DNA of 64,000 nucleotides from Flavobacterium aestivum (GTDB taxonomy: Bacteria; Bacteroidota; Bacteroidia; Flavobacteriales; Flavobacteriaceae). Of the stretch, positions 1-64,000 are shown piece after piece. The notes below the pieces were generated by a model, which was given only the letters and a program-made list of their open reading frames with translations, was not told where the DNA came from and did not search any database. The DNA lies in contig NZ_CP113977.2 in assembly GCF_026870175.2 (NCBI RefSeq), forward strand, positions 1,426,001 through 1,490,000, in the 5' to 3' direction. Within the stretch, counting starts at the first letter, position 1; every line of letters starts with the position of its first letter. The position numbers and the translations under genes are program-made.

Positions 1-1
1 C

Positions 2-589
2 AAAGAAATTGCAGATGAAGGTTATTCTCATGCTGAACGATTGCATGTTTTTATTGAAGAAATTATCAATGAGGCGGGGATTACCCTCAATGATTTAGTT
101 GCTATTGCAGTAAGTCAAGGACCGGGTTCATATACAGGATTGCGTATTGGTGTTTCGGCAGCAAAAGGATTGTGTTTCGCCTTGAATATTCCGTTGATTG
201 CGGTAGATACGTTACAAGCATTAGCCTCCCAGGTAACAGTTACAGATGGTTTAATTGTTCCAATGATTGATGCCCGTAGAATGGAAGTATATAGCGCCAT
301 ATTCTCGTCAACTTTAGAGAAAAAAAGAGAAATCCTTGCAGAGGTTATCACGGAAAACTCTTTCGAAGAACTACATGAAAAATTATATTTTGTGGGTGAT
401 TGTAATGAGAAATGCAAATCTGTTTTAACTAATGAGAATTTCGTATTCTTGGATACAATTAAGTATCCTTCTGCCAATGAAATGAGTGCTTTAAGCTATG
501 ATAAATACAAAATAAGCGACACTGTAGATGTCGCTTATTTTGAACCTTATTATTTGAAAGACTTTTTAATTACTAGTTCAAAGAAATAA
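2..589 (+). CDS. tsaB: TsaB, tRNA t6A37 threonylcarbamoyladenosine synthesis partner (5'-truncated by window edge)
   Basis: TsaB is the non-catalytic partner of TsaD in the cytoplasmic complex that adds the threonylcarbamoyl group to A37 of ANN-reading tRNAs. The frame is open to the left edge, so the N-terminus lies outside the window; codons from base 2 read KEIADEGYSHAERLH, and the TTG at 41 is an internal Leu rather than a start. The segments YSHAERLH and SQGPGSYTGLRIG are characteristic of TsaB. It runs convergently into the mscS gene with only 23 bases between the stops. A perfect inverted repeat sits inside its last 30 codons (separate entry). The assignment is firm; only the 5' end is missing. 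Confidence 0.93.
   Translation, partial: KEIADEGYSHAERLHVFIEEIINEAGITLNDLVAIAVSQGPGSYTGLRIGVSAAKGLCFALNIPLIAVDTLQALASQVTVTDGLIVPMIDARRMEVYSAIFSSTLEKKREILAEVITENSFEELHEKLYFVGDCNEKCKSVLTNENFVFLDTIKYPSANEMSALSYDKYKISDTVDVAYFEPYYLKDFLITSSKK
509..541. terminator. Terminator-like hairpin inside the tsaB coding sequence
   Basis: AAAATAAGCGACA at 509-521 pairs perfectly over 13 bp with TGTCGCTTATTTT at 529-541 around a 7-base loop. Both flanks are A/T-rich, so it could act in either direction. It lies about 70 bases past the stop of the convergent mscS gene and is the best candidate terminator for that gene, although it is embedded in tsaB codons. Confidence 0.5.
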
Positions 590-612
590 TCAATCACTAG
601 TAATCATTGTTT

Positions 613-1440
613 CTAATTATTGCTTTTAGATAATTCAGTAACGAATGGCTGAAAAGTAATGCCAGCAGTATCAAAAGCCAATTTGCAATTTTCTAAAGTA
701 TCTGAGGTAACAGAGTTGAAATCGTCATTATTTGCCCAAGGACGAACTGCCAACTGAATTGAATTATCAGTGAGATTCTTTACTGAAACTTCTGCAGCAG
801 GTGTTGATAATACTTTAGGGTTACTGTTTAGGATAGTTGTTATGATTTCCTTTGCTTTTTTAATATCGGTGTCATATGAAATAGCAATAGTTAAATCAAC
901 TCTTCTAAAACCTTCCATAGAATAGTTGATAATGGTTCCATTTGATAAGGCTCCATTTGGAACAAAGATTGTTTGATTGTTGGAGGTGATTAATTTGGTT
1001 ACAAAAATTTGTATTTCTTTTACTGTAGCAGTAACTCCTTGCGCTTCAATTGTGTCTCCTACTTTGAAAGGTTTGAAAAGGATAATTAGCATTCCGCCAG
1101 CAAAGTTTGATAATGAACCTTGTAAAGATAAACCAACAGCAAGCCCCATAGCACCAAGAATGGCAACAAAAGATGAGGTTCCTATTCCTAATTTGTCTAT
1201 GAAGGTTACAAATAATAGTACTCTTAAAACCCAAAGTAAAATATCAGCAAGAAATTTGGTTAATGTAGGATCCAATTCTCTTTTAACCATTATTTTTCGA
1301 ATAATTCTATTGATAATTCGAATAGCGTAAAGTCCAATAAATAAAATTAGAAAGGCAGAAATTACCTTTGGCGAATAATCTATCAGAACTTTCAAAAAAG
1401 TGCTGGCATAGCTAGTGATGTTTTCAGGATTTAATGTCAT
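613..1440 (-). CDS. Small-conductance mechanosensitive channel, MscS family
   Basis: Inner-membrane channel that opens under membrane tension during hypo-osmotic shock. From the ATG at 1440 the protein has 275 residues: an N-terminal membrane helix (VISAFLILFIGLYAIRII), a second one, then the Gly/Ala-rich pore helix (GAMGLAVGLSLQGSLSNF) and the family signature AGGMLIILFKPFKVGD, followed by the cytoplasmic beta and alpha/beta domains. This is the usual length for a minimal MscS. The frame extends to 1491, but that start would place a terminator hairpin (1452-1474) inside the coding region, so 1440 is preferred. It is transcribed alone and converges on tsaB. Confidence 0.92.
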   Translation of the reverse strand: MTLNPENITSYASTFLKVLIDYSPKVISAFLILFIGLYAIRIINRIIRKIMVKRELDPTLTKFLADILLWVLRVLLFVTFIDKLGIGTSSFVAILGAMGLAVGLSLQGSLSNFAGGMLIILFKPFKVGDTIEAQGVTATVKEIQIFVTKLITSNNQTIFVPNGALSNGTIINYSMEGFRRVDLTIAISYDTDIKKAKEIITTILNSNPKVLSTPAAEVSVKNLTDNSIQLAVRPWANNDDFNSVTSDTLENCKLAFDTAGITFQPFVTELSKSNN

Positions 1441-1451
1441 GGTAAAATAAT

Positions 1452-1474
1452 AAAAAACCTTCTCAGAGAGAAGG
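1452..1474 (-). terminator. Intrinsic terminator of the helical-repeat gene
   Basis: On the minus strand CCTTCTC-TCT-GAGAAGG is followed by six T residues (bases 1457-1452). It lies 46 bases beyond the stop of the gene ending at 1520 and just before the preferred mscS ATG. Confidence 0.7.
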
Positions 1475-1519
1475 TGATAGTTGAAGTGCAAAAATACGAA
1501 TTATTTATTTTTTTAAATG

Positions 1520-1996
1520 TTAATTAGCATCTTCTTCTGTTTTATCTGTTGCTTGTTTTGAGTTTTCAATATTTGTCACTTCAGAATCATTTGTGCTAGT
1601 ATTTGTCTTTTCTTCAAGTGTATTTGCTGCTTTTGTTTCTGAATCATTAGTGTCATTCAAGATCTTTTCTGTTTTTTCTAAAAGCGGCGTGGTAGCTACT
1701 TTCACTTTTTCAATTGTTTCTTCAACAAAAGTTTCTGCTTTTTCGATATACGGAGTTGCTGTTTCTTTTGCTTTGTTTACGGTTTCTTCAACAAATGTTT
1801 CAGCTTTTTCCATATATGGAGTTGTAGTTTCTTTTGCTTTTGTTACAGTGTCTTCGATAAATTCTTCTGCTTTATCAACATAGGGTTTTGTAGCTGTTTT
1901 TGTTTCTTCTATAACAGTTTCTGCCTGATCGGCTAATTCATTGGCAGTCACTTTGGCTGAACCAAATAATTTTTTTAAAAATGATGATACTCCCAT
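1520..1996 (-). CDS. Charged helical-repeat protein, function unknown
   Basis: A 158-residue protein without signal peptide or membrane helix. The middle consists of near-identical 22-residue units built on KPYVDKAEEFIEDTVTKAKE, TTPYMEKAETFVEETVNKAK and ATPYIEKAETFVEETIEKVK, with a degenerate fourth. Spacing and charge pattern suggest a long amphipathic helix like YtxH-type or LEA-type stress proteins, but I recognise no specific family. The tail is Asn/Thr/Glu-rich and probably disordered. It is monocistronic, with its own terminator at 1452-1474 and a TACTTTTG (-7-like) element on the minus strand at 2030-2023. A stress or envelope-associated role is a guess. Confidence 0.75.
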   Translation of the reverse strand: MGVSSFLKKLFGSAKVTANELADQAETVIEETKTATKPYVDKAEEFIEDTVTKAKETTTPYMEKAETFVEETVNKAKETATPYIEKAETFVEETIEKVKVATTPLLEKTEKILNDTNDSETKAANTLEEKTNTSTNDSEVTNIENSKQATDKTEEDAN

Positions 1997-2257
1997 GACT
2001 TTTTTTGTTTTTTGTTAACTATCAAAAGTAAATATTTTTTTGCTGTTAACAGGTTAAGATTTGTGTAATTTATTAAAAATCAATATGTAGCGTTTTTAAG
2101 ATGTTGATATATGCTTTTTGAATTGGTCCTTTATTTTAGTTTATAAACATTTAAGAGTGATTTTGTTAAAAATATGAATATTCGTAATTATTAGCGTAAG
2201 AAAATTAACATTTTAATAACATTTTAGATTTTATTATGTTTTGTTTTTGAGTTAGTT

Positions 2258-2289
2258 TTGGCTGTAAATTCTTATGATGTTTAAGTTTG
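2258..2289 (+). promoter_or_regulatory. Candidate promoter of the peptide gene array
   Basis: TTG at 2258-2260, 21 bases, then TAAGTTTG at 2282-2289 match the Bacteroidota promoter (TTG, TAnnTTTG), with a spacer at the long end of the range. It would give a leader of about 155 bases before the first peptide gene. The rest of 1997-2451 is AT-rich and contains no gene that I can see. Confidence 0.45.
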
Positions 2290-2374
2290 TTGTGAGACAA
2301 TACTTTAATTAAAAAATTATAAATTATAGCTTTAATTCTTTCCTTTTGATGAGGTTGTGAAGAGGCTCAAAAAT

Positions 2375-2412
2375 ATTCTTGGCCAAGAATAGACATAAGA
2401 CTCAAATGTCTA
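2375..2412. promoter_or_regulatory. Perfect 16-bp palindrome plus hairpin upstream of the first peptide gene
   Basis: ATTCTTGGCCAAGAAT (2375-2390) is a perfect 16-bp palindrome, a plausible operator. It abuts a second inverted repeat, TAGACAT (2390-2396) with ATGTCTA (2406-2412), which is the first copy of the hairpin also found before most of the following peptide genes. Confidence 0.45.
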
Positions 2413-2451
2413 AAAATTGATTGAGTTATAAATTACTAAAAAAAAAACACG

Positions 2452-2634
2452 ATGTTAAAAGAAATTTTAAATTTAAAAGGTGCTCAAAAATTAACTACTA
2501 ATGAGCAAAAAAGTATTAAAGCTGGTGATACTGGTGTAGCTTGTGGAGCTCCTGCTCCTATTTGCGGACCTGGACAAACTCGTCAGTGTATCAATGGAGT
2601 GTGGGTATGCGTATCTGCATGTCCATGGTGCTAA
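2452..2634 (+). CDS. Cys-rich leader peptide 1 (bacteriocin/natural-product precursor type)
   Basis: A 60-residue precursor. Residues 1-25 (MLKEILNLKGAQKLTTNEQK then SIKAG) form a leader of the double-glycine type used by Bacteroidota secreted peptides, with predicted cleavage after A24-G25. The core has six Cys (31, 38, 46, 53, 57, 60) and the motif CGPGQ-x3-C-x4-WVC. Six Cys suggest three disulfides or thioether rings, but no modifying enzyme or peptidase-transporter is encoded nearby, so maturation would need genes elsewhere. It is the first of seven tandem paralogues. Toxin, signal or structural peptide all remain possible; function is inferred only from architecture. Confidence 0.8.
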   Translation: MLKEILNLKGAQKLTTNEQKSIKAGDTGVACGAPAPICGPGQTRQCINGVWVCVSACPWC

Positions 2635-2640
2635 TAAATA

Positions 2641-2705
2641 AGAATGAGGGAATGACATTGTCATTCCTTCTTTTTTAAAATATAGACACTAATTTGAAGT
2701 GTCTA
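2641..2705 (+). terminator. Intergenic hairpin pair A/B (terminator-like plus TAGACACT hairpin)
   Basis: Hairpin A: GGAATGACA (2649-2657) pairs with TGTCATTCC (2659-2667), extended by flanking A/T pairs and followed by a T tract; this looks like an intrinsic terminator or attenuator. Hairpin B: TAGACACT (2683-2690) pairs with AGTGTCTA (2698-2705). The A-B pair recurs between most genes of the array. Confidence 0.6.
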
Positions 2706-2742
2706 AAAGGATTACAATGTTAAATATTAAAAAAAAATAGCG

Positions 2743-2925
2743 ATGTTAAAAAACATTTTAAATTTAAAAGGAGCTCAAAAATTAACTGCTAATGAGCAAA
2801 AAAGTATTAAAGCTGGTGATACTGGTGTAGCATGTGGAGCTCCTGCTCCTATTTGCGGACCTGGACAAACTCGTAAGTGTGTCAATGGGGTGTGGGTATG
2901 CGTATCTGCATGTCCTTGGTGCTAA
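2743..2925 (+). CDS. Cys-rich leader peptide 2
   Basis: A 60-residue precursor nearly identical to peptide 1 (only four substitutions: E4N, T16A, Q45K, I47V), with the same leader and the same six core Cys. The near identity at protein and DNA level indicates a recent tandem duplication. It is preceded by the TAGACACT hairpin and a TTAAATATTAAA spacer shared across the array. Confidence 0.8.
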   Translation: MLKNILNLKGAQKLTANEQKSIKAGDTGVACGAPAPICGPGQTRKCVNGVWVCVSACPWC

Positions 2926-2931
2926 TAAATA

Positions 2932-2996
2932 AGAATGAGGGGATGACATTGTCATTCCCTTTCTTTTAAAATATAGGCACTAATTCGAAGTGTCTA
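2932..2996 (+). terminator. Intergenic hairpin pair A/B, second copy
   Basis: GGGATGACA-T-TGTCATTCCC followed by a T-rich run (hairpin A), then TAGGCACT (2974-2981) against AGTGTCTA (2989-2996), where one G.T pair replaces the A-T of the other copies. Confidence 0.55.
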
Positions 2997-3032
2997 AATG
3001 ATTAAATGTTAAATATTTTAAAAAAAATAACC

Positions 3033-3209
3033 ATGTTAAAAAACATTTTAAAATTAAAAGGTGCTCAACAGTTAACTAAAAAAGAACAGAAAAACATAAA
3101 CGGTTCTGGTGTATGGGGAAATTGTGATAGATATCATCCACAACCTATTTGCCAAGTTGATTACTATGTAATGTGTATTGGTGGAGAATGGAAATGCGCT
3201 TATACTTAA
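3033..3209 (+). CDS. Cys-rich leader peptide 3 (divergent member)
   Basis: A 58-residue precursor starting at the ATG at 3033, which aligns with the MLKNIL starts of its siblings; the in-frame ATG at 3006 lies in the conserved spacer and is unlikely to be used. The leader is variant (MLKNILKLKGAQQLTKKEQK, then NINGSG). The core has only four Cys (31, 40, 48, 55) with G-x-W-x-C kept, and lacks the CGPG box and the Cys-rich tail. It is the most divergent copy, and the hairpins after it also differ. Confidence 0.75.
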   Translation: MLKNILKLKGAQQLTKKEQKNINGSGVWGNCDRYHPQPICQVDYYVMCIGGEWKCAYT

Positions 3210-3213
3210 TAGA

Positions 3214-3306
3214 TTAAAATATTGATTAGTAAGTTTATTTGCTTATTGATTTTTAATATTTAAAGATTACTGTGTAAAAGCAGATCCCAATATTGGAATA
3301 TGGGTT
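3214..3306 (+). repeat. Atypical hairpins following peptide gene 3
   Basis: The usual A/B pair is absent here. Instead AAATATT and AATATTT arms enclose AGTAAG/CTTATT at about 3218-3262, and CCCAATATT with AATATGGG forms a second imperfect hairpin at about 3287-3306. No promoter is evident. Confidence 0.4.
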
Positions 3307-3343
3307 GATTAAAAAAAAATTAAAAAACTAAAAAACTAAAATC

Positions 3344-3535
3344 ATGTTAAAAAACATTTTAAATTTAAAAGGAGCTCAAAAATTAACTGCTAGTGAGCAA
3401 AAAAGTATTAAAGCTGGTGATACAGGTATAAGCTGTGGACCACAAGGGCCTTCATGCGGTCCTGGACAAACTAATAGATGTATTAACGGAAGATGGGTAT
3501 GTACGCCTTCTTGTCCAACATTTCCATACTGTTAA
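3344..3535 (+). CDS. Cys-rich leader peptide 4
   Basis: A 63-residue precursor with the standard leader (MLKNILNLKGAQKLTASEQK, SIKAG). The core has Cys at 31, 38, 46, 53, 57 and 63 and repeats CGP-x3-SCGPGQ-x4-C-x4-WVC. Relative to copies 1 and 2 the leader is almost unchanged while the core has diverged, the pattern expected when the leader serves a common exporter and the core is under diversifying selection. Confidence 0.8.
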   Translation: MLKNILNLKGAQKLTASEQKSIKAGDTGISCGPQGPSCGPGQTNRCINGRWVCTPSCPTFPYC

Positions 3536-3554
3536 TAATAAGTAATTTTTTTTG

Positions 3555-3618
3555 AACGAGGGAATGACAATGTTGTTCCTTCGTTTTTTAAAGTATAGAC
3601 ACTAATTGTAAGTGTCTA
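3555..3618 (+). terminator. Intergenic hairpin pair A/B, third copy
   Basis: Hairpin A has outer arms AACGAGGGAA and TTCCTTCGTT followed by T5; hairpin B is TAGACACT (3596-3603) with AGTGTCTA (3611-3618). Confidence 0.55.
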
Positions 3619-3651
3619 AATCATTAAAATGTTAAACATTAAAAAAAAGTT

Positions 3652-3849
3652 ATGTTAAAAGAAATCTTAAGTTTAAAAGGAGCTCAAAAATTAACTGTTA
3701 ATGAGCAAAAAAGTATAAAAGCTGGTGATCTTGGTGTAAGCTGTGGACCACTAGGACCTCCTTGTGGACCTGGTCAAGTTTATAAATGTGGTTTTGATGG
3801 GAAGTGGGTATGTGTGTCTACTTGTCCTGTTCCTTACCCAGGGTGTTAA
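3652..3849 (+). CDS. Cys-rich leader peptide 5
   Basis: A 65-residue precursor with the conserved leader. Core Cys are at 31, 38, 46, 54, 58 and 65. Copies 5 and 6 share YKCGFDG-(K/R)-WVCV and end in CPVPYPGC, so they form a subgroup that duplicated separately from copies 1-2. The core is Pro/Gly-rich and neutral. No maturation gene adjoins. Confidence 0.8.
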   Translation: MLKEILSLKGAQKLTVNEQKSIKAGDLGVSCGPLGPPCGPGQVYKCGFDGKWVCVSTCPVPYPGC

Positions 3850-3868
3850 TAATAAGTAATTTTTTTAG

Positions 3869-3934
3869 AACGATAGAATGACACAATGTAATTCCTTCGT
3901 TTTTTAAAGAATAGACACTAATTGTAAGTGTCTA
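3869..3934 (+). terminator. Intergenic hairpin pair A/B, fourth copy
   Basis: Imperfect AACGA-GAAT arms pair with ATTCCTTCGTT and are followed by a T tract; hairpin B is TAGACACT (3912-3919) with AGTGTCTA (3927-3934). Confidence 0.5.
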
Positions 3935-3969
3935 AATGATTAAAATGTTAAACATTAAAAAAATAAGCT

Positions 3970-4173
3970 ATGTTAAAAGAAGTTTTAAAATTAAAAGGAG
4001 CTCAAAAATTAACAGTAAATGAGCAAAAAAGCATAAAAGCTGGAGATATTGGCGTAAGCTGTGGACCACCAAATATTCCATGTGGTCCTGGATATGTTTA
4101 TAAATGTGGTTTTGATGGGAGATGGGTATGTGTGCCTAATTGTCCGGTTCCTTATCCAGGATGTTCTCAATAA
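3970..4173 (+). CDS. Cys-rich leader peptide 6
   Basis: A 67-residue precursor closely related to copy 5: leader MLKEVLKLKGAQKLTVNEQK then SIKAG, core Cys at 31, 38, 46, 54, 58 and 65, and an additional Ser-Gln after the last Cys. The core is Pro-rich, with NIPCGPGYVYKCGFDG in the middle. Confidence 0.8.
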   Translation: MLKEVLKLKGAQKLTVNEQKSIKAGDIGVSCGPPNIPCGPGYVYKCGFDGRWVCVPNCPVPYPGCSQ

Positions 4174-4186
4174 GTAATTTTTTTAG

Positions 4187-4251
4187 AACGATAGAATGAC
4201 CAATGTTATTCCTTCGTTTTTTAAAGCATAGACACTAATTGTAAGTGTCTA
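4187..4251 (+). terminator. Intergenic hairpin pair A/B, fifth copy
   Basis: Hairpin A has AACGA-GAATGAC arms against ATTCCTTCGTT and a T tract; hairpin B is TAGACACT (4229-4236) with AGTGTCTA (4244-4251). Confidence 0.5.
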
Positions 4252-4289
4252 AATGATTAAAATGTTAAACATTAAAAAAAAAATAAGCT

Positions 4290-4484
4290 ATGTTAAAAGA
4301 AATTTTAAAATTAAAAGGCGCTCAAAAATTAACAGTAAGTGAGCAAAAAAGCATTAATGCTGGTGATGTAGGTATGCCTTGTGAGTCACCACAAGGTCCC
4401 CCATGTGGTCCTGGACGCACTACTGCATGTGTTAGAGGGGTATGGGTTTGTGTACCTATTTGCTCTTCTCCATACTGTTATTAA
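4290..4484 (+). CDS. Cys-rich leader peptide 7
   Basis: A 64-residue precursor and the last of the array. The leader ends SINAG. The core has Cys at 31, 39, 47, 54, 58 and 63 and a terminal Tyr, and keeps CGPG-x4-C-x4-WVC. It is followed by the closing hairpin at 4502-4536. Confidence 0.78.
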   Translation: MLKEILKLKGAQKLTVSEQKSINAGDVGMPCESPQGPPCGPGRTTACVRGVWVCVPICSSPYCY

Positions 4485-4501
4485 ATAATTAATGTTTTTA
4501 G

Positions 4502-4536
4502 AACGAGGGAATAGCATTGTTGTTTCCTCGTTTTTT
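4502..4536 (+). terminator. Terminator closing the peptide array
   Basis: AACGAGGGAA pairs with TTTCCTCGTT and is followed by a T6 run. The remaining 4537-4803 holds only a weak 63-codon minus-strand frame, not called, and no other structure that I can see. Confidence 0.65.
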
Positions 4537-4803
4537 ATATATCAAAACTAACTTTTAGGAGTCTAAAAAATTAAGATATTAATGCTACTGCTTTTGTTTA
4601 GATAAGTGTAGAAAAAAGTTCTTTCAGTTTGATATCTATCCATAAAAAAGAAAGTTTGATGTTTCTGCATTCCCGTTAACACGTTATTTGGAATGTTCAG
4701 ACTGTATTTTCTTTTAATGTTCTTAGGATCATGCTTCTTAAATTGGCTATTCATTATTGATTTCCGAATAATTTAGAAACAACATTTGGAGGAAATAGTT
4801 TTT

Positions 4804-4836
4804 AAAAAAAAAGCGTCTCCAGATGGAAACGCTTTG
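4804..4836 (-). terminator. Intrinsic terminator of the NifU-family gene
   Basis: AAAGCGT (4810-4816) pairs with ACGCTTT (4829-4835), with inner TCC/GGA pairs. On the minus strand it is followed by a run of T (4812-4804). Confidence 0.75.
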
Positions 4837-4863
4837 AATTATTTAATGAGTAAATGAAAGCCA

Positions 4864-5763
4864 TTATGCATTTACTGCTTCAACTTTAATGCCTTCGTCA
4901 TTCAACATACTTTTTAGCATATTTTCAATACCGCTTTTTAGTGTAAAAGTAGAAGATGGACATCCGTTACAAGCACCTTGCATCATTACTTTTACTGTTT
5001 TTGAGGATTCGTCGTAAGAATCAAAAAGAATATTACCACCATCCGCAGCTACTGCTGGCTTTACGTATTCTTCTAAAATATTGATAATTTTTTGTGAAGT
5101 TTCGTCTAAAGCATCAAAGGATTCATCTTTTGCTTTTTCATCTTTAACAATAGTCTGAATTAAATTCTCGTCTAAAACAGTTCCTCCATTTTCAATATAC
5201 TGTTTGATGAAAGTTCTTATTTCCAGAGTGATGTCTTGCCATTCGTTAATGTCGTATTTGGTGACAGAAATATAATTTTCATCGATAAAGATTTCTTTTA
5301 CATAAGGAAACTTGAACAATTCTTTCGCCAAAGGAGATGGAGCAGTTTGATCTATGTTTTTGAATTCTATAGCATTTTTTGTCAACATTCTGCTCACTAC
5401 GAATTTTAAAGCGGCAGGATTTGGAGTTGATTCACCATAAACAGTAATAGGTTGCTTTTTTGGTTTGTCTTTATCAACAGTAATTATAACTCCGCCTTTA
5501 TCTACAAATGCCTCAATTTGTTCCGCTACTGCATCTTTTACATCTTCCCATTCTACGATACTAAATCTTTCGATAGCGATAAAATTTCCTGAAATGTAAA
5601 CTGTTTTTACAAATGGTAAGTAAAATAATTGTTGTGCCAATGGAGAGGTCTTGGCTTCGTCTATATTTTTAAATTCAAAACTTTCATTTTGAGTAATAAA
5701 ATCTTGAAATTCAAATTTTAATATGGTTGGATTTTGTGTTTCTTTTATGGTAACTTTTGTCAT
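4864..5763 (-). CDS. NifU-family Fe-S scaffold with two N-terminal Nfu domains
   Basis: Iron-sulfur cluster carrier that delivers [4Fe-4S] clusters to apo-proteins in the cytoplasm. From the ATG at 5763 it has 299 residues. Two tandem Nfu-N-type domains come first (NPTILKFEF-x-DFI... and, about 100 residues later, STPNPAALKFVVSRML), then the C-terminal NifU domain with its metal-binding motif GACNGCPSS (CxxC). The double N-terminal arrangement differs from most bacterial NfuA. A minus-strand TAAATTTG (5788-5781) is the likely -7 box and the gene has its own terminator. The frame extends slightly upstream to 5781, but the ATG at 5763 is preferred. Confidence 0.93.
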   Translation of the reverse strand: MTKVTIKETQNPTILKFEFQDFITQNESFEFKNIDEAKTSPLAQQLFYLPFVKTVYISGNFIAIERFSIVEWEDVKDAVAEQIEAFVDKGGVIITVDKDKPKKQPITVYGESTPNPAALKFVVSRMLTKNAIEFKNIDQTAPSPLAKELFKFPYVKEIFIDENYISVTKYDINEWQDITLEIRTFIKQYIENGGTVLDENLIQTIVKDEKAKDESFDALDETSQKIINILEEYVKPAVAADGGNILFDSYDESSKTVKVMMQGACNGCPSSTFTLKSGIENMLKSMLNDEGIKVEAVNA

Positions 5764-5780
5764 GACTTTTAAATTTTGCA

Positions 5781-5820
5781 CAAATTTAGTGAAGTTATTT
5801 TCTACGATTAGCTATATTTG
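5781..5820. promoter_or_regulatory. Divergent promoters for nfu-like and porP-like genes
   Basis: TAAATTTG on the minus strand (5788-5781) and TATATTTG on the plus strand (5813-5820) both fit TAnnTTTG, 24 bases apart. Neither has a clear TTG at -33, so strength is uncertain. Confidence 0.5.
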
Positions 5821-5887
5821 TTTTTTTAATGAATAAATTAACAAAAGGTTGATTTATTCATGCCTAAGTTTAGTAAAAATCAACTTA

Positions 5888-6883
5888 ATGTGCTGTAAAA
5901 TAAAGTTTTTCGTTGCCCTGTTTTTTATCTCCCTAAATATTTTCTCTCAAGAAGGCATACCTGTATATTCAGATTATTTGTCGGATAATTATTATTTGAT
6001 TTTTCCTTCAATGGCAGGTGCTTCCAATTGCGATAAAGTTAGGCTCACTTCTAGGAAGCAATGGTTTGGTCAGTCAGATGCACCAGCATTACAGACGTTA
6101 AGTTATAATGGTAGGGTAGGAGAGAAATCAGGAATAGGAGCTATTGTTTTTAATGATGTCAATGGGTATCATTCGCAATTTGGTTTCAAAGCTACTTATG
6201 CATATCATCTTATGTTTTCAAGAGATGAGGTCGATTTAAATCAGTTGTCTTTTGGAATTAATGCAGGAGTGAATCAGAGTCAATTGGATGAAACCGATTT
6301 TCAAAATTCAGGAGATTATGATCCTACTCTTGGAAATGTAGTTCAAAAAGCTTCTTATTTTAATGTGGATATTGGTGCATCTTATAATGTTCTTGATTTC
6401 AGTTTGAATGCGGTTGTTAAGAATGTTTTAGAGACTAGACAAAATATTTATACAGAGTATGAAAGTGATAATTTGAGAAAATTTATCATTAGCGGAGGAT
6501 ATGTTTTTGGAAATGCTGATAAAGTTTTATGGGAACCATCACTTTTGTATCAATTTGTAGATAAAACAAAAGAGAGTGCATTAGATGTAAATATGAAAGC
6601 ATATAAGAATATAAATTCCGGTAGTCTATGGGCTGTTTTGTCCTATAGAAGAAGTTTTGATGGAGTAGGGTCTAGTAATGGTGGTGGAACCAACAGTCAA
6701 AAATTACAATATATAACGCCAGTTTTAGGTTTTAACTATAAAAACTTTATGTTTGCTTATACATACTCCTATTTATTGGGAGATGTACAATACGATACCT
6801 CAGGATTGCATCAACTTACTTTAGGTTTAAATTTGTTTTGCAAACCAGTGAAGTATGATTGTAACTGCCCGGCAATTAATTAA
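5888..6883 (+). CDS. PorP/SprF family type IX secretion outer-membrane protein
   Basis: Members of this family are outer-membrane barrels linked to the type IX secretion system and to presentation of SprB-like adhesins. From the ATG at 5888 the protein has 331 residues: a signal peptide (CKIKFFVALFFISLNIFSQ), the conserved opening YSDYLSDNYYLIFPSMAGA, the R-x-QWFGQ-x-DAPALQTL motif, and alternating barrel strands to the end. A TTG at 5849 would add 13 residues before the signal peptide and is less likely. The TATATTTG box at 5813-5820 suits transcription from about 5827. The gene lies 15 bases from the next one, so they may be cotranscribed. Confidence 0.88.
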   Translation: MCCKIKFFVALFFISLNIFSQEGIPVYSDYLSDNYYLIFPSMAGASNCDKVRLTSRKQWFGQSDAPALQTLSYNGRVGEKSGIGAIVFNDVNGYHSQFGFKATYAYHLMFSRDEVDLNQLSFGINAGVNQSQLDETDFQNSGDYDPTLGNVVQKASYFNVDIGASYNVLDFSLNAVVKNVLETRQNIYTEYESDNLRKFIISGGYVFGNADKVLWEPSLLYQFVDKTKESALDVNMKAYKNINSGSLWAVLSYRRSFDGVGSSNGGGTNSQKLQYITPVLGFNYKNFMFAYTYSYLLGDVQYDTSGLHQLTLGLNLFCKPVKYDCNCPAIN

Positions 6884-6898
6884 TTTAACTTAAAAAAA

Positions 6899-7414
6899 AT
6901 GATAATTAAATCAGTAAAAGGCAAGTCGCCAAATATTCCTGAAGATTGTTATGTGGCGGATAATGCTACTATTGTGGGTGATGTAACTTTTGGAGCCTCT
7001 TGTAGTGTTTGGTTTAATGCTGTAATCCGTGGTGATGTTCATTTCATTACCATTGGGAATAAAGTAAATATTCAAGATGGAGCAATTGTACATTGTACCT
7101 ATCAAAAACATCCTACTATTATTGGGAATAATGTCTCAATTGGTCATAACGCGATTGTGCATGGATGTACTATTCATGACAATGTATTAATAGGCATGGG
7201 AGCTATTGTTATGGATAATTGTGTTGTAGAGAGCAATTCTATTGTTGCTGCTGGTGCAGTTGTGACCCAAAATACAATAATTGAATCTGGCTCTATTTGG
7301 GCTGGTGTTCCTGCTAAAAAAGTTAAAGATATTGATCAATCTAATTTTGCTGGCGAAATTGATCGTATTTCTAATAATTATGTTATGTATTCGAGTTGGT
7401 TTAAAGAAGAATAA
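6899..7414 (+). CDS. Gamma-class carbonic anhydrase-like hexapeptide-repeat protein
   Basis: A 171-residue left-handed beta-helix protein of the gamma carbonic anhydrase family, probably a trimer with metal at the subunit interfaces. Hexapeptide turns run from about residue 20 to 140 (ATIVGDVTFGASCSVWFNAV, IRGDVHFITIGNKVNIQDG, SIGHNAIVHGCTI). The three expected His ligands are present in VHCTYQ, GHNAIVHG and neighbours. Such proteins in bacteria may catalyse CO2 hydration or have acyltransferase-like roles; the sequence alone does not settle this. Its stop is directly back-to-back with the stop of murI on the other strand. Confidence 0.9.
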   Translation: MIIKSVKGKSPNIPEDCYVADNATIVGDVTFGASCSVWFNAVIRGDVHFITIGNKVNIQDGAIVHCTYQKHPTIIGNNVSIGHNAIVHGCTIHDNVLIGMGAIVMDNCVVESNSIVAAGAVVTQNTIIESGSIWAGVPAKKVKDIDQSNFAGEIDRISNNYVMYSSWFKEE

Positions 7415-8191
7415 TTAAAAATCTCTCTCTTCAACCTGATATTTATTTTCTAAAATTTCAGCCAAAACTTTTGGGTTTGAATTGGTATAGAAAACAGGAA
7501 GGTTATTTTCTGCACTTGAAAAGCCAACCTTATCTTTCAGGATTTTTTTGGTTTGTTTTGCCACCGCTTCTCCAGAATCAATTATTTGAATATGTTTTGG
7601 AAGGATTTCTTTTATTTGAGGAATCAAATAAGGGTAATGGCTGCATCCCAATACTAGATAATCAATATTTGCTTCAATCATTGGGGTAAGATAAGAATGT
7701 AACAATCGAGTCATTTCTGCTGAGTTAATGTCTCCATTCTCTATAAGTTGGACTAATCCATGGCCCACTTGTTCAATTATTTTAGTGTCTCGGTATATTT
7801 CGGTAGCTTTATTAAAAAGCGCACTGTTTAAGGTGCCTTTTGTGGCTAGAATTCCTATTGTTTGTGTTTTTGAATGTGTTGCTGCAGGTTTTATTGCAGG
7901 TTCAATACCAATAAAGGGAATTGTATATTTAGCTCTTAATTCTTGTATTGCATTAGTGGTTGCTGTATTGCAAGCTACTACAATTAATTTACAGCCCATG
8001 TCAATTAATAGGTCAGTATTCTTGATACTCAGAGCAATGATTTCTTCTTTCGATTTTTGCCCATAAGGAGCATTCTTGCTGTCTGCAAGGTAAATAGTTT
8101 TCTCATTTGGAAGTAAATTATGTATGGCCTTCCATATGGATGTTCCTCCAATTCCTGAATCAAAAATACCTATTGGTCTATCGTTTGTCAT
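7415..8191 (-). CDS. murI: Glutamate racemase
   Basis: Converts L-glutamate to D-glutamate for peptidoglycan; cofactor-independent, cytoplasmic. 258 residues, normal length. Visible motifs are the N-terminal IGIFDSGIGGTS, the first catalytic Cys in VVACNTATT and the second in VLGCSHYPYL. A minus-strand TAAATTTG at 8204-8197 sits only a few bases before the ATG, so the mRNA may be nearly leaderless. The stop codon abuts the stop of the convergent hexapeptide gene with no bases between. Confidence 0.95.
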   Translation of the reverse strand: MTNDRPIGIFDSGIGGTSIWKAIHNLLPNEKTIYLADSKNAPYGQKSKEEIIALSIKNTDLLIDMGCKLIVVACNTATTNAIQELRAKYTIPFIGIEPAIKPAATHSKTQTIGILATKGTLNSALFNKATEIYRDTKIIEQVGHGLVQLIENGDINSAEMTRLLHSYLTPMIEANIDYLVLGCSHYPYLIPQIKEILPKHIQIIDSGEAVAKQTKKILKDKVGFSSAENNLPVFYTNSNPKVLAEILENKYQVEERDF

Positions 8192-8240
8192 AAATGCAAA
8201 TTTATAAGCTATAGTTTAAATATACTAGAATTTTCATTGT

Positions 8241-8283
8241 AAAAAAAAACTGCTCGATCCAAAATTTTGGAAGAGCAGTTCTG
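8241..8283 (-). terminator. Terminator of the bamA-ompH operon
   Basis: AACTGCTC (8248-8255) pairs with GAGCAGTT (8273-8280), with inner CCAAA/TTTGG. On the minus strand it is followed by a T9 run (8249-8241). Confidence 0.78.
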
Positions 8284-8300
8284 TTTGTTTTTTTAGGGGA

Positions 8301-8801
8301 TTAAAATCCTAAATCTTTTTTTACATCAGCAGTTATGTTTGTTCCATCAGCAAGTAAAAGAGTAGATCCGTCTAAAACGTATTGGAATCCTTTTGCTTTT
8401 CCTACTTTTTGGATAGAAGCTCTTACTTTTTCCATAATTGGTTTTACGATTTCAGATTCTTTAGCTTGTAATTCTTTTTGAGCGTTATCTCTAAAGTCAA
8501 CAATTCTTTTTTGCATGTCTTGAACTTCTTTAGAACGTTCTTGATTTATAGCTTCAGTAACAGTTGTAGATTCAGCTTCATATTTTTTTAATTTAGCTTG
8601 GTATTCTTCAACCATTTTTTTGTAGTCAGCATCATATGTTTCACTTAATTTCGTCAATTGTTTTTGAGCATCAAGCATAGCAGGCATTTTTCCCATAATT
8701 TCACTTACATCAACATGAGCCACTTTAGTTTGCGCATTAATAGTTTGTGATGCTCCTAGTATTAAAATTGCAGCAATTAGTAAAGTTTTGATTTGTTTCA
8801 T
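8301..8801 (-). CDS. OmpH/Skp-family periplasmic chaperone
   Basis: Periplasmic chaperone that holds unfolded outer-membrane proteins on their way to BamA. 166 residues: signal peptide ending QTINAQ, the family start KVAHVDVSEIMGKMPAM, a long coiled coil (about 50-115) and the closing YVLDGSTLLLADGTNITADV region. It is the last gene of the minus-strand envelope operon, 32 bases behind a second, longer ompH paralogue, and is followed by the operon terminator. Confidence 0.93.
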   Translation of the reverse strand: MKQIKTLLIAAILILGASQTINAQTKVAHVDVSEIMGKMPAMLDAQKQLTKLSETYDADYKKMVEEYQAKLKKYEAESTTVTEAINQERSKEVQDMQKRIVDFRDNAQKELQAKESEIVKPIMEKVRASIQKVGKAKGFQYVLDGSTLLLADGTNITADVKKDLGF

Positions 8802-8833
8802 CGTTTTAAAATATTTAGTATTAATTAGTATTA

Positions 8834-10081
8834 TTATTTGTTCTCTTTTAATTTATCTTCATTTGCTTTTTTCAAAGCTGCTTTTTCCTCAATTTCTTTT
8901 AATCTTTTTTCTTCAAGTGCCTTTTTGGCAGCTTCTCTTTCTTCAAGAATTTTTTTTCTTTTTTCTTCTAAAGCTTTTTTACGCTCTTCTTGTGCATCTG
9001 TCTTGGTTTCTTCTGTTGTTGGTTTAAACTCGGTAGAAGGTTTTGCAGTAGCATTGTTAGGGTCAGCTGCTTTTTCTGTCGTTTCATTTACTTTTCCTGT
9101 TGTAGGAGTAAAGTTGTTTTTTTTGGCCTCTCTGTCAGCAAGTTCTTTGGCTCTTTTCTCTTCAAGTGCTTTTTTAGCAGCTTCTCTTTCTTCAAGAATT
9201 TTTTTTCTTTTTTCTTCTAAAAGCCTTTTTTGTTCTTCTTGTGCACTTGGCTTAGCCGTCTCTGTTTTGTCTACAGTGCCATTTGGAGAGCTAGCTTCAG
9301 TTGGTGTTTTTGCAACAACCGTGCCATTTTTTTTCGCTTCTCTTTCGGCAAGAAGTTGTTTACGTCTTTCCTCGTATTGTCTTTTTGTTTCTTCTTGTGC
9401 TAATCGTTTAGTTTCGATTAATTTCTCCCGTGCAGTCTTTCTATCTTCTAATGCTTTTTCCCTTTCTGCTAAAGCTGGGTTTTCATCAATTGCATCTTCT
9501 TTTTTCTCTTTTTCTTCTTCTTCTTTTAACTGTTTTTTCGTCAGTTGTTCTCTTTTTTCAGTTCTATTTAACATCCTTATTACTTGATCACTGATGTCAA
9601 ATCTTTTTGCTGCAAAAAGAATGGTTAAGTGTGATGATTTATCAAATATAAAATCATATTTTTTTGCTTCTGCAATATCCTGTACTGCAGTGAAAATTTG
9701 ATCTTGAATTGGTTTTACCAATCCTGCTTTTTGCGTGATTAAGTCACCATTTGGACCAAATCTTTTTTGTTGATAATCTAATTTTTCATTTTCCAGAAAT
9801 TTTATTTCTGTTTCTCTTTCTTCAATTAACTCTGATGTAAGTAAAGGTTTTTCTGCTTTTAGTGCATCAGTTAGTTTGTTGATTTCTATTTTTTTAGCTT
9901 CAATTTCTTGTTTCCATTTTTGAGCTTTCTCTTCCAATTGAGTTTTGGCTTCTATATAATTGGGAACATTTTGTAAAATGTACTCCATATCAATATAACC
10001 CACTTTGTTTCCTTTGGTCTGTGCGCTAATTGTAGTTGTTACAATCAGTAGTAAAATTATAAATAAAATATGTTTTCGCAT
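8834..10081 (-). CDS. Long OmpH-family protein with a duplicated Lys/Glu/Arg-rich coiled-coil tail
   Basis: 415 residues from the ATG at 10081. Residues 1-20 are a signal peptide (MRKHILFIILLLIVTTTISA), then a Skp/OmpH domain (KVGYIDMEYILQNVPNYIEA to about residue 175). The second half is a highly charged helix of K/E/R/A that contains a duplicated block, LEEKRKKILEEREAAKKALE, repeated at both places where the DNA repeats (8911-8972 and 9160-9221, nearly identical over 62 bases). Normal OmpH is about 170 residues, so the tail is an extension of unknown role, perhaps spanning periplasm or binding the cell wall. It is cotranscribed between bamA and the short ompH. Confidence 0.88.
   Translation of the reverse strand: MRKHILFIILLLIVTTTISAQTKGNKVGYIDMEYILQNVPNYIEAKTQLEEKAQKWKQEIEAKKIEINKLTDALKAEKPLLTSELIEERETEIKFLENEKLDYQQKRFGPNGDLITQKAGLVKPIQDQIFTAVQDIAEAKKYDFIFDKSSHLTILFAAKRFDISDQVIRMLNRTEKREQLTKKQLKEEEEKEKKEDAIDENPALAEREKALEDRKTAREKLIETKRLAQEETKRQYEERRKQLLAEREAKKNGTVVAKTPTEASSPNGTVDKTETAKPSAQEEQKRLLEEKRKKILEEREAAKKALEEKRAKELADREAKKNNFTPTTGKVNETTEKAADPNNATAKPSTEFKPTTEETKTDAQEERKKALEEKRKKILEEREAAKKALEEKRLKEIEEKAALKKANEDKLKENK
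8911..9221. repeat. Duplicated 62-bp coding repeat in the long ompH gene
   Basis: Bases 8911-8972 and 9160-9221 are nearly identical direct repeats that encode the LEEKRKKILEEREAAKKALE block twice. This is a candidate site for copy-number change by slippage or recombination. Confidence 0.7.
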
Positions 10082-10115
10082 AATTTTAAAATTTTGAAAT
10101 TTCACACTAATATAC

Positions 10116-12782
10116 TTAAAATTGTTGACCAATTATAAAATGTGTTTGCCATCCGCTTGGTTGTATCTGCCCTGGAACAGCATCAAATCCATATCCGAAA
10201 TCAATTCCTAATAATCCAAACGCAGGCATAAATACTCTTAAACCAACACCAGCAGAACGATTTAAATCAAATGGGCGATAATCTGAAAGTGTTGCATAAG
10301 CTGAACCTGCCTCAGCAAATGTTAGCGCATATATAGATGCTGACGATTTTAATGTTATTGGATAACGTAATTCTAATGAGAACTTGTTATAAATTGTCGC
10401 ACCATATGCCTCTCCATTTTTGTTTGCAGGTGTTAATGAACCATTTTCATATCCTCTTAGTCCAATATTTCGTCTTCCGTCTATTGCACTTCCTGCCATT
10501 CCGTCTCCTCCTAGATAGTATCTTTCAAATGGGATTACTCCTCTGTCTTGATTGTAAGCTCCTAAGAAACCAAATTGCATTAAAGTACGTAGAACCAAAT
10601 TTTTATAAACCGATGTATACCAATCTCCGTTTAGCTGTATTTTATAATATTCTAACCATTTGTATTTCTCTTGATCCACTTTTGCCTGATCCGCTACAGC
10701 ATCCTGGTAATTGTCAACTTTATTGGCAACTACTGAGCCACCTGGTAATTTATCTAGATAATCTCCAGAATTTACTACTCGGTCATTATTATCTACATAA
10801 GAATTACCATTGTAAATATATTTATATTTTTGTTGTTCTCCTAATGTTGCGTAATCTATTCCGTTAAATAATGAATACGGAAGTGTGAATTCGCCTACAA
10901 TTCCGAATTCAGAACCATATGTTGGGAAAATTGGATTATGACCTTTACTGTTTCTTGTTAGGCCAATAGTGTAAGATAAGTTTCTTGATGTACCATTGGC
11001 GAATGTAAATAAACCATATAGGTAATTGTGTAAATCATACTGTTGAAATCTGATAGATTGAGAAAGTACAAAATTGTCGTCTGGTACTGTCAGTCTTTTT
11101 GCTATTCCTACTGATAATGTTGTAATGTTAATGTATTTTGACTTGTCTACTTTTTGAGTTTGGTAATTAGCGTTGTATTGTTGACTAAATGCGAATGAGG
11201 TGTTAAATTGAATTGGTCTTTTACCTCCAAACCAAGGTTCTGAAAAAGATAAACTATAGGTTTTATAATAAGAACTTGCCTGTAATCGTAAAGCAACCTT
11301 TTGACCATCCCCCATTGGTAGAGGTTTGTATGCCTCTTTGTTGAATAGATTTCTTGCTGAGAAGTTGTTAAATGATAAACCTAATGTTCCTACGAAACCA
11401 CCTCCACCGTAACCACCTTGTAGTTCTATTTGACTCGCGCCTTTTTCTACAAGATTGTATTCAATGTCTACTGTACCAGCTGCAGAATCCACATTTTTGA
11501 ATTTTGGATCAATCTTTTCAGGATCAAAAAATCCTAATTGCCCAATTTCTCTAATTGTTCTAACTAGTTCTGCTTTATTGTACTTTTCACCTGGATGAGT
11601 TCTCAATTCACGATAAATAACTTCATCGTTTGTTTTGTCGTTTCCTACTACAGTGATTTTATTAAAATATGCTATAGGCCCTTCTGTTACTCTTATTTCG
11701 AAGTCAATAGTGTTGTTTACAGTTTTTGTTTCAACAGCATTTATGTTCGAAAACAAATACCCGTTATTTTGATATAAATTGGTAATATCATCTCCATCAG
11801 GTTTAGTTTTATCTGCTATTCTTTGTTGAAGAAGGACACCATTATATGTGTCACCCGGACGAATTCCTAGCATGCTACTTAATCCTTGGTCCGAATAGAC
11901 TGTATTACCTATGAATTTAATATTTCCGAAATAGTATTTTTGTCCCTCTTCTACGTCGATTTTAATATAGATTGCATTTTTTTCTTTGTTGTAGGCAACT
12001 GAGTCACTCTTAATTCTGGCGTCTCTGTATCCAATTTTTTTGTAATCGCTAACTATTGATTCTAAATCTTCTTGATATTTGCTTTCAATATATTTAGATC
12101 TTTTTAAAACATGAAAAAAGTTTTGAATTTTCGTGTTTTTCATTGATGATAGAAGTTTACTATCGGATATTTCCTTGTTCCCTTCAATTTCAATATCATA
12201 TACTTTTACTTTTTCTCCTTTATCAACATTTACAAGCATGTTTACTTCATTTGCTGAAGCAGTGTCTTTTGTTGTGGTTATGTATACTTTGGCATTGTAA
12301 AAGCCGTCTTTTTTGTATTGCTTTTCAATGTAGTTTTTAGTGGTAGTGATTAAATTTTCGGTTACAATTTTACTCTTTGTAAGTCCGTTTTCTTTAATGT
12401 AAGTTTCAGCTTTGCTTTTCGTTACACCAACAATTTTTACTTCATTAATCTTAGGTAATTCCTTGATGTTTAAATCGAGGTATATGCTATCGTTTTGTAT
12501 TCTGTTTATATAAAATGAAATCTCATCGAAGAGACCTAATTTTCCTAATTTTTTAACAGCGCTACTTATTTGTTCGCCCGGAACCGTGATTTCTTGTCCT
12601 TTTTCAAGACCTGTAAATGTAACAACCGTTTGTGGATTAAAGCTGATGTCGCCAATTACTGCAACATCTGCCAATATGTATTTTTTTCCTTGGTCAAATG
12701 GAACTCTTTCTTGTGCTTTTATCTGAGTAAAGGTTCCTAAAATAAAAAGGGTAAAGACTAATTTTATGCTTTTATATGACAC
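10116..12782 (-). CDS. bamA: BamA/Omp85 outer-membrane protein assembly factor
   Basis: Central barrel of the BAM machine that inserts outer-membrane proteins. From the GTG at 12782 it has 888 residues: signal peptide (VSYKSIKLVFTLFILGTFTQ, IKAQ), five POTRA domains (about 45-460; e.g. KINEVKIVGVTKSKAETYIK and AYFNKITVVGNDKTNDEVIY), then the 16-strand barrel with the RGYENGSL stretch expected in the lid loop and a C-terminal aromatic residue (IIGQQF). The frame is open further upstream to 12893, but that part overlaps uppS and would bury the signal peptide; the GTG lies 8 bases after the uppS stop and is preferred. It is followed by two ompH chaperone genes, its functional partners. Confidence 0.95.
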   Translation of the reverse strand: MSYKSIKLVFTLFILGTFTQIKAQERVPFDQGKKYILADVAVIGDISFNPQTVVTFTGLEKGQEITVPGEQISSAVKKLGKLGLFDEISFYINRIQNDSIYLDLNIKELPKINEVKIVGVTKSKAETYIKENGLTKSKIVTENLITTTKNYIEKQYKKDGFYNAKVYITTTKDTASANEVNMLVNVDKGEKVKVYDIEIEGNKEISDSKLLSSMKNTKIQNFFHVLKRSKYIESKYQEDLESIVSDYKKIGYRDARIKSDSVAYNKEKNAIYIKIDVEEGQKYYFGNIKFIGNTVYSDQGLSSMLGIRPGDTYNGVLLQQRIADKTKPDGDDITNLYQNNGYLFSNINAVETKTVNNTIDFEIRVTEGPIAYFNKITVVGNDKTNDEVIYRELRTHPGEKYNKAELVRTIREIGQLGFFDPEKIDPKFKNVDSAAGTVDIEYNLVEKGASQIELQGGYGGGGFVGTLGLSFNNFSARNLFNKEAYKPLPMGDGQKVALRLQASSYYKTYSLSFSEPWFGGKRPIQFNTSFAFSQQYNANYQTQKVDKSKYINITTLSVGIAKRLTVPDDNFVLSQSIRFQQYDLHNYLYGLFTFANGTSRNLSYTIGLTRNSKGHNPIFPTYGSEFGIVGEFTLPYSLFNGIDYATLGEQQKYKYIYNGNSYVDNNDRVVNSGDYLDKLPGGSVVANKVDNYQDAVADQAKVDQEKYKWLEYYKIQLNGDWYTSVYKNLVLRTLMQFGFLGAYNQDRGVIPFERYYLGGDGMAGSAIDGRRNIGLRGYENGSLTPANKNGEAYGATIYNKFSLELRYPITLKSSASIYALTFAEAGSAYATLSDYRPFDLNRSAGVGLRVFMPAFGLLGIDFGYGFDAVPGQIQPSGWQTHFIIGQQF

Positions 12783-12789
12783 TAAATAA

Positions 12790-13527
12790 TTATTTAATTT
12801 GTTCACTTGTTTTTCCAAATCGGCGTTCTCTTTTTTGATAACTAATAATAGCCTCATGCAAATCTTGTTTTTTGAAATCAGGCCATAGAACATCAGTAAA
12901 GTATAATTCTGAATAGGCTATCTGCCACAACAAGAAATTACTTATTCTGTGTTCTCCACTTGTTCTTATTAATAAATCTACATCTGGTAAATTATGCGTG
13001 TAAAGATGCTCATTTATAATTGAATCGTCAATAGCGTCTATTGAAATTATATTATTTTTAACTTTCTCGCTTATTATTTTTACAACATTTACTATTTCTT
13101 CTCTAGAGCCATAACTTAACGCAAGAGTAAGGGTCATTTTAGTGTTGTGCTTTGTTTTATCGATTACATCGATTATTTCTTTTTGAGCGTTTTTTGGTAA
13201 TTTTTCTAAATTACCAATGGCGTTCATTCGGATGTTATTTTCTATTAATGTTGGTAATTCTTTCTTTAATGATTTGACAAGTACTTTCATTAAAGTGTCT
13301 ACTTCTAGCTTTGGTCTGTTCCAATTTTCAGTAGAGAATGCATATAATGTAAGGAAGCCTATTCCTAAATCTGAACATTCTTGGATGATTTTTTTTACTG
13401 ACTTTGAACCACTTTGATGTCCAAGGGTTCTTAAAAAACCTTGTTGTTTAGCCCAACGCCCATTTCCGTCCATGATAATGGCCAGATGATTGGGTAAATT
13501 GTTTGTGTTTATTTTGTCTTCTAACAT
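12790..13527 (-). CDS. uppS: Isoprenyl transferase / undecaprenyl diphosphate synthase
   Basis: cis-Prenyltransferase that makes the undecaprenyl-PP carrier lipid for peptidoglycan and polysaccharide. 245 residues from the ATG at 13527. The catalytic P-loop Asp is in HLAIIMDGNGRWAK, with the following GH-x-SGS, the FSTENW motif, and the C-terminal DLLIRTSGEHRISNFLLWQ. The frame continues to 13563, but the ATG at 13527 falls just after the stop of the DUF6089 gene (13532), which suits translational coupling. It is part of the envelope operon. Confidence 0.95.
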   Translation of the reverse strand: MLEDKINTNNLPNHLAIIMDGNGRWAKQQGFLRTLGHQSGSKSVKKIIQECSDLGIGFLTLYAFSTENWNRPKLEVDTLMKVLVKSLKKELPTLIENNIRMNAIGNLEKLPKNAQKEIIDVIDKTKHNTKMTLTLALSYGSREEIVNVVKIISEKVKNNIISIDAIDDSIINEHLYTHNLPDVDLLIRTSGEHRISNFLLWQIAYSELYFTDVLWPDFKKQDLHEAIISYQKRERRFGKTSEQIK

Positions 13528-13531
13528 TTTT

Positions 13532-14212
13532 CTATTCTCTACAATAACATGGTTTTTTTCCAAAGGTATAAGTCAATGTTGCTCCGGAAAAAACATACCA
13601 ATCATTATTATTTATATTGCCAAATTTAGGCAAACTGCCATTACTTGGATTACTCCCGTCTATATTATCTGTAAATGTATATCGAGCTCCAACTTCTAAA
13701 GCTAAAATTAAATCACGTGAAATATTAGATTTTACTCCAACTGTCATTGGGATTGCAACTGAACTATTTATTTTGTCAGTTTTGACAATTTCTCCAGAAA
13801 GGACGTATAGATTATCGTAAAAAAAATAACTTAAACCAGTGTACACATAAGGAGTGACTTTTGGCTTCTCTTCATGCAAGTTAAAATCAAAAAAATTGAA
13901 TTCAATACCTGCTGACAATTCTTTTATGTTATTTTTGAATTTGTATCCTCTGTTATATCTTCCAGGTTCTTTAGAATCATTATCATCAGAAGAAATCCTA
14001 GATTGGGTGTATGAAAATCTATATGAATGTCTCGGACTTTTATTCCATTTGTATAAAACGCCAAAGGCAGGTTCATTGGGATAAATATAGTTGGTCAAAC
14101 CAACATCTCCAATGTAGTTGCTTCCACCAAGAAAAACTCCTACCTCATTGATCTGGGCATAAATAGTTGTGTAAGCAAAAAAGCACAAAAAAGAGGTGAG
14201 AATTTTGTTCAT
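13532..14212 (-). CDS. DUF6089-family outer-membrane beta-barrel protein
   Basis: 226 residues with a signal peptide ending TTIYAQ, the opening INEVGVFLGGSNYIGDVG, and a barrel-like alternation to the C-terminal YTFGKKPCYCRE. It belongs to the small-barrel family found next to uppS in flavobacteria (DUF6089). Function is unknown; first position in an operon with uppS, bamA and ompH points to envelope assembly. The promoter is described in the next entry. Confidence 0.85.
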   Translation of the reverse strand: MNKILTSFLCFFAYTTIYAQINEVGVFLGGSNYIGDVGLTNYIYPNEPAFGVLYKWNKSPRHSYRFSYTQSRISSDDNDSKEPGRYNRGYKFKNNIKELSAGIEFNFFDFNLHEEKPKVTPYVYTGLSYFFYDNLYVLSGEIVKTDKINSSVAIPMTVGVKSNISRDLILALEVGARYTFTDNIDGSNPSNGSLPKFGNINNNDWYVFSGATLTYTFGKKPCYCRE

Positions 14213-14229
14213 AAATTAAAAATTGTGTG

Positions 14230-14258
14230 CAAATATAATAATTATCAATAGGATTCAA
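14230..14258 (-). promoter_or_regulatory. Promoter of the DUF6089-uppS-bamA-ompH operon
   Basis: On the minus strand TTG (14258-14256), 18 bases, then TATATTTG (14237-14230): a good Bacteroidota match just before the first ATG at 14212. No other clear promoter interrupts the five genes down to the terminator at 8241-8283. Confidence 0.65.
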
Positions 14259-14366
14259 TACCCATTGTGTGAATAGTACGTTTTTTTCAAAAGCGAGACT
14301 CTATATAAGAATGGAATGTTAATGTTTGTAAACGAGAAAATAGCGGTTATTCGTATGTGTAGCTAT

Positions 14367-15251
14367 TTAATTTCTTCTGTCTTCTCCCCAAAGTAATTTT
14401 GTTCTCAAGGTTTTTAAAAATGTTTCTTCTGGAATTTCTACCATATTTATCTGAAAAGAAGTCTTTTTTATGGTTAATATAGAATCATTTTTGACAGTGG
14501 CTAATCTTGAATCTAAGGAAACCAAGTATTGATCTTCTCTTCCAGATATTTTTAGTTTGATTTCTGTTTCGTCAGGAATGACAAGTGGTCTTGCGTTTAG
14601 ATTATGAGGGGCTATAGGAGTAATTACAAGACTTTTTACATCTGGAGTCAAAATTGGACCTCCGCAACTTAAGGAATAACCAGTAGAACCTGTGGGAGTT
14701 GCTATTATCAGGCCATCTGCCCAATAAGAGTTTAAAAACTCATCATTCAAATAGGTCTCTATGGTAATCATCGATGTAGTGTCTTTTCGACTGACGGATA
14801 TTTCATTCATTGCAAAATCTAGTTCATCAAGAGCTTCGTTATCTGGAGAACATGATAAGCTCAAGAGGGTTCTTTTTGAAATTGTGAAGTTTTTATCAAT
14901 TACAAATTGCATAAATTCGGCAATGTTTTCTTTTTGTACGGTAGCCAAAAAACCTAATCGTCCTGCATTTATACCTAATAAAGGAACGCCAGAATTACGA
15001 ACAAGGGTGATAGCTCTCAAAATCGTACCATCTCCACCAATACTGATCAACATGTCAAAACTTTTGTCTAGTTCTGTGTGGGAGCTAAAAGTTTTGTATT
15101 CTTTTTTTACAATGTTTTTTTCATGCAACATCTTTAAGAAATCAGCTTCGATAACCATTTCTACATTATTATCTTTAAAAAACACAAAAATGTCTTTAAT
15201 AATTGGTTCTGTGCTTACTAAATAATATTGACCGTAAATAGCTACTTTCAT
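14367..15251 (-). CDS. nadK: NAD kinase
   Basis: Phosphorylates NAD to NADP using ATP; cytoplasmic. 294 residues. The diagnostic GGDGT loop is in MLISIGGDGTILRAI, followed by PLLGINAGRLGFLA, the NE-x-S motif (MNEISVSRK) and DGLIIATPTGSTGYSLSCGG in the active site. Length and motif order are standard. It lies 57 bases downstream of the CBS-domain gene and is probably cotranscribed with it. Confidence 0.95.
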   Translation of the reverse strand: MKVAIYGQYYLVSTEPIIKDIFVFFKDNNVEMVIEADFLKMLHEKNIVKKEYKTFSSHTELDKSFDMLISIGGDGTILRAITLVRNSGVPLLGINAGRLGFLATVQKENIAEFMQFVIDKNFTISKRTLLSLSCSPDNEALDELDFAMNEISVSRKDTTSMITIETYLNDEFLNSYWADGLIIATPTGSTGYSLSCGGPILTPDVKSLVITPIAPHNLNARPLVIPDETEIKLKISGREDQYLVSLDSRLATVKNDSILTIKKTSFQINMVEIPEETFLKTLRTKLLWGEDRRN

Positions 15252-15308
15252 TTTGTTTTTCTGAATCTGTTGGTTTGTTGAAGTTTTATTTTTAATTCTA
15301 TAAAATAG

Positions 15309-15968
15309 TTACATGTTCAGGTATTTATCTAAATAATCCGAACGTTCTTTTAGATTGTTGATATAATTGTCTTCGTCGTGATCGGATAAGATTTCGTAAT
15401 TATACCTTCTAAAAGTTTGAATAATATCATTTAGAGAACCTAAATTGATTTTCATAGTTACCTGAACGCTATTTACATCAGATTCTGAAATGAAAAGCCC
15501 TAAAAGTTTGCCATTATTACTCTCTACAATTTGTACGATCTGGCTCATCGAGTAATCAATACTGTTTTTTCTGACTATTATGACAGCGCCTTGTTCTTTT
15601 AGAAAAGGGGTTTCGTGAAAAAATTTAATAATGTCTTCAATTTCATAGTATCCTACATATTTATTAGTTTCATCTAAAATAGGAACTAAGTTGGTGTGGT
15701 TTTTTGCAAAAACTTCCAATACATCTAGCCAAATCATATTGGTTCTGGCAAAAAAATGTTCTAGTGTGAATTTATAATCTAGGACTTTTTTATCACTGTC
15801 AAAAGTTTCTATATCGTCAGCAGAGATGCTTCCAACATAAATCCCTTCTTCTATAACCGGAAAATGTGAGTAGTTTAAATCATCAAAAAAGTCTCGAACA
15901 GACCCTATAGTTTCATGTCCGTCAATCGCTTTGTAGTCGTTTGTAATATAGTCTTTAATGTCTGTCAT
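15309..15968 (-). CDS. CBS-domain pair protein
   Basis: 219 residues from the ATG at 15968 (MTDIKDYITNDYKAIDGHE). Two CBS motifs in the first 125 residues (HFPVIEEGIYVGSISADDIE and NLVPILDETNKYVGYYEIED) would form an adenine-nucleotide-binding Bateman module. The C-terminal ~95 residues (QGAVIIVRKNSIDYSMSQIV...) look ACT-like, but I am not sure. The protein is cytoplasmic, with no effector domain, so it is likely a small-ligand sensor; partners unknown. A minus-strand TATTTTTG (16009-16002) may be the promoter. Together with nadK downstream, a link to NAD(P)/adenylate sensing is possible but inferred. Confidence 0.85.
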   Translation of the reverse strand: MTDIKDYITNDYKAIDGHETIGSVRDFFDDLNYSHFPVIEEGIYVGSISADDIETFDSDKKVLDYKFTLEHFFARTNMIWLDVLEVFAKNHTNLVPILDETNKYVGYYEIEDIIKFFHETPFLKEQGAVIIVRKNSIDYSMSQIVQIVESNNGKLLGLFISESDVNSVQVTMKINLGSLNDIIQTFRRYNYEILSDHDEDNYINNLKERSDYLDKYLNM

Positions 15969-16084
15969 ATAATCTATCCTCAATAATTGATGCAAAATAA
16001 TCAAAAATATACAGAATCTGCTACCTTTTACTTTGTATTTTTGTCAAAATAATTTTAAAAAGTACTCTTTTAATTCCTGTTTCT

Positions 16085-16798
16085 ATGACAAAATTAAGCG
16101 TTAATATAAATAAAATTGCTACTTTACGTAATGCACGAGGTGGAAATGTACCTGATTTACTTAAAGTGGCCACTGATATTCAAAAGTTTGGAGGACAAGG
16201 CATTACTATTCATCCACGTCCGGACGAAAGACATATTCGCTATCAAGATGCCCGAGATTTAAAATCGATTGTTTATACGGAATATAATATCGAAGGAAAT
16301 CCTGAAGGATCTTTTATTGACTTAGTCCTAGAGGTTAAGCCTACACAAGTAACTTTGGTTCCAGATGCTGTAGATGCAATTACATCAAATGCAGGTTGGG
16401 ATACTATAAAGCATGCTTCATTTTTGACTGAAATAGTTCAAGAGTTTCAACGTAATGGAATTAGAACGTCAATATTTGTAGATCCTGTTCCTGAAATGAT
16501 TGAAGGAGCCAAAATAATAGGGACTGAAAGAATAGAATTGTATACCGAGGCATTTGCTCATCAATATGGTTTAGGGAATAAAAAAGGAATTGAACCTTAT
16601 GTAGCTTCAGCAGTTTTAGCAAATGAACTAGGATTAGGGCTTAATGCCGGTCATGATTTAAGCTTGGATAATATTCAGTTCTTTAATCAAAATATACCGG
16701 GACTATTGGAGGTTTCGATTGGACATGCGCTTATTTCTGAATCTATTTATTTAGGTTTAGAAAATGTAGTAAACATGTATTTGCAAAAATTAAAGTAA
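16085..16798 (+). CDS. pdxJ: Pyridoxine 5'-phosphate synthase
   Basis: Condenses 1-deoxyxylulose 5-phosphate with 3-amino-2-oxopropyl phosphate in DXP-dependent vitamin B6 synthesis. 237 residues, normal. The start KLSVNINKIATLRNARGGNVP, the catalytic HPRPDERHIRYQD and the Gly-rich GLGLNAGHDLSLDN phosphate loop are all typical. A TATTTTTG at 16036-16043 is the likely -7 element, back-to-back with the promoter of the divergent CBS gene. Confidence 0.95.
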   Translation: MTKLSVNINKIATLRNARGGNVPDLLKVATDIQKFGGQGITIHPRPDERHIRYQDARDLKSIVYTEYNIEGNPEGSFIDLVLEVKPTQVTLVPDAVDAITSNAGWDTIKHASFLTEIVQEFQRNGIRTSIFVDPVPEMIEGAKIIGTERIELYTEAFAHQYGLGNKKGIEPYVASAVLANELGLGLNAGHDLSLDNIQFFNQNIPGLLEVSIGHALISESIYLGLENVVNMYLQKLK

Positions 16799-16960
16799 GA
16801 TTATTTTAATTTTTAATGATTAATTAAAAAGGCTTACTCTACTTGATACTCTAGTAAGTTTGCTGATAATAAAAAAATGGTTTTAGAAAAGGAGGAATCC
16901 ATAGCCAATAGGGTTGGTTTTGGATTCTTTACTTTTGTTGACCATAATGAATGTAATATT

Positions 16961-19243
16961 TTGAAACGAATCCTTCTTTTTTTTCTATTTTGTTTTTCTA
17001 ATTTAATTGCACAATCAAAAGTTGTGGTTAATGGTTTTGTAAAAGATAATCAGAAACAGAAAATAATTGGTGCCAATGTTTCCTTTTTAACTAATGAAAA
17101 TCTAAAGTTTCATGTTTTTACTGATTCAATCGGAAAGTACTCAATTGAGATTCCAGTAGGGGAAGTAAGAATTAATGTAGATCATTTAGGATTTGAAAAA
17201 GAATCTTTACAATTAGAAATAAAAAAGGATACATCACTTTCTTTTACATTGATGGATAATGAACTTGAATTAAAAGAAGTTGTTGTTAAGAACGAAATTA
17301 AAAGGCCACTATCAGTTGCGTTAGGAGGGAAATTGTCTTTCAATCCCCAAAAAATGGGTAATATTCCGTCTCTTTTAGGAACGCCTGATATTGTGAAATT
17401 GTTGCAACTAACACCGGGTGTTCAGAATTCTGGTGATGCTAATGGGTACTTATATGTTAGGGGTGGTGATCCAGGACATAATTTAATGCTTTATGCGGAC
17501 GCTCCAGTTTATGGGATGGCACACTTACTAGGTGTTTTTCCTTTTTATAATGCGGATCATATTACTGAAGTGCAATTCGATAGGTCTAATTTGAATTCCA
17601 AGTACGGAGGACGGTTGAGTTCTACCGTATATGTATTACCAAATCAATCAAAGCCTAATGAGTTTTCTATACAAGGAAGTTTGGGGTTATTGTCTTCACA
17701 AATAAGCTTGTCTGTACCTATTGGTAGTAAAACAGGTTTCTTTATCTCAGGAAGGAAAACCTATATTGATGAAATAGTGGGGCCACTCTTAAAATCAGAT
17801 AAAGGAAATGCTAAAAAAGGAAAAGAAGATTTTAAGTACGGCTTTTTTGATAGTAATTTGACTTTTATCACTGAGTTTTCTAAAAAAAACATTTTGACAA
17901 TTAATGCTTTTTTAAGTGGAGATAAATTTGGAGTAAGTGATCCTAAAGTGTATTTGAATGCTGACCTAAAATGGAGTAATGTGGTAGTTACACCTACTTT
18001 GAGAAGTATGTTGTCTGAAACAACAATAATGAAAAATTCTTTTTATTTTACACGATATGAGAATGGTTTATTTATGAATCAGTCAGATGTTCAAATGAAA
18101 GTTTCATCATATATACAAGATTTTGGTTATTCAAATTCAATTCAATACATGGTTAAGGGTATCCCTTTTGAGTCTGGATTTCAATACACATTTCATGATT
18201 TATTACCTCAAAAAATAGATGTAGATAATTTGAGTACTATTGTAAATGATACGCAAACAGCAAAAATTAAAGCTAATGATATTGCAGTGTTTGCAAATGC
18301 TAAGCCTAAATTTTCAGATAAGATGAGTGCTGAATTAGGGGCAAGATTGAGCTATTATACTTCGGGCTCAAATGCTAGTTCTTTTTTGCGCTTTGAACCC
18401 CGAGTAGTATTTAACTATTTCCCAAAAAATGATCTTTCTTTTTTTGCATCTTATACACGACAAAATCAATATGTTAATTTAATAACTGCATCCAGCGTTG
18501 GTATACCAACGGATTTTTGGATTGCAGCTTCAGATGGTATTCCATCTCAATCGTCTAATAATTATTCTGTTGGGTGCAATAAAATAATCTCAAAGCAAAT
18601 TAATACTTGTTTAAACGGTTATTACCGTTCAATGAAAGATTTAATAGAGTATCCTTATGGACTAACCCAGTTTAATGAAACTACATCTTTAAAGAATGAT
18701 ATTTTAATCGGGGATGGTGAAGCATATGGACTGGAATGGATGTTAAAAAAAGACAATGGAAAATTTAATGGATGGATAAGTTATACCTTGAGTTGGTCAA
18801 GTCGTCAATTTGACGAGCTTAATAACGGAGAGGTGTTTTATTCAAAATATGACAGAAGACATAATCTTGTCCTCGTAGGAACCTATGATTTTAATAAGAA
18901 ATGGAATGTTGGTTTGACACAGCTTTTTAGTTCTGGAAATAGGTTTACAATGCCAACCTCTTGGTACTTTATGAATAATACGCCAATAAGAGAATTTGGA
19001 AGTTATAATAATGCACAGATGCCTAATTATATTCGTACAGATGTTTCAGTTAATTATTCGTTTTTTAAAACTCCAAAAAAAGAAAGTGTACTGAATTTTT
19101 CTGTTTTTAATACATTTAATATTGATAATCCTATTTATGTTGTTTTGCGTGTAACAGTAAATGGAAAGAAAATAAGTGTTGATACTGATGAAAAAAAAAT
19201 GTATTCTATACTCCCGTCAATAAGCTGGAGATTTAAATTTTAA
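16961..19243 (+). CDS. TonB-dependent receptor with N-terminal carboxypeptidase-like domain
   Basis: Outer-membrane active transporter; the substrate is unknown. I place the start at the TTG at 16961, directly before the signal peptide LKRILLFFLFCFSNLIAQ; the frame opens at an ATG at 16877, but those 28 residues precede the signal sequence. Domains: CarboxypepD-regulatory-like (about 25-100, VVNGFVKDNQKQKIIGANVS), plug (about 120-240, with LLQLTPGVQNSGDANGYLYV and RGGDPGHNLML), then a barrel ending ISWRFKF. Its partner, a DUF4249 lipoprotein, starts 3 bases after the stop; such pairs are frequent in Bacteroidota. An AAAAGGAGG run at 16888-16896 is unusual here. Confidence 0.9.
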   Translation: MKRILLFFLFCFSNLIAQSKVVVNGFVKDNQKQKIIGANVSFLTNENLKFHVFTDSIGKYSIEIPVGEVRINVDHLGFEKESLQLEIKKDTSLSFTLMDNELELKEVVVKNEIKRPLSVALGGKLSFNPQKMGNIPSLLGTPDIVKLLQLTPGVQNSGDANGYLYVRGGDPGHNLMLYADAPVYGMAHLLGVFPFYNADHITEVQFDRSNLNSKYGGRLSSTVYVLPNQSKPNEFSIQGSLGLLSSQISLSVPIGSKTGFFISGRKTYIDEIVGPLLKSDKGNAKKGKEDFKYGFFDSNLTFITEFSKKNILTINAFLSGDKFGVSDPKVYLNADLKWSNVVVTPTLRSMLSETTIMKNSFYFTRYENGLFMNQSDVQMKVSSYIQDFGYSNSIQYMVKGIPFESGFQYTFHDLLPQKIDVDNLSTIVNDTQTAKIKANDIAVFANAKPKFSDKMSAELGARLSYYTSGSNASSFLRFEPRVVFNYFPKNDLSFFASYTRQNQYVNLITASSVGIPTDFWIAASDGIPSQSSNNYSVGCNKIISKQINTCLNGYYRSMKDLIEYPYGLTQFNETTSLKNDILIGDGEAYGLEWMLKKDNGKFNGWISYTLSWSSRQFDELNNGEVFYSKYDRRHNLVLVGTYDFNKKWNVGLTQLFSSGNRFTMPTSWYFMNNTPIREFGSYNNAQMPNYIRTDVSVNYSFFKTPKKESVLNFSVFNTFNIDNPIYVVLRVTVNGKKISVDTDEKKMYSILPSISWRFKF

Positions 19244-19246
19244 TCG

Positions 19247-20110
19247 ATGAAAAAAATAGGTTTGTTGTCCTTGATCTTTCTGTTAATCGTATTGGTTTCA
19301 TGCAGTAGAGAGGATTATGTAAAAAGTGTTGATGGAGAATCAAAAATAGTTGTCGAAGGATGGATTGAACAAGGAGATGTACCACAAGTAATCTTATCTC
19401 GAAGTATCCCAATTAATGCTGTTATTGATTCTACAACCATTTTTGATTATTTTATTCGTTCGGCAAAAGTTACCGTTTCAGATGGTGAAAATGAAGAGGT
19501 TTTAAGTTTAAGGAGTGATAAAGATAGAGTGCCACCTTATGTTTATCATGGTTCTAAAATCATTGGAGAAGTTGGTAAAACGTATGCTTTGAAAATAGAA
19601 TATTTAAATAAAATAATAAAAGCAACAACAACTATCCCTAATGTAGTTACTATAAAATCTGCGAAGTATGTAAAGGAAAATCCAGCTGATGCAAAAGGTT
19701 TTGTTCATTTAGAGTTTAATGATCCCATTTTAGAAAAGAATTATTATCAAATCGAGACTCGATTGGATAAAGAGGAGCCTATTTTTGTGCCAGCGCTGTA
19801 TGGAAATTTAAATGATGAAAATTTTATTTCTCCATCTATTTCATTGCAGGTGACACGTGGTATTTATGTGCTTTCTAAAACAAAATATGAACCTTATTTT
19901 AGAGATGGAGATTTAATTTTTGTAAAATTAAGAACTATGAGCAAGGAAGGTTTTGATTTTTGGAATAGCTGGCAAAACGAAATTATTAATGGTAGAAGTC
20001 CAATTTTCCCAGCTAATACAAGCTTGAAATCGAATATAAAAGGAGGGATTGGTATTTGGGAAGGCTATGGACAAAGTACAATTTCAATTCAAACACCCCA
20101 AAAAAAATGA
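19247..20110 (+). CDS. DUF4249-family lipoprotein, partner of the TonB receptor
   Basis: 287 residues with a type II signal (LSLIFLLIVLVSCSRED, lipobox V-S-C), so probably anchored to the outer membrane. The body is beta-rich (KIVVEGWIEQGDVPQVILSR), as in DUF4249. The gene begins 3 bases after the receptor, indicating translational coupling and a shared role, possibly as a surface ligand-binding or lid subunit. Substrate unknown. It is followed by a strong bidirectional terminator. Confidence 0.88.
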   Translation: MKKIGLLSLIFLLIVLVSCSREDYVKSVDGESKIVVEGWIEQGDVPQVILSRSIPINAVIDSTTIFDYFIRSAKVTVSDGENEEVLSLRSDKDRVPPYVYHGSKIIGEVGKTYALKIEYLNKIIKATTTIPNVVTIKSAKYVKENPADAKGFVHLEFNDPILEKNYYQIETRLDKEEPIFVPALYGNLNDENFISPSISLQVTRGIYVLSKTKYEPYFRDGDLIFVKLRTMSKEGFDFWNSWQNEIINGRSPIFPANTSLKSNIKGGIGIWEGYGQSTISIQTPQKK

Positions 20111-20138
20111 GGCTGCCTTTTTAGGTAGCCTCATTTTT
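20101..20138. terminator. Bidirectional intrinsic terminator
   Basis: ATGAGGCT-G-CC pairs with GG-T-AGCCTCAT around a short T-rich loop, flanked by A6 and T6. It serves the DUF4249 gene (+) and the convergent lipoprotein gene (-). Confidence 0.85.
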
Positions 20139-20154
20139 TGAAAATTAAAAAGAG

Positions 20155-21498
20155 TTAGTTTCTTTCAAATGCTTTTAAGAAATCTTCAAATTTAGTATTT
20201 AAAGTATCAAATCCTGTCGAAAAGTATACACTCATTTCAACTTCAGTATTGTCATTGAATTTTAAGTATAATACTTCGTCGTATTGTTGAACTGAAGTAC
20301 CAACGGAATTGTAGTCCCATGTCCAGTAACCGCCATATTCTTTAACTGAACTGTCTGTTTTCCAAATAACATTTGAATTATAGGAATCTCCTTTTTGTGA
20401 TTTTTGGATAACGTCTGCGATTTTTGTACCATCTTTTTTAGACACAAGAATCATTTTTACATTTTTATTATTTGCAAGAACAGATCCTTCTGAATAGCTT
20501 TTGTTATAAGTATTAAGGTTTGTATAATAAGTTTTAGACTTATAATCTGGATATGTTAATGATTTGTCTAGGGCAGCTTCGTCATTAGCAAGGCCTTCAA
20601 TATTTGCATCAGCTAGTATTACAAAGTTGTCCATTAATCTAATAAGACCATTTGCTTTACCTCTGTAGGATACAAGTGCATTGTCTTTTAATAATTCATC
20701 TATATTGGCAGTACTACCTGAATTAAACTCAATAATGTTTTTTCCTTCAAAAGTGAAAGATGATTTAGCTTCAGCAGGCATTTTTTTACCACTGATTTCA
20801 AAAGTGTAACCATCACTTAAAACCATTTTAAAGCTAGATTCAGTAGGAGTTTCTTTTCCATTAGAATATTTAGCAGTTGTAGTAAATGTTGCGGCTTGTT
20901 TATCATTAATAGTTAAAGTTGCATCGGCAGAAGTTGGTAAATAGAATTGATCTAAATCGTTAAGTTTTACTTTTATATCTGAAGAAGTACTTTTAGTTGA
21001 TAAAGTTGCATTATTAGTTGTTTGACCTTTCTTTGCAGGAAAGATAAATTTCAACTCGCTTGTTGAAGTTGTTTTTTCCCAAATTTGTTTTGAATTATTC
21101 CATGAGTAAATTCCGTAAACTCCAGAAATATTAAGAACATCTGCAATTTGATTGTCGCTTTTACCATCCAAAATATCAATGGTATTAATGCTTAACAAGT
21201 TTCCTAAGTTTTCAGTAGCTTCAATAGCTCCAGATGTTTTTGATTTGTCTAATTTAAGCAACATGTCATTTGCTTCAGCTTCAAGTTTTGTTTTTTGCTG
21301 CTCAGGTTGTAATGCAGAATAAGGTAGTTTTATGATTTCAGCAATTTGTTCCGCTAGATTTTTTTCGGCAGGATTTGTTGGATTTGTTGGATCTGTTTGG
21401 TTTGTTGGATCTGTTGGATTTATTGCATCGTCTTCTTTACTACAAGAAATTGTAAGTTGAGAAACAATTACAGAAAGTAAAAGGAATTTTTTAATCAT
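20155..21498 (-). CDS. Large lipoprotein with Asn/Pro/Thr-rich linker, function unknown
   Basis: 447 residues. Type II signal peptide (LLLSVIVSQLTISCSKEDD, lipobox I-S-C), then a short low-complexity linker made of TDPTNQTDPTNPTNP, typical of surface-exposed Bacteroidota lipoproteins. The rest is rich in Thr, Ser and Lys with predicted beta content; two candidate beta modules (about 140-280 and 280-445). No catalytic motif is recognised. It is transcribed alone and shares its terminator with the neighbouring operon. Confidence 0.8.
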   Translation of the reverse strand: MIKKFLLLSVIVSQLTISCSKEDDAINPTDPTNQTDPTNPTNPAEKNLAEQIAEIIKLPYSALQPEQQKTKLEAEANDMLLKLDKSKTSGAIEATENLGNLLSINTIDILDGKSDNQIADVLNISGVYGIYSWNNSKQIWEKTTSTSELKFIFPAKKGQTTNNATLSTKSTSSDIKVKLNDLDQFYLPTSADATLTINDKQAATFTTTAKYSNGKETPTESSFKMVLSDGYTFEISGKKMPAEAKSSFTFEGKNIIEFNSGSTANIDELLKDNALVSYRGKANGLIRLMDNFVILADANIEGLANDEAALDKSLTYPDYKSKTYYTNLNTYNKSYSEGSVLANNKNVKMILVSKKDGTKIADVIQKSQKGDSYNSNVIWKTDSSVKEYGGYWTWDYNSVGTSVQQYDEVLYLKFNDNTEVEMSVYFSTGFDTLNTKFEDFLKAFERN

Positions 21499-21714
21499 TG
21501 TTTTTAAGATTTAAATATTAGTAATGTAATAATGTTTGTTTTTGTGTAAATATCTGTCTGTTAATAAATTAAAATTTGAGATATTTTCTTTGTTAATTTA
21601 AAAATTTGTAAGTTAACTTTCTGTATTTAGGGTGAGCAAAACTAAGATTTTAAAATTTACTTTACAATACCATTTTTGGCAATATTTTCTTAAAAATGGA
21701 CTGAAATTTTCTAG

Positions 21715-21744
21715 TTGTGCTAAATTTGATTTTTTCTACCTTTG
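21715..21744 (+). promoter_or_regulatory. Promoter of the esterase gene
   Basis: TTG (21715-21717), 19 bases, TACCTTTG (21737-21744): close to the ideal flavobacterial promoter. Initiation would fall near 21751, about 120 bases before the ATG. The rest of 21499-21869 holds the start-proximal part of the minus-strand lipoprotein gene and AT-rich spacer. Confidence 0.7.
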
Positions 21745-21747
21745 CCC

Positions 21748-21765
21748 TTGATTCGCAAGAATCAA
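21748..21765 (+). repeat. GNRA-capped hairpin at the predicted mRNA 5' end
   Basis: TTGATTC-GCAA-GAATCAA: a perfect 7-bp stem with a GCAA tetraloop, located at the predicted transcription start. It may protect the 5' end of the mRNA. Confidence 0.45.
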
Positions 21766-21869
21766 AATACTCTGTTTACAAATAGAAGTTCTAATATTGA
21801 TTAATGATTTGGGGATGTAGGTTTTAAAATCTGCAACTCAAAATCTATAATCTGCAATCAAAAGATACA

Positions 21870-22631
21870 ATGCTCTACTCAAAAATAGAAGGTTCAGGAA
21901 AACCTCTACTTATTCTTCATGGATTTCTTGGAATGTCTGATAATTGGAAATCACTCGGAATGCAATTTGTAGCTGACGGTTTTCAGGTGCATTTATTGGA
22001 TTTAAGAAATCATGGACGTAGTTTTCATTCTGATGAATTTAATTATGAAAACATGGTTCAGGATGTTTACAACTATTGTCAAGAAAATAATCTGACATAT
22101 ATTAATGTAATAGGACATTCTATGGGTGGGAAAGTTGCGATGTTATTGGCAACTACACATTCGGGATTAGTAGACCAATTGATTGTTGCAGATATTGGCC
22201 CTAAGTTTTATGCACCACATCATCAGGATATTTTAGCAGGATTAAACGCTGTCGATTTTTCGCTAAAACCAAGTCGTAATGAAGTTGAAGAAATCATGAA
22301 GAATTATATTCCTGATTTTGGAACACGTCAGTTTTTAATGAAAAGTTTGTATTGGCAAGAACCGGGACAATTAGCGTTCCGATTTAATTTGAGCGTTTTT
22401 AATGATAAAGTAAATGAAATAGGTAAAGAACTAGCTCCTGATTTGACTTTTGAAAAGCCAACACTTTTTATTCGTGGAGGAAATTCAAATTACATACTTG
22501 ACAGTGATTTTGAAAATATAAAAGATCATTTTTCAAATTCAAAAATCGAAACCATTCCTAATGTAGGACATTGGCTTCATGCGGAAAACCCAGTTATGTT
22601 TTATGAATTAGTAAGTGCTTTTTTAAAATAA
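21870..22631 (+). CDS. Alpha/beta-hydrolase (YbfF-like esterase)
   Basis: 253-residue soluble alpha/beta-hydrolase. The oxyanion region LLILHGFLGMSDNWKSLG, the nucleophile elbow VIGHSMGGKVA with the catalytic Ser, and the late NVGHWLHAENP with the catalytic His are all in place; the Asp is probably in the strand after GGNSNYI. The resemblance is to YbfF/acyl-esterases that act on short acyl-CoA or esters; the true substrate is unknown. Transcribed from the promoter at 21715-21744. Confidence 0.9.
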   Translation: MLYSKIEGSGKPLLILHGFLGMSDNWKSLGMQFVADGFQVHLLDLRNHGRSFHSDEFNYENMVQDVYNYCQENNLTYINVIGHSMGGKVAMLLATTHSGLVDQLIVADIGPKFYAPHHQDILAGLNAVDFSLKPSRNEVEEIMKNYIPDFGTRQFLMKSLYWQEPGQLAFRFNLSVFNDKVNEIGKELAPDLTFEKPTLFIRGGNSNYILDSDFENIKDHFSNSKIETIPNVGHWLHAENPVMFYELVSAFLK

Positions 22632-22687
22632 AATAAAATAGAATATTTTTTTTACTATATTTATTGAAATTTTTAAAAAACATTTCT

Positions 22688-23032
22688 ATGAATTTGCTAA
22701 TTAGAATTATTGTTACTGCAGGCTTGGTTTTTGGAATAGCCCATTTTTTACCGGGTGTTCATGTTGCTGGACCAGCTACAGCAATGGTAGTTGCTATTGT
22801 TTTAGGACTGCTTAACATTTTTATAAAACCAATAATGGTACTGCTAACGTTACCTTTTACAATTGTTACTTTAGGATTGTTTTTGTTGGTTGTTAATGCA
22901 ATAATTATTCTACTTTGTACTAAAATTGTAGGGGGGTTTACAGTTGATTCTTTCTGGATTGCAATGATTTTTAGTATCGTTTTATCCCTTAGTCAGTCTA
23001 TTATATATTCAATTATTGGTAATGATAAGTAG
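22688..23032 (+). CDS. Small four-helix membrane protein (PF04020, phage-holin IV-like superfamily)
   Basis: 114 residues from the ATG at 22688 (MNLLIRIIVTAGLVFGIAHF). Four hydrophobic helices with the family pattern VVAIVLGLLNIFIKPIMVLL, then TLPFTIVTLGLFLLVVNAII. Although the family is labelled holin-like, chromosomal members are ordinary membrane proteins of unknown role; nothing phage-like surrounds it. It follows the esterase by 56 bases and may be cotranscribed. Confidence 0.85.
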   Translation: MNLLIRIIVTAGLVFGIAHFLPGVHVAGPATAMVVAIVLGLLNIFIKPIMVLLTLPFTIVTLGLFLLVVNAIIILLCTKIVGGFTVDSFWIAMIFSIVLSLSQSIIYSIIGNDK

Positions 23033-23066
23033 TGTTAAATTAGGTTTAAAGTTAGTGTGTCTATTT

Positions 23067-23096
23067 CAACACTAAAAGAGAAATGACCTAACTTTG
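23067..23096 (+). promoter_or_regulatory. Candidate promoter of the copper locus
   Basis: TAACTTTG at 23089-23096 matches TAnnTTTG; the -33 element is weak (TTTC at about 23064-23067). The ATG follows 20 bases later, so the leader would be short. Confidence 0.4.
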
Positions 23097-23115
23097 TGAT
23101 AAGCTTTTTAATCTA

Positions 23116-23490
23116 ATGAATAAAAAAATCTACATATTAATATTTACTGTACTTGGTTTCTTAGTGATGCCAAGTACAGTTTTTGCTTGTGGAAATAGTT
23201 ATTCAAAAACAACTTCTTGTAAAAAAGAAGCCTCTTCAAAACAAGAAATAAAAAATTGTTGTGATTCACATCATAATGAAAATGGTAAAAAACACCATGG
23301 GTGTGGTGGGAAATGTGGTCATTCAAATTGCAATATTCCTTCTGTACAAATTGCAATTTTTGTTCCTTTTATAACAGAAATAAATTCTAAAGCACTCTTT
23401 TTATATACAGAAAAAGGGAGTTTTAATGATTTGAAAACCACAATTTCTTCAGGTTTTCAATCTCTATGGCTCATTCCTAAAATAGGCTAA
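23116..23490 (+). CDS. Secreted Cys/His-rich small protein of the copper locus
   Basis: 124 residues with a signal peptide (LIFTVLGFLVMPSTVFA) and, directly after it, a dense metal-binding stretch with Cys and His in C-x7-C, CC-DSHH and KKHHGCGGKCGHSNC patterns (about residues 25-75). The C-terminal part is ordinary and hydrophobic (IAIFVPFITEINSKALFLYT). I know no named family. First position in a cluster of copper genes suggests a periplasmic metal buffer or chaperone; this is inference from composition and context. Confidence 0.72.
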   Translation: MNKKIYILIFTVLGFLVMPSTVFACGNSYSKTTSCKKEASSKQEIKNCCDSHHNENGKKHHGCGGKCGHSNCNIPSVQIAIFVPFITEINSKALFLYTEKGSFNDLKTTISSGFQSLWLIPKIG

Positions 23491-23640
23491 ATTTAATTTT
23501 GACAGCCATTGGTGTGTCAAATTCGAAGCAAATATTGCTTTAAATCTTATATTTATATTAAGTTTCAATTATTCAAAGTGTAGTTTTAATACTATAATTT
23601 GAATGTTGTTTCGTTTATTCATTCTTTAAAAAAATATACA

Positions 23641-24486
23641 ATGAACTCATTAAAAAAAATAATGATGGTAGCATTAACAATGCTTTCTATCACAAAAATA
23701 GACGCCCAAATAAAAAATGCTAAAACCGAAGTTGTAAAAATATATGGCAACTGTGGTATGTGTAAATCTAAAATTGAAAAAGCTGGAAGTCTAAAAAATA
23801 TAGCTCAAGTGAGTTGGGATAAGGAAACTAAAATGGCTACGCTTTCGTATGATGCGAGTAAGACCAATCAAGAAGAAATCTTAAAAAGAATAGCATTGGC
23901 GGGTTATGATAGCGATGTATTTCTTGCGCCAGATAAAGCCTATTCAAGTCTTGATGAATGCTGTCAATATGATAGAGAGGCTAAAGTTCCTGTAAAAGCT
24001 GATGCCAAAACAGATGCTATAGGAATGACAGTGGTTAACCCTTCATCTGTTTCTGAAAGCCAAAAAGCAAATGAATTGCAGTCAGTTTTTGAGAGTTATT
24101 TTCTATTGAAAGATGCTTTGATAAAAGGAGAAGGTAAATTAGCAGCTGAAAATTCACAAAAGTTACTTACAGCTATCACTGCTGTGAAAATGGAAACTTT
24201 AAGTATGGATGTGCATATGGTATGGATGAAAGTTTTGAATGATTTAACTGCCGATTCAAAGAATATTTCAGCTACTCAGGACATAAAAAAACAACGAGAG
24301 ATTTTTAAATCATTATCAAAAAACAGTTATGAATTGATCAAAGTTTCAAAGTTCTCTGAACCGGTTTATTACGAATATTGCCCTATGGCAGATGCCAATT
24401 GGTTGAGTAAAGAGAGTGTGATTAAGAATCCTTATTATGGTTCGCAAATGTTGAGTTGTGGTAAAGTGGTAGAAACAATCAAATAA
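23641..24486 (+). CDS. HMA-domain plus DUF3347 periplasmic protein
   Basis: 281 residues from the ATG at 23641 (MNSLKKIMMVALTMLSITKI, signal peptide ending DAQ). Residues about 25-95 form a heavy-metal-associated domain with the CxxC loop GNCGMCKSKIEKAG. The second half is DUF3347 (QSVFESYFLLKDALIKGEGK ... YYEYCPMADANWLS ... NPYYGSQMLSCGKV), which in other bacteria accompanies copper efflux and carries Cys/Met ligands. It probably transfers periplasmic Cu to the oxidase encoded 1 base downstream. The frame extends to 23599 but the signal peptide supports 23641. Confidence 0.87.
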   Translation: MNSLKKIMMVALTMLSITKIDAQIKNAKTEVVKIYGNCGMCKSKIEKAGSLKNIAQVSWDKETKMATLSYDASKTNQEEILKRIALAGYDSDVFLAPDKAYSSLDECCQYDREAKVPVKADAKTDAIGMTVVNPSSVSESQKANELQSVFESYFLLKDALIKGEGKLAAENSQKLLTAITAVKMETLSMDVHMVWMKVLNDLTADSKNISATQDIKKQREIFKSLSKNSYELIKVSKFSEPVYYEYCPMADANWLSKESVIKNPYYGSQMLSCGKVVETIK

Positions 24487-24487
24487 G

Positions 24488-26704
24488 ATGAATAATTTTA
24501 GATTAATAGTTTTATTCTTCTTTGTGGTATTGTCAGTAAATGCGCAAAAAACGGTGCGTTATGATCTATACGTTCGTGATACAATTGTAAATTTTACAGG
24601 CAAGCCTAAAAGAGCCATTGCTGTAAACGGTCAAATTCCAATGCCAACTTTGACTTTTACCGAAGGAGATATTGCCGAAATTTATGTACACAACGAATTA
24701 GAGGAAGATACGTCCTTGCATTGGCATGGTTTGTTTTTACCTAATAAGGAGGATGGTGTGCCTAATTTGACACAAATGCCAATAAAACCACATACGATTC
24801 ATAAATACACTTTCCCGATAATTCAAAATGGGACACATTGGTATCATAGTCACACAGAATTACAAGAGCAAATTGGAATGTATGGTTCTTTTGTACTGAA
24901 TAAAAGAGCCAATGATCCAACATTTAGGAAAGGAATTGATGATTTGCCAACTGTTCCAGTAATCTTAAGCGAATGGACAGATATGGATCCCAATAATGTA
25001 CATCGATTGTTGCATAATGCATCAGATTGGTTTGCCATTCAGAAAGGAACCACTCAAAGTTATTCTGAAGCTATAAAAGCGGGGCATTTCAAAACGAAGG
25101 TAACCAATGAATGGAAACGAATGAATGCGATGGATGTTAGCGATGTGTATTATGATAAGTTTTTAATTAACGGAAAAAGCGAAAGCCAACTTTCTCAATT
25201 TAAATCTGGAGATAAAGTTCGTTTACGAGTTTCAAATGGAGGAGCATCAACCAATTTTTGGCTCACATATGCCGGTGGTAAAATTACTGTCGTTGCCAAT
25301 GACGGGAGTGATGTAGAACCTGTAGAAGTAGATCGGTTGCTAATTGCAGCTTCAGAAACATATGATGTAGTTGTGATAATTCCGGCTGATAAAACGGCAT
25401 ATGAGTTTATGGCAACCTCAGAAGATCGCACAAAATCATCTTCATTATATATTGGCAATGGTATCAAACAATTAGTAGATCCGTTGCCAAAATTGAAATA
25501 TTTTGAAGGAATGAAAATGATGAACGATATGATGAAAATGAATGGAGATTTAGATGATATGGGCATGAGTATGAGTTTAAATCAAATGGATATGAATGTC
25601 GTAATGTATCCGGAAATTACTGGGGAAGCTAAAGGGAAAAGTGATAAAAAAATGACTGGGGATGATTACAATAGTAACAAACTTTCAGATATCACAACCT
25701 TAAATTACGCAATGCTCAAATCTCCGATGAAAACCACGCTTCCAAAAGATGTACCAGTCAAAGAATTGCGATTTGAACTTACTGGAAATATGAATCGTTA
25801 CGTTTGGAGTTTAGACAACAAAGTAGTTTCGGAAACAGATAAAATCTTGATAAAGAAAGGAGAGAATGTTCGGATTGTATTGCATAATGGCTCCATGATG
25901 CGACATCCAATGCATTTGCATGGCCATGATTTTAGATTGCTAAATGGCCAAGGAGATTATGCACCTCTCAAAAATGTTGTAGACATTATGCCAATGGAAA
26001 CGGATACCTTAGAGTTTAATGCCAATGTAGATGGGGATTGGTTTTTTCATTGCCATATTTTGTATCATATGATGAGCGGAATGGGGAGGATTTTTAGTTA
26101 CGAAAATCAACCGCCAAATCCATTAATTACAAATCCGAAATTAGCACAGCGCAAATTATTTGCTGATGATAGAATGTTTCATTTTATGGCCGAAAATGAT
26201 TTTGCAACCAATGGGAATGATGGTGAAGCAATGTATGCCAACACGCGTTGGAGTATTGGCACCGAATGGAGATTGGGTTACAATGATATGCATGGATATG
26301 AAGTCGAAACTCATATTGGGAGGTATATTGGAAAAATGCAATGGTTAATGCCTTTTGTAGGTTTTGATTGGAGATATAGAAGGATGGGTATAGATGAACA
26401 TGAGCAAAATCTTTTCGGACAAGCTGATACTAAAGATAATCGAGCGGTATTCAGTGCAGGTGTAAATTATACTTTGCCATTACTAATTATCGCACAAGCT
26501 GAAATCTTTACAGACGGTAATCTGCGTTTACAATTTGAACGTAAAGATATCCCTGTTTCAAAACGATTGAGAATGAGTTTGATGTGGAATACAGACAAAG
26601 AGTATATGGCTGGATTAAGATACATTGTCAGAAGGAATTTTGGGATAACCACACATTATGACAGTGATATGGGAGTAGGGTTTGGAATGAGCTTGAATTA
26701 TTAG
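24488..26704 (+). CDS. Multicopper oxidase (CopA type) fused to a CopB-like outer-membrane barrel
   Basis: 738 residues. After a signal peptide (LIVLFFFVVLSVNAQ) come three cupredoxin domains with the four copper-binding signatures LHWHGLFLP, HWYHSHTELQEQIG, HPMHLHGHDFR and HCHILYHMMSGMG. A Met-rich loop (MKMMNDMMKMNGDLDDMG, about residue 340-370) resembles those that feed Cu(I) in CueO/CopA. From about residue 560 the protein changes to a ~180-residue segment with barrel-like aromatic alternation (WRLGYNDMHGYEVETHIGRY) that resembles the CopB resistance protein. CopA and CopB are separate proteins in Proteobacteria, so this is a fusion. Role: periplasmic oxidation of Cu(I) and detoxification. 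Confidence 0.88.
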   Translation: MNNFRLIVLFFFVVLSVNAQKTVRYDLYVRDTIVNFTGKPKRAIAVNGQIPMPTLTFTEGDIAEIYVHNELEEDTSLHWHGLFLPNKEDGVPNLTQMPIKPHTIHKYTFPIIQNGTHWYHSHTELQEQIGMYGSFVLNKRANDPTFRKGIDDLPTVPVILSEWTDMDPNNVHRLLHNASDWFAIQKGTTQSYSEAIKAGHFKTKVTNEWKRMNAMDVSDVYYDKFLINGKSESQLSQFKSGDKVRLRVSNGGASTNFWLTYAGGKITVVANDGSDVEPVEVDRLLIAASETYDVVVIIPADKTAYEFMATSEDRTKSSSLYIGNGIKQLVDPLPKLKYFEGMKMMNDMMKMNGDLDDMGMSMSLNQMDMNVVMYPEITGEAKGKSDKKMTGDDYNSNKLSDITTLNYAMLKSPMKTTLPKDVPVKELRFELTGNMNRYVWSLDNKVVSETDKILIKKGENVRIVLHNGSMMRHPMHLHGHDFRLLNGQGDYAPLKNVVDIMPMETDTLEFNANVDGDWFFHCHILYHMMSGMGRIFSYENQPPNPLITNPKLAQRKLFADDRMFHFMAENDFATNGNDGEAMYANTRWSIGTEWRLGYNDMHGYEVETHIGRYIGKMQWLMPFVGFDWRYRRMGIDEHEQNLFGQADTKDNRAVFSAGVNYTLPLLIIAQAEIFTDGNLRLQFERKDIPVSKRLRMSLMWNTDKEYMAGLRYIVRRNFGITTHYDSDMGVGFGMSLNY

Positions 26705-26736
26705 AAAAATCCAATTATAAACAAAGTGTTATGTCC

Positions 26737-26764
26737 GAATCTTGTAGATTTCTAATACAGATTC
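26737..26764. promoter_or_regulatory. Inverted repeat, candidate operator of the copper regulator
   Basis: GAATCTTGTA (26737-26746) and TACAGATTC (26756-26764) form an inverted repeat 36 bases before the AraC-type regulator gene. The half-site TACA(A)GATTC recurs upstream of the next gene (27365-27394). Confidence 0.45.
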
Positions 26765-26799
26765 TGGGTTTAATATAATATCTTTTAATAAGAATAAAA

Positions 26800-27360
26800 A
26801 TGAAAGTGTATATCAAAAATATGGTTTGTAATCGTTGCATAATGGCAGTAAAGTCTGAGTTTGAAAAAATAGGGATTCATCCCATAGCAATAGAATTAGG
26901 TCAAGTCGAACTTTTGGATAATTGGAGAGAAGAAGACAAAGCAATTTTAAGTAAAAGATTAGAGGAGCTTGGTTTTGAATTATTGGAAGATAAAATAATT
27001 GTCACTGTTGAAAGGATTAAAAATCAAATTGTAACACTGGTTCATCATCAAGATTTAGATTTAAAGACCAATTTGTCACATTATTTAGCAACTCATTTAG
27101 GTCAGGAATACAATACTTTAAGTGCTTTATTCTCTGAAGTAGAGGGAATGACTATAGAGTATTATTTTATTATTCAGAAAATTGAGAAAGTAAAAGAACT
27201 GTTGCGTTATAACGAATTGTCATTAAGCGAAATTGCTTTTAAAATGAATTATAGCGATGTAGCACACTTAAGTAATCAGTTTAAGAAAATGACCGGTATG
27301 ACTCCAACAAATTTTAAAAAGACATTAGAGATTAAAAGAAAACAAATAGATACTTTGTGA
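26800..27360 (+). CDS. AraC-family regulator with N-terminal HMA-like metal domain
   Basis: 186 residues. Residues 1-70 resemble a heavy-metal-associated fold: MKVYIKNMVCNRCIM carries C10-x2-C13 in the expected loop and ends GFELLEDK. Residues about 80-180 are an AraC-type double helix-turn-helix (LSHYLATHLGQEYNTLSALF and LSLSEIAFKMNYSDVAHLSNQ, then FKKMTGMTPTNFKK). This is a direct fusion of a copper-binding module to a DNA-binding domain and is likely the local copper sensor. It lies between the oxidase and the metal-binding/CopA genes, in the same direction, with candidate half-sites on both sides. Confidence 0.87.
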   Translation: MKVYIKNMVCNRCIMAVKSEFEKIGIHPIAIELGQVELLDNWREEDKAILSKRLEELGFELLEDKIIVTVERIKNQIVTLVHHQDLDLKTNLSHYLATHLGQEYNTLSALFSEVEGMTIEYYFIIQKIEKVKELLRYNELSLSEIAFKMNYSDVAHLSNQFKKMTGMTPTNFKKTLEIKRKQIDTL

Positions 27361-27364
27361 ATTT

Positions 27365-27394
27365 TACAAATCATTTAGAAAATTCTACAAGATC
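27365..27394 (+). promoter_or_regulatory. Direct half-sites, candidate AraC operator
   Basis: TACAAATC (27365-27372) and TACAAGATC (27386-27394) are in direct orientation, 21 bases apart start to start (two helical turns), as is usual for AraC-type operators. TCTACAAGAT at 27384-27393 matches the inverse of 26739-26748. Confidence 0.42.
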
Positions 27395-27463
27395 AAAAAA
27401 GTATTATTTCAGAACTTTGAATAGTTCAAATTAGTATTAATTAATCCTTTAAAATAAATAGAA

Positions 27464-27820
27464 ATGAGAATAGTATTTATCATGTTAGCCGTATTTTTTG
27501 CCATTGGTACAACAGCATCAGCTCAAAAGGCAATTACAAAGAGCCAAAAAGAAGTTCAAAAAACAATGTATACTTGTCCTATGCATCCTGAAGTAAAAAG
27601 TGATAAAAAAGGAGAATGTCCTAAATGCGGAATGGACTTGGTTGAAAGTAAAGAGTCAGTTCATAACACAACTGCAAAAGGAAGTCAAACATCTACTGCG
27701 ACAAAAAACAAATATGTTTGCACAATGGATGGTTCTACATCAGATAAACCAGGGAAATGTCCTAAATGCGGAATGAAAATGATTGAAAAAAAGAGTGATG
27801 AAAAAGAGATGAAACACTAA
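27464..27820 (+). CDS. Secreted protein with two heavy-metal-binding (YHS-like) domains
   Basis: 118 residues with a signal peptide (IVFIMLAVFFAIGTTASAQ). Two copies of the short metal-binding module follow: [20 protein letters not shown] with GMDLVE (about 37-62) and YVCTMDGSTSDKPGKCPKCG with MKMIEK (about 86-112); each offers C-x-M plus C-x2-C-x-M ligands. The same module is fused to the CopA ATPase downstream, which supports a role as a periplasmic copper carrier. Monocistronic or in an operon with CopA. Confidence 0.87.
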   Translation: MRIVFIMLAVFFAIGTTASAQKAITKSQKEVQKTMYTCPMHPEVKSDKKGECPKCGMDLVESKESVHNTTAKGSQTSTATKNKYVCTMDGSTSDKPGKCPKCGMKMIEKKSDEKEMKH

Positions 27821-27854
27821 ATAAAATTTTTTAAGAGCCTTTCTTAAGTAAAGG

Positions 27855-28003
27855 TTTTGAAATAAAAACGTACAAAATTTGGCGAAGTTATTTTGTTCTT
27901 TTTCAAGGCAAAAAATCTTTAAATAGTTGGGCTATTAAAAGATTTTTTAACAAAGAAAAAGGGTAAAAGGACGAGAAAAATTATACGTTTTTATTTTGAA
28001 ATA
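27855..28003. repeat. ~147-bp imperfect palindrome between the metal-binding gene and copA
   Basis: The outer arms AAATAAAAACGTA and TACGTTTTTATTT are exact over 13 bases, the inner arms AAAAAATCTTT and AAAGATTTTTT with AATAG-TTGGG-CTATT at the centre (about 27929), and the intervening sequence also aligns loosely. The whole unit could fold into one long hairpin. It resembles a MITE or a long attenuator; no coding frame. Confidence 0.55.
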
Positions 28004-28026
28004 TTTACTACGGCTGTTTTTTTTAA

Positions 28027-30573
28027 ATGAAAATTATGAAACATACATATACAATTACAGGAATGTCTTGTGATGGTTGTCGTTCAAAAGTAGAGAAAAC
28101 TTTAAATGCTATTGAAGGAGTAAAAGCATCGGTGACTTTAGATCCGCCATTGGCAACAATCAGTATGGAAAAACACATTCCAACTTTTCAATTCCAAAAA
28201 GTTTTGTATTCAGTTGGGAAATACACAATAAAAGATAATAATTCGGCAGTGTCGACTCATGAATCAGAGGATAAACCAACAACTAAATCATGTTGCGGTA
28301 CAAAAGGTTCGGATGAGAATCAACATAAGAAAGTTCAAAATAATAATCCAGGGAAATATTATTGCCCAATGTTTTGTGAAGGCGATAAAGTCTATGATAA
28401 AGCAGGAGATTGCCCAGTTTGCGGAATGGATTTAGTAAAATATCCTGAGTTAACGGTACATAAAACACAGTATACCTGTCCGATGCACCCAGAGGTTATT
28501 CAGGATCAGCCAGGCTCATGTCCTATTTGCGGAATGGATTTGGTGCCAATGGCAACTGTAGATTCAGATGAAGAAAAAGGATATAAAGCGATGTTGCAAA
28601 AAATGAAAATAGCAGTCGGATTTACTACGCCAATTTTTATTATCGCTATGTCAGATATGATTCCAAATAATCCGATGTATCAATTGATGGATGCCAATAA
28701 ATGGAATTGGGTTCAACTATTTTTATCATTACCAGTAGTGTTCTATGCGTGTTGGATATTCTTTGTCCGAGCTTGGAAATCTATAATAACCTGGAATCTC
28801 AATATGTTTACCCTTATCGGGATAGGATCTGGAGTTGCATTTCTGTTTAGTCTCTTAGGGTTATTCTTTCCAGATATTTTCCCCCATGAATTTAAAAATC
28901 ACAACGGAGTAGTTTCGCTTTATTTTGAAGCCACAACAGTAATTCTTACTTTGGTTTTATTGGGACAATTGATGGAGGCCAAAGCACACAGCCAGACCAG
29001 CGGGGCTATAAAAGCATTATTAAAATTAACTCCAACCGAAGCTACTTTGGTCGTAGACGGAAGCGATTCAATAATCTCTATTCATGATATTAAGAAAGGC
29101 GATTTGTTGCGAGTTAAACCAGGAGAAAAAATCCCTGTAGACGGAAAAATCATAAGTGGAGAAAGCAATATTGATGAGTCAATGCTCACAGGAGAGCCTA
29201 TTCCGGTTGATAAAGTAGTGGGAGATAATGTGAGTTCAGGAACGATCAATGGCAATAAATCTTTTGTGATGTTGGCAGAAAAAGTTGGATCAGAAACGTT
29301 GCTTTCCCAAATTATACAAATGGTAAACGATGCCAGTCGTTCTAGAGCACCCATTCAAAAGTTAGCCGATACCATCGCTAAATATTTTGTTCCAATTGTG
29401 GTGTTGATTGCAGTTCTAACATTTTTTGTTTGGGCAAATTTTGGTCCAGAACCAGCACTGGTATATGGATTTATCAATGCCATAGCAGTATTGATTATTG
29501 CCTGTCCATGTGCATTGGGTTTGGCAACACCTATGTCAGTTATGGTTGGAGTGGGGAAAGGAGCACAATCCGGTGTTTTGATAAAAAATGCCGAAGCCTT
29601 AGAAAATATGAATAAAGTAAATGTTCTAATAACTGATAAGACAGGAACAATTACAGAAGGAAAACCTTCGGTAGAGAAAATTTATGTGACGAATAAAGAA
29701 GAAGTTGAGGTATTGCAATTGATAGCCTCACTCAATAAACACAGTGAGCACCCTTTGGCGGAAGCCATAGTAGATTTTGCAAAAGCGAAAAAGATAAGCT
29801 TGTCAGAAGTAGAAGGTTTCGAGGCTATTGCAGGAAAAGGAGTTTTGGGTACTGTTCTGAGTAAAAAGATAGCGCTTGGGAATAGAAAATTATTGGAGCA
29901 AGTCAACGTTGAAGTTTCAGAAGATTTAGAAAGTAAAATTAGTGCTGAACAAAAATTAGGTAAAACTGTTTCGTATATCGCCATTGATGGGGAGGCAATA
30001 GGATTTGTGTCAATTACAGATGCCATAAAAAGTACCAGTAAAGCTGCTATAAAAGAATTAATACGTCAAGGTGTTGATGTGATAATGCTTACTGGAGATA
30101 ATGAAAATACCGCTAAAGCAGTGGCAGATGAATTAGGATTGTCATCTTATAAAGCCAGTTGTTTGCCAGAAGATAAATTCGCAGAAATTAAGAAATTGCA
30201 GGCCCAAGGCAAAATTGTAGCTATGGCAGGTGATGGGATAAATGATGCTCCAGCTTTGGCACAAGCCAATGTTGGAATAGCTATGGGAACCGGAACCGAT
30301 GTCGCTATCGAAAGTGCCAAAATCACTTTGGTAAAAGGCGATTTGCAAGGCATCGTAAAAGCTAGAAATTTGAGTCATGCCGTTATGCAAAACATCAAGC
30401 AAAATTTGATTTTTGCCTTTTTGTATAATGTTTTGGGAATTCCAATTGCGGCAGGGGTTTTGTATCCTGTTTTTGGGATTTTGCTTTCGCCAATGATAGC
30501 CGCTTTGGCCATGAGTTTTAGTTCGGTTTCTGTAATTGTAAATGCATTGCGATTAAGAAATTTAAAACTTTAG
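28027..30573 (+). CDS. copA: Copper-translocating P-type ATPase (CopA)
   Basis: 848-residue P1B ATPase that exports Cu(I) from the cytoplasm. Domains in order: HMA domain ([13 protein letters not shown]15 and C18), a variable Lys/Asn-rich linker, two YHS-like metal modules ([20 protein letters not shown] and [20 protein letters not shown]), a membrane region with CPC in [12 protein letters not shown], the phosphorylation motif [11 protein letters not shown] motif (SEHPLAEAI), and [16 protein letters not shown]. It is longer than usual because of the two N-terminal metal modules. ATG at 28027 or 28036 could both be used. It is the last gene of the copper locus. Confidence 0.95.
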
Positions 30574-30587
30574 AAAAATACTACTAT

Positions 30588-30672
30588 TGGGCTTGACCGC
30601 CGCTAGAGAAAAAGGTTAGATGCTTTGTCTTCATAGCCTTTCCTTCTAGCAGTGGTCGGGCTTTCTGTGATA
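30588..30672. repeat. Imperfect palindrome downstream of copA
   Basis: GGGCTTGACCGCCGCTAGA pairs imperfectly with CTAGCAGTGGTCGGGCT, with inner GG/CC. It could be the copA terminator or a mobile palindromic unit; GC content is higher than in the surroundings. Confidence 0.45.
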
Positions 30673-30843
30673 AAAAATATTTTATCTGATTTATAAGTAA
30701 TTTTCTGTTATTTTTGAGGAATCGATATGGCTGATAAGCCTTTGTGTATATATGCTGTACATCAGCTTATAAAACAATCCGAAAGATAATTAACACTTGA
30801 AACAAATGAGAAATATAGTCGGACTTTTGACTTGTATACTATT

Positions 30844-31506
30844 ATGAAAAGAGGATTTGAATTTCTTAAACAGATAAAAGAAAATAACAATCGGGAATGG
30901 TTTGCTAAGCATAAATCGGAATACGATTCGATTGTGAAAGAAAACAAAGATTTTTTCGATCAGATTTATTCCGAACTTCAAAAGCACGATAGTTTGCAAG
31001 GAATCCACATTTTTAGAATTTATAAAGATGTTCGTTTTTCTAAAGATAAATCTCCTTATAAAACATATTTAGGAGCCGGATATTCTCGTACAAAACCAAT
31101 GCTAAGAGGAGGTTATTATATCCATTTAGAACAAAATAATAGTTTTGTTGGAGGAGGTTTTTGGGGACCAAATAGTGAAGATTTACTTCGTATCCGTAAA
31201 GAGTTCGAAATGGATACAACAGAAATCGAAAAGATTACTACTGAGAATACTTTCGTAAAATATTTCGGAGAGCTTAAAGGAGAAGATGGAGTGAAAACAG
31301 CCCCAAAAGGTTTTGATAAAAATCATCCGGCAATTAATTTGATTAAGAAAAAGCAATTTGTAGTGAAGAGAAAATTTACAGACGAGGAAGTTTTATCTGG
31401 TGATTTTCAGAAAGAAGTGATTGCAACATTTTTAGCAATGAGACCTTTTTTCGATTATATGAGTGAATTACTCACTACGGATTTAAACGGAGAACCTTTA
31501 TTCTAA
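30844..31506 (+). CDS. DUF2461-family protein
   Basis: 220 residues from the ATG at 30844 (MKRGFEFLKQIKENNNREWF). Family hallmarks are NNREWFAKHKSEYD, FRIYKDVRFSKDKSPYKTYL and GGYYIHLEQNNSFVGGGFWG. A conserved cytoplasmic family (TIGR02453) of unknown function, found in many bacteria. The frame extends to a TTG at 30832. It is followed by a strong terminator. Confidence 0.88.
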   Translation: MKRGFEFLKQIKENNNREWFAKHKSEYDSIVKENKDFFDQIYSELQKHDSLQGIHIFRIYKDVRFSKDKSPYKTYLGAGYSRTKPMLRGGYYIHLEQNNSFVGGGFWGPNSEDLLRIRKEFEMDTTEIEKITTENTFVKYFGELKGEDGVKTAPKGFDKNHPAINLIKKKQFVVKRKFTDEEVLSGDFQKEVIATFLAMRPFFDYMSELLTTDLNGEPLF

Positions 31507-31584
31507 AAGCAAGTGATAATAAAGTAGAAATAATAAAAGGCTTGCCTGTAAATATTCAGCAAATTCAATACTAAAAAAAACTAC

Positions 31585-31619
31585 AAAGCCCCGAATCTGA
31601 TACGTTTCGAGGCTTTTTT
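31585..31619 (+). terminator. Intrinsic terminator of the DUF2461 gene
   Basis: AAGCC-C-CGAA pairs with TTCG-A-GGCTT and is followed by T6. Confidence 0.75.
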
Positions 31620-31665
31620 ATTTGTATTGGTTGTTTAACTTAAATGTAATTCTATGAAATGTATG

Positions 31666-32148
31666 TTATTTTTCGACGCAATCAACACTTGTGAATTTAT
31701 ATTTTACACGATCAAAATCTATAGGCGTGTCTTTATTAAAATAAGATCTTCCTAAATAGGTTTCTATTTTTCCACTACCTAAAACGAGAGTGTCTTTACG
31801 TTTTAGAAGAGCCATCGGATTTTTGAATATTTTTTTATTATTTGCTCCCTGAATAAAAGAGTAGTCAACAAACAATGTATCGCCGTGGAATTCACCGGTT
31901 ATTTTCCCAACCTTTTTTGGCATATCAAGTAATTTCATTACCATATCTCCGGTTATTTTTCCGTTTTTTAGAGTGTTGACTTTTAATTCAATCGTATCTT
32001 GTTCGTATAGTGCTTTGTAGCATTCTGTGCTTATCACCTTTTCAGCTAGAGCTTTTTCAGCTTTAATTTCTTTTTGGCTTTGGTCTTTTTTACAGCTTTG
32101 GAATCCAATACAAGCCAATAGCAAGCAAAATATGCCTAAATTTTTCAT
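31666..32148 (-). CDS. Small lipoprotein, function unknown
   Basis: 160 residues with a type II signal (LGIFCLLLACIGFQSCKKD, lipobox F-Q-S-C) and a charged linker (QSQKEIKAEKALAEK). The remainder, about 40-158, is a compact beta-rich domain with repeated G-K-I-T-G patterns (NGKITGDMVM, VGKITGEFHG), as in small Bacteroidota lipoproteins. No recognised family. Located alone between two unrelated transcripts. Confidence 0.78.
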   Translation of the reverse strand: MKNLGIFCLLLACIGFQSCKKDQSQKEIKAEKALAEKVISTECYKALYEQDTIELKVNTLKNGKITGDMVMKLLDMPKKVGKITGEFHGDTLFVDYSFIQGANNKKIFKNPMALLKRKDTLVLGSGKIETYLGRSYFNKDTPIDFDRVKYKFTSVDCVEK

Positions 32149-32575
32149 AGTAGTAAGTGTTTAGTTAATAGTTGTGGCATTTGCCATTGCTAATTTATGG
32201 ATAAATAACGTGTGTCAATGCGGATTTCGTATTTAATTTGGTAAGTAATTATCTCAATAAAAACAGTTGAATAGGGTTTTGTCAAAAATCAAATTATTGT
32301 CCTTGGAATACAATCAAGTTCAAAGATTTTATTAGGAAAAGTGTAGAGTTTATTTGTTTTTGTTGTTCTATGGGGATAAAAAAGATAAAATCTGGTAGAT
32401 TTTGCTGAACGGGAGGGAGCAAATAAGTCTAAAATCGATGTTTTTTTGTAGATGAGAGTTAATTTTATTAATTTTTTTTCATTTTTCTATTTTGTAGAAA
32501 CTGCTAATTATGAATTGATTATAATTTGCAAATAAAAAAAGTGCTATTTCTGCGGTCTGGATTTTATATATCGCC

Positions 32576-32605
32576 TTGTGTATTTCAAAAATAGTTGTAA
32601 TTTCG
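32576..32605 (+). promoter_or_regulatory. Promoter of tRNA-Glu
   Basis: TTG (32576-32578), 19 bases, TAATTTCG (32598-32605), one mismatch to TAnnTTTG. The surrounding GCCTTGTGTA and CGACCGCAATA blocks are shared with the tRNA-Gly promoter at 60824-60853. The stretch 32149-32575 upstream is AT-rich with no gene that I can see. Confidence 0.65.
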
Positions 32606-32625
32606 CGACCGCAATAGAGAAGCAA

Positions 32626-32697
32626 GGTCCGTTCGTCTATCGGTTAGGACGCCAGGTTTTCATCCTGGTAAGGGGGGTTCGATTCCCCCACGGACTA
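32626..32697 (+). tRNA. tRNA-Glu (anticodon TTC)
   Basis: 72-base cloverleaf without the encoded CCA. The acceptor arm GGTCCGT pairs with ACGGACT (one G.T), the D stem is GTCT/GGAC, the anticodon stem CCAGG/CCTGG encloses TTTTCAT with anticodon TTC, and the T arm is GGGGG-TTCGATT-CCCCC. Typical of tRNA-Glu. Confidence 0.95.
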
Positions 32698-33209
32698 CAA
32701 AACTCTAAAATGTCATTCCCCGAGATGTTCATCTCAATACAAAGCAATCCAGAAGATTTAAACTCCGACTTCAATACATTCCCTAAGTAATTTATAATCA
32801 AAATTTGCAGAAGTAATAATCTCATGCTATATAGTTTTGAGTGATTTTTACCATGCTAGTTGTTTCTTTTATTTTCGGAAAATTGAGAAAGCGATAATGT
32901 CAATGCATAGTGAGCAAAAAACCAGAAACGCCAATCATGTTTTTTAGGATTCAATGGGTTTTATTTAGAGAAAGTTTCTTGAGCAATTCGGGTATTATGA
33001 CCTTGTTTTGAAGGAAGTACATAGTTTATAAAGAAGATTTGTTCTTTTTCCTAAAATGAGAATCTTACCCACATGAGTTTTTGTAAAGAGATAAAGTAAG
33101 TGATCTTGCTTTTGAGTAAATTTATTTTGCTAATTAAAAACGTATTCCTTTTCTTAATTTAATTTAATAATTATCTAGAACTCAATAAAGAAGGTTCGGG
33201 ATAAAATAC
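32698..33209. other. Gene-free interval between tRNA-Glu and tig
   Basis: AT-rich spacer. A 26-codon frame (ATG at 32709, MSFPEMFISIQSNPEDLNSD) with a GAGATG-TT-CATCTC hairpin sits right after the tRNA; it may be a leftover fragment. Otherwise I see no gene, repeat or RNA signature. Confidence 0.35.
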
Positions 33210-33240
33210 TTGTTTGAGTTACAAAAATTTCATAATTTTG
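33210..33240 (+). promoter_or_regulatory. Promoter of tig
   Basis: TTG (33210-33212), 20 bases, TAATTTTG (33233-33240) fits the Bacteroidota consensus; the ATG is at 33275. Confidence 0.65.
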
Positions 33241-33274
33241 CCACCCAATTTTATAATGTAAAATAAAGAAGAAG

Positions 33275-34600
33275 ATGGATATCAAAAGAGTAGCAATAGA
33301 CGCTGTGAATGAAACGATTGTAATGACAGTTGTTCACATGGATTACAAAGGACAAGTAGCGAAAAGAATAAACGAAAAAATGCCTTTGGCAACTGTAAAA
33401 GGATTTAGAAAAGGTCAGGTGCCAAAAGATCTTGTTGAAAAACAATACGGTAAAACCATCAAAAAGGAAGAGGTTAAGAAAGTAGTGGATTTGGCTTTGG
33501 AGCGTTTTGTACAGTCTGAAAGATTGAACCTTTTAGGAACTCCGCTTGCTAAAGAAAATGAAAATTTAGATTGGGATGCTGAAGAATTGGTTTTTGAATA
33601 TGAAATCGGTTTAGTACCACATTTTGAATTAGATCTTGAAGCTAAAAATGATATCGTAAAATATATTGTTACTGCTGATGATAAATTAATTGACGGTCAA
33701 GTAGCACGTATCCAAAAACAATTTGGTACTCCAATACCTCAAGATGTTGTTGTAGCTGACTCTGATATTACTGGAACTTTCTCTAATGAGGCAGAAGGTA
33801 TCAATAACAAAACTACAATTGCTTTGGCAATTTTTAAAGATAAAGCAACTGCTGATAAATTTATTGGTAAAAAAGCAGGTGACGTAGTTACTGTAAATAC
33901 TAAAGGTTTATTTGAAGATGACCACCAATTGATGGACTACTTGAAAGTAGGTCACGATAATGTTCACGGTTTGGCTATTGATGTTGATTTTACAATCGAG
34001 GCTATCAATGGAGCTGAATTAGCTGAATTGAACCAAGAATTGTTCGACAAACTTTTTGGAGCAGGAAATGTAGCTTCATTAGAAGAATTGAAAGCGAAAA
34101 TTAAAGAAGATGCAGAATCTCAATTCGCACAACAAGCAGACCAAAAATTATTGGCTGATGTTCAGAACTTTTTGATCGAAAACACTAAGTTTGACTTACC
34201 TTCTGAATTCTTAATCAAATGGTTGCAAACAGTTGGAGAAAAACAATTAACTCCAGAAGAGGCAGTTGTTGAATATGCAAGATCTGAAAGAGGATTGCGT
34301 TTTCAATTGATCGAAGGAAAAGCAATGGCTACAAGCAATATCCAAATTACTTTTGAAGATTTGAAAGCATTTACAACTAATACGATCAGACAACAAATGG
34401 CTCAATTTGGACAAATGAACCCAACTGACGAAGAAGTACAAGGAATTGTAGCAAGAGTTTTATCTAATCAAGAAGAAGTGAAAAGACTTTCTGATCAAGT
34501 GGTTGCAGCTAAATTACTTGAATTGTTCAAAGAAAAAGCGAATCCTACTACAAAAGAAGTTACTTACGAAGAATTTATTGCAGCTTCTTACGGAGAATAA
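33275..34600 (+). CDS. tig: Trigger factor, ribosome-associated chaperone
   Basis: Binds at the ribosome exit tunnel and guards nascent chains. 441 residues. The ribosome-binding signature is GFRKGQVPKDLVEKQYGK in the N-terminal domain (about 40-58); the central PPIase-like domain spans about 150-245 and the helical C-terminal arms follow. As in other Bacteroidota the PPIase domain is divergent. It precedes clpP and clpX in the classic tig-clpP-clpX order, but a terminator separates it from clpP. Confidence 0.95.
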   Translation: MDIKRVAIDAVNETIVMTVVHMDYKGQVAKRINEKMPLATVKGFRKGQVPKDLVEKQYGKTIKKEEVKKVVDLALERFVQSERLNLLGTPLAKENENLDWDAEELVFEYEIGLVPHFELDLEAKNDIVKYIVTADDKLIDGQVARIQKQFGTPIPQDVVVADSDITGTFSNEAEGINNKTTIALAIFKDKATADKFIGKKAGDVVTVNTKGLFEDDHQLMDYLKVGHDNVHGLAIDVDFTIEAINGAELAELNQELFDKLFGAGNVASLEELKAKIKEDAESQFAQQADQKLLADVQNFLIENTKFDLPSEFLIKWLQTVGEKQLTPEEAVVEYARSERGLRFQLIEGKAMATSNIQITFEDLKAFTTNTIRQQMAQFGQMNPTDEEVQGIVARVLSNQEEVKRLSDQVVAAKLLELFKEKANPTTKEVTYEEFIAASYGE

Positions 34601-34623
34601 TTTGTAAAAAAATAAGTATATTT

Positions 34624-34660
34624 GAGCGTCAAAATAAAATTTGTTTTGACGCTCTTTGTT
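34624..34660 (+). terminator. Terminator of tig
   Basis: GAGCGTCAAAA (34624-34634) pairs with TTTTGACGCTC (34644-34654) and is followed by a T-rich run. Confidence 0.75.
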
Positions 34661-34834
34661 TAAAATAGGTAAATGAAAGATGCTTTGAGGGGGAGTTTTA
34701 CAGACGAACTAAAGAATTATAATGAGACAGATTGTCACATAAAATAAAAAGGTATGACCTTTGCTTTACCATATAAAACAAGAAAAACATTAGAGACTAT
34801 ACTATTGAATTTATAAACTCATAAACTTTTTAAG

Positions 34835-35509
34835 ATGAACTACGGAAAAGAATTCAAAAAATTTGCAATAAAGGATCAAGGGGTAAATGCTATGTACTAT
34901 GATAAAATTGTAGCGGCTATGAATCCTAAAAATATGACTCCTTATATTATTGAAGAGCGTCAATTGAATATTTCTCAATTGGATGTTTTTTCGAGATTAA
35001 TGATGGATCGAATTATTTTCCTAGGTACAGGAATTGATGATCAAATAGCAAACATCGTTCAGGCTCAATTGTTATTTCTGGAAAGTGCAGATGCTTCAAA
35101 AGATATTCAGATTTATTTGAATTCACCAGGAGGAAGTGTTTATGCAGGTTTAGGAATTTATGATACGATGCAATACATTAAGCCAGACGTAGCTACAATT
35201 TGTACAGGAATGGCCGCTTCTATGGGAGCAGTACTTTTGTGTGCGGGTGCAGCAGGAAAACGTTCGGCTTTGCCACATTCTCGTGTAATGATTCACCAAC
35301 CATCAGGAGGAGCACAAGGTGTTGCTACAGATATGGAAATCAACTTGCGCGAAATGTTGAAATTGAAAGACGAATTATACCAAATAATTTCTCACCACTC
35401 AGGACAAACTTTCGAGAGAGTTCATAAAGACAGTGAAAGAGATTATTGGATGATAGCTGATGAGGCTAAAGAATACGGAATGATTGATGAAGTTTTAAGA
35501 AGAGGTTAA
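34835..35509 (+). CDS. clpP: ATP-dependent Clp protease proteolytic subunit
   Basis: Serine protease that forms the tetradecameric chamber of ClpXP. 224 residues. The catalytic Ser is in CTGMAASMGAVLL, the His in RVMIHQPSGGAQG and the Asp in the following helix region (KDSERDYWM). The N-terminus (about 30 residues before YIIEERQLN) is slightly longer than in E. coli. clpX follows after 84 bases, which contain an inverted repeat. Confidence 0.96.
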   Translation: MNYGKEFKKFAIKDQGVNAMYYDKIVAAMNPKNMTPYIIEERQLNISQLDVFSRLMMDRIIFLGTGIDDQIANIVQAQLLFLESADASKDIQIYLNSPGGSVYAGLGIYDTMQYIKPDVATICTGMAASMGAVLLCAGAAGKRSALPHSRVMIHQPSGGAQGVATDMEINLREMLKLKDELYQIISHHSGQTFERVHKDSERDYWMIADEAKEYGMIDEVLRRG

Positions 35510-35517
35510 AAAATGTC

Positions 35518-35565
35518 AAAAGTCGAAAGTCGAAAGTCAAAAGCAATGCTAAGGACTTTCGACTT
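35518..35565. repeat. Inverted repeat between clpP and clpX
   Basis: AAAGTCGAAAGTC (35518-35530) and GACTTTCGACTTT (35553-35565) are perfectly complementary over 13 bp. The spacer also carries a tandem GTCGAAAGTCGAAAGTC and a further partial CTTTCGGCTTT. It could be a terminator, a processing site or a simple repeat. Confidence 0.6.
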
Positions 35566-35593
35566 TAGGACTTTCGGCTTTAGACTATAAAGA

Positions 35594-36826
35594 ATGGCAA
35601 AGCAAGTATTACAATGTTCTTTCTGTGGAAGAAAGAAACCAGAAACTAATTTATTGATTGCAGGGATCGATGCACACATTTGTGATAAATGTATCGAGCA
35701 AGCACACGGAATTGTTCTGGAAGAATTAAAATCAAGTGGAGGTTCAAAACTAGTTGGGGATTTAATTTTAAAGAAACCAAAAGAAATTAGAGCTTTCCTA
35801 GATCAATACGTTATAGGACAAGAGCAAACCAAAAAAGTGATGTCAGTAGCGGTTTACAATCATTATAAACGTTTATTGCAACAGCAATTAGACGATGAAG
35901 TAGAGATTGAAAAAAGTAATATCATTATGGTAGGGCAAACTGGTACTGGTAAAACATTAGTAGCAAAAACTATTGCTAAAATGTTAGATGTGCCTCTTGC
36001 TATTGTTGATGCAACAGTTCTTACAGAAGCAGGTTATGTAGGGGAAGATGTCGAAAGTATTTTGACACGTCTTTTGCAAGCAGCAGATTATGATGTGGCC
36101 AAAGCGGAAAGAGGAATTGTTTTTATTGACGAAATTGATAAAATTGCCCGTAAGAGCGACAATCCTTCTATTACTCGTGATGTCTCTGGCGAAGGAGTGC
36201 AACAAGCTTTATTGAAATTGTTGGAAGGAACAGTAGTTAACGTGCCGCCAAAAGGAGGTCGTAAACATCCAGATCAAAAATTCGTTGAGGTCAACACCCA
36301 AAATATTTTATTTATTGCAGGTGGTGCTTTCGATGGAGTAGAACGAATCATTTCAAAACGTTTGAACCGTCAAGCAGTAGGATATTCTACATCTAAAAAT
36401 GTAGATAATATTGATAAAGACAATTTGTTGCAATATATTATCCCTAAAGATATCAAGGATTTTGGATTGATTCCTGAAATCATTGGACGTTTGCCTGTTT
36501 TGACGCACATGGATCCTCTAGATAGAGAAACTTTACGTGCGATTTTGACTCAGCCAAAAAATGCTTTAATCAAGCAATATCAAAAATTATTTTTGATGGA
36601 TGAGGTAGAATTCACCATTACAGATGAAGCGTTGGATTTTGTTGTAGAAAAAGCGCTAGAATACAAATTGGGTGCTCGTGGATTGCGTTCGTTATGCGAA
36701 GCTATCTTAACCGATGCTATGTATGAATTGCCAAGTTCTGATGATAAGAAATTAGAAATTGATACAGAATACGCCAAAGAAACATTAAATAAAAATTTAT
36801 TAAAACGTTTAGAAATAGCTTCTTAA
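35594..36826 (+). CDS. clpX: ClpX, ATPase subunit of ClpXP protease
   Basis: AAA+ unfoldase that feeds proteins into ClpP. 410 residues. N-terminal zinc finger (CSFCGRKK... CDKCIEQA), Walker [14 protein letters not shown], Walker [12 protein letters not shown], sensor regions ([13 protein letters not shown]) and the C-terminal ARGLRSL sensor-2 are all present. It ends with a strong terminator. Confidence 0.96.
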
Positions 36827-36851
36827 GTTTTAATTAAAAATATTTCTAGAG

Positions 36852-36880
36852 CCTGTTCGGTCATTCGAGCAGGTTTTTTT
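36852..36880 (+). terminator. Terminator of clpX
   Basis: CCTGTTCG (36852-36859) pairs with CGAGCAGG (36866-36873), with one G.T pair, and is followed by T7. Confidence 0.8.
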
Positions 36881-36934
36881 CGATCTTCATTTTTATGGGT
36901 CAGAAGTTTCTAGTTAATTATATAGACATTCCAT

Positions 36935-36993
36935 AAAATAAACAAAACAAAATAAACAAAACAAAATAAACAAAACAAAATAAACAAAACAAA
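36935..36993 (+). repeat. Four perfect tandem copies of a 14-bp unit at a translation start
   Basis: AAAATAAACAAAAC occurs four times without mismatch (36935-36990) and a fifth partial copy forms AAAATGAA, whose ATG at 36994 is the start codon of the next gene. Confidence 0.9.
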
Positions 36994-38643
36994 ATGAATT
37001 TTAAAATAAAATTATACTTACTAAGTGTCAGTTTAACTTGCTTAACAGCCTTTGCTCAAAATGAAACTCCAAAAAAGTATAATAAAAAAATAAGCGAAAC
37101 TTACAAAGAGAATAAAGCTTATAGAGGAATGATTGTAAAAAATCTGAAAGTAAGTAACACTACTTTCTCAAAGGGAAAAGAAATTTTAATATGTAATATT
37201 CAAGCTGATGACATTACAATTAAAAAAATTGATTCAGAAAAGCTAACGGTAATAAAAGAAAACAAATTTAATAAGTTTTTTGCGAAAAACTTCTATATTG
37301 TTGATTGTGTAGAGCTTAATGATAAATATTTTGTTTTTTACTCTTCTTGGGATGGTGATGCAAAAAAAGAACAGGTTTTTAGTGCGGAAATAGATTTTGG
37401 TAAATGTGAATTTGTGGGATCGCCTAAGTTACTGTTGCAAGTAGATGGCAAAGTGTCTCCTAATACTAGTTATCGTTCATATTTTAATTTAACTGAATCT
37501 TTTAATAAAAAGAGTTTTGCAATTAATTACCAAAAAGATCCTGAAAAAAATAAAGGAGATAAAAAATCGAACGACATTATTGGTATAAAAGAATTTGATG
37601 GAAACTTAAATCAAATTTTTTCTAGTGAATTTGAAATGCCTTATAATGAAAAAGCAGTTGAATATGACGATTATAGATTAAATAATAATGGTGATTTTTA
37701 TTGGTTAGGAAAAGTGTATCACGATGATAGTCATGATGATAAGAAGAAAAAGAAAGATCTTATTGCGAATTTTCATTTTGAAATTTTTACTGTAAAATCT
37801 GGTGTAAAAACAATAAAGATTGTAAAAGTAGAGGATAAAGAGAATGTTATAAATACGTTGAGTTTATTTAATACTGAAAAAGATTTTATGGTTTGTGGAG
37901 GTACATACAGTAATGGATCTTCGGATATTATGGATACGGATGGATATGTTGGTTTTAAGATTAACCCAGATGGAACAATATATGATAAAGTTTATGCTAA
38001 ATTTACTCTAGAACTTATAAAGAAATATGAAACTGACAAAGGGCAACAAAACATTGATAAAGTACTGGCTAAACTTACTAAAGGAGAAAGTAATGAGTTT
38101 ATTAGAGTGTTGTTACAAGATGTGTATGTTTGTAAAAATGGTGATTTAGTTTTTATAGGGGAGCAAAAGGATTCATACTATTCTAGTGGTAATTTACCTT
38201 CAGGGGGTGGTGGTCATACCGTTACTTTTTATAAAAATATAATAGCAGTTAAAGTAAAGCCAAATGGAAATGTGGTGTGGGAAAATAAAATCCCTAAAAA
38301 TGAAGTGAATAAATCTACTCATTGGCATGTGAATTTAAATAATAGTTACTATTTTCTTTTCATGGATAATATCCATAATATCAATTTGGCTTTAAATAAA
38401 AAACCATACGATGCTTTTGGTGGCCATGATGAATATTTGAATATTGTAAAAATTTCGGATTCAGAAGGTAGTGTAAGTGGTGGAGAAATATTTAATAATG
38501 AAGATTTTAAAAATTATGACATCAAAAAGTATGTGGCAAGTGATAGAGTCCCTTTTAAGATTTCTGAAAATGAAATTATATTTGAAATTTATCAAACAAA
38601 AAATGATTCTGGTGATGTAATGGTTAAAGTGAATTTAGATTAA
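36994..38643 (+). CDS. Secreted protein of unknown function
   Basis: 549 residues with a signal peptide (YLLSVSLTCLTAFAQ). The body has repeated beta-rich stretches with Lys-rich, hydrophilic composition, e.g. KYFVFYSSWDGDAKKEQVFS and FMVCGGTYSNGSSDIMDTDG, suggesting a beta-propeller-like fold; I recognise no catalytic motif and no C-terminal sorting domain. It is transcribed alone, flanked by terminators on both sides. Tandem 14-bp repeats immediately before the ATG could alter its expression. Confidence 0.8.
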   Translation: MNFKIKLYLLSVSLTCLTAFAQNETPKKYNKKISETYKENKAYRGMIVKNLKVSNTTFSKGKEILICNIQADDITIKKIDSEKLTVIKENKFNKFFAKNFYIVDCVELNDKYFVFYSSWDGDAKKEQVFSAEIDFGKCEFVGSPKLLLQVDGKVSPNTSYRSYFNLTESFNKKSFAINYQKDPEKNKGDKKSNDIIGIKEFDGNLNQIFSSEFEMPYNEKAVEYDDYRLNNNGDFYWLGKVYHDDSHDDKKKKKDLIANFHFEIFTVKSGVKTIKIVKVEDKENVINTLSLFNTEKDFMVCGGTYSNGSSDIMDTDGYVGFKINPDGTIYDKVYAKFTLELIKKYETDKGQQNIDKVLAKLTKGESNEFIRVLLQDVYVCKNGDLVFIGEQKDSYYSSGNLPSGGGGHTVTFYKNIIAVKVKPNGNVVWENKIPKNEVNKSTHWHVNLNNSYYFLFMDNIHNINLALNKKPYDAFGGHDEYLNIVKISDSEGSVSGGEIFNNEDFKNYDIKKYVASDRVPFKISENEIIFEIYQTKNDSGDVMVKVNLD

Positions 38644-38695
38644 GTAATATTTGTTGTTTACTGATATAGAATGGTATATATAAAATATTTTCTAA

Positions 38696-38726
38696 AACCT
38701 GCTCTATCAAAGGAGCAGGTTTTTTT
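38696..38726 (+). terminator. Terminator of the secreted-protein gene
   Basis: AACCTGCTC pairs with GAGCAGGTT around TATCAAAG and is followed by T7. Confidence 0.8.
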
Positions 38727-38787
38727 GTGTTAAAAAAGTGGATTTATTTTTAGATTATATCATTTCTATTTGTAATTTTATGAAAAA

Positions 38788-39195
38788 ATGGAAACAAAAA
38801 TTTTCTTAAATCTACCTGTAAAAGAGTTAAATAAGTCCATGGAATTTTTTACTCAACTGGGTTTTACATTCAATCCTAAGTTTACAGATGACAAAGCCGC
38901 ATGTATGATTATTGGAGATACAATTTTTTCAATGTTGATTACAGAAGAGTTTTATAAAACATTCACTAACAAAACAATTTGTGACGCTAGTAAAAACAGT
39001 GAAGTCTTGATTTCTATATCAGTAGAAAGTCGGGAAAAAGTTGATGAAATGATTGCAAATGTTATAAAAGCTGGCGGAACTGAATATATGGAAAACAAAG
39101 ATTATGGCTGGATGTACCATAGGAGTTTTCTGGATTTAGACCATCATCATTGGGAGGTTTTCTTTATGGACGAAAGTCAAATACCAGTGAGTTAA
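38788..39195 (+). CDS. VOC (glyoxalase/bleomycin-resistance fold) family protein
   Basis: 135 residues. Starts KIFLNLPVKELNKSMEFFTQLG and has the paired beta-alpha-beta-beta-beta modules of the vicinal-oxygen-chelate superfamily; GWMYHRSFLDLDHHHWEVFF near the end supplies likely metal ligands. Substrate unknown. It leads a run of five small VOC and START-like genes. Confidence 0.87.
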   Translation: METKIFLNLPVKELNKSMEFFTQLGFTFNPKFTDDKAACMIIGDTIFSMLITEEFYKTFTNKTICDASKNSEVLISISVESREKVDEMIANVIKAGGTEYMENKDYGWMYHRSFLDLDHHHWEVFFMDESQIPVS

Positions 39196-39233
39196 AACGT
39201 ATTTTTAAAATATTAGACCAATAATAAATAACA

Positions 39234-39638
39234 ATGATAACAGTACAAAATAACATTAATGCTCCAATAGAAACCGTTTGGGAATGTTGGACAAGTCCAG
39301 TGCATATTACCAAATGGAATAATGCCTCTGATGATTGGCATACTCCTTATGCAGAAAATGATTTGAGAACAGGTGGGAAATTTAAGTCTACGATGGCTTC
39401 CAAAGATGGAACCATGAGTTTTGATTTTGAAGGGGAATATACTTTGGTAGAACAAAATGAAGCGATTGAATATGTAATGGCTGATGGGAGAAAGGTTGAA
39501 GTTAGTTTTACAGTAACCCCAAATGGAGTAGATGTGATTGAAAGTTTTGATCCTGAAACCCAAAATCCAGAAGAGATGCAACGAGGAGGTTGGCAAGCTA
39601 TTTTAAATAATTTTAAAAAATATGTAGAGAGTCTTTAA
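39234..39638 (+). CDS. SRPBCC/AHSA1-domain protein
   Basis: 134-residue START-like fold: ITVQNNINAPIETVWECWTS at the start, TGGKFKSTMASKDGTMSFDF in the middle and GGWQAILNNFKKYVESL at the end, as in AHSA1/YciI-like proteins that bind small hydrophobic ligands. Follows the first VOC gene by 38 bases. Confidence 0.87.
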   Translation: MITVQNNINAPIETVWECWTSPVHITKWNNASDDWHTPYAENDLRTGGKFKSTMASKDGTMSFDFEGEYTLVEQNEAIEYVMADGRKVEVSFTVTPNGVDVIESFDPETQNPEEMQRGGWQAILNNFKKYVESL

Positions 39639-39654
39639 CCTAAAAAAAGTAAAG

Positions 39655-40065
39655 ATGGTAAAACAAGTTTGGCTCAATCTGCCTGTAAAAAATATAGAAA
39701 AATCAAAAGCCTTTTTTACTGAAATAGGTTTTTCTTTTAATGAAAAACATGACAGCGCAAGTCATACCTGCATGTTAGTTGGAGAGAATAATTTTGTTAT
39801 AATGCTTTTTGAAGAGACACAATTTGCTAGCTGTATTCAAAATAAGATTACAGACACTACGGTAAGTTCCGAAATGTTAATCTCTATTGATGCACAAAGC
39901 AGAGAAGAAGTAGATGAATTTGCAAATATAGTACAAGAAGCGGGAGGAAACGTCTTTGCTAAACCAGCAGAAAACGAAGGGTGGATGTATGGTTGTGGCT
40001 TTGCGGATTTAGACGGACATCGTTGGAATGTTTTGTATATGGACTTAAGTAAATTACCAAAATAA
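39655..40065 (+). CDS. VOC family protein
   Basis: 136 residues, a paralogue of the VOC gene at 38788 (VWLNLPVKNIEKSKAFFTEI and GWMYGCGFADLDGHRWNVLY). Likely a metal-dependent lyase, dioxygenase or resistance protein; substrate unknown. Starts 16 bases after the SRPBCC gene, so an operon is likely. Confidence 0.87.
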   Translation: MVKQVWLNLPVKNIEKSKAFFTEIGFSFNEKHDSASHTCMLVGENNFVIMLFEETQFASCIQNKITDTTVSSEMLISIDAQSREEVDEFANIVQEAGGNVFAKPAENEGWMYGCGFADLDGHRWNVLYMDLSKLPK

Positions 40066-40084
40066 AGAAATTATTTTGTAGATG

Positions 40085-40214
40085 CTAAGTCACTAAGATT
40101 CTAAGGTTCTCAATTAATGGGAAAAATGCAAAATTTTGCAAATATGAATGCGTTAATTTTTCTTTTTAACTATTTTTCAAGCCTTATAAAAGTACTAAAA
40201 TCTTAGTTACTTAG
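40085..40214. repeat. Inverted repeat pair in the VOC cluster spacer
   Basis: CTAAGTCACTAAGATT (40085-40100) and AATCTTAGTTACTTAG (40199-40214) are inverted and differ at one base. Similar ACTAAGATT/CTTAG blocks occur at about 50902-50935 and 51007-51037, so this is a dispersed family. Confidence 0.55.
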
Positions 40215-40264
40215 AAACTCAGAATCTTGAAACTAATAAATAATTAATTTAAAATTTAAAAAGT

Positions 40265-40705
40265 ATGGCAGCAATTAATCCGTATTTAGTTTTTAATGGG
40301 AACTGTGAAGAAGCATTTTTGTTTTACCAATCCGTTTTTGGAGGTGAATTCCCTTATGCAGGAAAGTTTAGTGATATGCCAAAAGATGCCAAAGGAGGTG
40401 GGGCAATATCTGAAGAAGATAAAGACAAAATTATGCATATTTGTTTACCAATAGGCAAAGATTCTGTTTTGATGGGAAGCGATAGTAACGATGCCAGCGG
40501 AGCAGTAGTTATGGGTTCAAATGTTTCAATTTCTATCAATACTGAAAGTAAAGAGGAAGCTGATAAATTATTTAATGGGCTTTCTGCAGGTGGAAATGCC
40601 TTTATGCCTATGAATCAAACCTTCTGGGGAGCTTATTTTGGGATGTTTGTAGATAAATTTGGAATTCATTGGATGGTTAATTTTGATGAAAATCCTAATA
40701 AATAA
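40265..40705 (+). CDS. PhnB-like VOC family protein
   Basis: 146 residues of the PhnB/3-demethylubiquinone-methyltransferase-like VOC subfamily: INPYLVFNGNCEEAFLFYQS, KIMHICLPIGKDSVLMGSD and WGAYFGMFVDKFGIHWMVNF. Probable small-molecule binding or conversion. It is separated from the previous genes by the inverted repeat pair and leads directly into the next gene (6 bases). Confidence 0.87.
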   Translation: MAAINPYLVFNGNCEEAFLFYQSVFGGEFPYAGKFSDMPKDAKGGGAISEEDKDKIMHICLPIGKDSVLMGSDSNDASGAVVMGSNVSISINTESKEEADKLFNGLSAGGNAFMPMNQTFWGAYFGMFVDKFGIHWMVNFDENPNK

Positions 40706-40711
40706 ATTGAT

Positions 40712-41242
40712 ATGAGAGTACTTAAAATAATAGGTTTAGGAATAATTAGTGTTATTGCACTATTGTTGTTTGTTGCACTCTTTATCTCAAATGATTATAC
40801 AGTTTCGGTTTCAACAACAATCAATAAGCCAAGACAAGAGGTTTTTGACTATGTCAAAATAGTTAAAAATCAAGAAAACTATAGTGTTTGGGTAATGCAA
40901 GATCCTAATGTAAAAATGACATATGAAGGTACAGATGGTACAGTTGGTTTTAAGGCTTCTTGGGATAGCAAAGACGATAATGTTGGAGCTGGTTCACAGA
41001 AAATTACTGCTGTTTCTGAAGATAGAATCGATGTAGATTTACATTTTGAGCGACCAATGAAAGGGGATGATAAAGCGAGTACTTTGTTGGAGCCAATCTC
41101 GGACAATCAAACAAAAATTACAGCTGAATTTTATGGACATTCACCATACCCGATGAATTTAATGATTTTTATTGGAGAGAAATTCATAAAAGATGCCCAA
41201 ACCAAGAACTTAGCCAATCTGAAAAAGATACTGGAAAAATAG
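40712..41242 (+). CDS. Membrane-anchored SRPBCC-family protein
   Basis: 176 residues: an N-terminal membrane helix (IIGLGIISVIALLLFVALFI) followed by a START-like polyketide-cyclase/SRPBCC domain (VSVSTTINKPRQEVFDYVKI ... FYGHSPYPMNLMIFIGEKFI). Likely binds a lipid or other hydrophobic ligand outside the cytoplasmic membrane. Cotranscribed with the PhnB-like gene. Confidence 0.85.
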   Translation: MRVLKIIGLGIISVIALLLFVALFISNDYTVSVSTTINKPRQEVFDYVKIVKNQENYSVWVMQDPNVKMTYEGTDGTVGFKASWDSKDDNVGAGSQKITAVSEDRIDVDLHFERPMKGDDKASTLLEPISDNQTKITAEFYGHSPYPMNLMIFIGEKFIKDAQTKNLANLKKILEK

Positions 41243-41276
41243 TCTCAGTTGTTGTTTAACACGATGATAGTAAAAT

Positions 41277-41316
41277 TAAAAGCCATTCAGAAATTTAATT
41301 TTTGAATGGCTTTTTT
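41277..41316 (+). terminator. Terminator after the VOC/SRPBCC genes
   Basis: AAAAGCCATTCA pairs with TGAATGGCTTTT, with inner AAAT/ATTT, followed by T6. The A-rich left flank may let it also end the minus-strand lipoprotein transcript. Confidence 0.75.
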
Positions 41317-41349
41317 GAATTTTATAGCAATGTTGAATATTTCTATGAA

Positions 41350-41484
41350 TCAAGAAATTCTATCAGTATTTGTTTTATGAGTAATCTCAACGCATCGTTT
41401 TCCTCCGCTTCCGCCACAAACACGGCCAGATGAACTGCAGGAAGAAATAATTATAGTAATTAGCAGAAGAGAAATATATTTCAT
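41350..41484 (-). CDS. 44-residue lipoprotein downstream of GH3
   Basis: A short gene, 44 codons plus stop. The signal peptide MKYISLLLITIIIS is followed by a lipobox (I-S-S-C at residues 13-16) and a small Gly/Ser/Cys-rich tail (SSSGRVCGGSGGKRC). The ATG lies 3 bases after the GH3 stop, which supports translational coupling and reality of the gene despite its length. No known family; a small envelope lipoprotein is the plain reading. Confidence 0.6.
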   Translation of the reverse strand: MKYISLLLITIIISSCSSSGRVCGGSGGKRCVEITHKTNTDRIS

Positions 41485-41487
41485 AAT

Positions 41488-43002
41488 CTAGTTTTGCATC
41501 TTTTTCAATTGTTCGAGATAATCTCTTTTGTTGGATAATCTAGGGATTTTGTGCTGGCCCCCCAGTTTGTTACTTTCTTTGAGCCAATCATAAAACAATC
41601 GTTCTCTTGCCACATTTATTACTAACGGATTTAAGGTCATATTGTTGTAGCGTTTGGCTTCGTAGTCGGAGTTTAAAGATTGTAAAGTGTCATCTAAAAC
41701 TTTTTGGAAAGCATTGATATCTTGTGGTTTTTTCTTAAACTCAATCATCCATTCATGACTTCCTTTTTCTTTGTCCTTCATGAATACTGGAGCAACTGTA
41801 TAATCGACGACTTCGCTTTGAGTAATTTGGCAGGCTTTGGCAATTGCTTGATCAGTATTTTCTACCATAAGTTCTTCCCCAAAAACATTAATGTGGTGTT
41901 TGGTACGTCCCGTAATTCGGATGCGGTACGGATTTAAAGAAGTAAATCGAACGGTATCGCCTATTAAGTATCGCCACAAACCGCCATTGGTAGTAATTAC
42001 CATAGCATAGTTTTTGAACAATTGCACATCCGATAATCGAATGGCTTTTTGATCTGGAGTGCCAAAAGTATCCATAGGAATAAATTCATAAAAAATTCCG
42101 TAATCCAGCATTAGCAACAAATCACTCGAATTATTTAAGTCCTGAATGGCAAAAAAACCTTCGGAAGCATTGTAAATCTCGTAGTATTTGAATTGGCTTT
42201 TGGGTAATATTTTTTGGTATTGCTCTCTGTAAGGATCAAAACTAACGCCTCCGTGAAAATACACTTCTAAGTTAGGCCATACTTCCAATAAGTTTGATTT
42301 CCCTGTTTCCTCGAGTACTTTGTTCATTAAAACCAACATCCACGAAGGTACACCTGCAAAACTGGTTACATTCTCGTTTATGGTTTCTTTAATAATAGCA
42401 TTCATCTTAGTTTCCCATTCGCTCATCAAAGAAACTTTGCTGCTGGGTGTACTGCTAAATTCGGCCCAAATAGGCATGTTTTCTATCAGAATAGCCGATA
42501 AATCACCAAAAAAAGTATTGTTGTTTTCATAGATTTGAGAACTGCCTCCCAAACGTAAGCTTTTGCCTAAGAACATTTCAGAATCCTCATTGTTGTTCAA
42601 ATACAAACACAATAAATCCTTACTTCCTTTGTAATGGCAATCTTCAAGAGCTTCATTACTTACAGGGATAAATTTACTTTTGGCGTTGGTGGTACCACTG
42701 GACTTGGCAAACCATTTTATGGGAGTTTCCCAAAGGACATTTTGTTCACCTTTTCGGGTGCGTTCTATATAAGGTTCTAAATCTTCATAAGTCGAAATCG
42801 GAACTCTTTCAGTAAACGTTTGATATGATTTTATAGATTCATAATCGTATTGTTTACCAAAAACTGTTTCTTCGGATAATCGAATTAAATTCATCAATAA
42901 TTCTTCCTGAACTTCATTCGGGTATTTCAAAAAAAGTTCAATTTGGTGAATTCTTTGTTTTAAAAACCAAGAAGCGATAGAATTGATAATTGATAAAGGC
43001 AT
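41488..43002 (-). CDS. GH3-family protein (auxin-responsive-promoter family acyl-adenylase fold)
   Basis: 504 residues. GH3 proteins are ATP-dependent acyl-acid amido synthetases (ANL fold) known from plants; bacterial members are of unknown substrate. Motifs visible include the adenylate-forming signature WFAKSSGTTNAKSKFIPVS, FHGGVSFDPYREQYQ and GLWRYLIGDTVRF with the later ITGRTKHHINVFGEEL. Normal family length. Followed in an apparent operon by the 44-residue lipoprotein. Confidence 0.92.
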   Translation of the reverse strand: MPLSIINSIASWFLKQRIHQIELFLKYPNEVQEELLMNLIRLSEETVFGKQYDYESIKSYQTFTERVPISTYEDLEPYIERTRKGEQNVLWETPIKWFAKSSGTTNAKSKFIPVSNEALEDCHYKGSKDLLCLYLNNNEDSEMFLGKSLRLGGSSQIYENNNTFFGDLSAILIENMPIWAEFSSTPSSKVSLMSEWETKMNAIIKETINENVTSFAGVPSWMLVLMNKVLEETGKSNLLEVWPNLEVYFHGGVSFDPYREQYQKILPKSQFKYYEIYNASEGFFAIQDLNNSSDLLLMLDYGIFYEFIPMDTFGTPDQKAIRLSDVQLFKNYAMVITTNGGLWRYLIGDTVRFTSLNPYRIRITGRTKHHINVFGEELMVENTDQAIAKACQITQSEVVDYTVAPVFMKDKEKGSHEWMIEFKKKPQDINAFQKVLDDTLQSLNSDYEAKRYNNMTLNPLVINVARERLFYDWLKESNKLGGQHKIPRLSNKRDYLEQLKKMQN

Positions 43003-43223
43003 GAAGGTTTATTATTTTAGATTTTAGATAGCAGATTTTAGATTTGAAAATAGATTCACAAATGCTAACTTTGCAATAATACCAAAAATAGTGTTTTTTT
43101 ATAAAAAACAATTCTCTTTGTGGTAAAGATTCTATTTCAAAAATAGAAAACAAATAATAGGAAATCTAATGCACGATTAGAAATCTAAAATCGTTAATCA
43201 ACAATCATAAATCAGCAATCTAA

Positions 43224-44018
43224 ATGACTTACCAAGGAGTACTTTCTAAAATGCAAACCGAGTTTGGAGATCCAATTCAATATTATTTGGTTTTCGAAAA
43301 CAGTTTTTTGAACATGAACCAATTATTGAACAAAGAGCTGGAAATTAATTTTGAGGGGTATCAGTGTTTGAATTGCGGTAAAAAGAAAAAAATATTTCGT
43401 CAAGGATTTTGTTACGAATGTTTCTATTCTAGCCCAGCTGTGGGAGATTGGATTATGAAACCTGAATTGAGTACCGCCCATCTTGATATAGAAGATCGAG
43501 ATTTGGCATATGAGAAGCAAGTACAATTACAGCCCCATATTGTCTATTTGGCATTGTCCAGTGAAGTCAAAGTAGGGGTAACCCGAAAATCCCAAATGCC
43601 GACACGATGGATCGATCAAGGAGCAAGCCAGGCTATATCTATTGTTGAGGTGCCTAATCGTTATTTGGCCGGAATTACTGAGGTGGCGCTAAAGAGTCAC
43701 TATACAGACAAAACCAATTGGCGTAAAATGCTTCAAAATGATATTGTTCATATGGACCTAATAGCCGAAAAACTAAAAGTAGAAAGTTTAATTCCAGCAG
43801 AAGTTCAGGAGTTTTATCATTTGGAAAAAAATGACTTGTACGAAATGCATTTTCCAGTATTGAATTATCCTAAAAAAGTAAGCAGTTTAAGTCTGGATAA
43901 AACAACTCATTATAAAGGGAAACTAACGGGAATAAAAGGGCAATACCTCATTTTTGAAGATGGAACTGTTTTCAATATCCGAAGTTTTGAAGGCTATGTA
44001 GTTCGATTGGAAGTTTAA
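43224..44018 (+). CDS. DUF2797-family protein
   Basis: 264 residues. An N-terminal CxxC pair of a zinc-binding module (YQCLNCGKKKKIFRQGFCYE, then CF) precedes the family core (HIVYLALSSEVKVGVTRKSQ, MPTRWIDQGA) and a C-terminal domain ending LIFEDGTVFNIRSFEGYVVR. The GIY-YIG-like HIVYLALSSEVKVGVTR stretch hints at a nuclease-related fold; function unknown. The 3' end (43890-43987) is identical over 98 bases to a fragment at 50774-50871, and the gene forms the left border of the accessory segment. Confidence 0.88.
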   Translation: MTYQGVLSKMQTEFGDPIQYYLVFENSFLNMNQLLNKELEINFEGYQCLNCGKKKKIFRQGFCYECFYSSPAVGDWIMKPELSTAHLDIEDRDLAYEKQVQLQPHIVYLALSSEVKVGVTRKSQMPTRWIDQGASQAISIVEVPNRYLAGITEVALKSHYTDKTNWRKMLQNDIVHMDLIAEKLKVESLIPAEVQEFYHLEKNDLYEMHFPVLNYPKKVSSLSLDKTTHYKGKLTGIKGQYLIFEDGTVFNIRSFEGYVVRLEV

Positions 44019-44059
44019 AACAATAATTTAAAAAGCATTTACTTCATCAGTTTGTAAAA

Positions 44060-44165
44060 GCTCGTGTGGGCGTGCCACCATAAAGCTATAGGCCCACTTC
44101 TTTATGCTGTCGGGCTGTCCGCGCTACTTCGGTAGCTTGCTTCCATCCCTCACGTGGCATTGCGG
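44060..44165. ncRNA. GC-rich islet, possible structured RNA
   Basis: In an otherwise AT-rich stretch this segment has a perfect UUCG tetraloop hairpin, GCTAC-TTCG-GTAGC (44123-44136), plus complementary blocks GTGGGC/GCCCAC (44066-44071/44092-44097), ATAAAG/CTTTAT (44080-44085/44100-44105) and TGCCAC/GTGGCA (44073-44078/44154-44159). Some pairings cross, so not all can form together. No open frame. A structured RNA or part of a mobile element; strand unknown. Confidence 0.35.
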
Positions 44166-44293
44166 TGTAAAAAGGTATTTTCTAATATCATGGGCAATAT
44201 CAATTTCACAGATAAAATCTAATAAAATGAATAAGGTTCCCTTGTTATTAACCTAAGTTCGATTGTTAAATAGTTGATTTGGAAATAGTTTTG

Positions 44294-44380
44294 GATTCCT
44301 GCAAGGTTTCCAAAACCTTGTAGGGATTGTTGTTTGTGCATCCAAATACCTACAAGGTCAAAAAAAGACCTTGCAGGAAA
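44294..44380. repeat. Palindromic CCTGCAAGGT/ACCTTGTAGG repeat unit
   Basis: Two hairpins in tandem: CCTGCAAGGTTT (44298-44309) with AAACCTTGTAGG (44313-44324), and CCTACAAGGTC (44349-44359) with GACCTTGCAGG (44367-44377). Together they also form one larger inverted repeat. REP-like. Confidence 0.65.
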
Positions 44381-44442
44381 ATCTAGGAATCATAAAGTGC
44401 AAATATTCAATTGATTAAAAAATAATTAATAATCGAACTCAG

Positions 44443-44562
44443 GTTATTAATGATTCGGGACTAAATTAAGCCCATTATTCGGATTTGCCAAAATATTCCA
44501 AATGCAAAACCATCTTAAATTCAGTCCTAAACCCACTATCGCAAAGCGTATGTTAGTAGCCA
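44443..44562 (-). repeat. attC-like hairpin element 1
   Basis: GACTAAATTAAGCCCATTAT with a following CGGATTTGCC is nearly the same as in element 2 (49581-49610); the other arm is AGTCCTAAACCCACTATCGC to GTTAGTAGCC. It follows the stop of the minus-strand small membrane protein gene directly, in the same geometry as element 2 and its gene. Confidence 0.45.
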
Positions 44563-44563
44563 T

Positions 44564-44872
44564 TTATTTAATTATTTCTGCGTCTAAAATTTGACTTAGA
44601 AGTTTTGTTGAAGATTTAGTTTTCTTTTTAAAAGTTATATAGAAAATTACAAACGTAAAAGGAGCTATGAAAGCTAAAAATTTCCACGTAAAAAATTCAT
44701 CAATCGGTTTTATAAACAAAAAAGCTATAAAAGCTAGATTTATAATTAAAAACAATGGAAGTTTCAAATAATTTGGTATTCCAAATTTTAAATTTATTAA
44801 GCAATAATTTTTCACATTTTTCAATTTTACCATTGATTTCAGGACGTAATTGATTTCTTGGGCCAAACTCAA
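44564..44872 (-). CDS. Small two-helix membrane protein (orphan)
   Basis: 102 residues from a TTG at 44872, or 89 from an ATG at 44833. Two hydrophobic helices (LPLFLIINLAFIAFLFI and FLAFIAPFTFVIFYITF) flanked by Lys-rich segments; no family recognised. The absence of a clear ATG at the full length leaves it possible that this is the remnant of a longer gene. The attC-like element 1 begins right after its stop. Confidence 0.45.
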   Translation of the reverse strand: MSLAQEINYVLKSMVKLKNVKNYCLINLKFGIPNYLKLPLFLIINLAFIAFLFIKPIDEFFTWKFLAFIAPFTFVIFYITFKKKTKSSTKLLSQILDAEIIK

Positions 44873-45076
44873 AAGTTGGGTGTATTTGAAATTCAGAAGA
44901 AGTTATTTTCCCAAAACGATAGGGTAAGTGTACGCTCAACTACGTAATAAAATGCTGTTTCAGGATCACGCTCAGCTTCCATAAAATGGCAAAAAAGCAA
45001 AATGCCATCCTTACTCAAAGTTGTTAATAGCTTTATGGTGCTTTACATGGGAGGAGCGGCGGTTGGGTGCTGGGCT

Positions 45077-48000
45077 TTATTCTTTTATTATCTTTCTTAC
45101 TTCAACTATCTTGTCAGTTATCAACTTAAAAAAATAAATGCCACTATTCAAGTTGCTAATATCAACTTGTGTTTTTTTATCTTTTATTTGTTGTTGCATT
45201 ATTTCTTGTCCATTTATATTAAAAATCGTCAAAGTGATTTCTTTGTTCTGGTTGTTATTTTCTATTGTTATACTGTTTGGTGCAGGATTTGGAAAAATAT
45301 TTATGTGGGATTCAGAATTTACTTCATTTATTCCAAGTGTTCCATTTGTTGTATTTACAGTAGCTTTGTCATATTTTATACATCCTTTGTAATCAGTGAT
45401 TTCAACAATATATTCTCCCGCAAGTAGATTAATTGCTGTAATAGTTGTTTGAGAAAATGAATCATTCCAATTGAAAGAATATGGAGGATTACCACCTATT
45501 ACATTTATCGTTGCAGAACCTTCACCAAAACGTGTATTGATATCATCTGGTGTTGTTTTTGTCTGTGTTACGATTTCTGCTGGCTCGGTAATATTTATTG
45601 ATTCTTTAAAATCACAACCATGCGAATCAGTAACTGTAACATCATATGTTGCTGATTTTAGATTAAACAGGTCTTTTGATCTTTGTCCATTATTCCATGA
45701 GTAAATATAGGGTGGAGTTCCATTGGGATATAAAGATATACTTCCATTGTTTAAACCAAAACAAGTAACATTATTTTTATCTACATTTAAAGTAAGTGCG
45801 TCTTTATTGATATAAAAATCATGTTTTATTACGCACTCATTTGAATCTGTAACAGTAACAGAATAGGGACCTTGGCTTAGATTTGTTATAGAAGATGTGC
45901 TTGCGCCAGTATTCCATAAATATATAAAGGGAGCAGTTCCTTGAGTAATAGTAACAGCAGCTGATCCATCATTTGACGGGAAACATGTTTTATTTGATGA
46001 TAGATAACTGGCAGTTAATTGAGATTTTTTGACACTAATAGTGTCATTAATTTTACAACCGTTATTATCTGTGACTGTATACATATATTCCCCAACTGAC
46101 AGATTAGAAATTGACGAATTACTTGTTCCGTTATTCCAATTATAAGTATAGGGAGGATTTCCGTTTGGAATTACATTTATTGAACCATCATTTGCGGAGC
46201 TACAAGAAACATTTTTAATATTTGTTTTGGTTGTAAACCACATACATTGATAGCAATTATTAGATATTTGGGTAATAAAAGCACTATTGCCAAATATTAT
46301 ATCTTTTATGCCATCATTATTGACATCAGCTACTTTCAAGCTATTAAATGAACCCGCATAATTACCATATTTTTTTGTAACGATAAATTGATTAGAATCT
46401 GAATAAATGTAAACAGAACCGTTAGAAGTAAAAATATATTCAGGTTTGCTGTCATTATTTAAATCGGATAATATAATACCATCAATTTTATTATTACTTA
46501 ATTTTAATGATAAAATATTTTGCATATCAACACCATTTAACACTTTAATGTAACCATCGTAAGTTCCGGCTACAATATCTTTTTTACCGTCATTATTTAT
46601 ATCGTATAAATCGATATTAGAATAGTTTGATTCAGTGCTTTTCCATTGTTGATGACTCATCCCTCCGTAAACAGAAATTCTGTCACTACAAATTATAATT
46701 TCTTTTTCACTATCATGATCAATATTATCAATTTTGATGTTTGATGAATATCCGTAACCCATAGATTCAGACGAATATTTTATAGCAAAATTTTCTGGAT
46801 TAACTATGTAATAATTGGAAGAGGTACATACTACAATCTCTTTTTTCCCATCTCCATCAACATCATCTATGTTAAGAATCTTGAACTCAGCAAGATTTTC
46901 GGTACTATATAAATGGGAACTTTTTATTGTTTTAGTAATACCATCAATAATCCATATTTTTCCGGTATATGTTTGTCCGGCAGCCACTATTATTTCTTTG
47001 TTTCCATCATTGTCAATATCTTCAATTTTCACATCATATATTCCAGTCCATACTTGATTAAAAAACGTACCATTGCTTTGCCATTTAATTCTTTTTGTAA
47101 CACCATCAAATATTGTAAGTATTCCGCTTTCATATCCGCTTTTGCTTTCATATGAAATTGTAACTATTTCTTTTATGCCATCTTTATCAATGTCATCGAT
47201 AGCAATGGCATAAAAAGGGCCAACTATATCCATACTTTGCCATTCAATTGAAAGTGTTGCCATATCAGCAACATAAAAATAATCTGCACCAGTAGAGGTC
47301 CATCCGGCACCCCACATAACGTCCAACATTCCATCATTATTTACATCTGCTATATTGATTGCTGTTACACCATGTTCAGGATTTGTAATTTTCCATATTT
47401 CTGTGTTAGTGGTAGAATTGATACAATGAACTTCACCCCATTGACCATCACCATAAATAATCTCGTCAATTCCGTCATTATTAATGTCCTTAAGTAACAA
47501 TGCCTGAATGTCAAGATCGGCATTCCATTCAAATTTTAAACGTTGTGTATTTACATCATAAACATCAATATAGTCCCATGATTTAGCCCTTATTATTTCT
47601 TGCATTCCATCTTTGTCAATGTCTGAAAGTTCAAGCATATAGCCGTAGTCAGAAGAAGCGTTATTGTCAAAAACCCATTTGACAGTAGTAGTAATCCCAT
47701 TATTAACCAAAACTTTTCCAAGTGTAGTAATAATTTCTTTGTCGGAACTTCCGTCAACATTACCGATACTAAATTCATTTGCGCCATAGTTTAGTTCAGC
47801 TTCATTTGAATAATCTAATGCATTATAAATATAAATTTTGTTGTTTGTACTAACAGCAATTTCTTTTAATCCATCATTATCAGCATCATCAAACTCAATA
47901 TCATTAATTTTCTCTGAACTTGGTATTGATATTTCTTTTATAATTGATCTATCAATACAATTTAAAATTTGAAATGTTCCATTTTCAAATCCGATAATAA

Positions 48001-48520
48001 TTTCATAATTGCCATCATTATTAATATCATAAACTTTTATTCGAGTGATATGAGTATCATACATATCACTAGTCCATATTTGTTGATAGTTGTTGTTTAT
48101 TGGGTCAAATTTGAGGATATACCAAAAAGATGCATTATTTGAAATCGCACTACATATTATTTCTGTTTTCCCGTCTTTGTCTAGGTCGTAGGAATTCATT
48201 GAATTTCGTCCTATAGAAGTACCCATAATTGAATATTTCCAATCAGCATTGCAATTACTAATTTTTTTAGCTTCCCCGAAGTTGTTTGCGGATTTATTAG
48301 TAAGTATACCTTTTTTAAATGTCGAGTTATCGTAATTAGCTATTAAATTTTCAGTTTCTTTCTTAGAATAATTGATGCGATTACTGGTATGATCTTCTAT
48401 AATTCTATTGTAAGAATCTCGTTTGACTATTTTTTCATTTTTGTCAAAGTTGTTTTGATTTTGACTTTGAAGATTAATCGTAAATACGATTAAACAAAAT
48501 ATAAAAATATTTTTTTTCAT
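45077..48520 (-). CDS. Secreted FG-GAP/VCBS-repeat protein with four SprB repeats and a T9SS sorting domain
   Basis: 1147 residues. Signal peptide ending NLQSQ, then about 650 residues of FG-GAP/VCBS-type repeats, each with a calcium-binding D-x-D-x-DG-type loop (e.g. NSYDLDKDGKTEIICSA, DINNDGNYEIIIGF, DIDKDGMQEIIRA), as in integrin-like beta-propellers. Then four SprB-type modules with NPPYTYNWNNGTSNSS-like motifs. The C-terminus is a type A T9SS sorting domain (INIFPNPAPNSITIENNN ... SGIYFFKLIT). It would be exported by type IX secretion and displayed on the surface, likely as an adhesin or sugar-binding protein. It lies within the accessory segment and no clear promoter was found. Confidence 0.92.
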   Translation of the reverse strand: MKKNIFIFCLIVFTINLQSQNQNNFDKNEKIVKRDSYNRIIEDHTSNRINYSKKETENLIANYDNSTFKKGILTNKSANNFGEAKKISNCNADWKYSIMGTSIGRNSMNSYDLDKDGKTEIICSAISNNASFWYILKFDPINNNYQQIWTSDMYDTHITRIKVYDINNDGNYEIIIGFENGTFQILNCIDRSIIKEISIPSSEKINDIEFDDADNDGLKEIAVSTNNKIYIYNALDYSNEAELNYGANEFSIGNVDGSSDKEIITTLGKVLVNNGITTTVKWVFDNNASSDYGYMLELSDIDKDGMQEIIRAKSWDYIDVYDVNTQRLKFEWNADLDIQALLLKDINNDGIDEIIYGDGQWGEVHCINSTTNTEIWKITNPEHGVTAINIADVNNDGMLDVMWGAGWTSTGADYFYVADMATLSIEWQSMDIVGPFYAIAIDDIDKDGIKEIVTISYESKSGYESGILTIFDGVTKRIKWQSNGTFFNQVWTGIYDVKIEDIDNDGNKEIIVAAGQTYTGKIWIIDGITKTIKSSHLYSTENLAEFKILNIDDVDGDGKKEIVVCTSSNYYIVNPENFAIKYSSESMGYGYSSNIKIDNIDHDSEKEIIICSDRISVYGGMSHQQWKSTESNYSNIDLYDINNDGKKDIVAGTYDGYIKVLNGVDMQNILSLKLSNNKIDGIILSDLNNDSKPEYIFTSNGSVYIYSDSNQFIVTKKYGNYAGSFNSLKVADVNNDGIKDIIFGNSAFITQISNNCYQCMWFTTKTNIKNVSCSSANDGSINVIPNGNPPYTYNWNNGTSNSSISNLSVGEYMYTVTDNNGCKINDTISVKKSQLTASYLSSNKTCFPSNDGSAAVTITQGTAPFIYLWNTGASTSSITNLSQGPYSVTVTDSNECVIKHDFYINKDALTLNVDKNNVTCFGLNNGSISLYPNGTPPYIYSWNNGQRSKDLFNLKSATYDVTVTDSHGCDFKESINITEPAEIVTQTKTTPDDINTRFGEGSATINVIGGNPPYSFNWNDSFSQTTITAINLLAGEYIVEITDYKGCIKYDKATVNTTNGTLGINEVNSESHINIFPNPAPNSITIENNNQNKEITLTIFNINGQEIMQQQIKDKKTQVDISNLNSGIYFFKLITDKIVEVRKIIKE

Positions 48521-48533
48521 ATAATATAATTGT

Positions 48534-48990
48534 TAAAAAAATCATTCCCATGATGATTTTTTGAATAGTTTCTTAGCCTTGTTTCCTACTAGTGTGTATG
48601 CCTGATAAAATCAGACATATCCACCCTAATTTAGGCAGCTTTGTCTGGCAAAAATACTTTTTATTTTTTAAATAGAATAGATTTCAAATCAGTTCCAGTA
48701 CAGTTTATTGCTTCCGGATTGTTTCCCTAATCGCGATAAGTTGGTACTCGTTGCAAACGAGCAACATAAAGAAATTTGCTTTCCTAAGGTTGCCTAAAAT
48801 TATTGGGTACGCTCCACAAAGTCTCATGACTTTGCGGAGGGGAATCCTTTTGTGGCATGTTTTTAGGATTTGAAATGTTGTGAGATATAATTTTAAATTT
48901 TTGAATGAAACTTCTTTGGCAAATGTGTATTTTTGTTTAAGTCATGGCAAGTTCTAAACAGCTCCAGCCGTACCCAGCCAATTGAGATTG
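48534..48990. repeat. Intergenic cluster of hairpins and the CTCGTTGCAAACGAG repeat
   Basis: Between the FG-GAP gene and the HTH gene lie AAAATCAT/ATGATTTT (about 48537-48561), CAGACA/TGTCTG (about 48612-48647), the 20-base GTACTCGTTGCAAACGAGCA (48744-48763), and CCACAAAGTC/GACTTTGCGG (about 48813-48838). The 20-mer recurs exactly at 50636-50655. No gene is visible in 48521-49056. Confidence 0.55.
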
Positions 48991-49044
48991 TATCATACAA
49001 TTCATCATTGGTATTTTACCAACAAAAATTCCGCACCGATTTAA

Positions 49045-49052
49045 TACCTTTG
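49045..49052 (+). promoter_or_regulatory. -7 element directly upstream of the HTH gene
   Basis: TACCTTTG at 49045-49052 lies only four bases before the ATG at 49057, which predicts a leaderless or nearly leaderless mRNA. No good -33 TTG is seen. Confidence 0.45.
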
Positions 49053-49056
49053 AATT

Positions 49057-49464
49057 ATGAACACAGCAACAAAACCAAAACACATAGGACGCAACATCAG
49101 CCGCATTAGAGAATTGCGTGAAATGAAACAGGAAGCATTAGCAATTGCTTTAGGCGTGAGTCAGCAAACTATTTCGAATATGGAAAACAGCGAAACTATT
49201 GAAGATGAAAAATTACTTGAAGTTGCAAAAGCACTTGGAGTAAATGAAGAGGTTCTCAAAAACTTTTCAGAAGAAGCTGTTTTTAACATTATTGGAAATA
49301 CAGTTAACAACAGCGATAATGGTGCATTGTTTAATTATCAGCCAAGTTTTAATCCTATCGAAAAATTAGTTGAAGTTTTTGAAGAAAAAGGAAAGCTTTA
49401 TGAACGTTTACTTCAAGCTGAAAAAGATAAAGTTGAATATTTAGAGAAACTATTGAAAAAATAG
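49057..49464 (+). CDS. XRE-family helix-turn-helix regulator
   Basis: 135 residues. The N-terminal HTH (about 10-65) reads IGRNISRIRELREMKQEALA then IALGVSQQTISNMENSETIE, a standard XRE/Cro fold. The C-terminal part has a predicted coiled coil (KLVEVFEEKGKLYERLLQAE), probably for dimerisation, and lacks metal or peptidase motifs. Such regulators are common in mobile or toxin-associated loci; its target is unknown. Confidence 0.9.
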   Translation: MNTATKPKHIGRNISRIRELREMKQEALAIALGVSQQTISNMENSETIEDEKLLEVAKALGVNEEVLKNFSEEAVFNIIGNTVNNSDNGALFNYQPSFNPIEKLVEVFEEKGKLYERLLQAEKDKVEYLEKLLKK

Positions 49465-49493
49465 AACTCCTGAATTTTATTATAATTACTAAC

Positions 49494-49530
49494 AAAAAAG
49501 AGACTTCAGTAGCTTGAAGTCTCTTTTTTT
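49494..49530. terminator. Bidirectional terminator between HTH gene and attC-like element 2
   Basis: AAAAAGAGACTTCA pairs with TGAAGTCTCTTTTT, with A6 and T7 flanks, so it can end transcripts from both directions. Confidence 0.8.
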
Positions 49531-49548
49531 GTTTTATGGATGAAATTT

Positions 49549-49707
49549 GTATTAACGTTCCGGGACTACAGCGGGTTTGGGACTAAATTGATCCCATTAT
49601 TCCGATTTGCCACCCGAGCGATAGCGAACAGGCGAAGCAAATCATCCCAAAAAACCAACTTCGCATTAAGTCTTTTGCCCAAATCCGTTGTAGTAGCTGT
49701 TGTGTAC
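49549..49707 (-). repeat. attC-like hairpin element 2
   Basis: Left arm ACGTTCCGGGACTACAGCGG with TTTGGGAC pairs imperfectly with right arm CCCAAATCCGTTGTAGTAGC and TGTTGTGTAC. It ends 9 bases after the stop of the orphan gene 49717-50253 on that gene's transcribed side. Twenty bases (CCCAAATCCGTTGTAGTAGC) are identical to element 3. Confidence 0.55.
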
Positions 49708-49716
49708 AGTACTTTT

Positions 49717-50253
49717 TTAAGACATCGAAATTCCATACACAGCTATTACTGTCCAAATTCCGTAGACTTTTTTTAAAAAATATTTGCTTCCATGTACACT
49801 ATTTGTAAATCTCCAGTAAGTAATAGAAACAACACAATTCTCGTAATTATTGTCAAAAACAGGTTCGCTTATAGAAATTATGTTTTGCCATTTTTTTGTT
49901 TTTTCAAATATTTCTTCGGCGTCTTTATTAGTCAAACATTTTTCGCTATTTATAGAACTAGAGCCGTAATTCAATTCGTTTATTAATTTTAAATTCCAAA
50001 TTCCATTACTGCTTTTTGCAACGTTTGCTTCGATTTCTTTTAGTATGTTTTCAGGGACTTCAAGTCCAGTTTCTTCTTTAAAAATTGTTTGGTCAAAATA
50101 AGTTCTTGATTTTTCACATTGAACATATATTCCAAATGTACCCTTTCCAATTTGGTCATCAATGATTTTTTTAAAAACGTCGGATTCTGAGTTGTTTTGT
50201 GAATAACTCAAAGTTGAAAGTAGTATTAGAAGTATGTTTAAAGTTCTTTTCAT
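49717..50253 (-). CDS. Secreted orphan protein in a cassette-like arrangement
   Basis: 178 residues from the ATG at 50253 (MKRTLNILLILLSTLSYSQ, signal peptide); the frame extends further to 50349 but would run through attC-like element 3. No family recognised. The mature part has features of a small periplasmic domain (GIWNLKLINELNYGSSSINS) with two Cys and a C-terminal YGIWTVIAVYGISMS. It is bracketed on the minus strand by element 3 upstream and element 2 downstream. Confidence 0.7.
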   Translation of the reverse strand: MKRTLNILLILLSTLSYSQNNSESDVFKKIIDDQIGKGTFGIYVQCEKSRTYFDQTIFKEETGLEVPENILKEIEANVAKSSNGIWNLKLINELNYGSSSINSEKCLTNKDAEEIFEKTKKWQNIISISEPVFDNNYENCVVSITYWRFTNSVHGSKYFLKKVYGIWTVIAVYGISMS

Positions 50254-50259
50254 GGTATT

Positions 50260-50400
50260 GTACACAACGTCTTGGCGCTTGGCGAGGTTTTGGGGAATAA
50301 AGATGCGAGATTTTTCGGTTAAACACAAATTTTCCAAACACAAAACCAACTTCCCATTAAGCTAATTGCCCAAATCCGTTGTAGTAGCAGTTATATGCCG
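50260..50400 (-). repeat. attC-like hairpin element 3
   Basis: GTACACAACGTCTTGGCGCT with TGGCGAGG on one side and CCCAAATCCGTTGTAGTAGC with AGTTATATGC on the other, with loop sequence AAAACCAACTT shared with element 2. On the minus strand it ends GTTGTGTAC six bases before the orphan gene's ATG. Confidence 0.55.
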
Positions 50401-50462
50401 TTTCTATTTTACTACTAATAGTTTTATAATTTCAAATAGTCCAGAGGAAGTTAATCCCATCT

Positions 50463-50655
50463 GGCGCTCGTTTGAAACGAGTGCCTACTTACTTCAATCA
50501 ACTAAATAAAGCATTTGCAACGCGGCTTATATAAATAGATTACTATGAAGGTTCTACAATCTCCCGCTAATGCAACGGCTTATGTTTTAGTTACCCGCGC
50601 TGCAAACGCTACAATTTGTCTTTTAATTTAAGTGAGTACTCGTTGCAAACGAGCA
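50463..50655. repeat. REP-like CTCGTTT/AAACGAG palindromes
   Basis: GGCGCTCGTTTGAAACGAGT (50463-50482) is a near-palindrome; the exact 20-mer GTACTCGTTGCAAACGAGCA at 50636-50655 matches 48744-48763. The DUF2797 fragment begins one base after it. This fills the otherwise gene-free 50401-50656. Confidence 0.6.
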
Positions 50656-50656
50656 T

Positions 50657-50902
50657 CAGAAAGTGGCTGATTTGATTCCGATGGAAACCCGCGAGTATTT
50701 TGAAATTACCAAAGCTGATTTGTATGAAATGCACTATCCCGTTTTGAATTACCCTAAAAAAGTAAACAGTTTGAGTCTGGATAAAACAACTCATTATAAA
50801 GGGAAACTAACGGGAATAAAAGGGCAATACCTCATTTTTGAAGATGGAACTGTTTTCAATATCCGAAGTTTCGAGGGATATGTAGTTCGATTGGAACTCT
50901 AA
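50657..50902 (+). pseudogene. 3' fragment of a second DUF2797 gene
   Basis: About 80 codons (KVADLIPMETREYF... to SFEGYVVRLEL) that match the last third of the intact DUF2797 protein. The 98 bases 50774-50871 are identical to 43890-43987, while codons on either side differ at silent and coding positions. There is no upstream part: homology begins abruptly after the CTCGTTGCAAACGAG repeat. The GTG at 50663 could initiate, but this is most likely a non-functional remnant. Confidence 0.8.
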
Positions 50903-50956
50903 GTTTCAGACTTACTAAGATTCTTAGCAACTCAGTCTTTTTTTTTGACTATTAAA

Positions 50957-50998
50957 TAAAAAAACAAACCCGACAGATTTTAAAAACCTGTCGGGTTT
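50957..50998 (-). terminator. Terminator of the AsmA-family gene
   Basis: AAACCCGACAG (50966-50976) pairs with CTGTCGGGTTT (50988-50998); on the minus strand it continues into a T-rich run. Confidence 0.78.
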
Positions 50999-51046
50999 CT
51001 AATATTACTTAGAATCTAAGAAACTTAGTCACTTAAGGCCTTAATC

Positions 51047-53647
51047 TTATGGAGTTGTTTTCTTTTTAAACAGTCCGTTGAGTAAATCACCAGCTTTCTT
51101 TTTAATATCTTCTTTCTGAGCATTGGTTTTAGTGGTGTCGGCATCAGTTTTCTTACCACTATTCAGCAATTTATCCAATTCCGAAGTTCCTTTTTTGACT
51201 AGTTTATCGGATTGCTGTTTGGCCAATTGCATTGTGAGGTTAGTCAACACCGTTTTAATATCCGATGAAATTTTAGGATTACTAAACGTTCCTGTCATTA
51301 ATGCTGTTACTGGAATATTCTCGAATTTAGCAGCATCACTCGGTGACATTTTCGATATGTAAGCGTTGGCTTCCTTACCTAAGTATTTGGCTGGGACATT
51401 AAACTTGATGTTGTAATCCATATTTTGGTCAAAACCATGAGTACCACCTACAACAGCTTTGATATCTTGGTATTTTATCTCGAATGGTTTTACATTTACT
51501 TTACCATTTTCAAAAGTAAGAGCTGCTTTGATATCATTAAGATTTACTTTATTCAAATCAATAAATTTCAAATTTGAGCTCAATGCTTTTAGCATCGTCG
51601 AGCTATTAGGACTTACGGTAGTAGAAAGCAATTGTCCAATCAAATCACCCGAAAGAGTTTTTAAATCAGGAGTCATTTCTGTAGCATTCAGGTTTCCATT
51701 CAATTTGATGTTGGTATTGATTTTTCCATTGACAACACCGGCAATTGGAGCTATTTTTTTCAACATATCCAATTGAGTGAAACTTTGTTGAATGTCAACT
51801 TGGTTTAGGTTTAAATTCATATCAAATACCGGTGTTTTAGCTTTGGTAGAAACAGATCCACTAGCACCAATAGTTCCTCCAAAAATAGATGTTTTTACAT
51901 TTTCTAAAGTTACTTTCTCGTCTTTGATAATCATTTTCCCTGAAACATCTTTCAGTGTTAAGTTATCATACAAAACCGTATTGGCTTTTGCGGTAAGCGA
52001 ACAATTTAGGAAAGCGGGAATCTTCAAAGGTTCTGATTTCTTAGCTTTCGCAGTAGTGGCTTCGGCTTTTCCGGCAGGAGCAGAACTGTTAGTCATAAAA
52101 TCATCAACTGCCAATTGATTAGAAGTCATATTGAAATTTCCTTTTAGCTCTTGTTTTCTAAACATAAAGCCATAAAAATTATCTAAAACCCCAGTTACGC
52201 TAAGATCACTTTTCCCGGTTTTAGCATTGAATTGTTTCAAATGCACTTGGCTAGGGTTGAATTGAACCAAAGCTGAGCTAATAATCATGTTTTTTCCATT
52301 GGCATCAGCATAATTAAATCCTGTTAAACCAATAGTTCCGGCATTATTGATGTTTTGGTACTGACTTTTTTCTACAGAGGCCATGTCAAATTTGGTTGTC
52401 ACATCCGCTTTCAAAATTCCGGTAAGTGGTTTGTCTAGTTTTATAGGATACGCTTTAGAAAGGTTGGCTAAATTGATAGTTCCTTTTAGGGCAGCATCAA
52501 CTAATGCATTAGTGCTTATGTTTCTTATGTTAGCTTTGGCATTAAAAATGTCTTGGTCTATTTTGAAAGAGAGTTTGTCCAGATTGACATAAGTGTCATT
52601 CATTATACCTGTTTCGTTTACAATTTTAGTATCGATTACAATACTTTGAACTGATTTTGGTAAGTTCGGATATTGGAAAGAACCGTTATTGGAAGCTATT
52701 GCAATGTTGAATTTAGGAATAGTGGTATCTGTAAGCATACCTTTGGCAAAACCTTTAACTGTAAAGTCTCCGGTAGTTTTTACGCCCTCCAAACTCGAAG
52801 AGTAAACAGCAGGAATTAAACCTAAAAAGTTTTTGAATGAGGAAGTTGGTGTTTTGAATTTCAAATCATACACTTGTCCTGCATCTACCATTTGAATAAA
52901 ACCATCAAATTCTAACGGTAATTGATTGATCAATGCTTTATTCTCTTTAAAAGTGTATTTGCTTTTGTCTAAATCAATTCCCAAAATGGCATCCAATGAT
53001 AATGAAACATTCTTCATATAATTGATCTTGCCCATATCAAGCGATATTTTAGCTGTCGATTTGGTGTCTAAATCTAATTTTGATGCATTGAAATCACCTT
53101 TACCTTCATGGTTTAAGCTGTCAATAATCATTCTTACTTGTGAGGCTTCGTCAAAATATTGAAACTTGAAATTCTCAACTTGATATTTCTGGATTTTCAA
53201 TAGCATTGGGCTTTTTTTTCCTTCCTCTTCAGGTTTGTTTTCTTTTAAGGCAATGTCAAAATTTCCTATTCCATCTTTATTAAAAATAATATTGATAAAA
53301 CCGTTTTTTGAAGTGATTCCTTCAATTTGCATGGCTTCTCCTTTATCTTTAAATAATTCTTTGATAGACATGTTTAAGTTCAATTCGCCCAAAGAAACCA
53401 AAGTGTCTCCTTCAAAAGGAGCTTTGTTGATAATCAATAATTTATCTAGTGTTACTGTTGCTTTAGGGAAATTTTTGAATAAACTTAGATCGGCATCCGA
53501 AAAGGAAACTTTGGCGTCTACTTTTTCGTTGATTGCTTCGGTAATTTTGGCTTTTATTTGATCTTTAAAGAAATACGGAATGGCGAATAAGGAAGCAACG
53601 AGTACTATTAATACGATTCCAACGATTTTTAAAATTTTCTTAGGCAT
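51047..53647 (-). CDS. AsmA-family inner-membrane-anchored periplasmic protein
   Basis: 866 residues. A single N-terminal membrane helix (IVGIVLIVLVASLFAIPYFF) anchors a very large periplasmic part with the opening KAKITEAINEKVDAKVSFSD, the DUF748/AsmA pattern repeats, and a C-terminal AsmA domain (KLNGNLNATEMTPDLKTLSG). AsmA-like proteins form lipid-channel-like bridges between membranes and affect outer-membrane lipid balance. The tail is Lys/Asp-rich (GKKTDADTTKTNAQKEDIKK). Monocistronic with its own terminator; minus-strand TATTTTTG at 53684-53677 may be the -7 box. Confidence 0.93.
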   Translation of the reverse strand: MPKKILKIVGIVLIVLVASLFAIPYFFKDQIKAKITEAINEKVDAKVSFSDADLSLFKNFPKATVTLDKLLIINKAPFEGDTLVSLGELNLNMSIKELFKDKGEAMQIEGITSKNGFINIIFNKDGIGNFDIALKENKPEEEGKKSPMLLKIQKYQVENFKFQYFDEASQVRMIIDSLNHEGKGDFNASKLDLDTKSTAKISLDMGKINYMKNVSLSLDAILGIDLDKSKYTFKENKALINQLPLEFDGFIQMVDAGQVYDLKFKTPTSSFKNFLGLIPAVYSSSLEGVKTTGDFTVKGFAKGMLTDTTIPKFNIAIASNNGSFQYPNLPKSVQSIVIDTKIVNETGIMNDTYVNLDKLSFKIDQDIFNAKANIRNISTNALVDAALKGTINLANLSKAYPIKLDKPLTGILKADVTTKFDMASVEKSQYQNINNAGTIGLTGFNYADANGKNMIISSALVQFNPSQVHLKQFNAKTGKSDLSVTGVLDNFYGFMFRKQELKGNFNMTSNQLAVDDFMTNSSAPAGKAEATTAKAKKSEPLKIPAFLNCSLTAKANTVLYDNLTLKDVSGKMIIKDEKVTLENVKTSIFGGTIGASGSVSTKAKTPVFDMNLNLNQVDIQQSFTQLDMLKKIAPIAGVVNGKINTNIKLNGNLNATEMTPDLKTLSGDLIGQLLSTTVSPNSSTMLKALSSNLKFIDLNKVNLNDIKAALTFENGKVNVKPFEIKYQDIKAVVGGTHGFDQNMDYNIKFNVPAKYLGKEANAYISKMSPSDAAKFENIPVTALMTGTFSNPKISSDIKTVLTNLTMQLAKQQSDKLVKKGTSELDKLLNSGKKTDADTTKTNAQKEDIKKKAGDLLNGLFKKKTTP

Positions 53648-53719
53648 ATGTGTTAAATGATTGGGGTTGTTCTTTACAAAAATAAGAGATTATTAATTAG
53701 TTGTTCTGTAAAATTATCA

Positions 53720-53759
53720 TAAAAAGAAACCCTTTCAGTTTTATGACCTGAAAGGGTTT
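53720..53759 (-). terminator. Terminator of sppA
   Basis: AAACCCTTTCAG pairs perfectly over 12 bp with CTGAAAGGGTTT; A-rich 53720-53724 gives the T tract on the minus strand. Confidence 0.78.
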
Positions 53760-53780
53760 GATATTGAATGGTAAAATTGA

Positions 53781-55538
53781 TTACTGAATTGAGATTTCAA
53801 AAGGCATTCTAGCCTGAATTCCTCTTTGAAGTTGTACTTTCTTTATTTGTTGTAAAACAAAATAGTTTTCTTCACCTAATTCTTCTTTGATTAAAGCTTC
53901 TTTGGATTTAGCAAAAGGAAGCTTGGCAAATAAATCACTGAAGTTTTTCTCGTACTCAGGGAAGTTTTGGGTAGAGTAGTCTTTGATTTTGGCTAAAGCT
54001 GCTGCTTCTTTTAAGGCATCGTTTAGATTTCCTATTTTATCTACCAGTCCAATTCTTTTGGCTTCGGTACCAGTCCAAACACGACCTTGTGCAATAGAAT
54101 CTACTTGTGCAACTGTCAATTTTCGTCCTTCGGCAACGTGACTTACAAATGTTTTATATACTCTTTCGATGCTTTCTAGAGTTACTCCTTTAAACTTTTG
54201 ACTCAAAGGTACAAACGGACTGTAATTAGCATTTTCATTTGTCATCACTTGTTCAGTGTTTATTCCTATTTTGGTAGATAACTGGCTAAAGTTTGGTAAT
54301 ACTCCAAAAACCCCAATAGAACCTGTTATAGTGTTTTTTTCTGCAAAAATGGTATTGGCATTACATGCGATATAATATCCTCCAGAGGCTGCATAATTCC
54401 CCATAGATACTACAACTGGTTTTACTTTCTTGGTTAACTCAATTTCTCTCCAAATTAAGTCAGATGTCAAGGCATTTCCACCTGGACTATCCACGCGAAG
54501 TACAATTGCTTTTATGTTTTTGTCTTTTCTGGCTTCTTGAAAAGAACGACGCATAGAACCTTCTCCAATTGTGTTAACATCACCTTCTCCGCTTGCTATT
54601 TCCCCTTGGGCATAAATTACCGCAATTTGGTTGTCAGTACTTGTATTTATTGAGGTAGTTGCTATTTTTTGTGCGTAATCAGATATCGATACTTTGTTGT
54701 AATCTTCATCTTTTTCTACTTTCAGTGCTTTTTTGATAGCGTCATGATATACATCCTCATAGGCAATAATGTCAATAAGTTTATTCTCTTTGGCCATTTC
54801 TGGAGTACGGGCTAACAAGCCAGTTGCGATTTCATTTAAACGGTCTATTGATATATGACGACTTGCTGAAATATCAGTAAGAACTGAATTCCAAACAGAG
54901 TTAAGTAAAGCAGTTGTTTGCTCTCTGTTGGCGTCACTCATTTTGTTCTCAAGAAAAGGTTCAACGGCACTTTTGTATTTTCCGTGTCGAATAACCTCCA
55001 TTTTTATTCCTGATTTTTCCTGTAAGTCTTTAAAGAACATTACTTCGGTAGATAAACCTTTAAAATCAAGATCACCAGCAGGGTTTAAGTAGATAGTATT
55101 GGCAACAGAGTTTAGATAATAATCTCTTTGTGAAAAATCATTGGAGTAGGCCATAACAAACTTTCCAGATTTTTTAAAACTCTCCAATGCATCCCTAAGT
55201 TCCTTGCTTTGTGCTAATCCTAACGAAGAATCTTCGTTCAAGATAGATATTCCTTTGATGTCACTATCTGTTTTTGCTTTTTCGATGGCATTAATGATAT
55301 CTATAAAACCAATGCTTTTCTTTTCAGAAAAAACTTCCATCCAAGGATCTTTGTATTTTCCGGCATAGTCATAACAAATATCTTTCAGATTTAATTCAAT
55401 AACCGAATTGCTTTTAACAGTTACTCCTTCAGACTCTTCCCCAAAAATGGCTCCTAAAAGAACAATTCCAAAGAAAAGCAACATGAAAAAAACAAAAATA
55501 CCAATAATGGTAGCCATCACATTTCCTAAAAATCTCAT
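53781..55538 (-). CDS. sppA: Signal peptide peptidase SppA (67K, double-domain type)
   Basis: Membrane-bound serine protease that degrades signal peptides. 585 residues: an N-terminal membrane helix (IGIFVFFMLLFFGIVLLGAI), then two peptidase halves. The catalytic Ser is in the second half, VVVSMGNYAASGGYYIACNA (S of AASGG), with the Lys in the first half (RHGKYKSAVEPF); this is the long E. coli-like form. A minus-strand TATATTTG (55626-55619) is the likely promoter element. Confidence 0.94.
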   Translation of the reverse strand: MRFLGNVMATIIGIFVFFMLLFFGIVLLGAIFGEESEGVTVKSNSVIELNLKDICYDYAGKYKDPWMEVFSEKKSIGFIDIINAIEKAKTDSDIKGISILNEDSSLGLAQSKELRDALESFKKSGKFVMAYSNDFSQRDYYLNSVANTIYLNPAGDLDFKGLSTEVMFFKDLQEKSGIKMEVIRHGKYKSAVEPFLENKMSDANREQTTALLNSVWNSVLTDISASRHISIDRLNEIATGLLARTPEMAKENKLIDIIAYEDVYHDAIKKALKVEKDEDYNKVSISDYAQKIATTSINTSTDNQIAVIYAQGEIASGEGDVNTIGEGSMRRSFQEARKDKNIKAIVLRVDSPGGNALTSDLIWREIELTKKVKPVVVSMGNYAASGGYYIACNANTIFAEKNTITGSIGVFGVLPNFSQLSTKIGINTEQVMTNENANYSPFVPLSQKFKGVTLESIERVYKTFVSHVAEGRKLTVAQVDSIAQGRVWTGTEAKRIGLVDKIGNLNDALKEAAALAKIKDYSTQNFPEYEKNFSDLFAKLPFAKSKEALIKEELGEENYFVLQQIKKVQLQRGIQARMPFEISIQ

Positions 55539-55665
55539 ATAATTCTATTTTTTAAATAAGTAGTAAAAAGTGTTGGTTTGTTACATTTAACGATGAAAAT
55601 AAATTGCAACACTCTAGGCAAATATACTGCTATTCTGAATTTCTTTTAGTTAATTTGTGCCTAAT

Positions 55666-56799
55666 ATGAATTCACAACATCAAGTCGTTTTATCTCTAGG
55701 AAGCAATCAAGGCAATCGATTAGCAAACATCGAACAATGCATTGAATTTATCCATCAGGAAATAGGTACCATTATAAAAGTTTCCAAGCTATACGAAACA
55801 CCTTCTTGGGGTTTTGAAAGCGAGGCATTTTACAATTGTGCATTAGTTTTACATACTTCTCAAACTCCTCAGCAAATCCTTGAAGAGGTGTTGATTGTAG
55901 AAAAAAAACTAGGACGCATCCGAAGCGAAAATGCAGGCTATCAATCTAGGATTATTGATATTGATGTGGTAGCTTTTGATGATAAAGTTGTCAATATTGA
56001 ACATCTTCAAATTCCGCATCCATTAATGCAAAACAGAAAATTTGTTTTGTTGCCTTTTCAGGATTTGAATTTAGATTGGGAACACCCCATTTTAAAAAAA
56101 TCTATCTCACAGTTGATTGAAACTACATCTGATGATAGTGTTTGTAAAGTGGTGCAGGAATTAAAAAGCCCTTTAGATAAAATACAATTAAATCAATACA
56201 ACTATATAGCCATTGAGGGTAATATTGGTGCTGGAAAATCGACTTTGGCACTAAAAATGGCTCAAGATTTTAATGCCAAAACGGTACTGGAACGGTTTGC
56301 GGATAACCCGTTTTTGCCTAAATTTTATGAAGATCAAAATCGATATGCCTTTTCCTTGGAAATGTCCTTTCTGGCAGATCGGTATCAGCAATTGTCAGAT
56401 GATTTATCTCAGTTTGACTTGTTTAAAGATTTTATAATTGCGGACTATCATATTTTTAAATCGCTATTGTTTTCTAAAATTACCTTGGGTGACGATGAGT
56501 TTCGATTGTACCGTACACTGTTTGATATCATTTATAAAGAAATGCCAAAACCTGATTTGTATATTTATCTCTATCAAAACACGGAGAGATTGTTACAAAA
56601 TATAAAAAACAGAGGAAGGGTTTATGAGCAAGATATCACAGCAGAATATTTAGAAAAAATCAATAAAGGGTATTTAGAATATATCAAAACCCAAACCAAT
56701 TTGAATGTTTTGGTGATAGATGTCTCAGATCGTGATTTTGTAAATAAACAAGAAGATTATCTTTTTGTTCTAAATTCTATACAGGAGAAAAGTAATTAG
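55666..56799 (+). CDS. folK: Fused HPPK (FolK) and deoxynucleoside kinase
   Basis: 377 residues from the ATG at 55666 (the GTG at 55657 is less likely). Residues about 5-135 are 6-hydroxymethyl-7,8-dihydropterin pyrophosphokinase (VVLSLGSNQGNRLANIEQCI, NCALVLHTSQTPQQIL, RSENAGYQSRIIDIDVVAFD) of folate synthesis. After a linker, about 175-375 form a deoxynucleoside-kinase domain with Walker A AIEGNIGAGKSTLALKM, the lid-region NRGRVYEQDI and the DR-x motif of the family. The fusion joins folate and dNTP salvage in one polypeptide and is known from Bacteroidota. The TTAATTTG just upstream is one base off TAnnTTTG and lies close to the start. Confidence 0.92.
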   Translation: MNSQHQVVLSLGSNQGNRLANIEQCIEFIHQEIGTIIKVSKLYETPSWGFESEAFYNCALVLHTSQTPQQILEEVLIVEKKLGRIRSENAGYQSRIIDIDVVAFDDKVVNIEHLQIPHPLMQNRKFVLLPFQDLNLDWEHPILKKSISQLIETTSDDSVCKVVQELKSPLDKIQLNQYNYIAIEGNIGAGKSTLALKMAQDFNAKTVLERFADNPFLPKFYEDQNRYAFSLEMSFLADRYQQLSDDLSQFDLFKDFIIADYHIFKSLLFSKITLGDDEFRLYRTLFDIIYKEMPKPDLYIYLYQNTERLLQNIKNRGRVYEQDITAEYLEKINKGYLEYIKTQTNLNVLVIDVSDRDFVNKQEDYLFVLNSIQEKSN

Positions 56800-56912
56800 T
56801 TTTTAGCTTTTAGTGGTTAGCCAATAGGCAATAGCCATTAGTGTGTAAAAAAAAATGACATTTCCTGTGATATTTCTTATTTGTTATAGGGAGTACTTCG
56901 ATTACCAATTGG

Positions 56913-57443
56913 TTAATGCCTAAATTGTTTGAATAAATCCCAAACTACAATCCCGGCACTTACAGAAATGTTCAAGGAATGTTTGGTTCCTAACTGAGGG
57001 ATTTCTATGCAACCATCGCACAGAGCTACAGCTTCCTGAGCTACTCCATATACTTCGTTCCCGAAGATTAAAGCGTATTTCTGATTTTTGTCTACTTTGA
57101 AGTCTTGAAGAAAAATAGAACTTTCTACTTGTTCGATGGCAAGTGTAGTGATGTTTTCTTTCTTTAGATTAGTAATAACTTCCAAAACATTTTCGTGATG
57201 TTCCCAGGCTACGGTTTCGGTTGCACCAAGTGCTGTTTTGTGAATCTCTTTGTTTGGCGGAGTTGCAGTAATACCACACAAAATTATTTTTTCTATCAAA
57301 AAAGCATCGGCTGTTCTAAATACAGATCCTATGTTGTGTAAACTGCGAATATCATCCAAAACCAAAATCAGAGGGGTTTTTTCTGATTTTTTAAAATCGG
57401 CAATTGATTTTCTTTCTAGTTCGCTGTTTTCTAGTTTTCTCAT
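56913..57443 (-). CDS. SpoU/TrmH-family RNA 2'-O-methyltransferase
   Basis: 176 residues. Motif 1 PLILVLDDIRSLHNIGSVFR, motif 2 YALIFGNEVYGVAQEAVALC and motif 3 EIPQLGTKHSLNISVSAGIV form the trefoil-knot SAM site of SPOUT enzymes. No extra N-terminal domain, so it is close to TrmL/TrmH-type enzymes acting on tRNA or rRNA ribose; the exact base is not predictable. Confidence 0.92.
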   Translation of the reverse strand: MRKLENSELERKSIADFKKSEKTPLILVLDDIRSLHNIGSVFRTADAFLIEKIILCGITATPPNKEIHKTALGATETVAWEHHENVLEVITNLKKENITTLAIEQVESSIFLQDFKVDKNQKYALIFGNEVYGVAQEAVALCDGCIEIPQLGTKHSLNISVSAGIVVWDLFKQFRH

Positions 57444-57467
57444 CGTTTGGGTAATGGTAATGGTTTA

Positions 57468-57497
57468 TAAAAAAGGCTTCCTAAAATCTAGGAAGCC
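57468..57497 (-). terminator. Terminator of the DUF1573 gene
   Basis: GGCTTCCT (57475-57482) pairs with AGGAAGCC (57490-57497); on the minus strand followed by T6. Confidence 0.8.
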
Positions 57498-57525
57498 GTT
57501 CTTTGTATGGTATAAAAAGATAATA

Positions 57526-57996
57526 TTAGCTTTTTGTAGCAGCTGGTGCAGCATCTGGTAAAACATTTCCTTTAATAGTTAGTGTTTTAGATGGCTGTCC
57601 TGCAGCGTTAGATGTTACAGTAACTGTTTTTGTAAATGGACCAACTCTGTCAGTTGCATATTTTACTCCAATAACTCCTTTTGCTCCTGGAGCAATAGGT
57701 TCTTTTGGTGTAGTAGGTACAGTACATCCACAAGATCCTTGTGTGTTTGTAATGATTAACGGTTTGTTTCCGTTGTTAGTAAATACAAACTGACGGTTAC
57801 CATCTGCATTGTGAGCTACAGTTCCGTAGTCAATAGTTTCATTTTCAAAAACCATTCCGGCACCGTCAACTTTTGGTAAAGCAGGAGCAGCAGTTGTAGT
57901 AGTTTTTGCTTTTTTGCTCTTTTTTGAAGTTTCTTGAGCGTTAGAAATCGTAGTTCCTAAAACAGTTAGCAATGCTAATAAGAATATTTTTTTCAT
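57526..57996 (-). CDS. DUF1573-family secreted protein
   Basis: 156 residues with a signal peptide (IFLLALLTVLGTTISNAQ), a Lys/Thr linker, and an Ig-like DUF1573 domain (FENETIDYGTVAHNADGNRQ, then GSCGCTVPTTPKEPIAPGAK). The CGCT centre is characteristic. Function unknown, presumably envelope-located; DUF1573 proteins are widespread in Bacteroidota. The minus-strand TAAATTTG (58026-58019) may be the -7 element. Confidence 0.9.
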   Translation of the reverse strand: MKKIFLLALLTVLGTTISNAQETSKKSKKAKTTTTAAPALPKVDGAGMVFENETIDYGTVAHNADGNRQFVFTNNGNKPLIITNTQGSCGCTVPTTPKEPIAPGAKGVIGVKYATDRVGPFTKTVTVTSNAAGQPSKTLTIKGNVLPDAAPAATKS

Positions 57997-58145
57997 AGTC
58001 TTTTTTTAAAATTATTGACAAATTTATACAAATAAACAAAATTGTATTGATATGTTCTCTTAAAAATAATTTAATTTTTTTACACCTTAGTTTTTTGAGG
58101 TATAAAATTATAAATTCGCTGAGTTTTTTATTCATTCAAATACAA

Positions 58146-58153
58146 TAATTTTG
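58146..58153 (+). promoter_or_regulatory. TAATTTTG element overlapping the annotated mutS start
   Basis: TAATTTTG fits TAnnTTTG but overlaps the TTG start codon at 58151; transcription from it would begin just downstream and would exclude that start. See finding. Confidence 0.35.
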
Positions 58154-60757
58154 GCCACAAAAGAGAAGATAGCTAAGGAGACTCCATTAATGAAACAATA
58201 CAACGAGATCAAAAGGAAATATCCTGATGCTTGTTTGTTATTTCGTGTTGGGGATTTTTATGAAACTTTCGGAGAAGATGCCGTTCGGGCTTCAAAAATT
58301 CTAGGAATTACATTAACTAAAAGAGGAGCTGGTTCCGAAACTGAGACCGCTTTGGCTGGTTTTCCACATCATTCTATTAATACTTATTTGCCTAAATTGG
58401 TTAAAGCAGGACTTCGTGTTGCGATTTGTGATCAATTAGAAGATCCAAAAATGACCAAAACGATTGTCAAACGTGGGGTGACTGAGTTGGTTACGCCTGG
58501 TGTTTCTATGAATGACGAAGTTTTGCAATCTAAGACCAATAACTTTCTAGCTGCAATTTATTTTGCCAATAAAACGATTGGGGTTTCCTTTTTGGATGTT
58601 TCTACTGGTGAGTTTCTTACCGCACAAGGAAATGCGGAGTATATAGATAAGCTACTTCAAAATTTCAATCCAAGTGAAGTTTTGGTTCCAAAAAACAATA
58701 AAAATGATTTTAAGGAAGCTTTTGGAGAGGATTTTCATAATTTCTATTTAGAAGATTGGATTTTTAAAGAAGATTATGCTTTTGAAACACTGACTAAGCA
58801 TTTTCAAACTGTTTCTCTAAAAGGTTTTGGGGTTGAAGAATTAAAAGAAGGTATTATCGCTTCGGGCGCGATTCTTTATTATTTATCCGAAACACAGCAC
58901 AATAAAGTACAGCACATCACGGCGATTCAGCGAATTGCTGAAGATGCTTATGTTTGGATGGATCGATTCACGATTCGTAATCTGGAATTATATCACAGTT
59001 ACAATCCTAATGCTGTTACATTGCTTGATGTAATTGATAAAACGCTTTCGCCAATGGGAGGGCGTTTGTTGAAACGTTGGTTGGCTTTACCATTAAAAGA
59101 TAGTAATAAAATAAAAGGTCGTCATCAAGTAGTTTCTTATTTGAATGAAAATCAGGATATTTTAAAAAATATACAGGGTCAAATCAAACAGATTTCGGAT
59201 CTGGAGCGTTTGATTTCTAAGATTGCCACTGGTAAAGTTTCACCTCGTGAAGTGGTTTATCTGAAAGAGTCTTTAGATGCTATTATCCCAATTAAAACAT
59301 TGGCATTAGAGAGTCCTCAAGAAGCGGTAAAAGTAATCGGGGATAGTTTGCATAGCTGTGATTTATTGCGCGAAAAGATAAAAACGACCTTGAATCAAGA
59401 TGCTCCGGTGGCTGTTGCCAAAGGGAATGCTATTGCTCAAGGAGTAAATGCTGAATTGGATGATTTGCGAGCCATATCTACATCAGGAAAACAATTTTTG
59501 GAAGGGATTGAGAGAAGAGAGTCGGAACGAACTGGAATTTCATCTTTGAAAATATCGTTCAATAATGTTTTTGGGTATTATATAGAAGTTAGAAATACTC
59601 ATAAAGATAAAGTTCCTGAAGAATGGATTAGAAAGCAAACTCTGGTAAGTGCAGAGCGTTATATTACCGAAGAGTTAAAAGAATATGAAACTAAAATTCT
59701 GGGAGCTGAAGAGAAGATTCAAAAAATCGAAAATGATTTATTTGAGCAATTAGTAAGTTGGATAGCTACTTATATCAAACCAGTTCAGATGAATGCTAAT
59801 TTGGTAGCGCAATTAGACTGTTTGTGTTCTTTTACCCAATTAGCAATCGAAAACAAATACGTTTGTCCGGAAATTGACGAAACATTCGAACTTGAAATAA
59901 AAGAAGGAAGACATCCTGTAATTGAAAAACAATTGCCAGTAGGCGTGCCGTATATTACTAATGATGTTTTCTTAGATAGACAAGCGCAACAATTGATTAT
60001 GATTACTGGACCTAACATGTCTGGAAAGTCGGCAATATTGCGTCAAACAGCTTTGATTGTGTTGCTGGCACAGATGGGAAGTTTTGTTCCTGCAGAAAGC
60101 GTTAGAATGGGAATTGTAGATAAAATATTCACCAGAGTTGGAGCTTCGGATAATATTTCGATGGGAGAATCTACTTTTATGGTCGAAATGAATGAAACGG
60201 CCTCTATTTTGAATAATATTTCGGATCGAAGCTTGGTTCTGTTAGACGAGATAGGTAGAGGAACCAGTACCTATGACGGGATTTCTATAGCTTGGGCTAT
60301 TGCTGAGTTTTTGCATGAACATCCGTCTCAGCCTAAGACATTGTTTGCAACGCATTATCATGAACTGAATGAGATGACTGAAACTATGCCTCGAATTCAG
60401 AATTACAATGTGTCTGTAAAAGAATTAAAGGACACGGTGCTTTTTATTCGAAAATTAGTAAAAGGAGGAAGTGCACATAGTTTTGGTATTCATGTGGCTA
60501 AAATGGCGGGAATGCCTCAGTTGGTTGTTTCAAAGGCACAAAAGATGCTGAAGAAGTTAGAGAAAAATCATTCGAGTGATGTCTTAAATGGAATAAAGTC
60601 TGAAAAAGAAGAAATGCAGATGAGTTTCTTTAATCTGGATGATCCTTTGTTGGAAGAGATCAAAGAGGAGATCGTTAGCTTAGATATTAATGCGATAACG
60701 CCAGTTGAAGCATTGATGAAGCTCAATGAAATTAAAAGGATGTTATCTAGGAAATAA
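58151..60757 (+). CDS. mutS: DNA mismatch repair protein MutS
   Basis: Recognises base mismatches and small loops, and starts mismatch repair. 868 residues from a TTG at 58151; an in-frame ATG at 58190 ([18 protein letters not shown]) gives 855. The mismatch-binding [11 protein letters not shown] with the key Phe-x-Glu (in F-Y-E), the lever/clamp region, Walker [18 protein letters not shown] and Walker [17 protein letters not shown] are present. C-terminal part shorter than in E. coli but typical of the family. No mutL is nearby. Confidence 0.95.
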
Positions 60758-60823
60758 TTTCGTATTTAAAGTAAACGTTGTCAGAAGGTTATATTTTATC
60801 TTTGTTTTTTTTATAAAAAAGCC

Positions 60824-60853
60824 TTGTGTAATTCAATAAATGTCCTAAATTTG
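60824..60853 (+). promoter_or_regulatory. Promoter of the tRNA-Gly/tRNA-Leu pair
   Basis: TTG (60824-60826), 19 bases, TAAATTTG (60846-60853): perfect match. Flanking GCCTTGTGTA and GCAACCGCAATA are shared with the tRNA-Glu promoter. Confidence 0.75.
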
Positions 60854-60854
60854 C

Positions 60855-60883
60855 AACCGCAATACTAAATAAGTGTTGCGGTT
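60855..60883 (+). repeat. Perfect hairpin in the tRNA leader
   Basis: AACCGCAA (60855-60862) pairs perfectly with TTGCGGTT (60876-60883), directly after the promoter and followed by CTTTTTA. It resembles an early attenuator or processing hairpin. Confidence 0.5.
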
Positions 60884-60901
60884 CTTTTTAAGAAATGAAA
60901 T

Positions 60902-60974
60902 GCGAAAATAGCTCAGTTGGTAGAGCGCGACCTTGCCAAGGTCGAGGTCGCGGGTTCGAGCCCCGTTTTTCGCT
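60902..60974 (+). tRNA. tRNA-Gly (anticodon GCC)
   Basis: 73 bases without CCA. Acceptor GCGAAAA/TTTTCGC, D arm GCTC-AGTTGGTA-GAGC, anticodon stem CGACC/GGTCG enclosing TTGCCAA with anticodon GCC, T arm GCGGG-TTCGAGC-CCCGT. Typical of tRNA-Gly. Confidence 0.96.
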
Positions 60975-60988
60975 CAACACCATATAAT

Positions 60989-61074
60989 GCTCGGATGGTG
61001 AAATTGGTAGACACGCTGGACTTAAAATCCAGTGAACAGCAATGTTCGTGCGGGTTCAAGTCCCGCTCTGAGTA
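60989..61074 (+). tRNA. tRNA-Leu (anticodon TAA)
   Basis: 86-base class II tRNA. Acceptor GCTCGGA/TCTGAGT (two G.T), D loop GAAATTGGTAGAC, anticodon stem CTGGA/TCCAG with CTTAAAA and anticodon TAA, a long variable arm (GAACAGC-AATGTTC), and T arm GCGGG-TTCAAGT-CCCGC. Confidence 0.96.
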
Positions 61075-61076
61075 CT

Positions 61077-61108
61077 AAAAGCTTCAAACTATGTTTGAAG
61101 CTTTTTTA
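61077..61108 (+). terminator. Terminator of the tRNA pair
   Basis: AAAGCTTCAAAC pairs with GTTTGAAGCTTT over a TAT loop and continues into T6. Confidence 0.85.
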
Positions 61109-61196
61109 TTTTGTGAAAACTCGTAATCCTTTGCGGTGTTTGTGGTTTGAGTCCTAAATCTAAAATCTGTAATTTAAAATTAAAATTCAAAATTCA

Positions 61197-61544
61197 ATGG
61201 GTGCTTTTGTGATAAGTAAAAGATTTGATGGTCAGTATAAATTTGTTTTTACTTCGAGAAAAGGGAAAGTGATTTTTACAAGTTTGAGTTATGAATTGAA
61301 ATTTGAATGCGAAGAAGGGGTGGAGTATTTTAAAAACAATATAGATCTTGCGGCTTTTTATAAATACAAATCGGCTGGAGGTAAATATTTTTTTAAGCTG
61401 TTTTTGGATGGGGCTCCATTTGCGATCAGTAGAAAGTATACTACGGAATTGAGGGTTCAGAAAGGGATTGATGAAATTGTAAAATATGCGGCATTGTCTG
61501 AGATATTGGATTTCTCAAGTAATGATTTGATTTTTTTGGATTGA
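61197..61544 (+). CDS. DUF1508/YegP-family protein
   Basis: 115 residues with two copies of the short YegP module (GAFVISKRFDGQYKFVFTSR with KGKVIFTS, and the second starting KYKSAGGKYFFKLFLDGAPF). Small cytoplasmic protein of unknown function; usually stress-linked. The ATG follows an AATCTAAAATCTG-like spacer. Followed by the terminator at 61566-61605. Confidence 0.88.
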   Translation: MGAFVISKRFDGQYKFVFTSRKGKVIFTSLSYELKFECEEGVEYFKNNIDLAAFYKYKSAGGKYFFKLFLDGAPFAISRKYTTELRVQKGIDEIVKYAALSEILDFSSNDLIFLD

Positions 61545-61565
61545 GTTTTTAAATATATAAAAAAC

Positions 61566-61605
61566 AAAAAAAAATACCATCTCGGTTTTGGGATGGTATT
61601 TTTTT
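61566..61605. terminator. Bidirectional terminator after the DUF1508 gene
   Basis: ATACCATC (61574-61581) pairs with GATGGTAT (61592-61599); A-rich left flank, T7 right flank. Confidence 0.78.
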
Positions 61606-61654
61606 AGCACCTTTTCTTTGATTGATAAAGAATTATAGGTCTGATGTCAAGGCA

Positions 61655-61690
61655 TAAAAAAAGCTGCACTAAATGCAGCTTATTTTTTTC
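61655..61690. terminator. Terminator of the Ala-rich lipoprotein gene
   Basis: AAGCTGCA (61661-61668) pairs with TGCAGCTT (61674-61681) around CTAAA; A7 and T7 flanks make it bidirectional. Confidence 0.8.
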
Positions 61691-61706
61691 TTGCGTAATT
61701 TTGAAA

Positions 61707-61946
61707 TTACTTAGCAGCTGGAGCTTCAGTAGCAGCTGGAGTAGTAGTAGCAGCTGGAGTTGCAGCAGGAGCAGCAGCAGCAGAATCAACAGCAACAGCA
61801 GCAGTATCAGCAACTACAGCAGCAGTGTCAGCAACAACAGCAGTAGAATCTACAGCAGTAGTTTCTTCAGCAGCAGCGTCAGCTTTTTTACATGATACAA
61901 CAGTTAATACAGCAACAGCAGCTAAACTTAAAAATACTTTTTTCAT
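61707..61946 (-). CDS. Small Ala/Thr-rich lipoprotein
   Basis: 79 residues: signal MKKVFLSLAAVAVLTVVSC (lipobox V-V-S-C, K-K after), then almost pure Ala/Val/Thr/Asp repeats (AVVADTAAVVADTAAVAVDS). Low complexity and no fold expected; a surface or spacer lipoprotein like those abundant in flavobacteria. It has its own terminator, and a minus-strand TATCTTTG at 61990-61983 as -7 element. The repeat makes it prone to length change. Confidence 0.8.
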   Translation of the reverse strand: MKKVFLSLAAVAVLTVVSCKKADAAAEETTAVDSTAVVADTAAVVADTAAVAVDSAAAAPAATPAATTTPAATEAPAAK

Positions 61947-62203
61947 CTTAATTTAATATAAAGGTTAATTATTAATTCGGGGCAAAGATATAAAATTTTT
62001 AATATGTAGAATATTTTTTCATTTTTTTTTTAAAAATAATTTTCTGTCAGGACATTAGGGTTTTGTGATAAAATCAAAAATCTAAGACTTGTTTTACAGG
62101 CTTTACTGTCTTAATAGCTCATTTTGAGAGGTTTTGGAATTCTAAGGGATAGATTTAGGAATAAGTTGATAGTAAGAGTCTCTTGTTATTATTATTTTAG
62201 GTA

Positions 62204-63439
62204 CTAGAGCTTGATGATTCTTGTCATAATGCTATTTGTGGCACCTTTGTTTTTTTGTACAAAAGAGCTGCAAATTTGACCTTTATGATGTCTTGTTTCA
62301 TTGTTCTGAATAAGGGTAGATAAAGCTTGCTCCAACTCTTTTTGATTGGATATCGAAATACAACCTCCTAATTGCACTAAACTAGTTGCTTCTTCGAAAT
62401 GTGAGTAGTTTGAGCCTATAACTATGGGTACTCCAAAGGTGGCAGGTTCCAGAATATTGTGCACACCTGGGTTTCCGAAACCACCTCCCACATAAGCAAT
62501 GTCCGCATAACTATAAATCTTGGTAAGAATGCCTATGGTGTCTATTATAAATACATTGTATTGGGATAAATCTTTACTTTCCTTTTCTGAAAATAAAACC
62601 ACTTTTTTGCTGATGCTGTTCTTTAAGTTTTCAATTTGTTCTGCTTTTATGTTGTGCGGAGCAATGATAAACTTTACATCAAGAGTACAAGAATTGATGT
62701 ATTCGATTAGTAAGGTTTCATCTTTAGGCCAAGAACTGCCAATTACTATGGTTGTGCTATTGTTTTTGAATTCAGCAATGAAATCTAATGTATTGTCTTT
62801 TTCTAAGATTGCAACTACTCTATCAAATCGGGTATCACCAGAAATGGTAACATTGGTTTTGCCCAATTCGGTTATTAGTTTTTTTGAGTTTTCATTTTGT
62901 ACAAAGAAATGAGTAAAAGTGTCCAGCGCTTTTCTGTAAAATCCACCATACCACTTAAAGAATAATTGTTTCTCTCTAAAAATTCCGGAAATTAAGTAAG
63001 TAGGGATGTTTTGTTTTTTTAGTTGATCCAGATAATTAATCCAAAATTCATATTTAATAAAGAAAACAAGATCCGGATGAACCAGTTTTAAAAAATGTTT
63101 GGCGTTTTTTGGAGTGTCCAGAGGTAGATAAACAGTCGCGTCAGTAACGGTGTTGTTTTTACGAACTTCATAACCCGATGGAGAAAAGAAGGTAACTATA
63201 ATTTTATGATTGGGATAGGTTTCTTTAATTTTTTCAATTACGGGTAAACCTTGTTCGTATTCGCCTAATGATGCTGCATGAAACCAAATGGTTTTATCTG
63301 TTGGTTGTATCTTTAGCTCCAAAGTCGAAAAAACATTTTTTCTGCCTTCTATAAAAAGCTTCATTTTGGGGCTAAAAAGAGCTACGATTTTCAGTATAAA
63401 TTGAGCAAGTAGTAAGGTTAAATTATAAAGAAAGTGCAT
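62204..63439 (-). CDS. waaA: 3-deoxy-D-manno-octulosonic acid (Kdo) transferase
   Basis: Transfers Kdo from CMP-Kdo to lipid A precursor at the inner membrane. 411 residues: N-terminal hydrophobic anchor (LYNLTLLLAQFILKIVALF), IWFHAASLGEYEQGLPVIE with the catalytic Glu, FFSPSGYEVRKN, and the C-terminal GT-B domain with VGGGFGNPGVHNILEPATFG for CMP-Kdo. Normal length. Adjacent to an aminotransferase for a sugar (63722), hinting at LPS or polysaccharide synthesis. Confidence 0.94.
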   Translation of the reverse strand: MHFLYNLTLLLAQFILKIVALFSPKMKLFIEGRKNVFSTLELKIQPTDKTIWFHAASLGEYEQGLPVIEKIKETYPNHKIIVTFFSPSGYEVRKNNTVTDATVYLPLDTPKNAKHFLKLVHPDLVFFIKYEFWINYLDQLKKQNIPTYLISGIFREKQLFFKWYGGFYRKALDTFTHFFVQNENSKKLITELGKTNVTISGDTRFDRVVAILEKDNTLDFIAEFKNNSTTIVIGSSWPKDETLLIEYINSCTLDVKFIIAPHNIKAEQIENLKNSISKKVVLFSEKESKDLSQYNVFIIDTIGILTKIYSYADIAYVGGGFGNPGVHNILEPATFGVPIVIGSNYSHFEEATSLVQLGGCISISNQKELEQALSTLIQNNETRHHKGQICSSFVQKNKGATNSIMTRIIKL

Positions 63440-63583
63440 CAGTATTTTTTTTGTGCTAAATTACATTTTCTTTATATTATTTTCTTTCGAAAACAAATAT
63501 TTAAAATTTTGGGATCATCTCAAGAATTATCAGGATGTTTTTTTATTTCCTCAGAAGAAAAATCTTTTTTAATGTGGGTTTCA

Positions 63584-63614
63584 TTGGTTTGAACTCATTA
63601 AATAACTATTTTTG
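63584..63614 (+). promoter_or_regulatory. Promoter of the aminotransferase gene
   Basis: TTG (63584-63586), 20 bases, TATTTTTG (63607-63614). The leader would be about 100 bases long. Confidence 0.65.
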
Positions 63615-63721
63615 TACAGCTTTTTAAGAATGCTAAGATTATTTGATAGCCTACGTCTTAAAAATGTCTATACTTCGATTAATTGCCCTCGGTGAGATAT
63701 GGGGTGCTAAAAAAAGATTAC

Positions 63722-64000
63722 ATGAAAAAAATACAAATGGTTGACCTAAAAGGTCAATATGATAAAATTGCAGCAACTGTAAATGCTTCTATACAGGAAG
63801 TTTTGGATACCAATACTTATATTAACGGACCTCAGGTTCATTCATTTCAAAAATCATTAGAGACATATCTAGATGTTAAGCATGTTATTCCGTGTGCAAA
63901 TGGTACAGATGCTTTGCAAATTGCCATGATGGGGCTTGGGTTAAAACCCGGAGATGAGGTAATCACAGCCGATTTTACTTTTGCAGCTACTGTTGAGGTG
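63722..64000 (+). CDS. DegT/DnrJ/EryC1/StrS-family sugar aminotransferase (3' end outside window)
   Basis: First 93 codons only, open to the right edge. KIQMVDLKGQYDKIAATVNA and VIPCANGTDALQIAMMGLGL with KPGDEVITADFTFAAT are the typical N-terminus of PLP-dependent nucleotide-sugar aminotransferases, as in WbpE/WlbC type enzymes. The catalytic Lys would lie past the window. Next to waaA on the opposite strand; a role in O-antigen or capsule sugars is likely. Confidence 0.9.
   Translation, partial: MKKIQMVDLKGQYDKIAATVNASIQEVLDTNTYINGPQVHSFQKSLETYLDVKHVIPCANGTDALQIAMMGLGLKPGDEVITADFTFAATVEV

Follow-up and report, generated by a model that had tools for sequence, protein, structure and literature searches.

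The closest described systems are chromosomal integrons and CALINs, for which the portions available of two reports describe arrays of cassettes that each end in a folded site, GTT/AAC ends that pair within a cassette, an attI site beside the integrase gene, and clusters of sites without an integrase (PMC9024848, PMC9668308). Part of a report on Treponema integrons describes intI as transcribed towards attI (PMC3607928), and IS1111/IS110 insertion sequences are said, in the available text of another, to target attC (PMC11187229). For one Bacteroidetes species, a complete integron is named in a survey (PMC9024848), and integrons or intI genes, which may or may not belong to the 347-aa recombinase family described below, are reported for Bacteroidetes or Bacteroidota in other work (PMC2426708, PMC8618304). 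Within open PMC text, with preprints and most subscription papers outside our scope, we found no description of arrays like those reported here in this group.

We analysed a window of 64,000 nucleotides from Flavobacterium aestivum (contig NZ_CP113977.2, positions 1,426,001 to 1,490,000) and, from sequence comparison, conclude that its three palindromic elements very probably serve as attC-like recombination sites for gene cassettes, in a system working like a chromosomal integron. What the window preserves is part of a decayed integron-like array, a single intact cassette plus two sites that are damaged; the initial annotation, which had seen attC-like hairpins in a cassette-like array, was correct, and the finding is larger than it stated. 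Support for this reading comes from co-oriented copies lying 3′ of unrelated genes, the pairing of cassette ends, attI sites, a recombinase, and doubled cassettes.

The intact cassette spans 570 bp on the minus strand, from 50268 to 49699, and carries a 178-aa gene (49717..50253, minus) whose product is likely secreted, judging from its predicted N-terminus. This gene had been called an orphan, and no Pfam or PADLOC families matched it, but 87 database proteins do, itself counted. Its start box is GTTGTGTACAAT (50257..50268, minus), and its end box, ACTGTACACAAC (49699..49710, minus), pairs with the start box save at the usual position 11. The motifs GTACACAAC and GTTGTGTAC, originally read as the outer simple sites of attC, are indeed exact inverses; they are the two ends of this one cassette and flank the 178-aa gene, so the pair does not lie inside any single element. 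The attC-like site of the cassette (element 2) runs from AAC to GTT (49554..49701, minus) and is a full-length profile match at 155.9 bits. Its loop contains a small palindromic repeat (49611..49639, minus), revealed by blastn with element 2, of which query positions 72–104 match alone at several other places in the genome. Upstream lies the attC-like site of a lost cassette (element 3, 50266..50392, minus), which matches only profile positions 1–67 and has a degenerate 3′ half; no start box matching it was found within 4.5 kb. The third site (element 1, 44443..44563, minus) is decayed, covering profile positions 23–131 with its outer 3′ arm lost, and no matching start box turned up in the window. 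A 102-aa ORF from the ORF list ends at this element (44564..44872, minus) and is a possible remnant of a cassette gene.

Most of what had been read from these elements by eye was borne out. The block CCCAAATCCGTTGTAGTAGC, reported as shared by two elements, occurs exactly twice, at 49678 and 50369, by direct reading of the sequence, and its expected count in shuffles is none with up to 3 mismatches allowed; the block GACTAAATT..CCCATTAT..ATTTGCC is common to 44454–44490 and 49576–49612 at 89% identity. The short distances given between elements and genes are also right, with gene stops at 44564 and 49717 and the ATG at 50253. The hairpins exist as described, but taken alone they show no folding advantage over shuffled sequence (z −1.23 to +0.52), since the arms that pair over the greatest length sit at the two ends of a cassette, and only element 2 keeps a clear stem. 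The interval 44566–49553 is not a single cassette; it contains a 1147-aa ORF with SprB and FG-GAP repeats as well as a plus-strand HTH gene. An Rfam scan of 43800–51200 returned one match, far under its threshold.

Chance, which a lack of other copies would have implied, is ruled out by the rest of the genome: element 2 matches 45 places in the 4.58-Mb sequence by blastn, many of them partial. Scanned with the site profile, the window plus 13 other regions of the genome yielded 38 sites (E<0.01, split matches merged by hand), the window's three included, which lie just 3′ of unrelated genes and share one orientation within each array. The best array, at 2171–2179 kb, has 8 sites bounding 7 gaps, with one main minus-strand gene in four gaps and two in three. 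Searches with 118 array proteins matched 78 Pfam and 61 PADLOC families, and most of the first 25 families of each list match single members. Cargo among the matches listed includes acetyltransferases, trypsin-like peptidases, restriction enzymes, AbiU, PrrC and TIR, among others.

Comparison of these arrays with those of relatives defines the unit that is shared. Each gene is bounded by a cassette-specific inverted repeat, GTTRNNNNNNA...NNNNNNYAAC, and an intact site read in gene orientation is ...NNNNNNYAAC-stem-loop-GTTRNNNNNNA.... We located 85 sites and 38 cassettes with both ends (15 from this genome and 23 from relatives), in which the boxes bounding the same gene are complementary at a mean of 4.53 of 6 variable positions, against 2.35 when pairings are permuted (0 of 10,000 permutations as high as the real value). 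The two sides of one site, unlike the two ends of one cassette, pair at only 2.29 of 6. A match within the cassette rather than with the neighbour is integron logic; complementary ends are expected if both derive from one circular molecule. In 36/38 cassettes, and in 108/117 of a second set, the array strand carries the longest ORF, and within the set of 38 a median of 16 nt separates its stop from AAC. GTTR was present in all 121 cassettes of a larger set, and start position 11 is A in every one, opposite C in 101. The initial annotation had noted only a partial fit to the core consensus RYYYAAC/GTTRRRY, and that consensus is indeed found at just 4/121 starts and 4/121 ends.

The sites themselves are near-uniform in length, with 111/140 measuring 114–124 nt (5/31 in the control), and their structure is kept more than their sequence. 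Among 60 non-redundant sites, to which the 111 were reduced and which were partly selected by stem score, stem positions vary with up to four pair types; position 12, for example, is TA in 24, GC in 14, CG in 11 and AT in 9. The A at position 18 is conserved in 59/60 of these sites, opposite C in 43; sites were chosen by end and stem scores, without regard to A at position 11 or 18. On the bottom strand, G.T pairs stand in place of the top strand's A.C mismatches, an asymmetry that we suggest is a possible strand code. Of the 38 cassettes, 29 were modelled as circles, and the better fold was on the bottom strand in 22 (p 0.007), so the preference is not universal. RNAalifold recovered 5 pairs from 15 aligned sites, and the site model used for scanning (R1) is thus nearly a sequence profile.

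A 347-aa tyrosine recombinase stands at the array heads of related genomes. The site profile matches 77/150 genomes of the genus, and the IntI model gave none above its cut-off in the same 150. Its sub-threshold matches include the 347-aa proteins, several of which adjoin arrays and are directed at them. An attI-like site lies ~90–120 nt past the recombinase stop, and the first cassette starts there: at 100–102 nt in five of seven loci (L110, L111, L113, L123, L126) and at 100–101 nt in the other two (L112, L114), found with a later motif test. Across 53 loci, with one gene entered twice (L115/L166), a TATA...GTT attI motif was detected in 44, most with a visible inverted repeat, and 9 lacked it by the pattern used. 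A complementary end (9–10 of 10) lies downstream in 36 of the 44, though shuffled targets mostly reach ~7–8 of 10, so that 10 is better evidence than 9, which by itself is weak. The association of the recombinase with R1 sites across the genus is modest: by a list compiled by hand, 53/150 genomes have a member at ≥450 bits, and sites occur in 34 of these 53 versus 43 of the 97 without it (p 0.026), so many genomes have sites without the recombinase.

The recombinase lacks the additional domain specific to IntI, as several sequence comparisons indicate. It scores 198–211 bits with the IntI model, whose cut-off is 265, whereas four IntI-like proteins of other phyla, run for comparison, score 440–496 bits. 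Scores with the XerA model (NF040815, cut-off 220) were 219.9, 218.3 and 230.8, and 220.8 and 196.3 in a further run. When aligned to IntI4 (2a3v), the recombinase profile skips IntI4 residues 183–239, and the span from KGxKxR to HxLRH, measurable in 156/170 proteins, is 63–74 residues in 147 proteins (other recombinases included) versus 106–111 in 9 IntIs. In a quick tree of 85 rows, the 9 IntIs share a clade with one unmeasured protein (support 99), and most Bacteroidota proteins, together with one from a Spirochaetota MAG, form a second clade of 46 rows (moderate support, 86). Proteins of the G147/G059 type branch apart yet have arrays, which suggests that such arrays may draw on more than a single lineage outside IntI. 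A predicted structure (pLDDT 81, pTM 0.55) is nearest to Xer proteins and then to others including IntI4, with high global rmsd. Compared with XerA, XerC and XerD (PDB 5hxy, 4a8e, 1a0p), the recombinase has an extra N-terminal part of ~70 residues; these 70 residues folded alone (pLDDT 78) had no PDB match at E≤0.001, which does not imply a new fold. It differs from XerC and XerD further in falling below their cut-offs and in its location at cassette arrays.

Beyond the genus, members of the recombinase family (E≤1e-60) occur in 121/199 sampled genomes of the family and 93/296 of the phylum, with arrays demonstrated for part of these. We applied two tests to 101 loci with ≥280 bits and ≥700 nt downstream, among which L115/L166, L157/L167, L160/L249 and L178/L261 are duplicates. 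The strict test, requiring end pairing, a stem, a site length of 110–126 and A at position 11, was positive at 51/101 recombinase loci, versus 3/101 reversed controls and 2/42 other recombinases, one of these two (L165) being the G004 locus with a recombinase remnant. The 50 recombinase loci that failed did so partly because contigs end early. In a looser chain test, any cassette was found at 59/101 real loci versus 29/101 reversed controls, a weak difference, and two or more cassettes at 31 real loci versus 2 controls, a strong one. Named positives include Algoriphagus and Cyclobacterium (Cyclobacteriaceae), Algibacter and Seonamhaeicola (Flavobacteriaceae), and Rufibacter (Hymenobacteraceae), so at least three named Bacteroidota families have arrays following such recombinases. 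The Spirochaetota MAG (L194) was positive in loose tests and failed the strict one, and we do not count it as a carrier of arrays. Two Chryseobacterium plasmids carry the recombinase at 67.7% and 67.4% identity, with 1 cassette by the chain test in one and 0 in the other, and 12 phage records have partial recombinase matches.

Signs of cassette movement were detected by comparing genomes. Two cassettes are doubled, each within one genome (1230 bp in G053 and 445 bp in G117), with copies 100% identical, one at attI and the other behind an attC; both ends fall exactly at GTT and the flanks are unrelated. Three cassettes of F. aestivum have counterparts in G117, G120 and G004 at 88.6–89.5% identity, which beyond the shared block drops to ~35–60% per 50-nt step, apart from a few higher values close to the edges and one of 78%. 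Two left edges were aligned, and homology begins at AACGTT (G120) and GTT (G004); the G004 counterpart follows an attI-like sequence, and the F. aestivum copy follows an attC. The homologue of the window gene in G068, 63–64% identical, is likewise a cassette; the same boxes bound it, and its array lies close to a recombinase that carries an in-frame stop. Relatives of the window gene in G100 and G116 had no such cassette ends and may represent the state before capture.

At the array heads of the F. aestivum genome, the recombinase persists only as decayed tails: ...SQKIKSPLDYL at 3954238, with attI 99 nt past the stop, and ...IISPLDNL at 2179324, with attI 150 nt past the stop and a core common to G059. 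These tails are short (tblastn E 0.6 and 0.008) and were identified mainly by their position before attI; an attI-like site without a recombinase lies at 3623488. The best intact match to the family in this genome (5.9e-39) is in the Xer range. The integrase whose absence had been remarked on is thus accounted for, with no IntI above the cut-off and the other recombinase reduced to tails, and this decay implies that the arrays either are fossils or rely on an enzyme supplied by another source.

Each cassette thus consists of GTTRNNNNNNA, a leader, usually one ORF, NNNNNNYAAC and a folded site of ~118 nt, and these observations suggest a model of its movement. In a free circle, the complementary end boxes would pair as a closing stem, and a tyrosine recombinase of the Bacteroidota family would bind one folded strand, most likely the bottom one. 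The enzyme would then recombine the cassette within GTT, either with the attI that lies ~100 nt past the end of its own gene or with a further attC, so that cassettes would accumulate behind the recombinase gene in the same direction. Sequence comparison directly shows the unit and its boundaries, where attI lies, the polarity of the arrays, the pairing of ends, the varied stem pairs and the identical cassettes in two places; from these patterns we infer catalysis by the 347-aa protein, the circular intermediate, the single-stranded substrate and the choice of strand.

Other explanations must account for the same arrays. The cassettes might be real but moved by another tyrosine recombinase, the host Xer or the ~320-aa recombinases found in some arrays, with the 347-aa gene a mere neighbour. 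The F. aestivum genome, with 38 sites, other recombinases and no intact 347-aa gene, is consistent with this, as are other site-rich genomes without the gene. However, the fixed spacing of attI from the 347-aa gene stop, the same logic in divergent family members, the rarity of strict positives among other recombinases and the decayed tails of the 347-aa kind at this genome's own array heads make it improbable. Less probable again, and quite unlikely, is a remnant of a classical IntI integron, a CALIN with ordinary attC sites and a lost IntI. Integron logic is present throughout, and sites without an integrase fit the description of CALINs, but IntI is absent above the cut-off from the 150 genus genomes, the core consensus is rare, and a different recombinase occupies the array heads, so this reading was already disfavoured. 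The initial annotation had also raised an unrelated palindromic mobile family, which we take as a MITE or REP-like element inserting near gene ends. The imperfect palindromes are repeated, and some sites do contain a small inserted palindromic repeat, yet such a family is scarcely conceivable as the source of arrays with a single orientation, of ends whose match spans the gene rather than the element, and of a shared unit of gene plus site whose first position is tied to a recombinase. The duplications found are of whole cassettes ending at GTT, which speaks directly against it.

An integron-like cassette system thus remains our preferred reading, and it probably represents a second, Bacteroidota-wide integron lineage built on non-IntI recombinases, arising either by independent evolution of cassette capture or from a state before IntI gained its extra domain. 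Its distinguishing traits would be folded sites of near-fixed length, a conserved mismatched A, the A.C/G.T asymmetry, long end boxes that differ between cassettes, and the placement of attI downstream of the integrase. If so, cassette gene capture needs no IntI-specific domain, integron-like arrays are common in Bacteroidota, software requiring an IntI domain should miss them, and both how integrons arose and what underlies the choice of strand become directly testable.

The likeness to chromosomal integrons and CALINs, as portrayed in the portions of text cited above (PMC9024848, PMC9668308), extends to the cassette arrays in which every unit ends in a folded site, the attI beside the recombinase gene, the GTT/AAC ends that pair within a cassette and the clusters of sites without an integrase. 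The F. aestivum arrays show at least two clustered sites without an integrase, the pattern by which CALINs are defined, but these sites are not classical attC. Unlike IntI integrons, the present system has end boxes of at least 10 bp, an invariant A at position 11, and sites mostly of ~118 nt, and its recombinase is without the IntI-specific domain. The Treponema enzyme is called IntI in the available part of its description (PMC3607928), whereas the present recombinase falls outside the IntI clade. In L111 and L112, IS110-family ORFs adjoin sites that break off at profile position 117, resembling the IS1111/IS110 systems as partially described (PMC11187229), although those elements are invaders of sites and not movers of cassettes. 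Of the hallmarks of a classical integron, we found attI beside a recombinase gene and a one-direction array of gene plus folded site, but neither the IntI domain nor, except rarely, the core consensus, and these differences indicate integron-like function rather than a classical IntI/attC integron.

The two copies of a 192-bp direct repeat (window 43827-44018 and 50711-50902; 92% identical), which corresponds to the 3'-terminal part of a gene (window 43224-44018), bracket the entire region of attC-like sites examined here (window 44443-50400). Many of this genome's sites carry in their loop a palindromic repeat of approximately 30 nt (window 49611-49639; genome 671365, 4326645, and 3477548, among others), which is found on its own at other places as well.

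The core of the attI-like site that follows the recombinase gene was conserved, and its inverted repeat varied among species (GTCAGAC, TAGCG, CGAAG, CATAC, and ATGGC types), possibly changing together with the N-terminal part of the recombinase. Behind the attI remnant at genome 3954238, the first unit (locus L060, from 4238) encodes a protein whose start may be TIR-like. We also detected the recombinase, at 67% identity, on two Chryseobacterium plasmids (L311 and L312; NZ_CP041688.1 and NZ_CP094530.1), on one of which it is annotated as 'site-specific tyrosine recombinase/integron integrase'.

One duplicated cassette of 323 bp (L110, reverse-strand 4668 and 15071; L144) contains no long ORF, the longest being 46 codons, and might serve to supply a promoter; its start is also present at attI in genome G074. 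At loci L111 and L112, ORFs for 333-aa IS110-family transposases adjoin sites that end at profile position 117 of our site model (L111 3392-3504 and 5646-5761; L112 12038-12154), an arrangement that resembles that of known attC-targeting insertion sequences.
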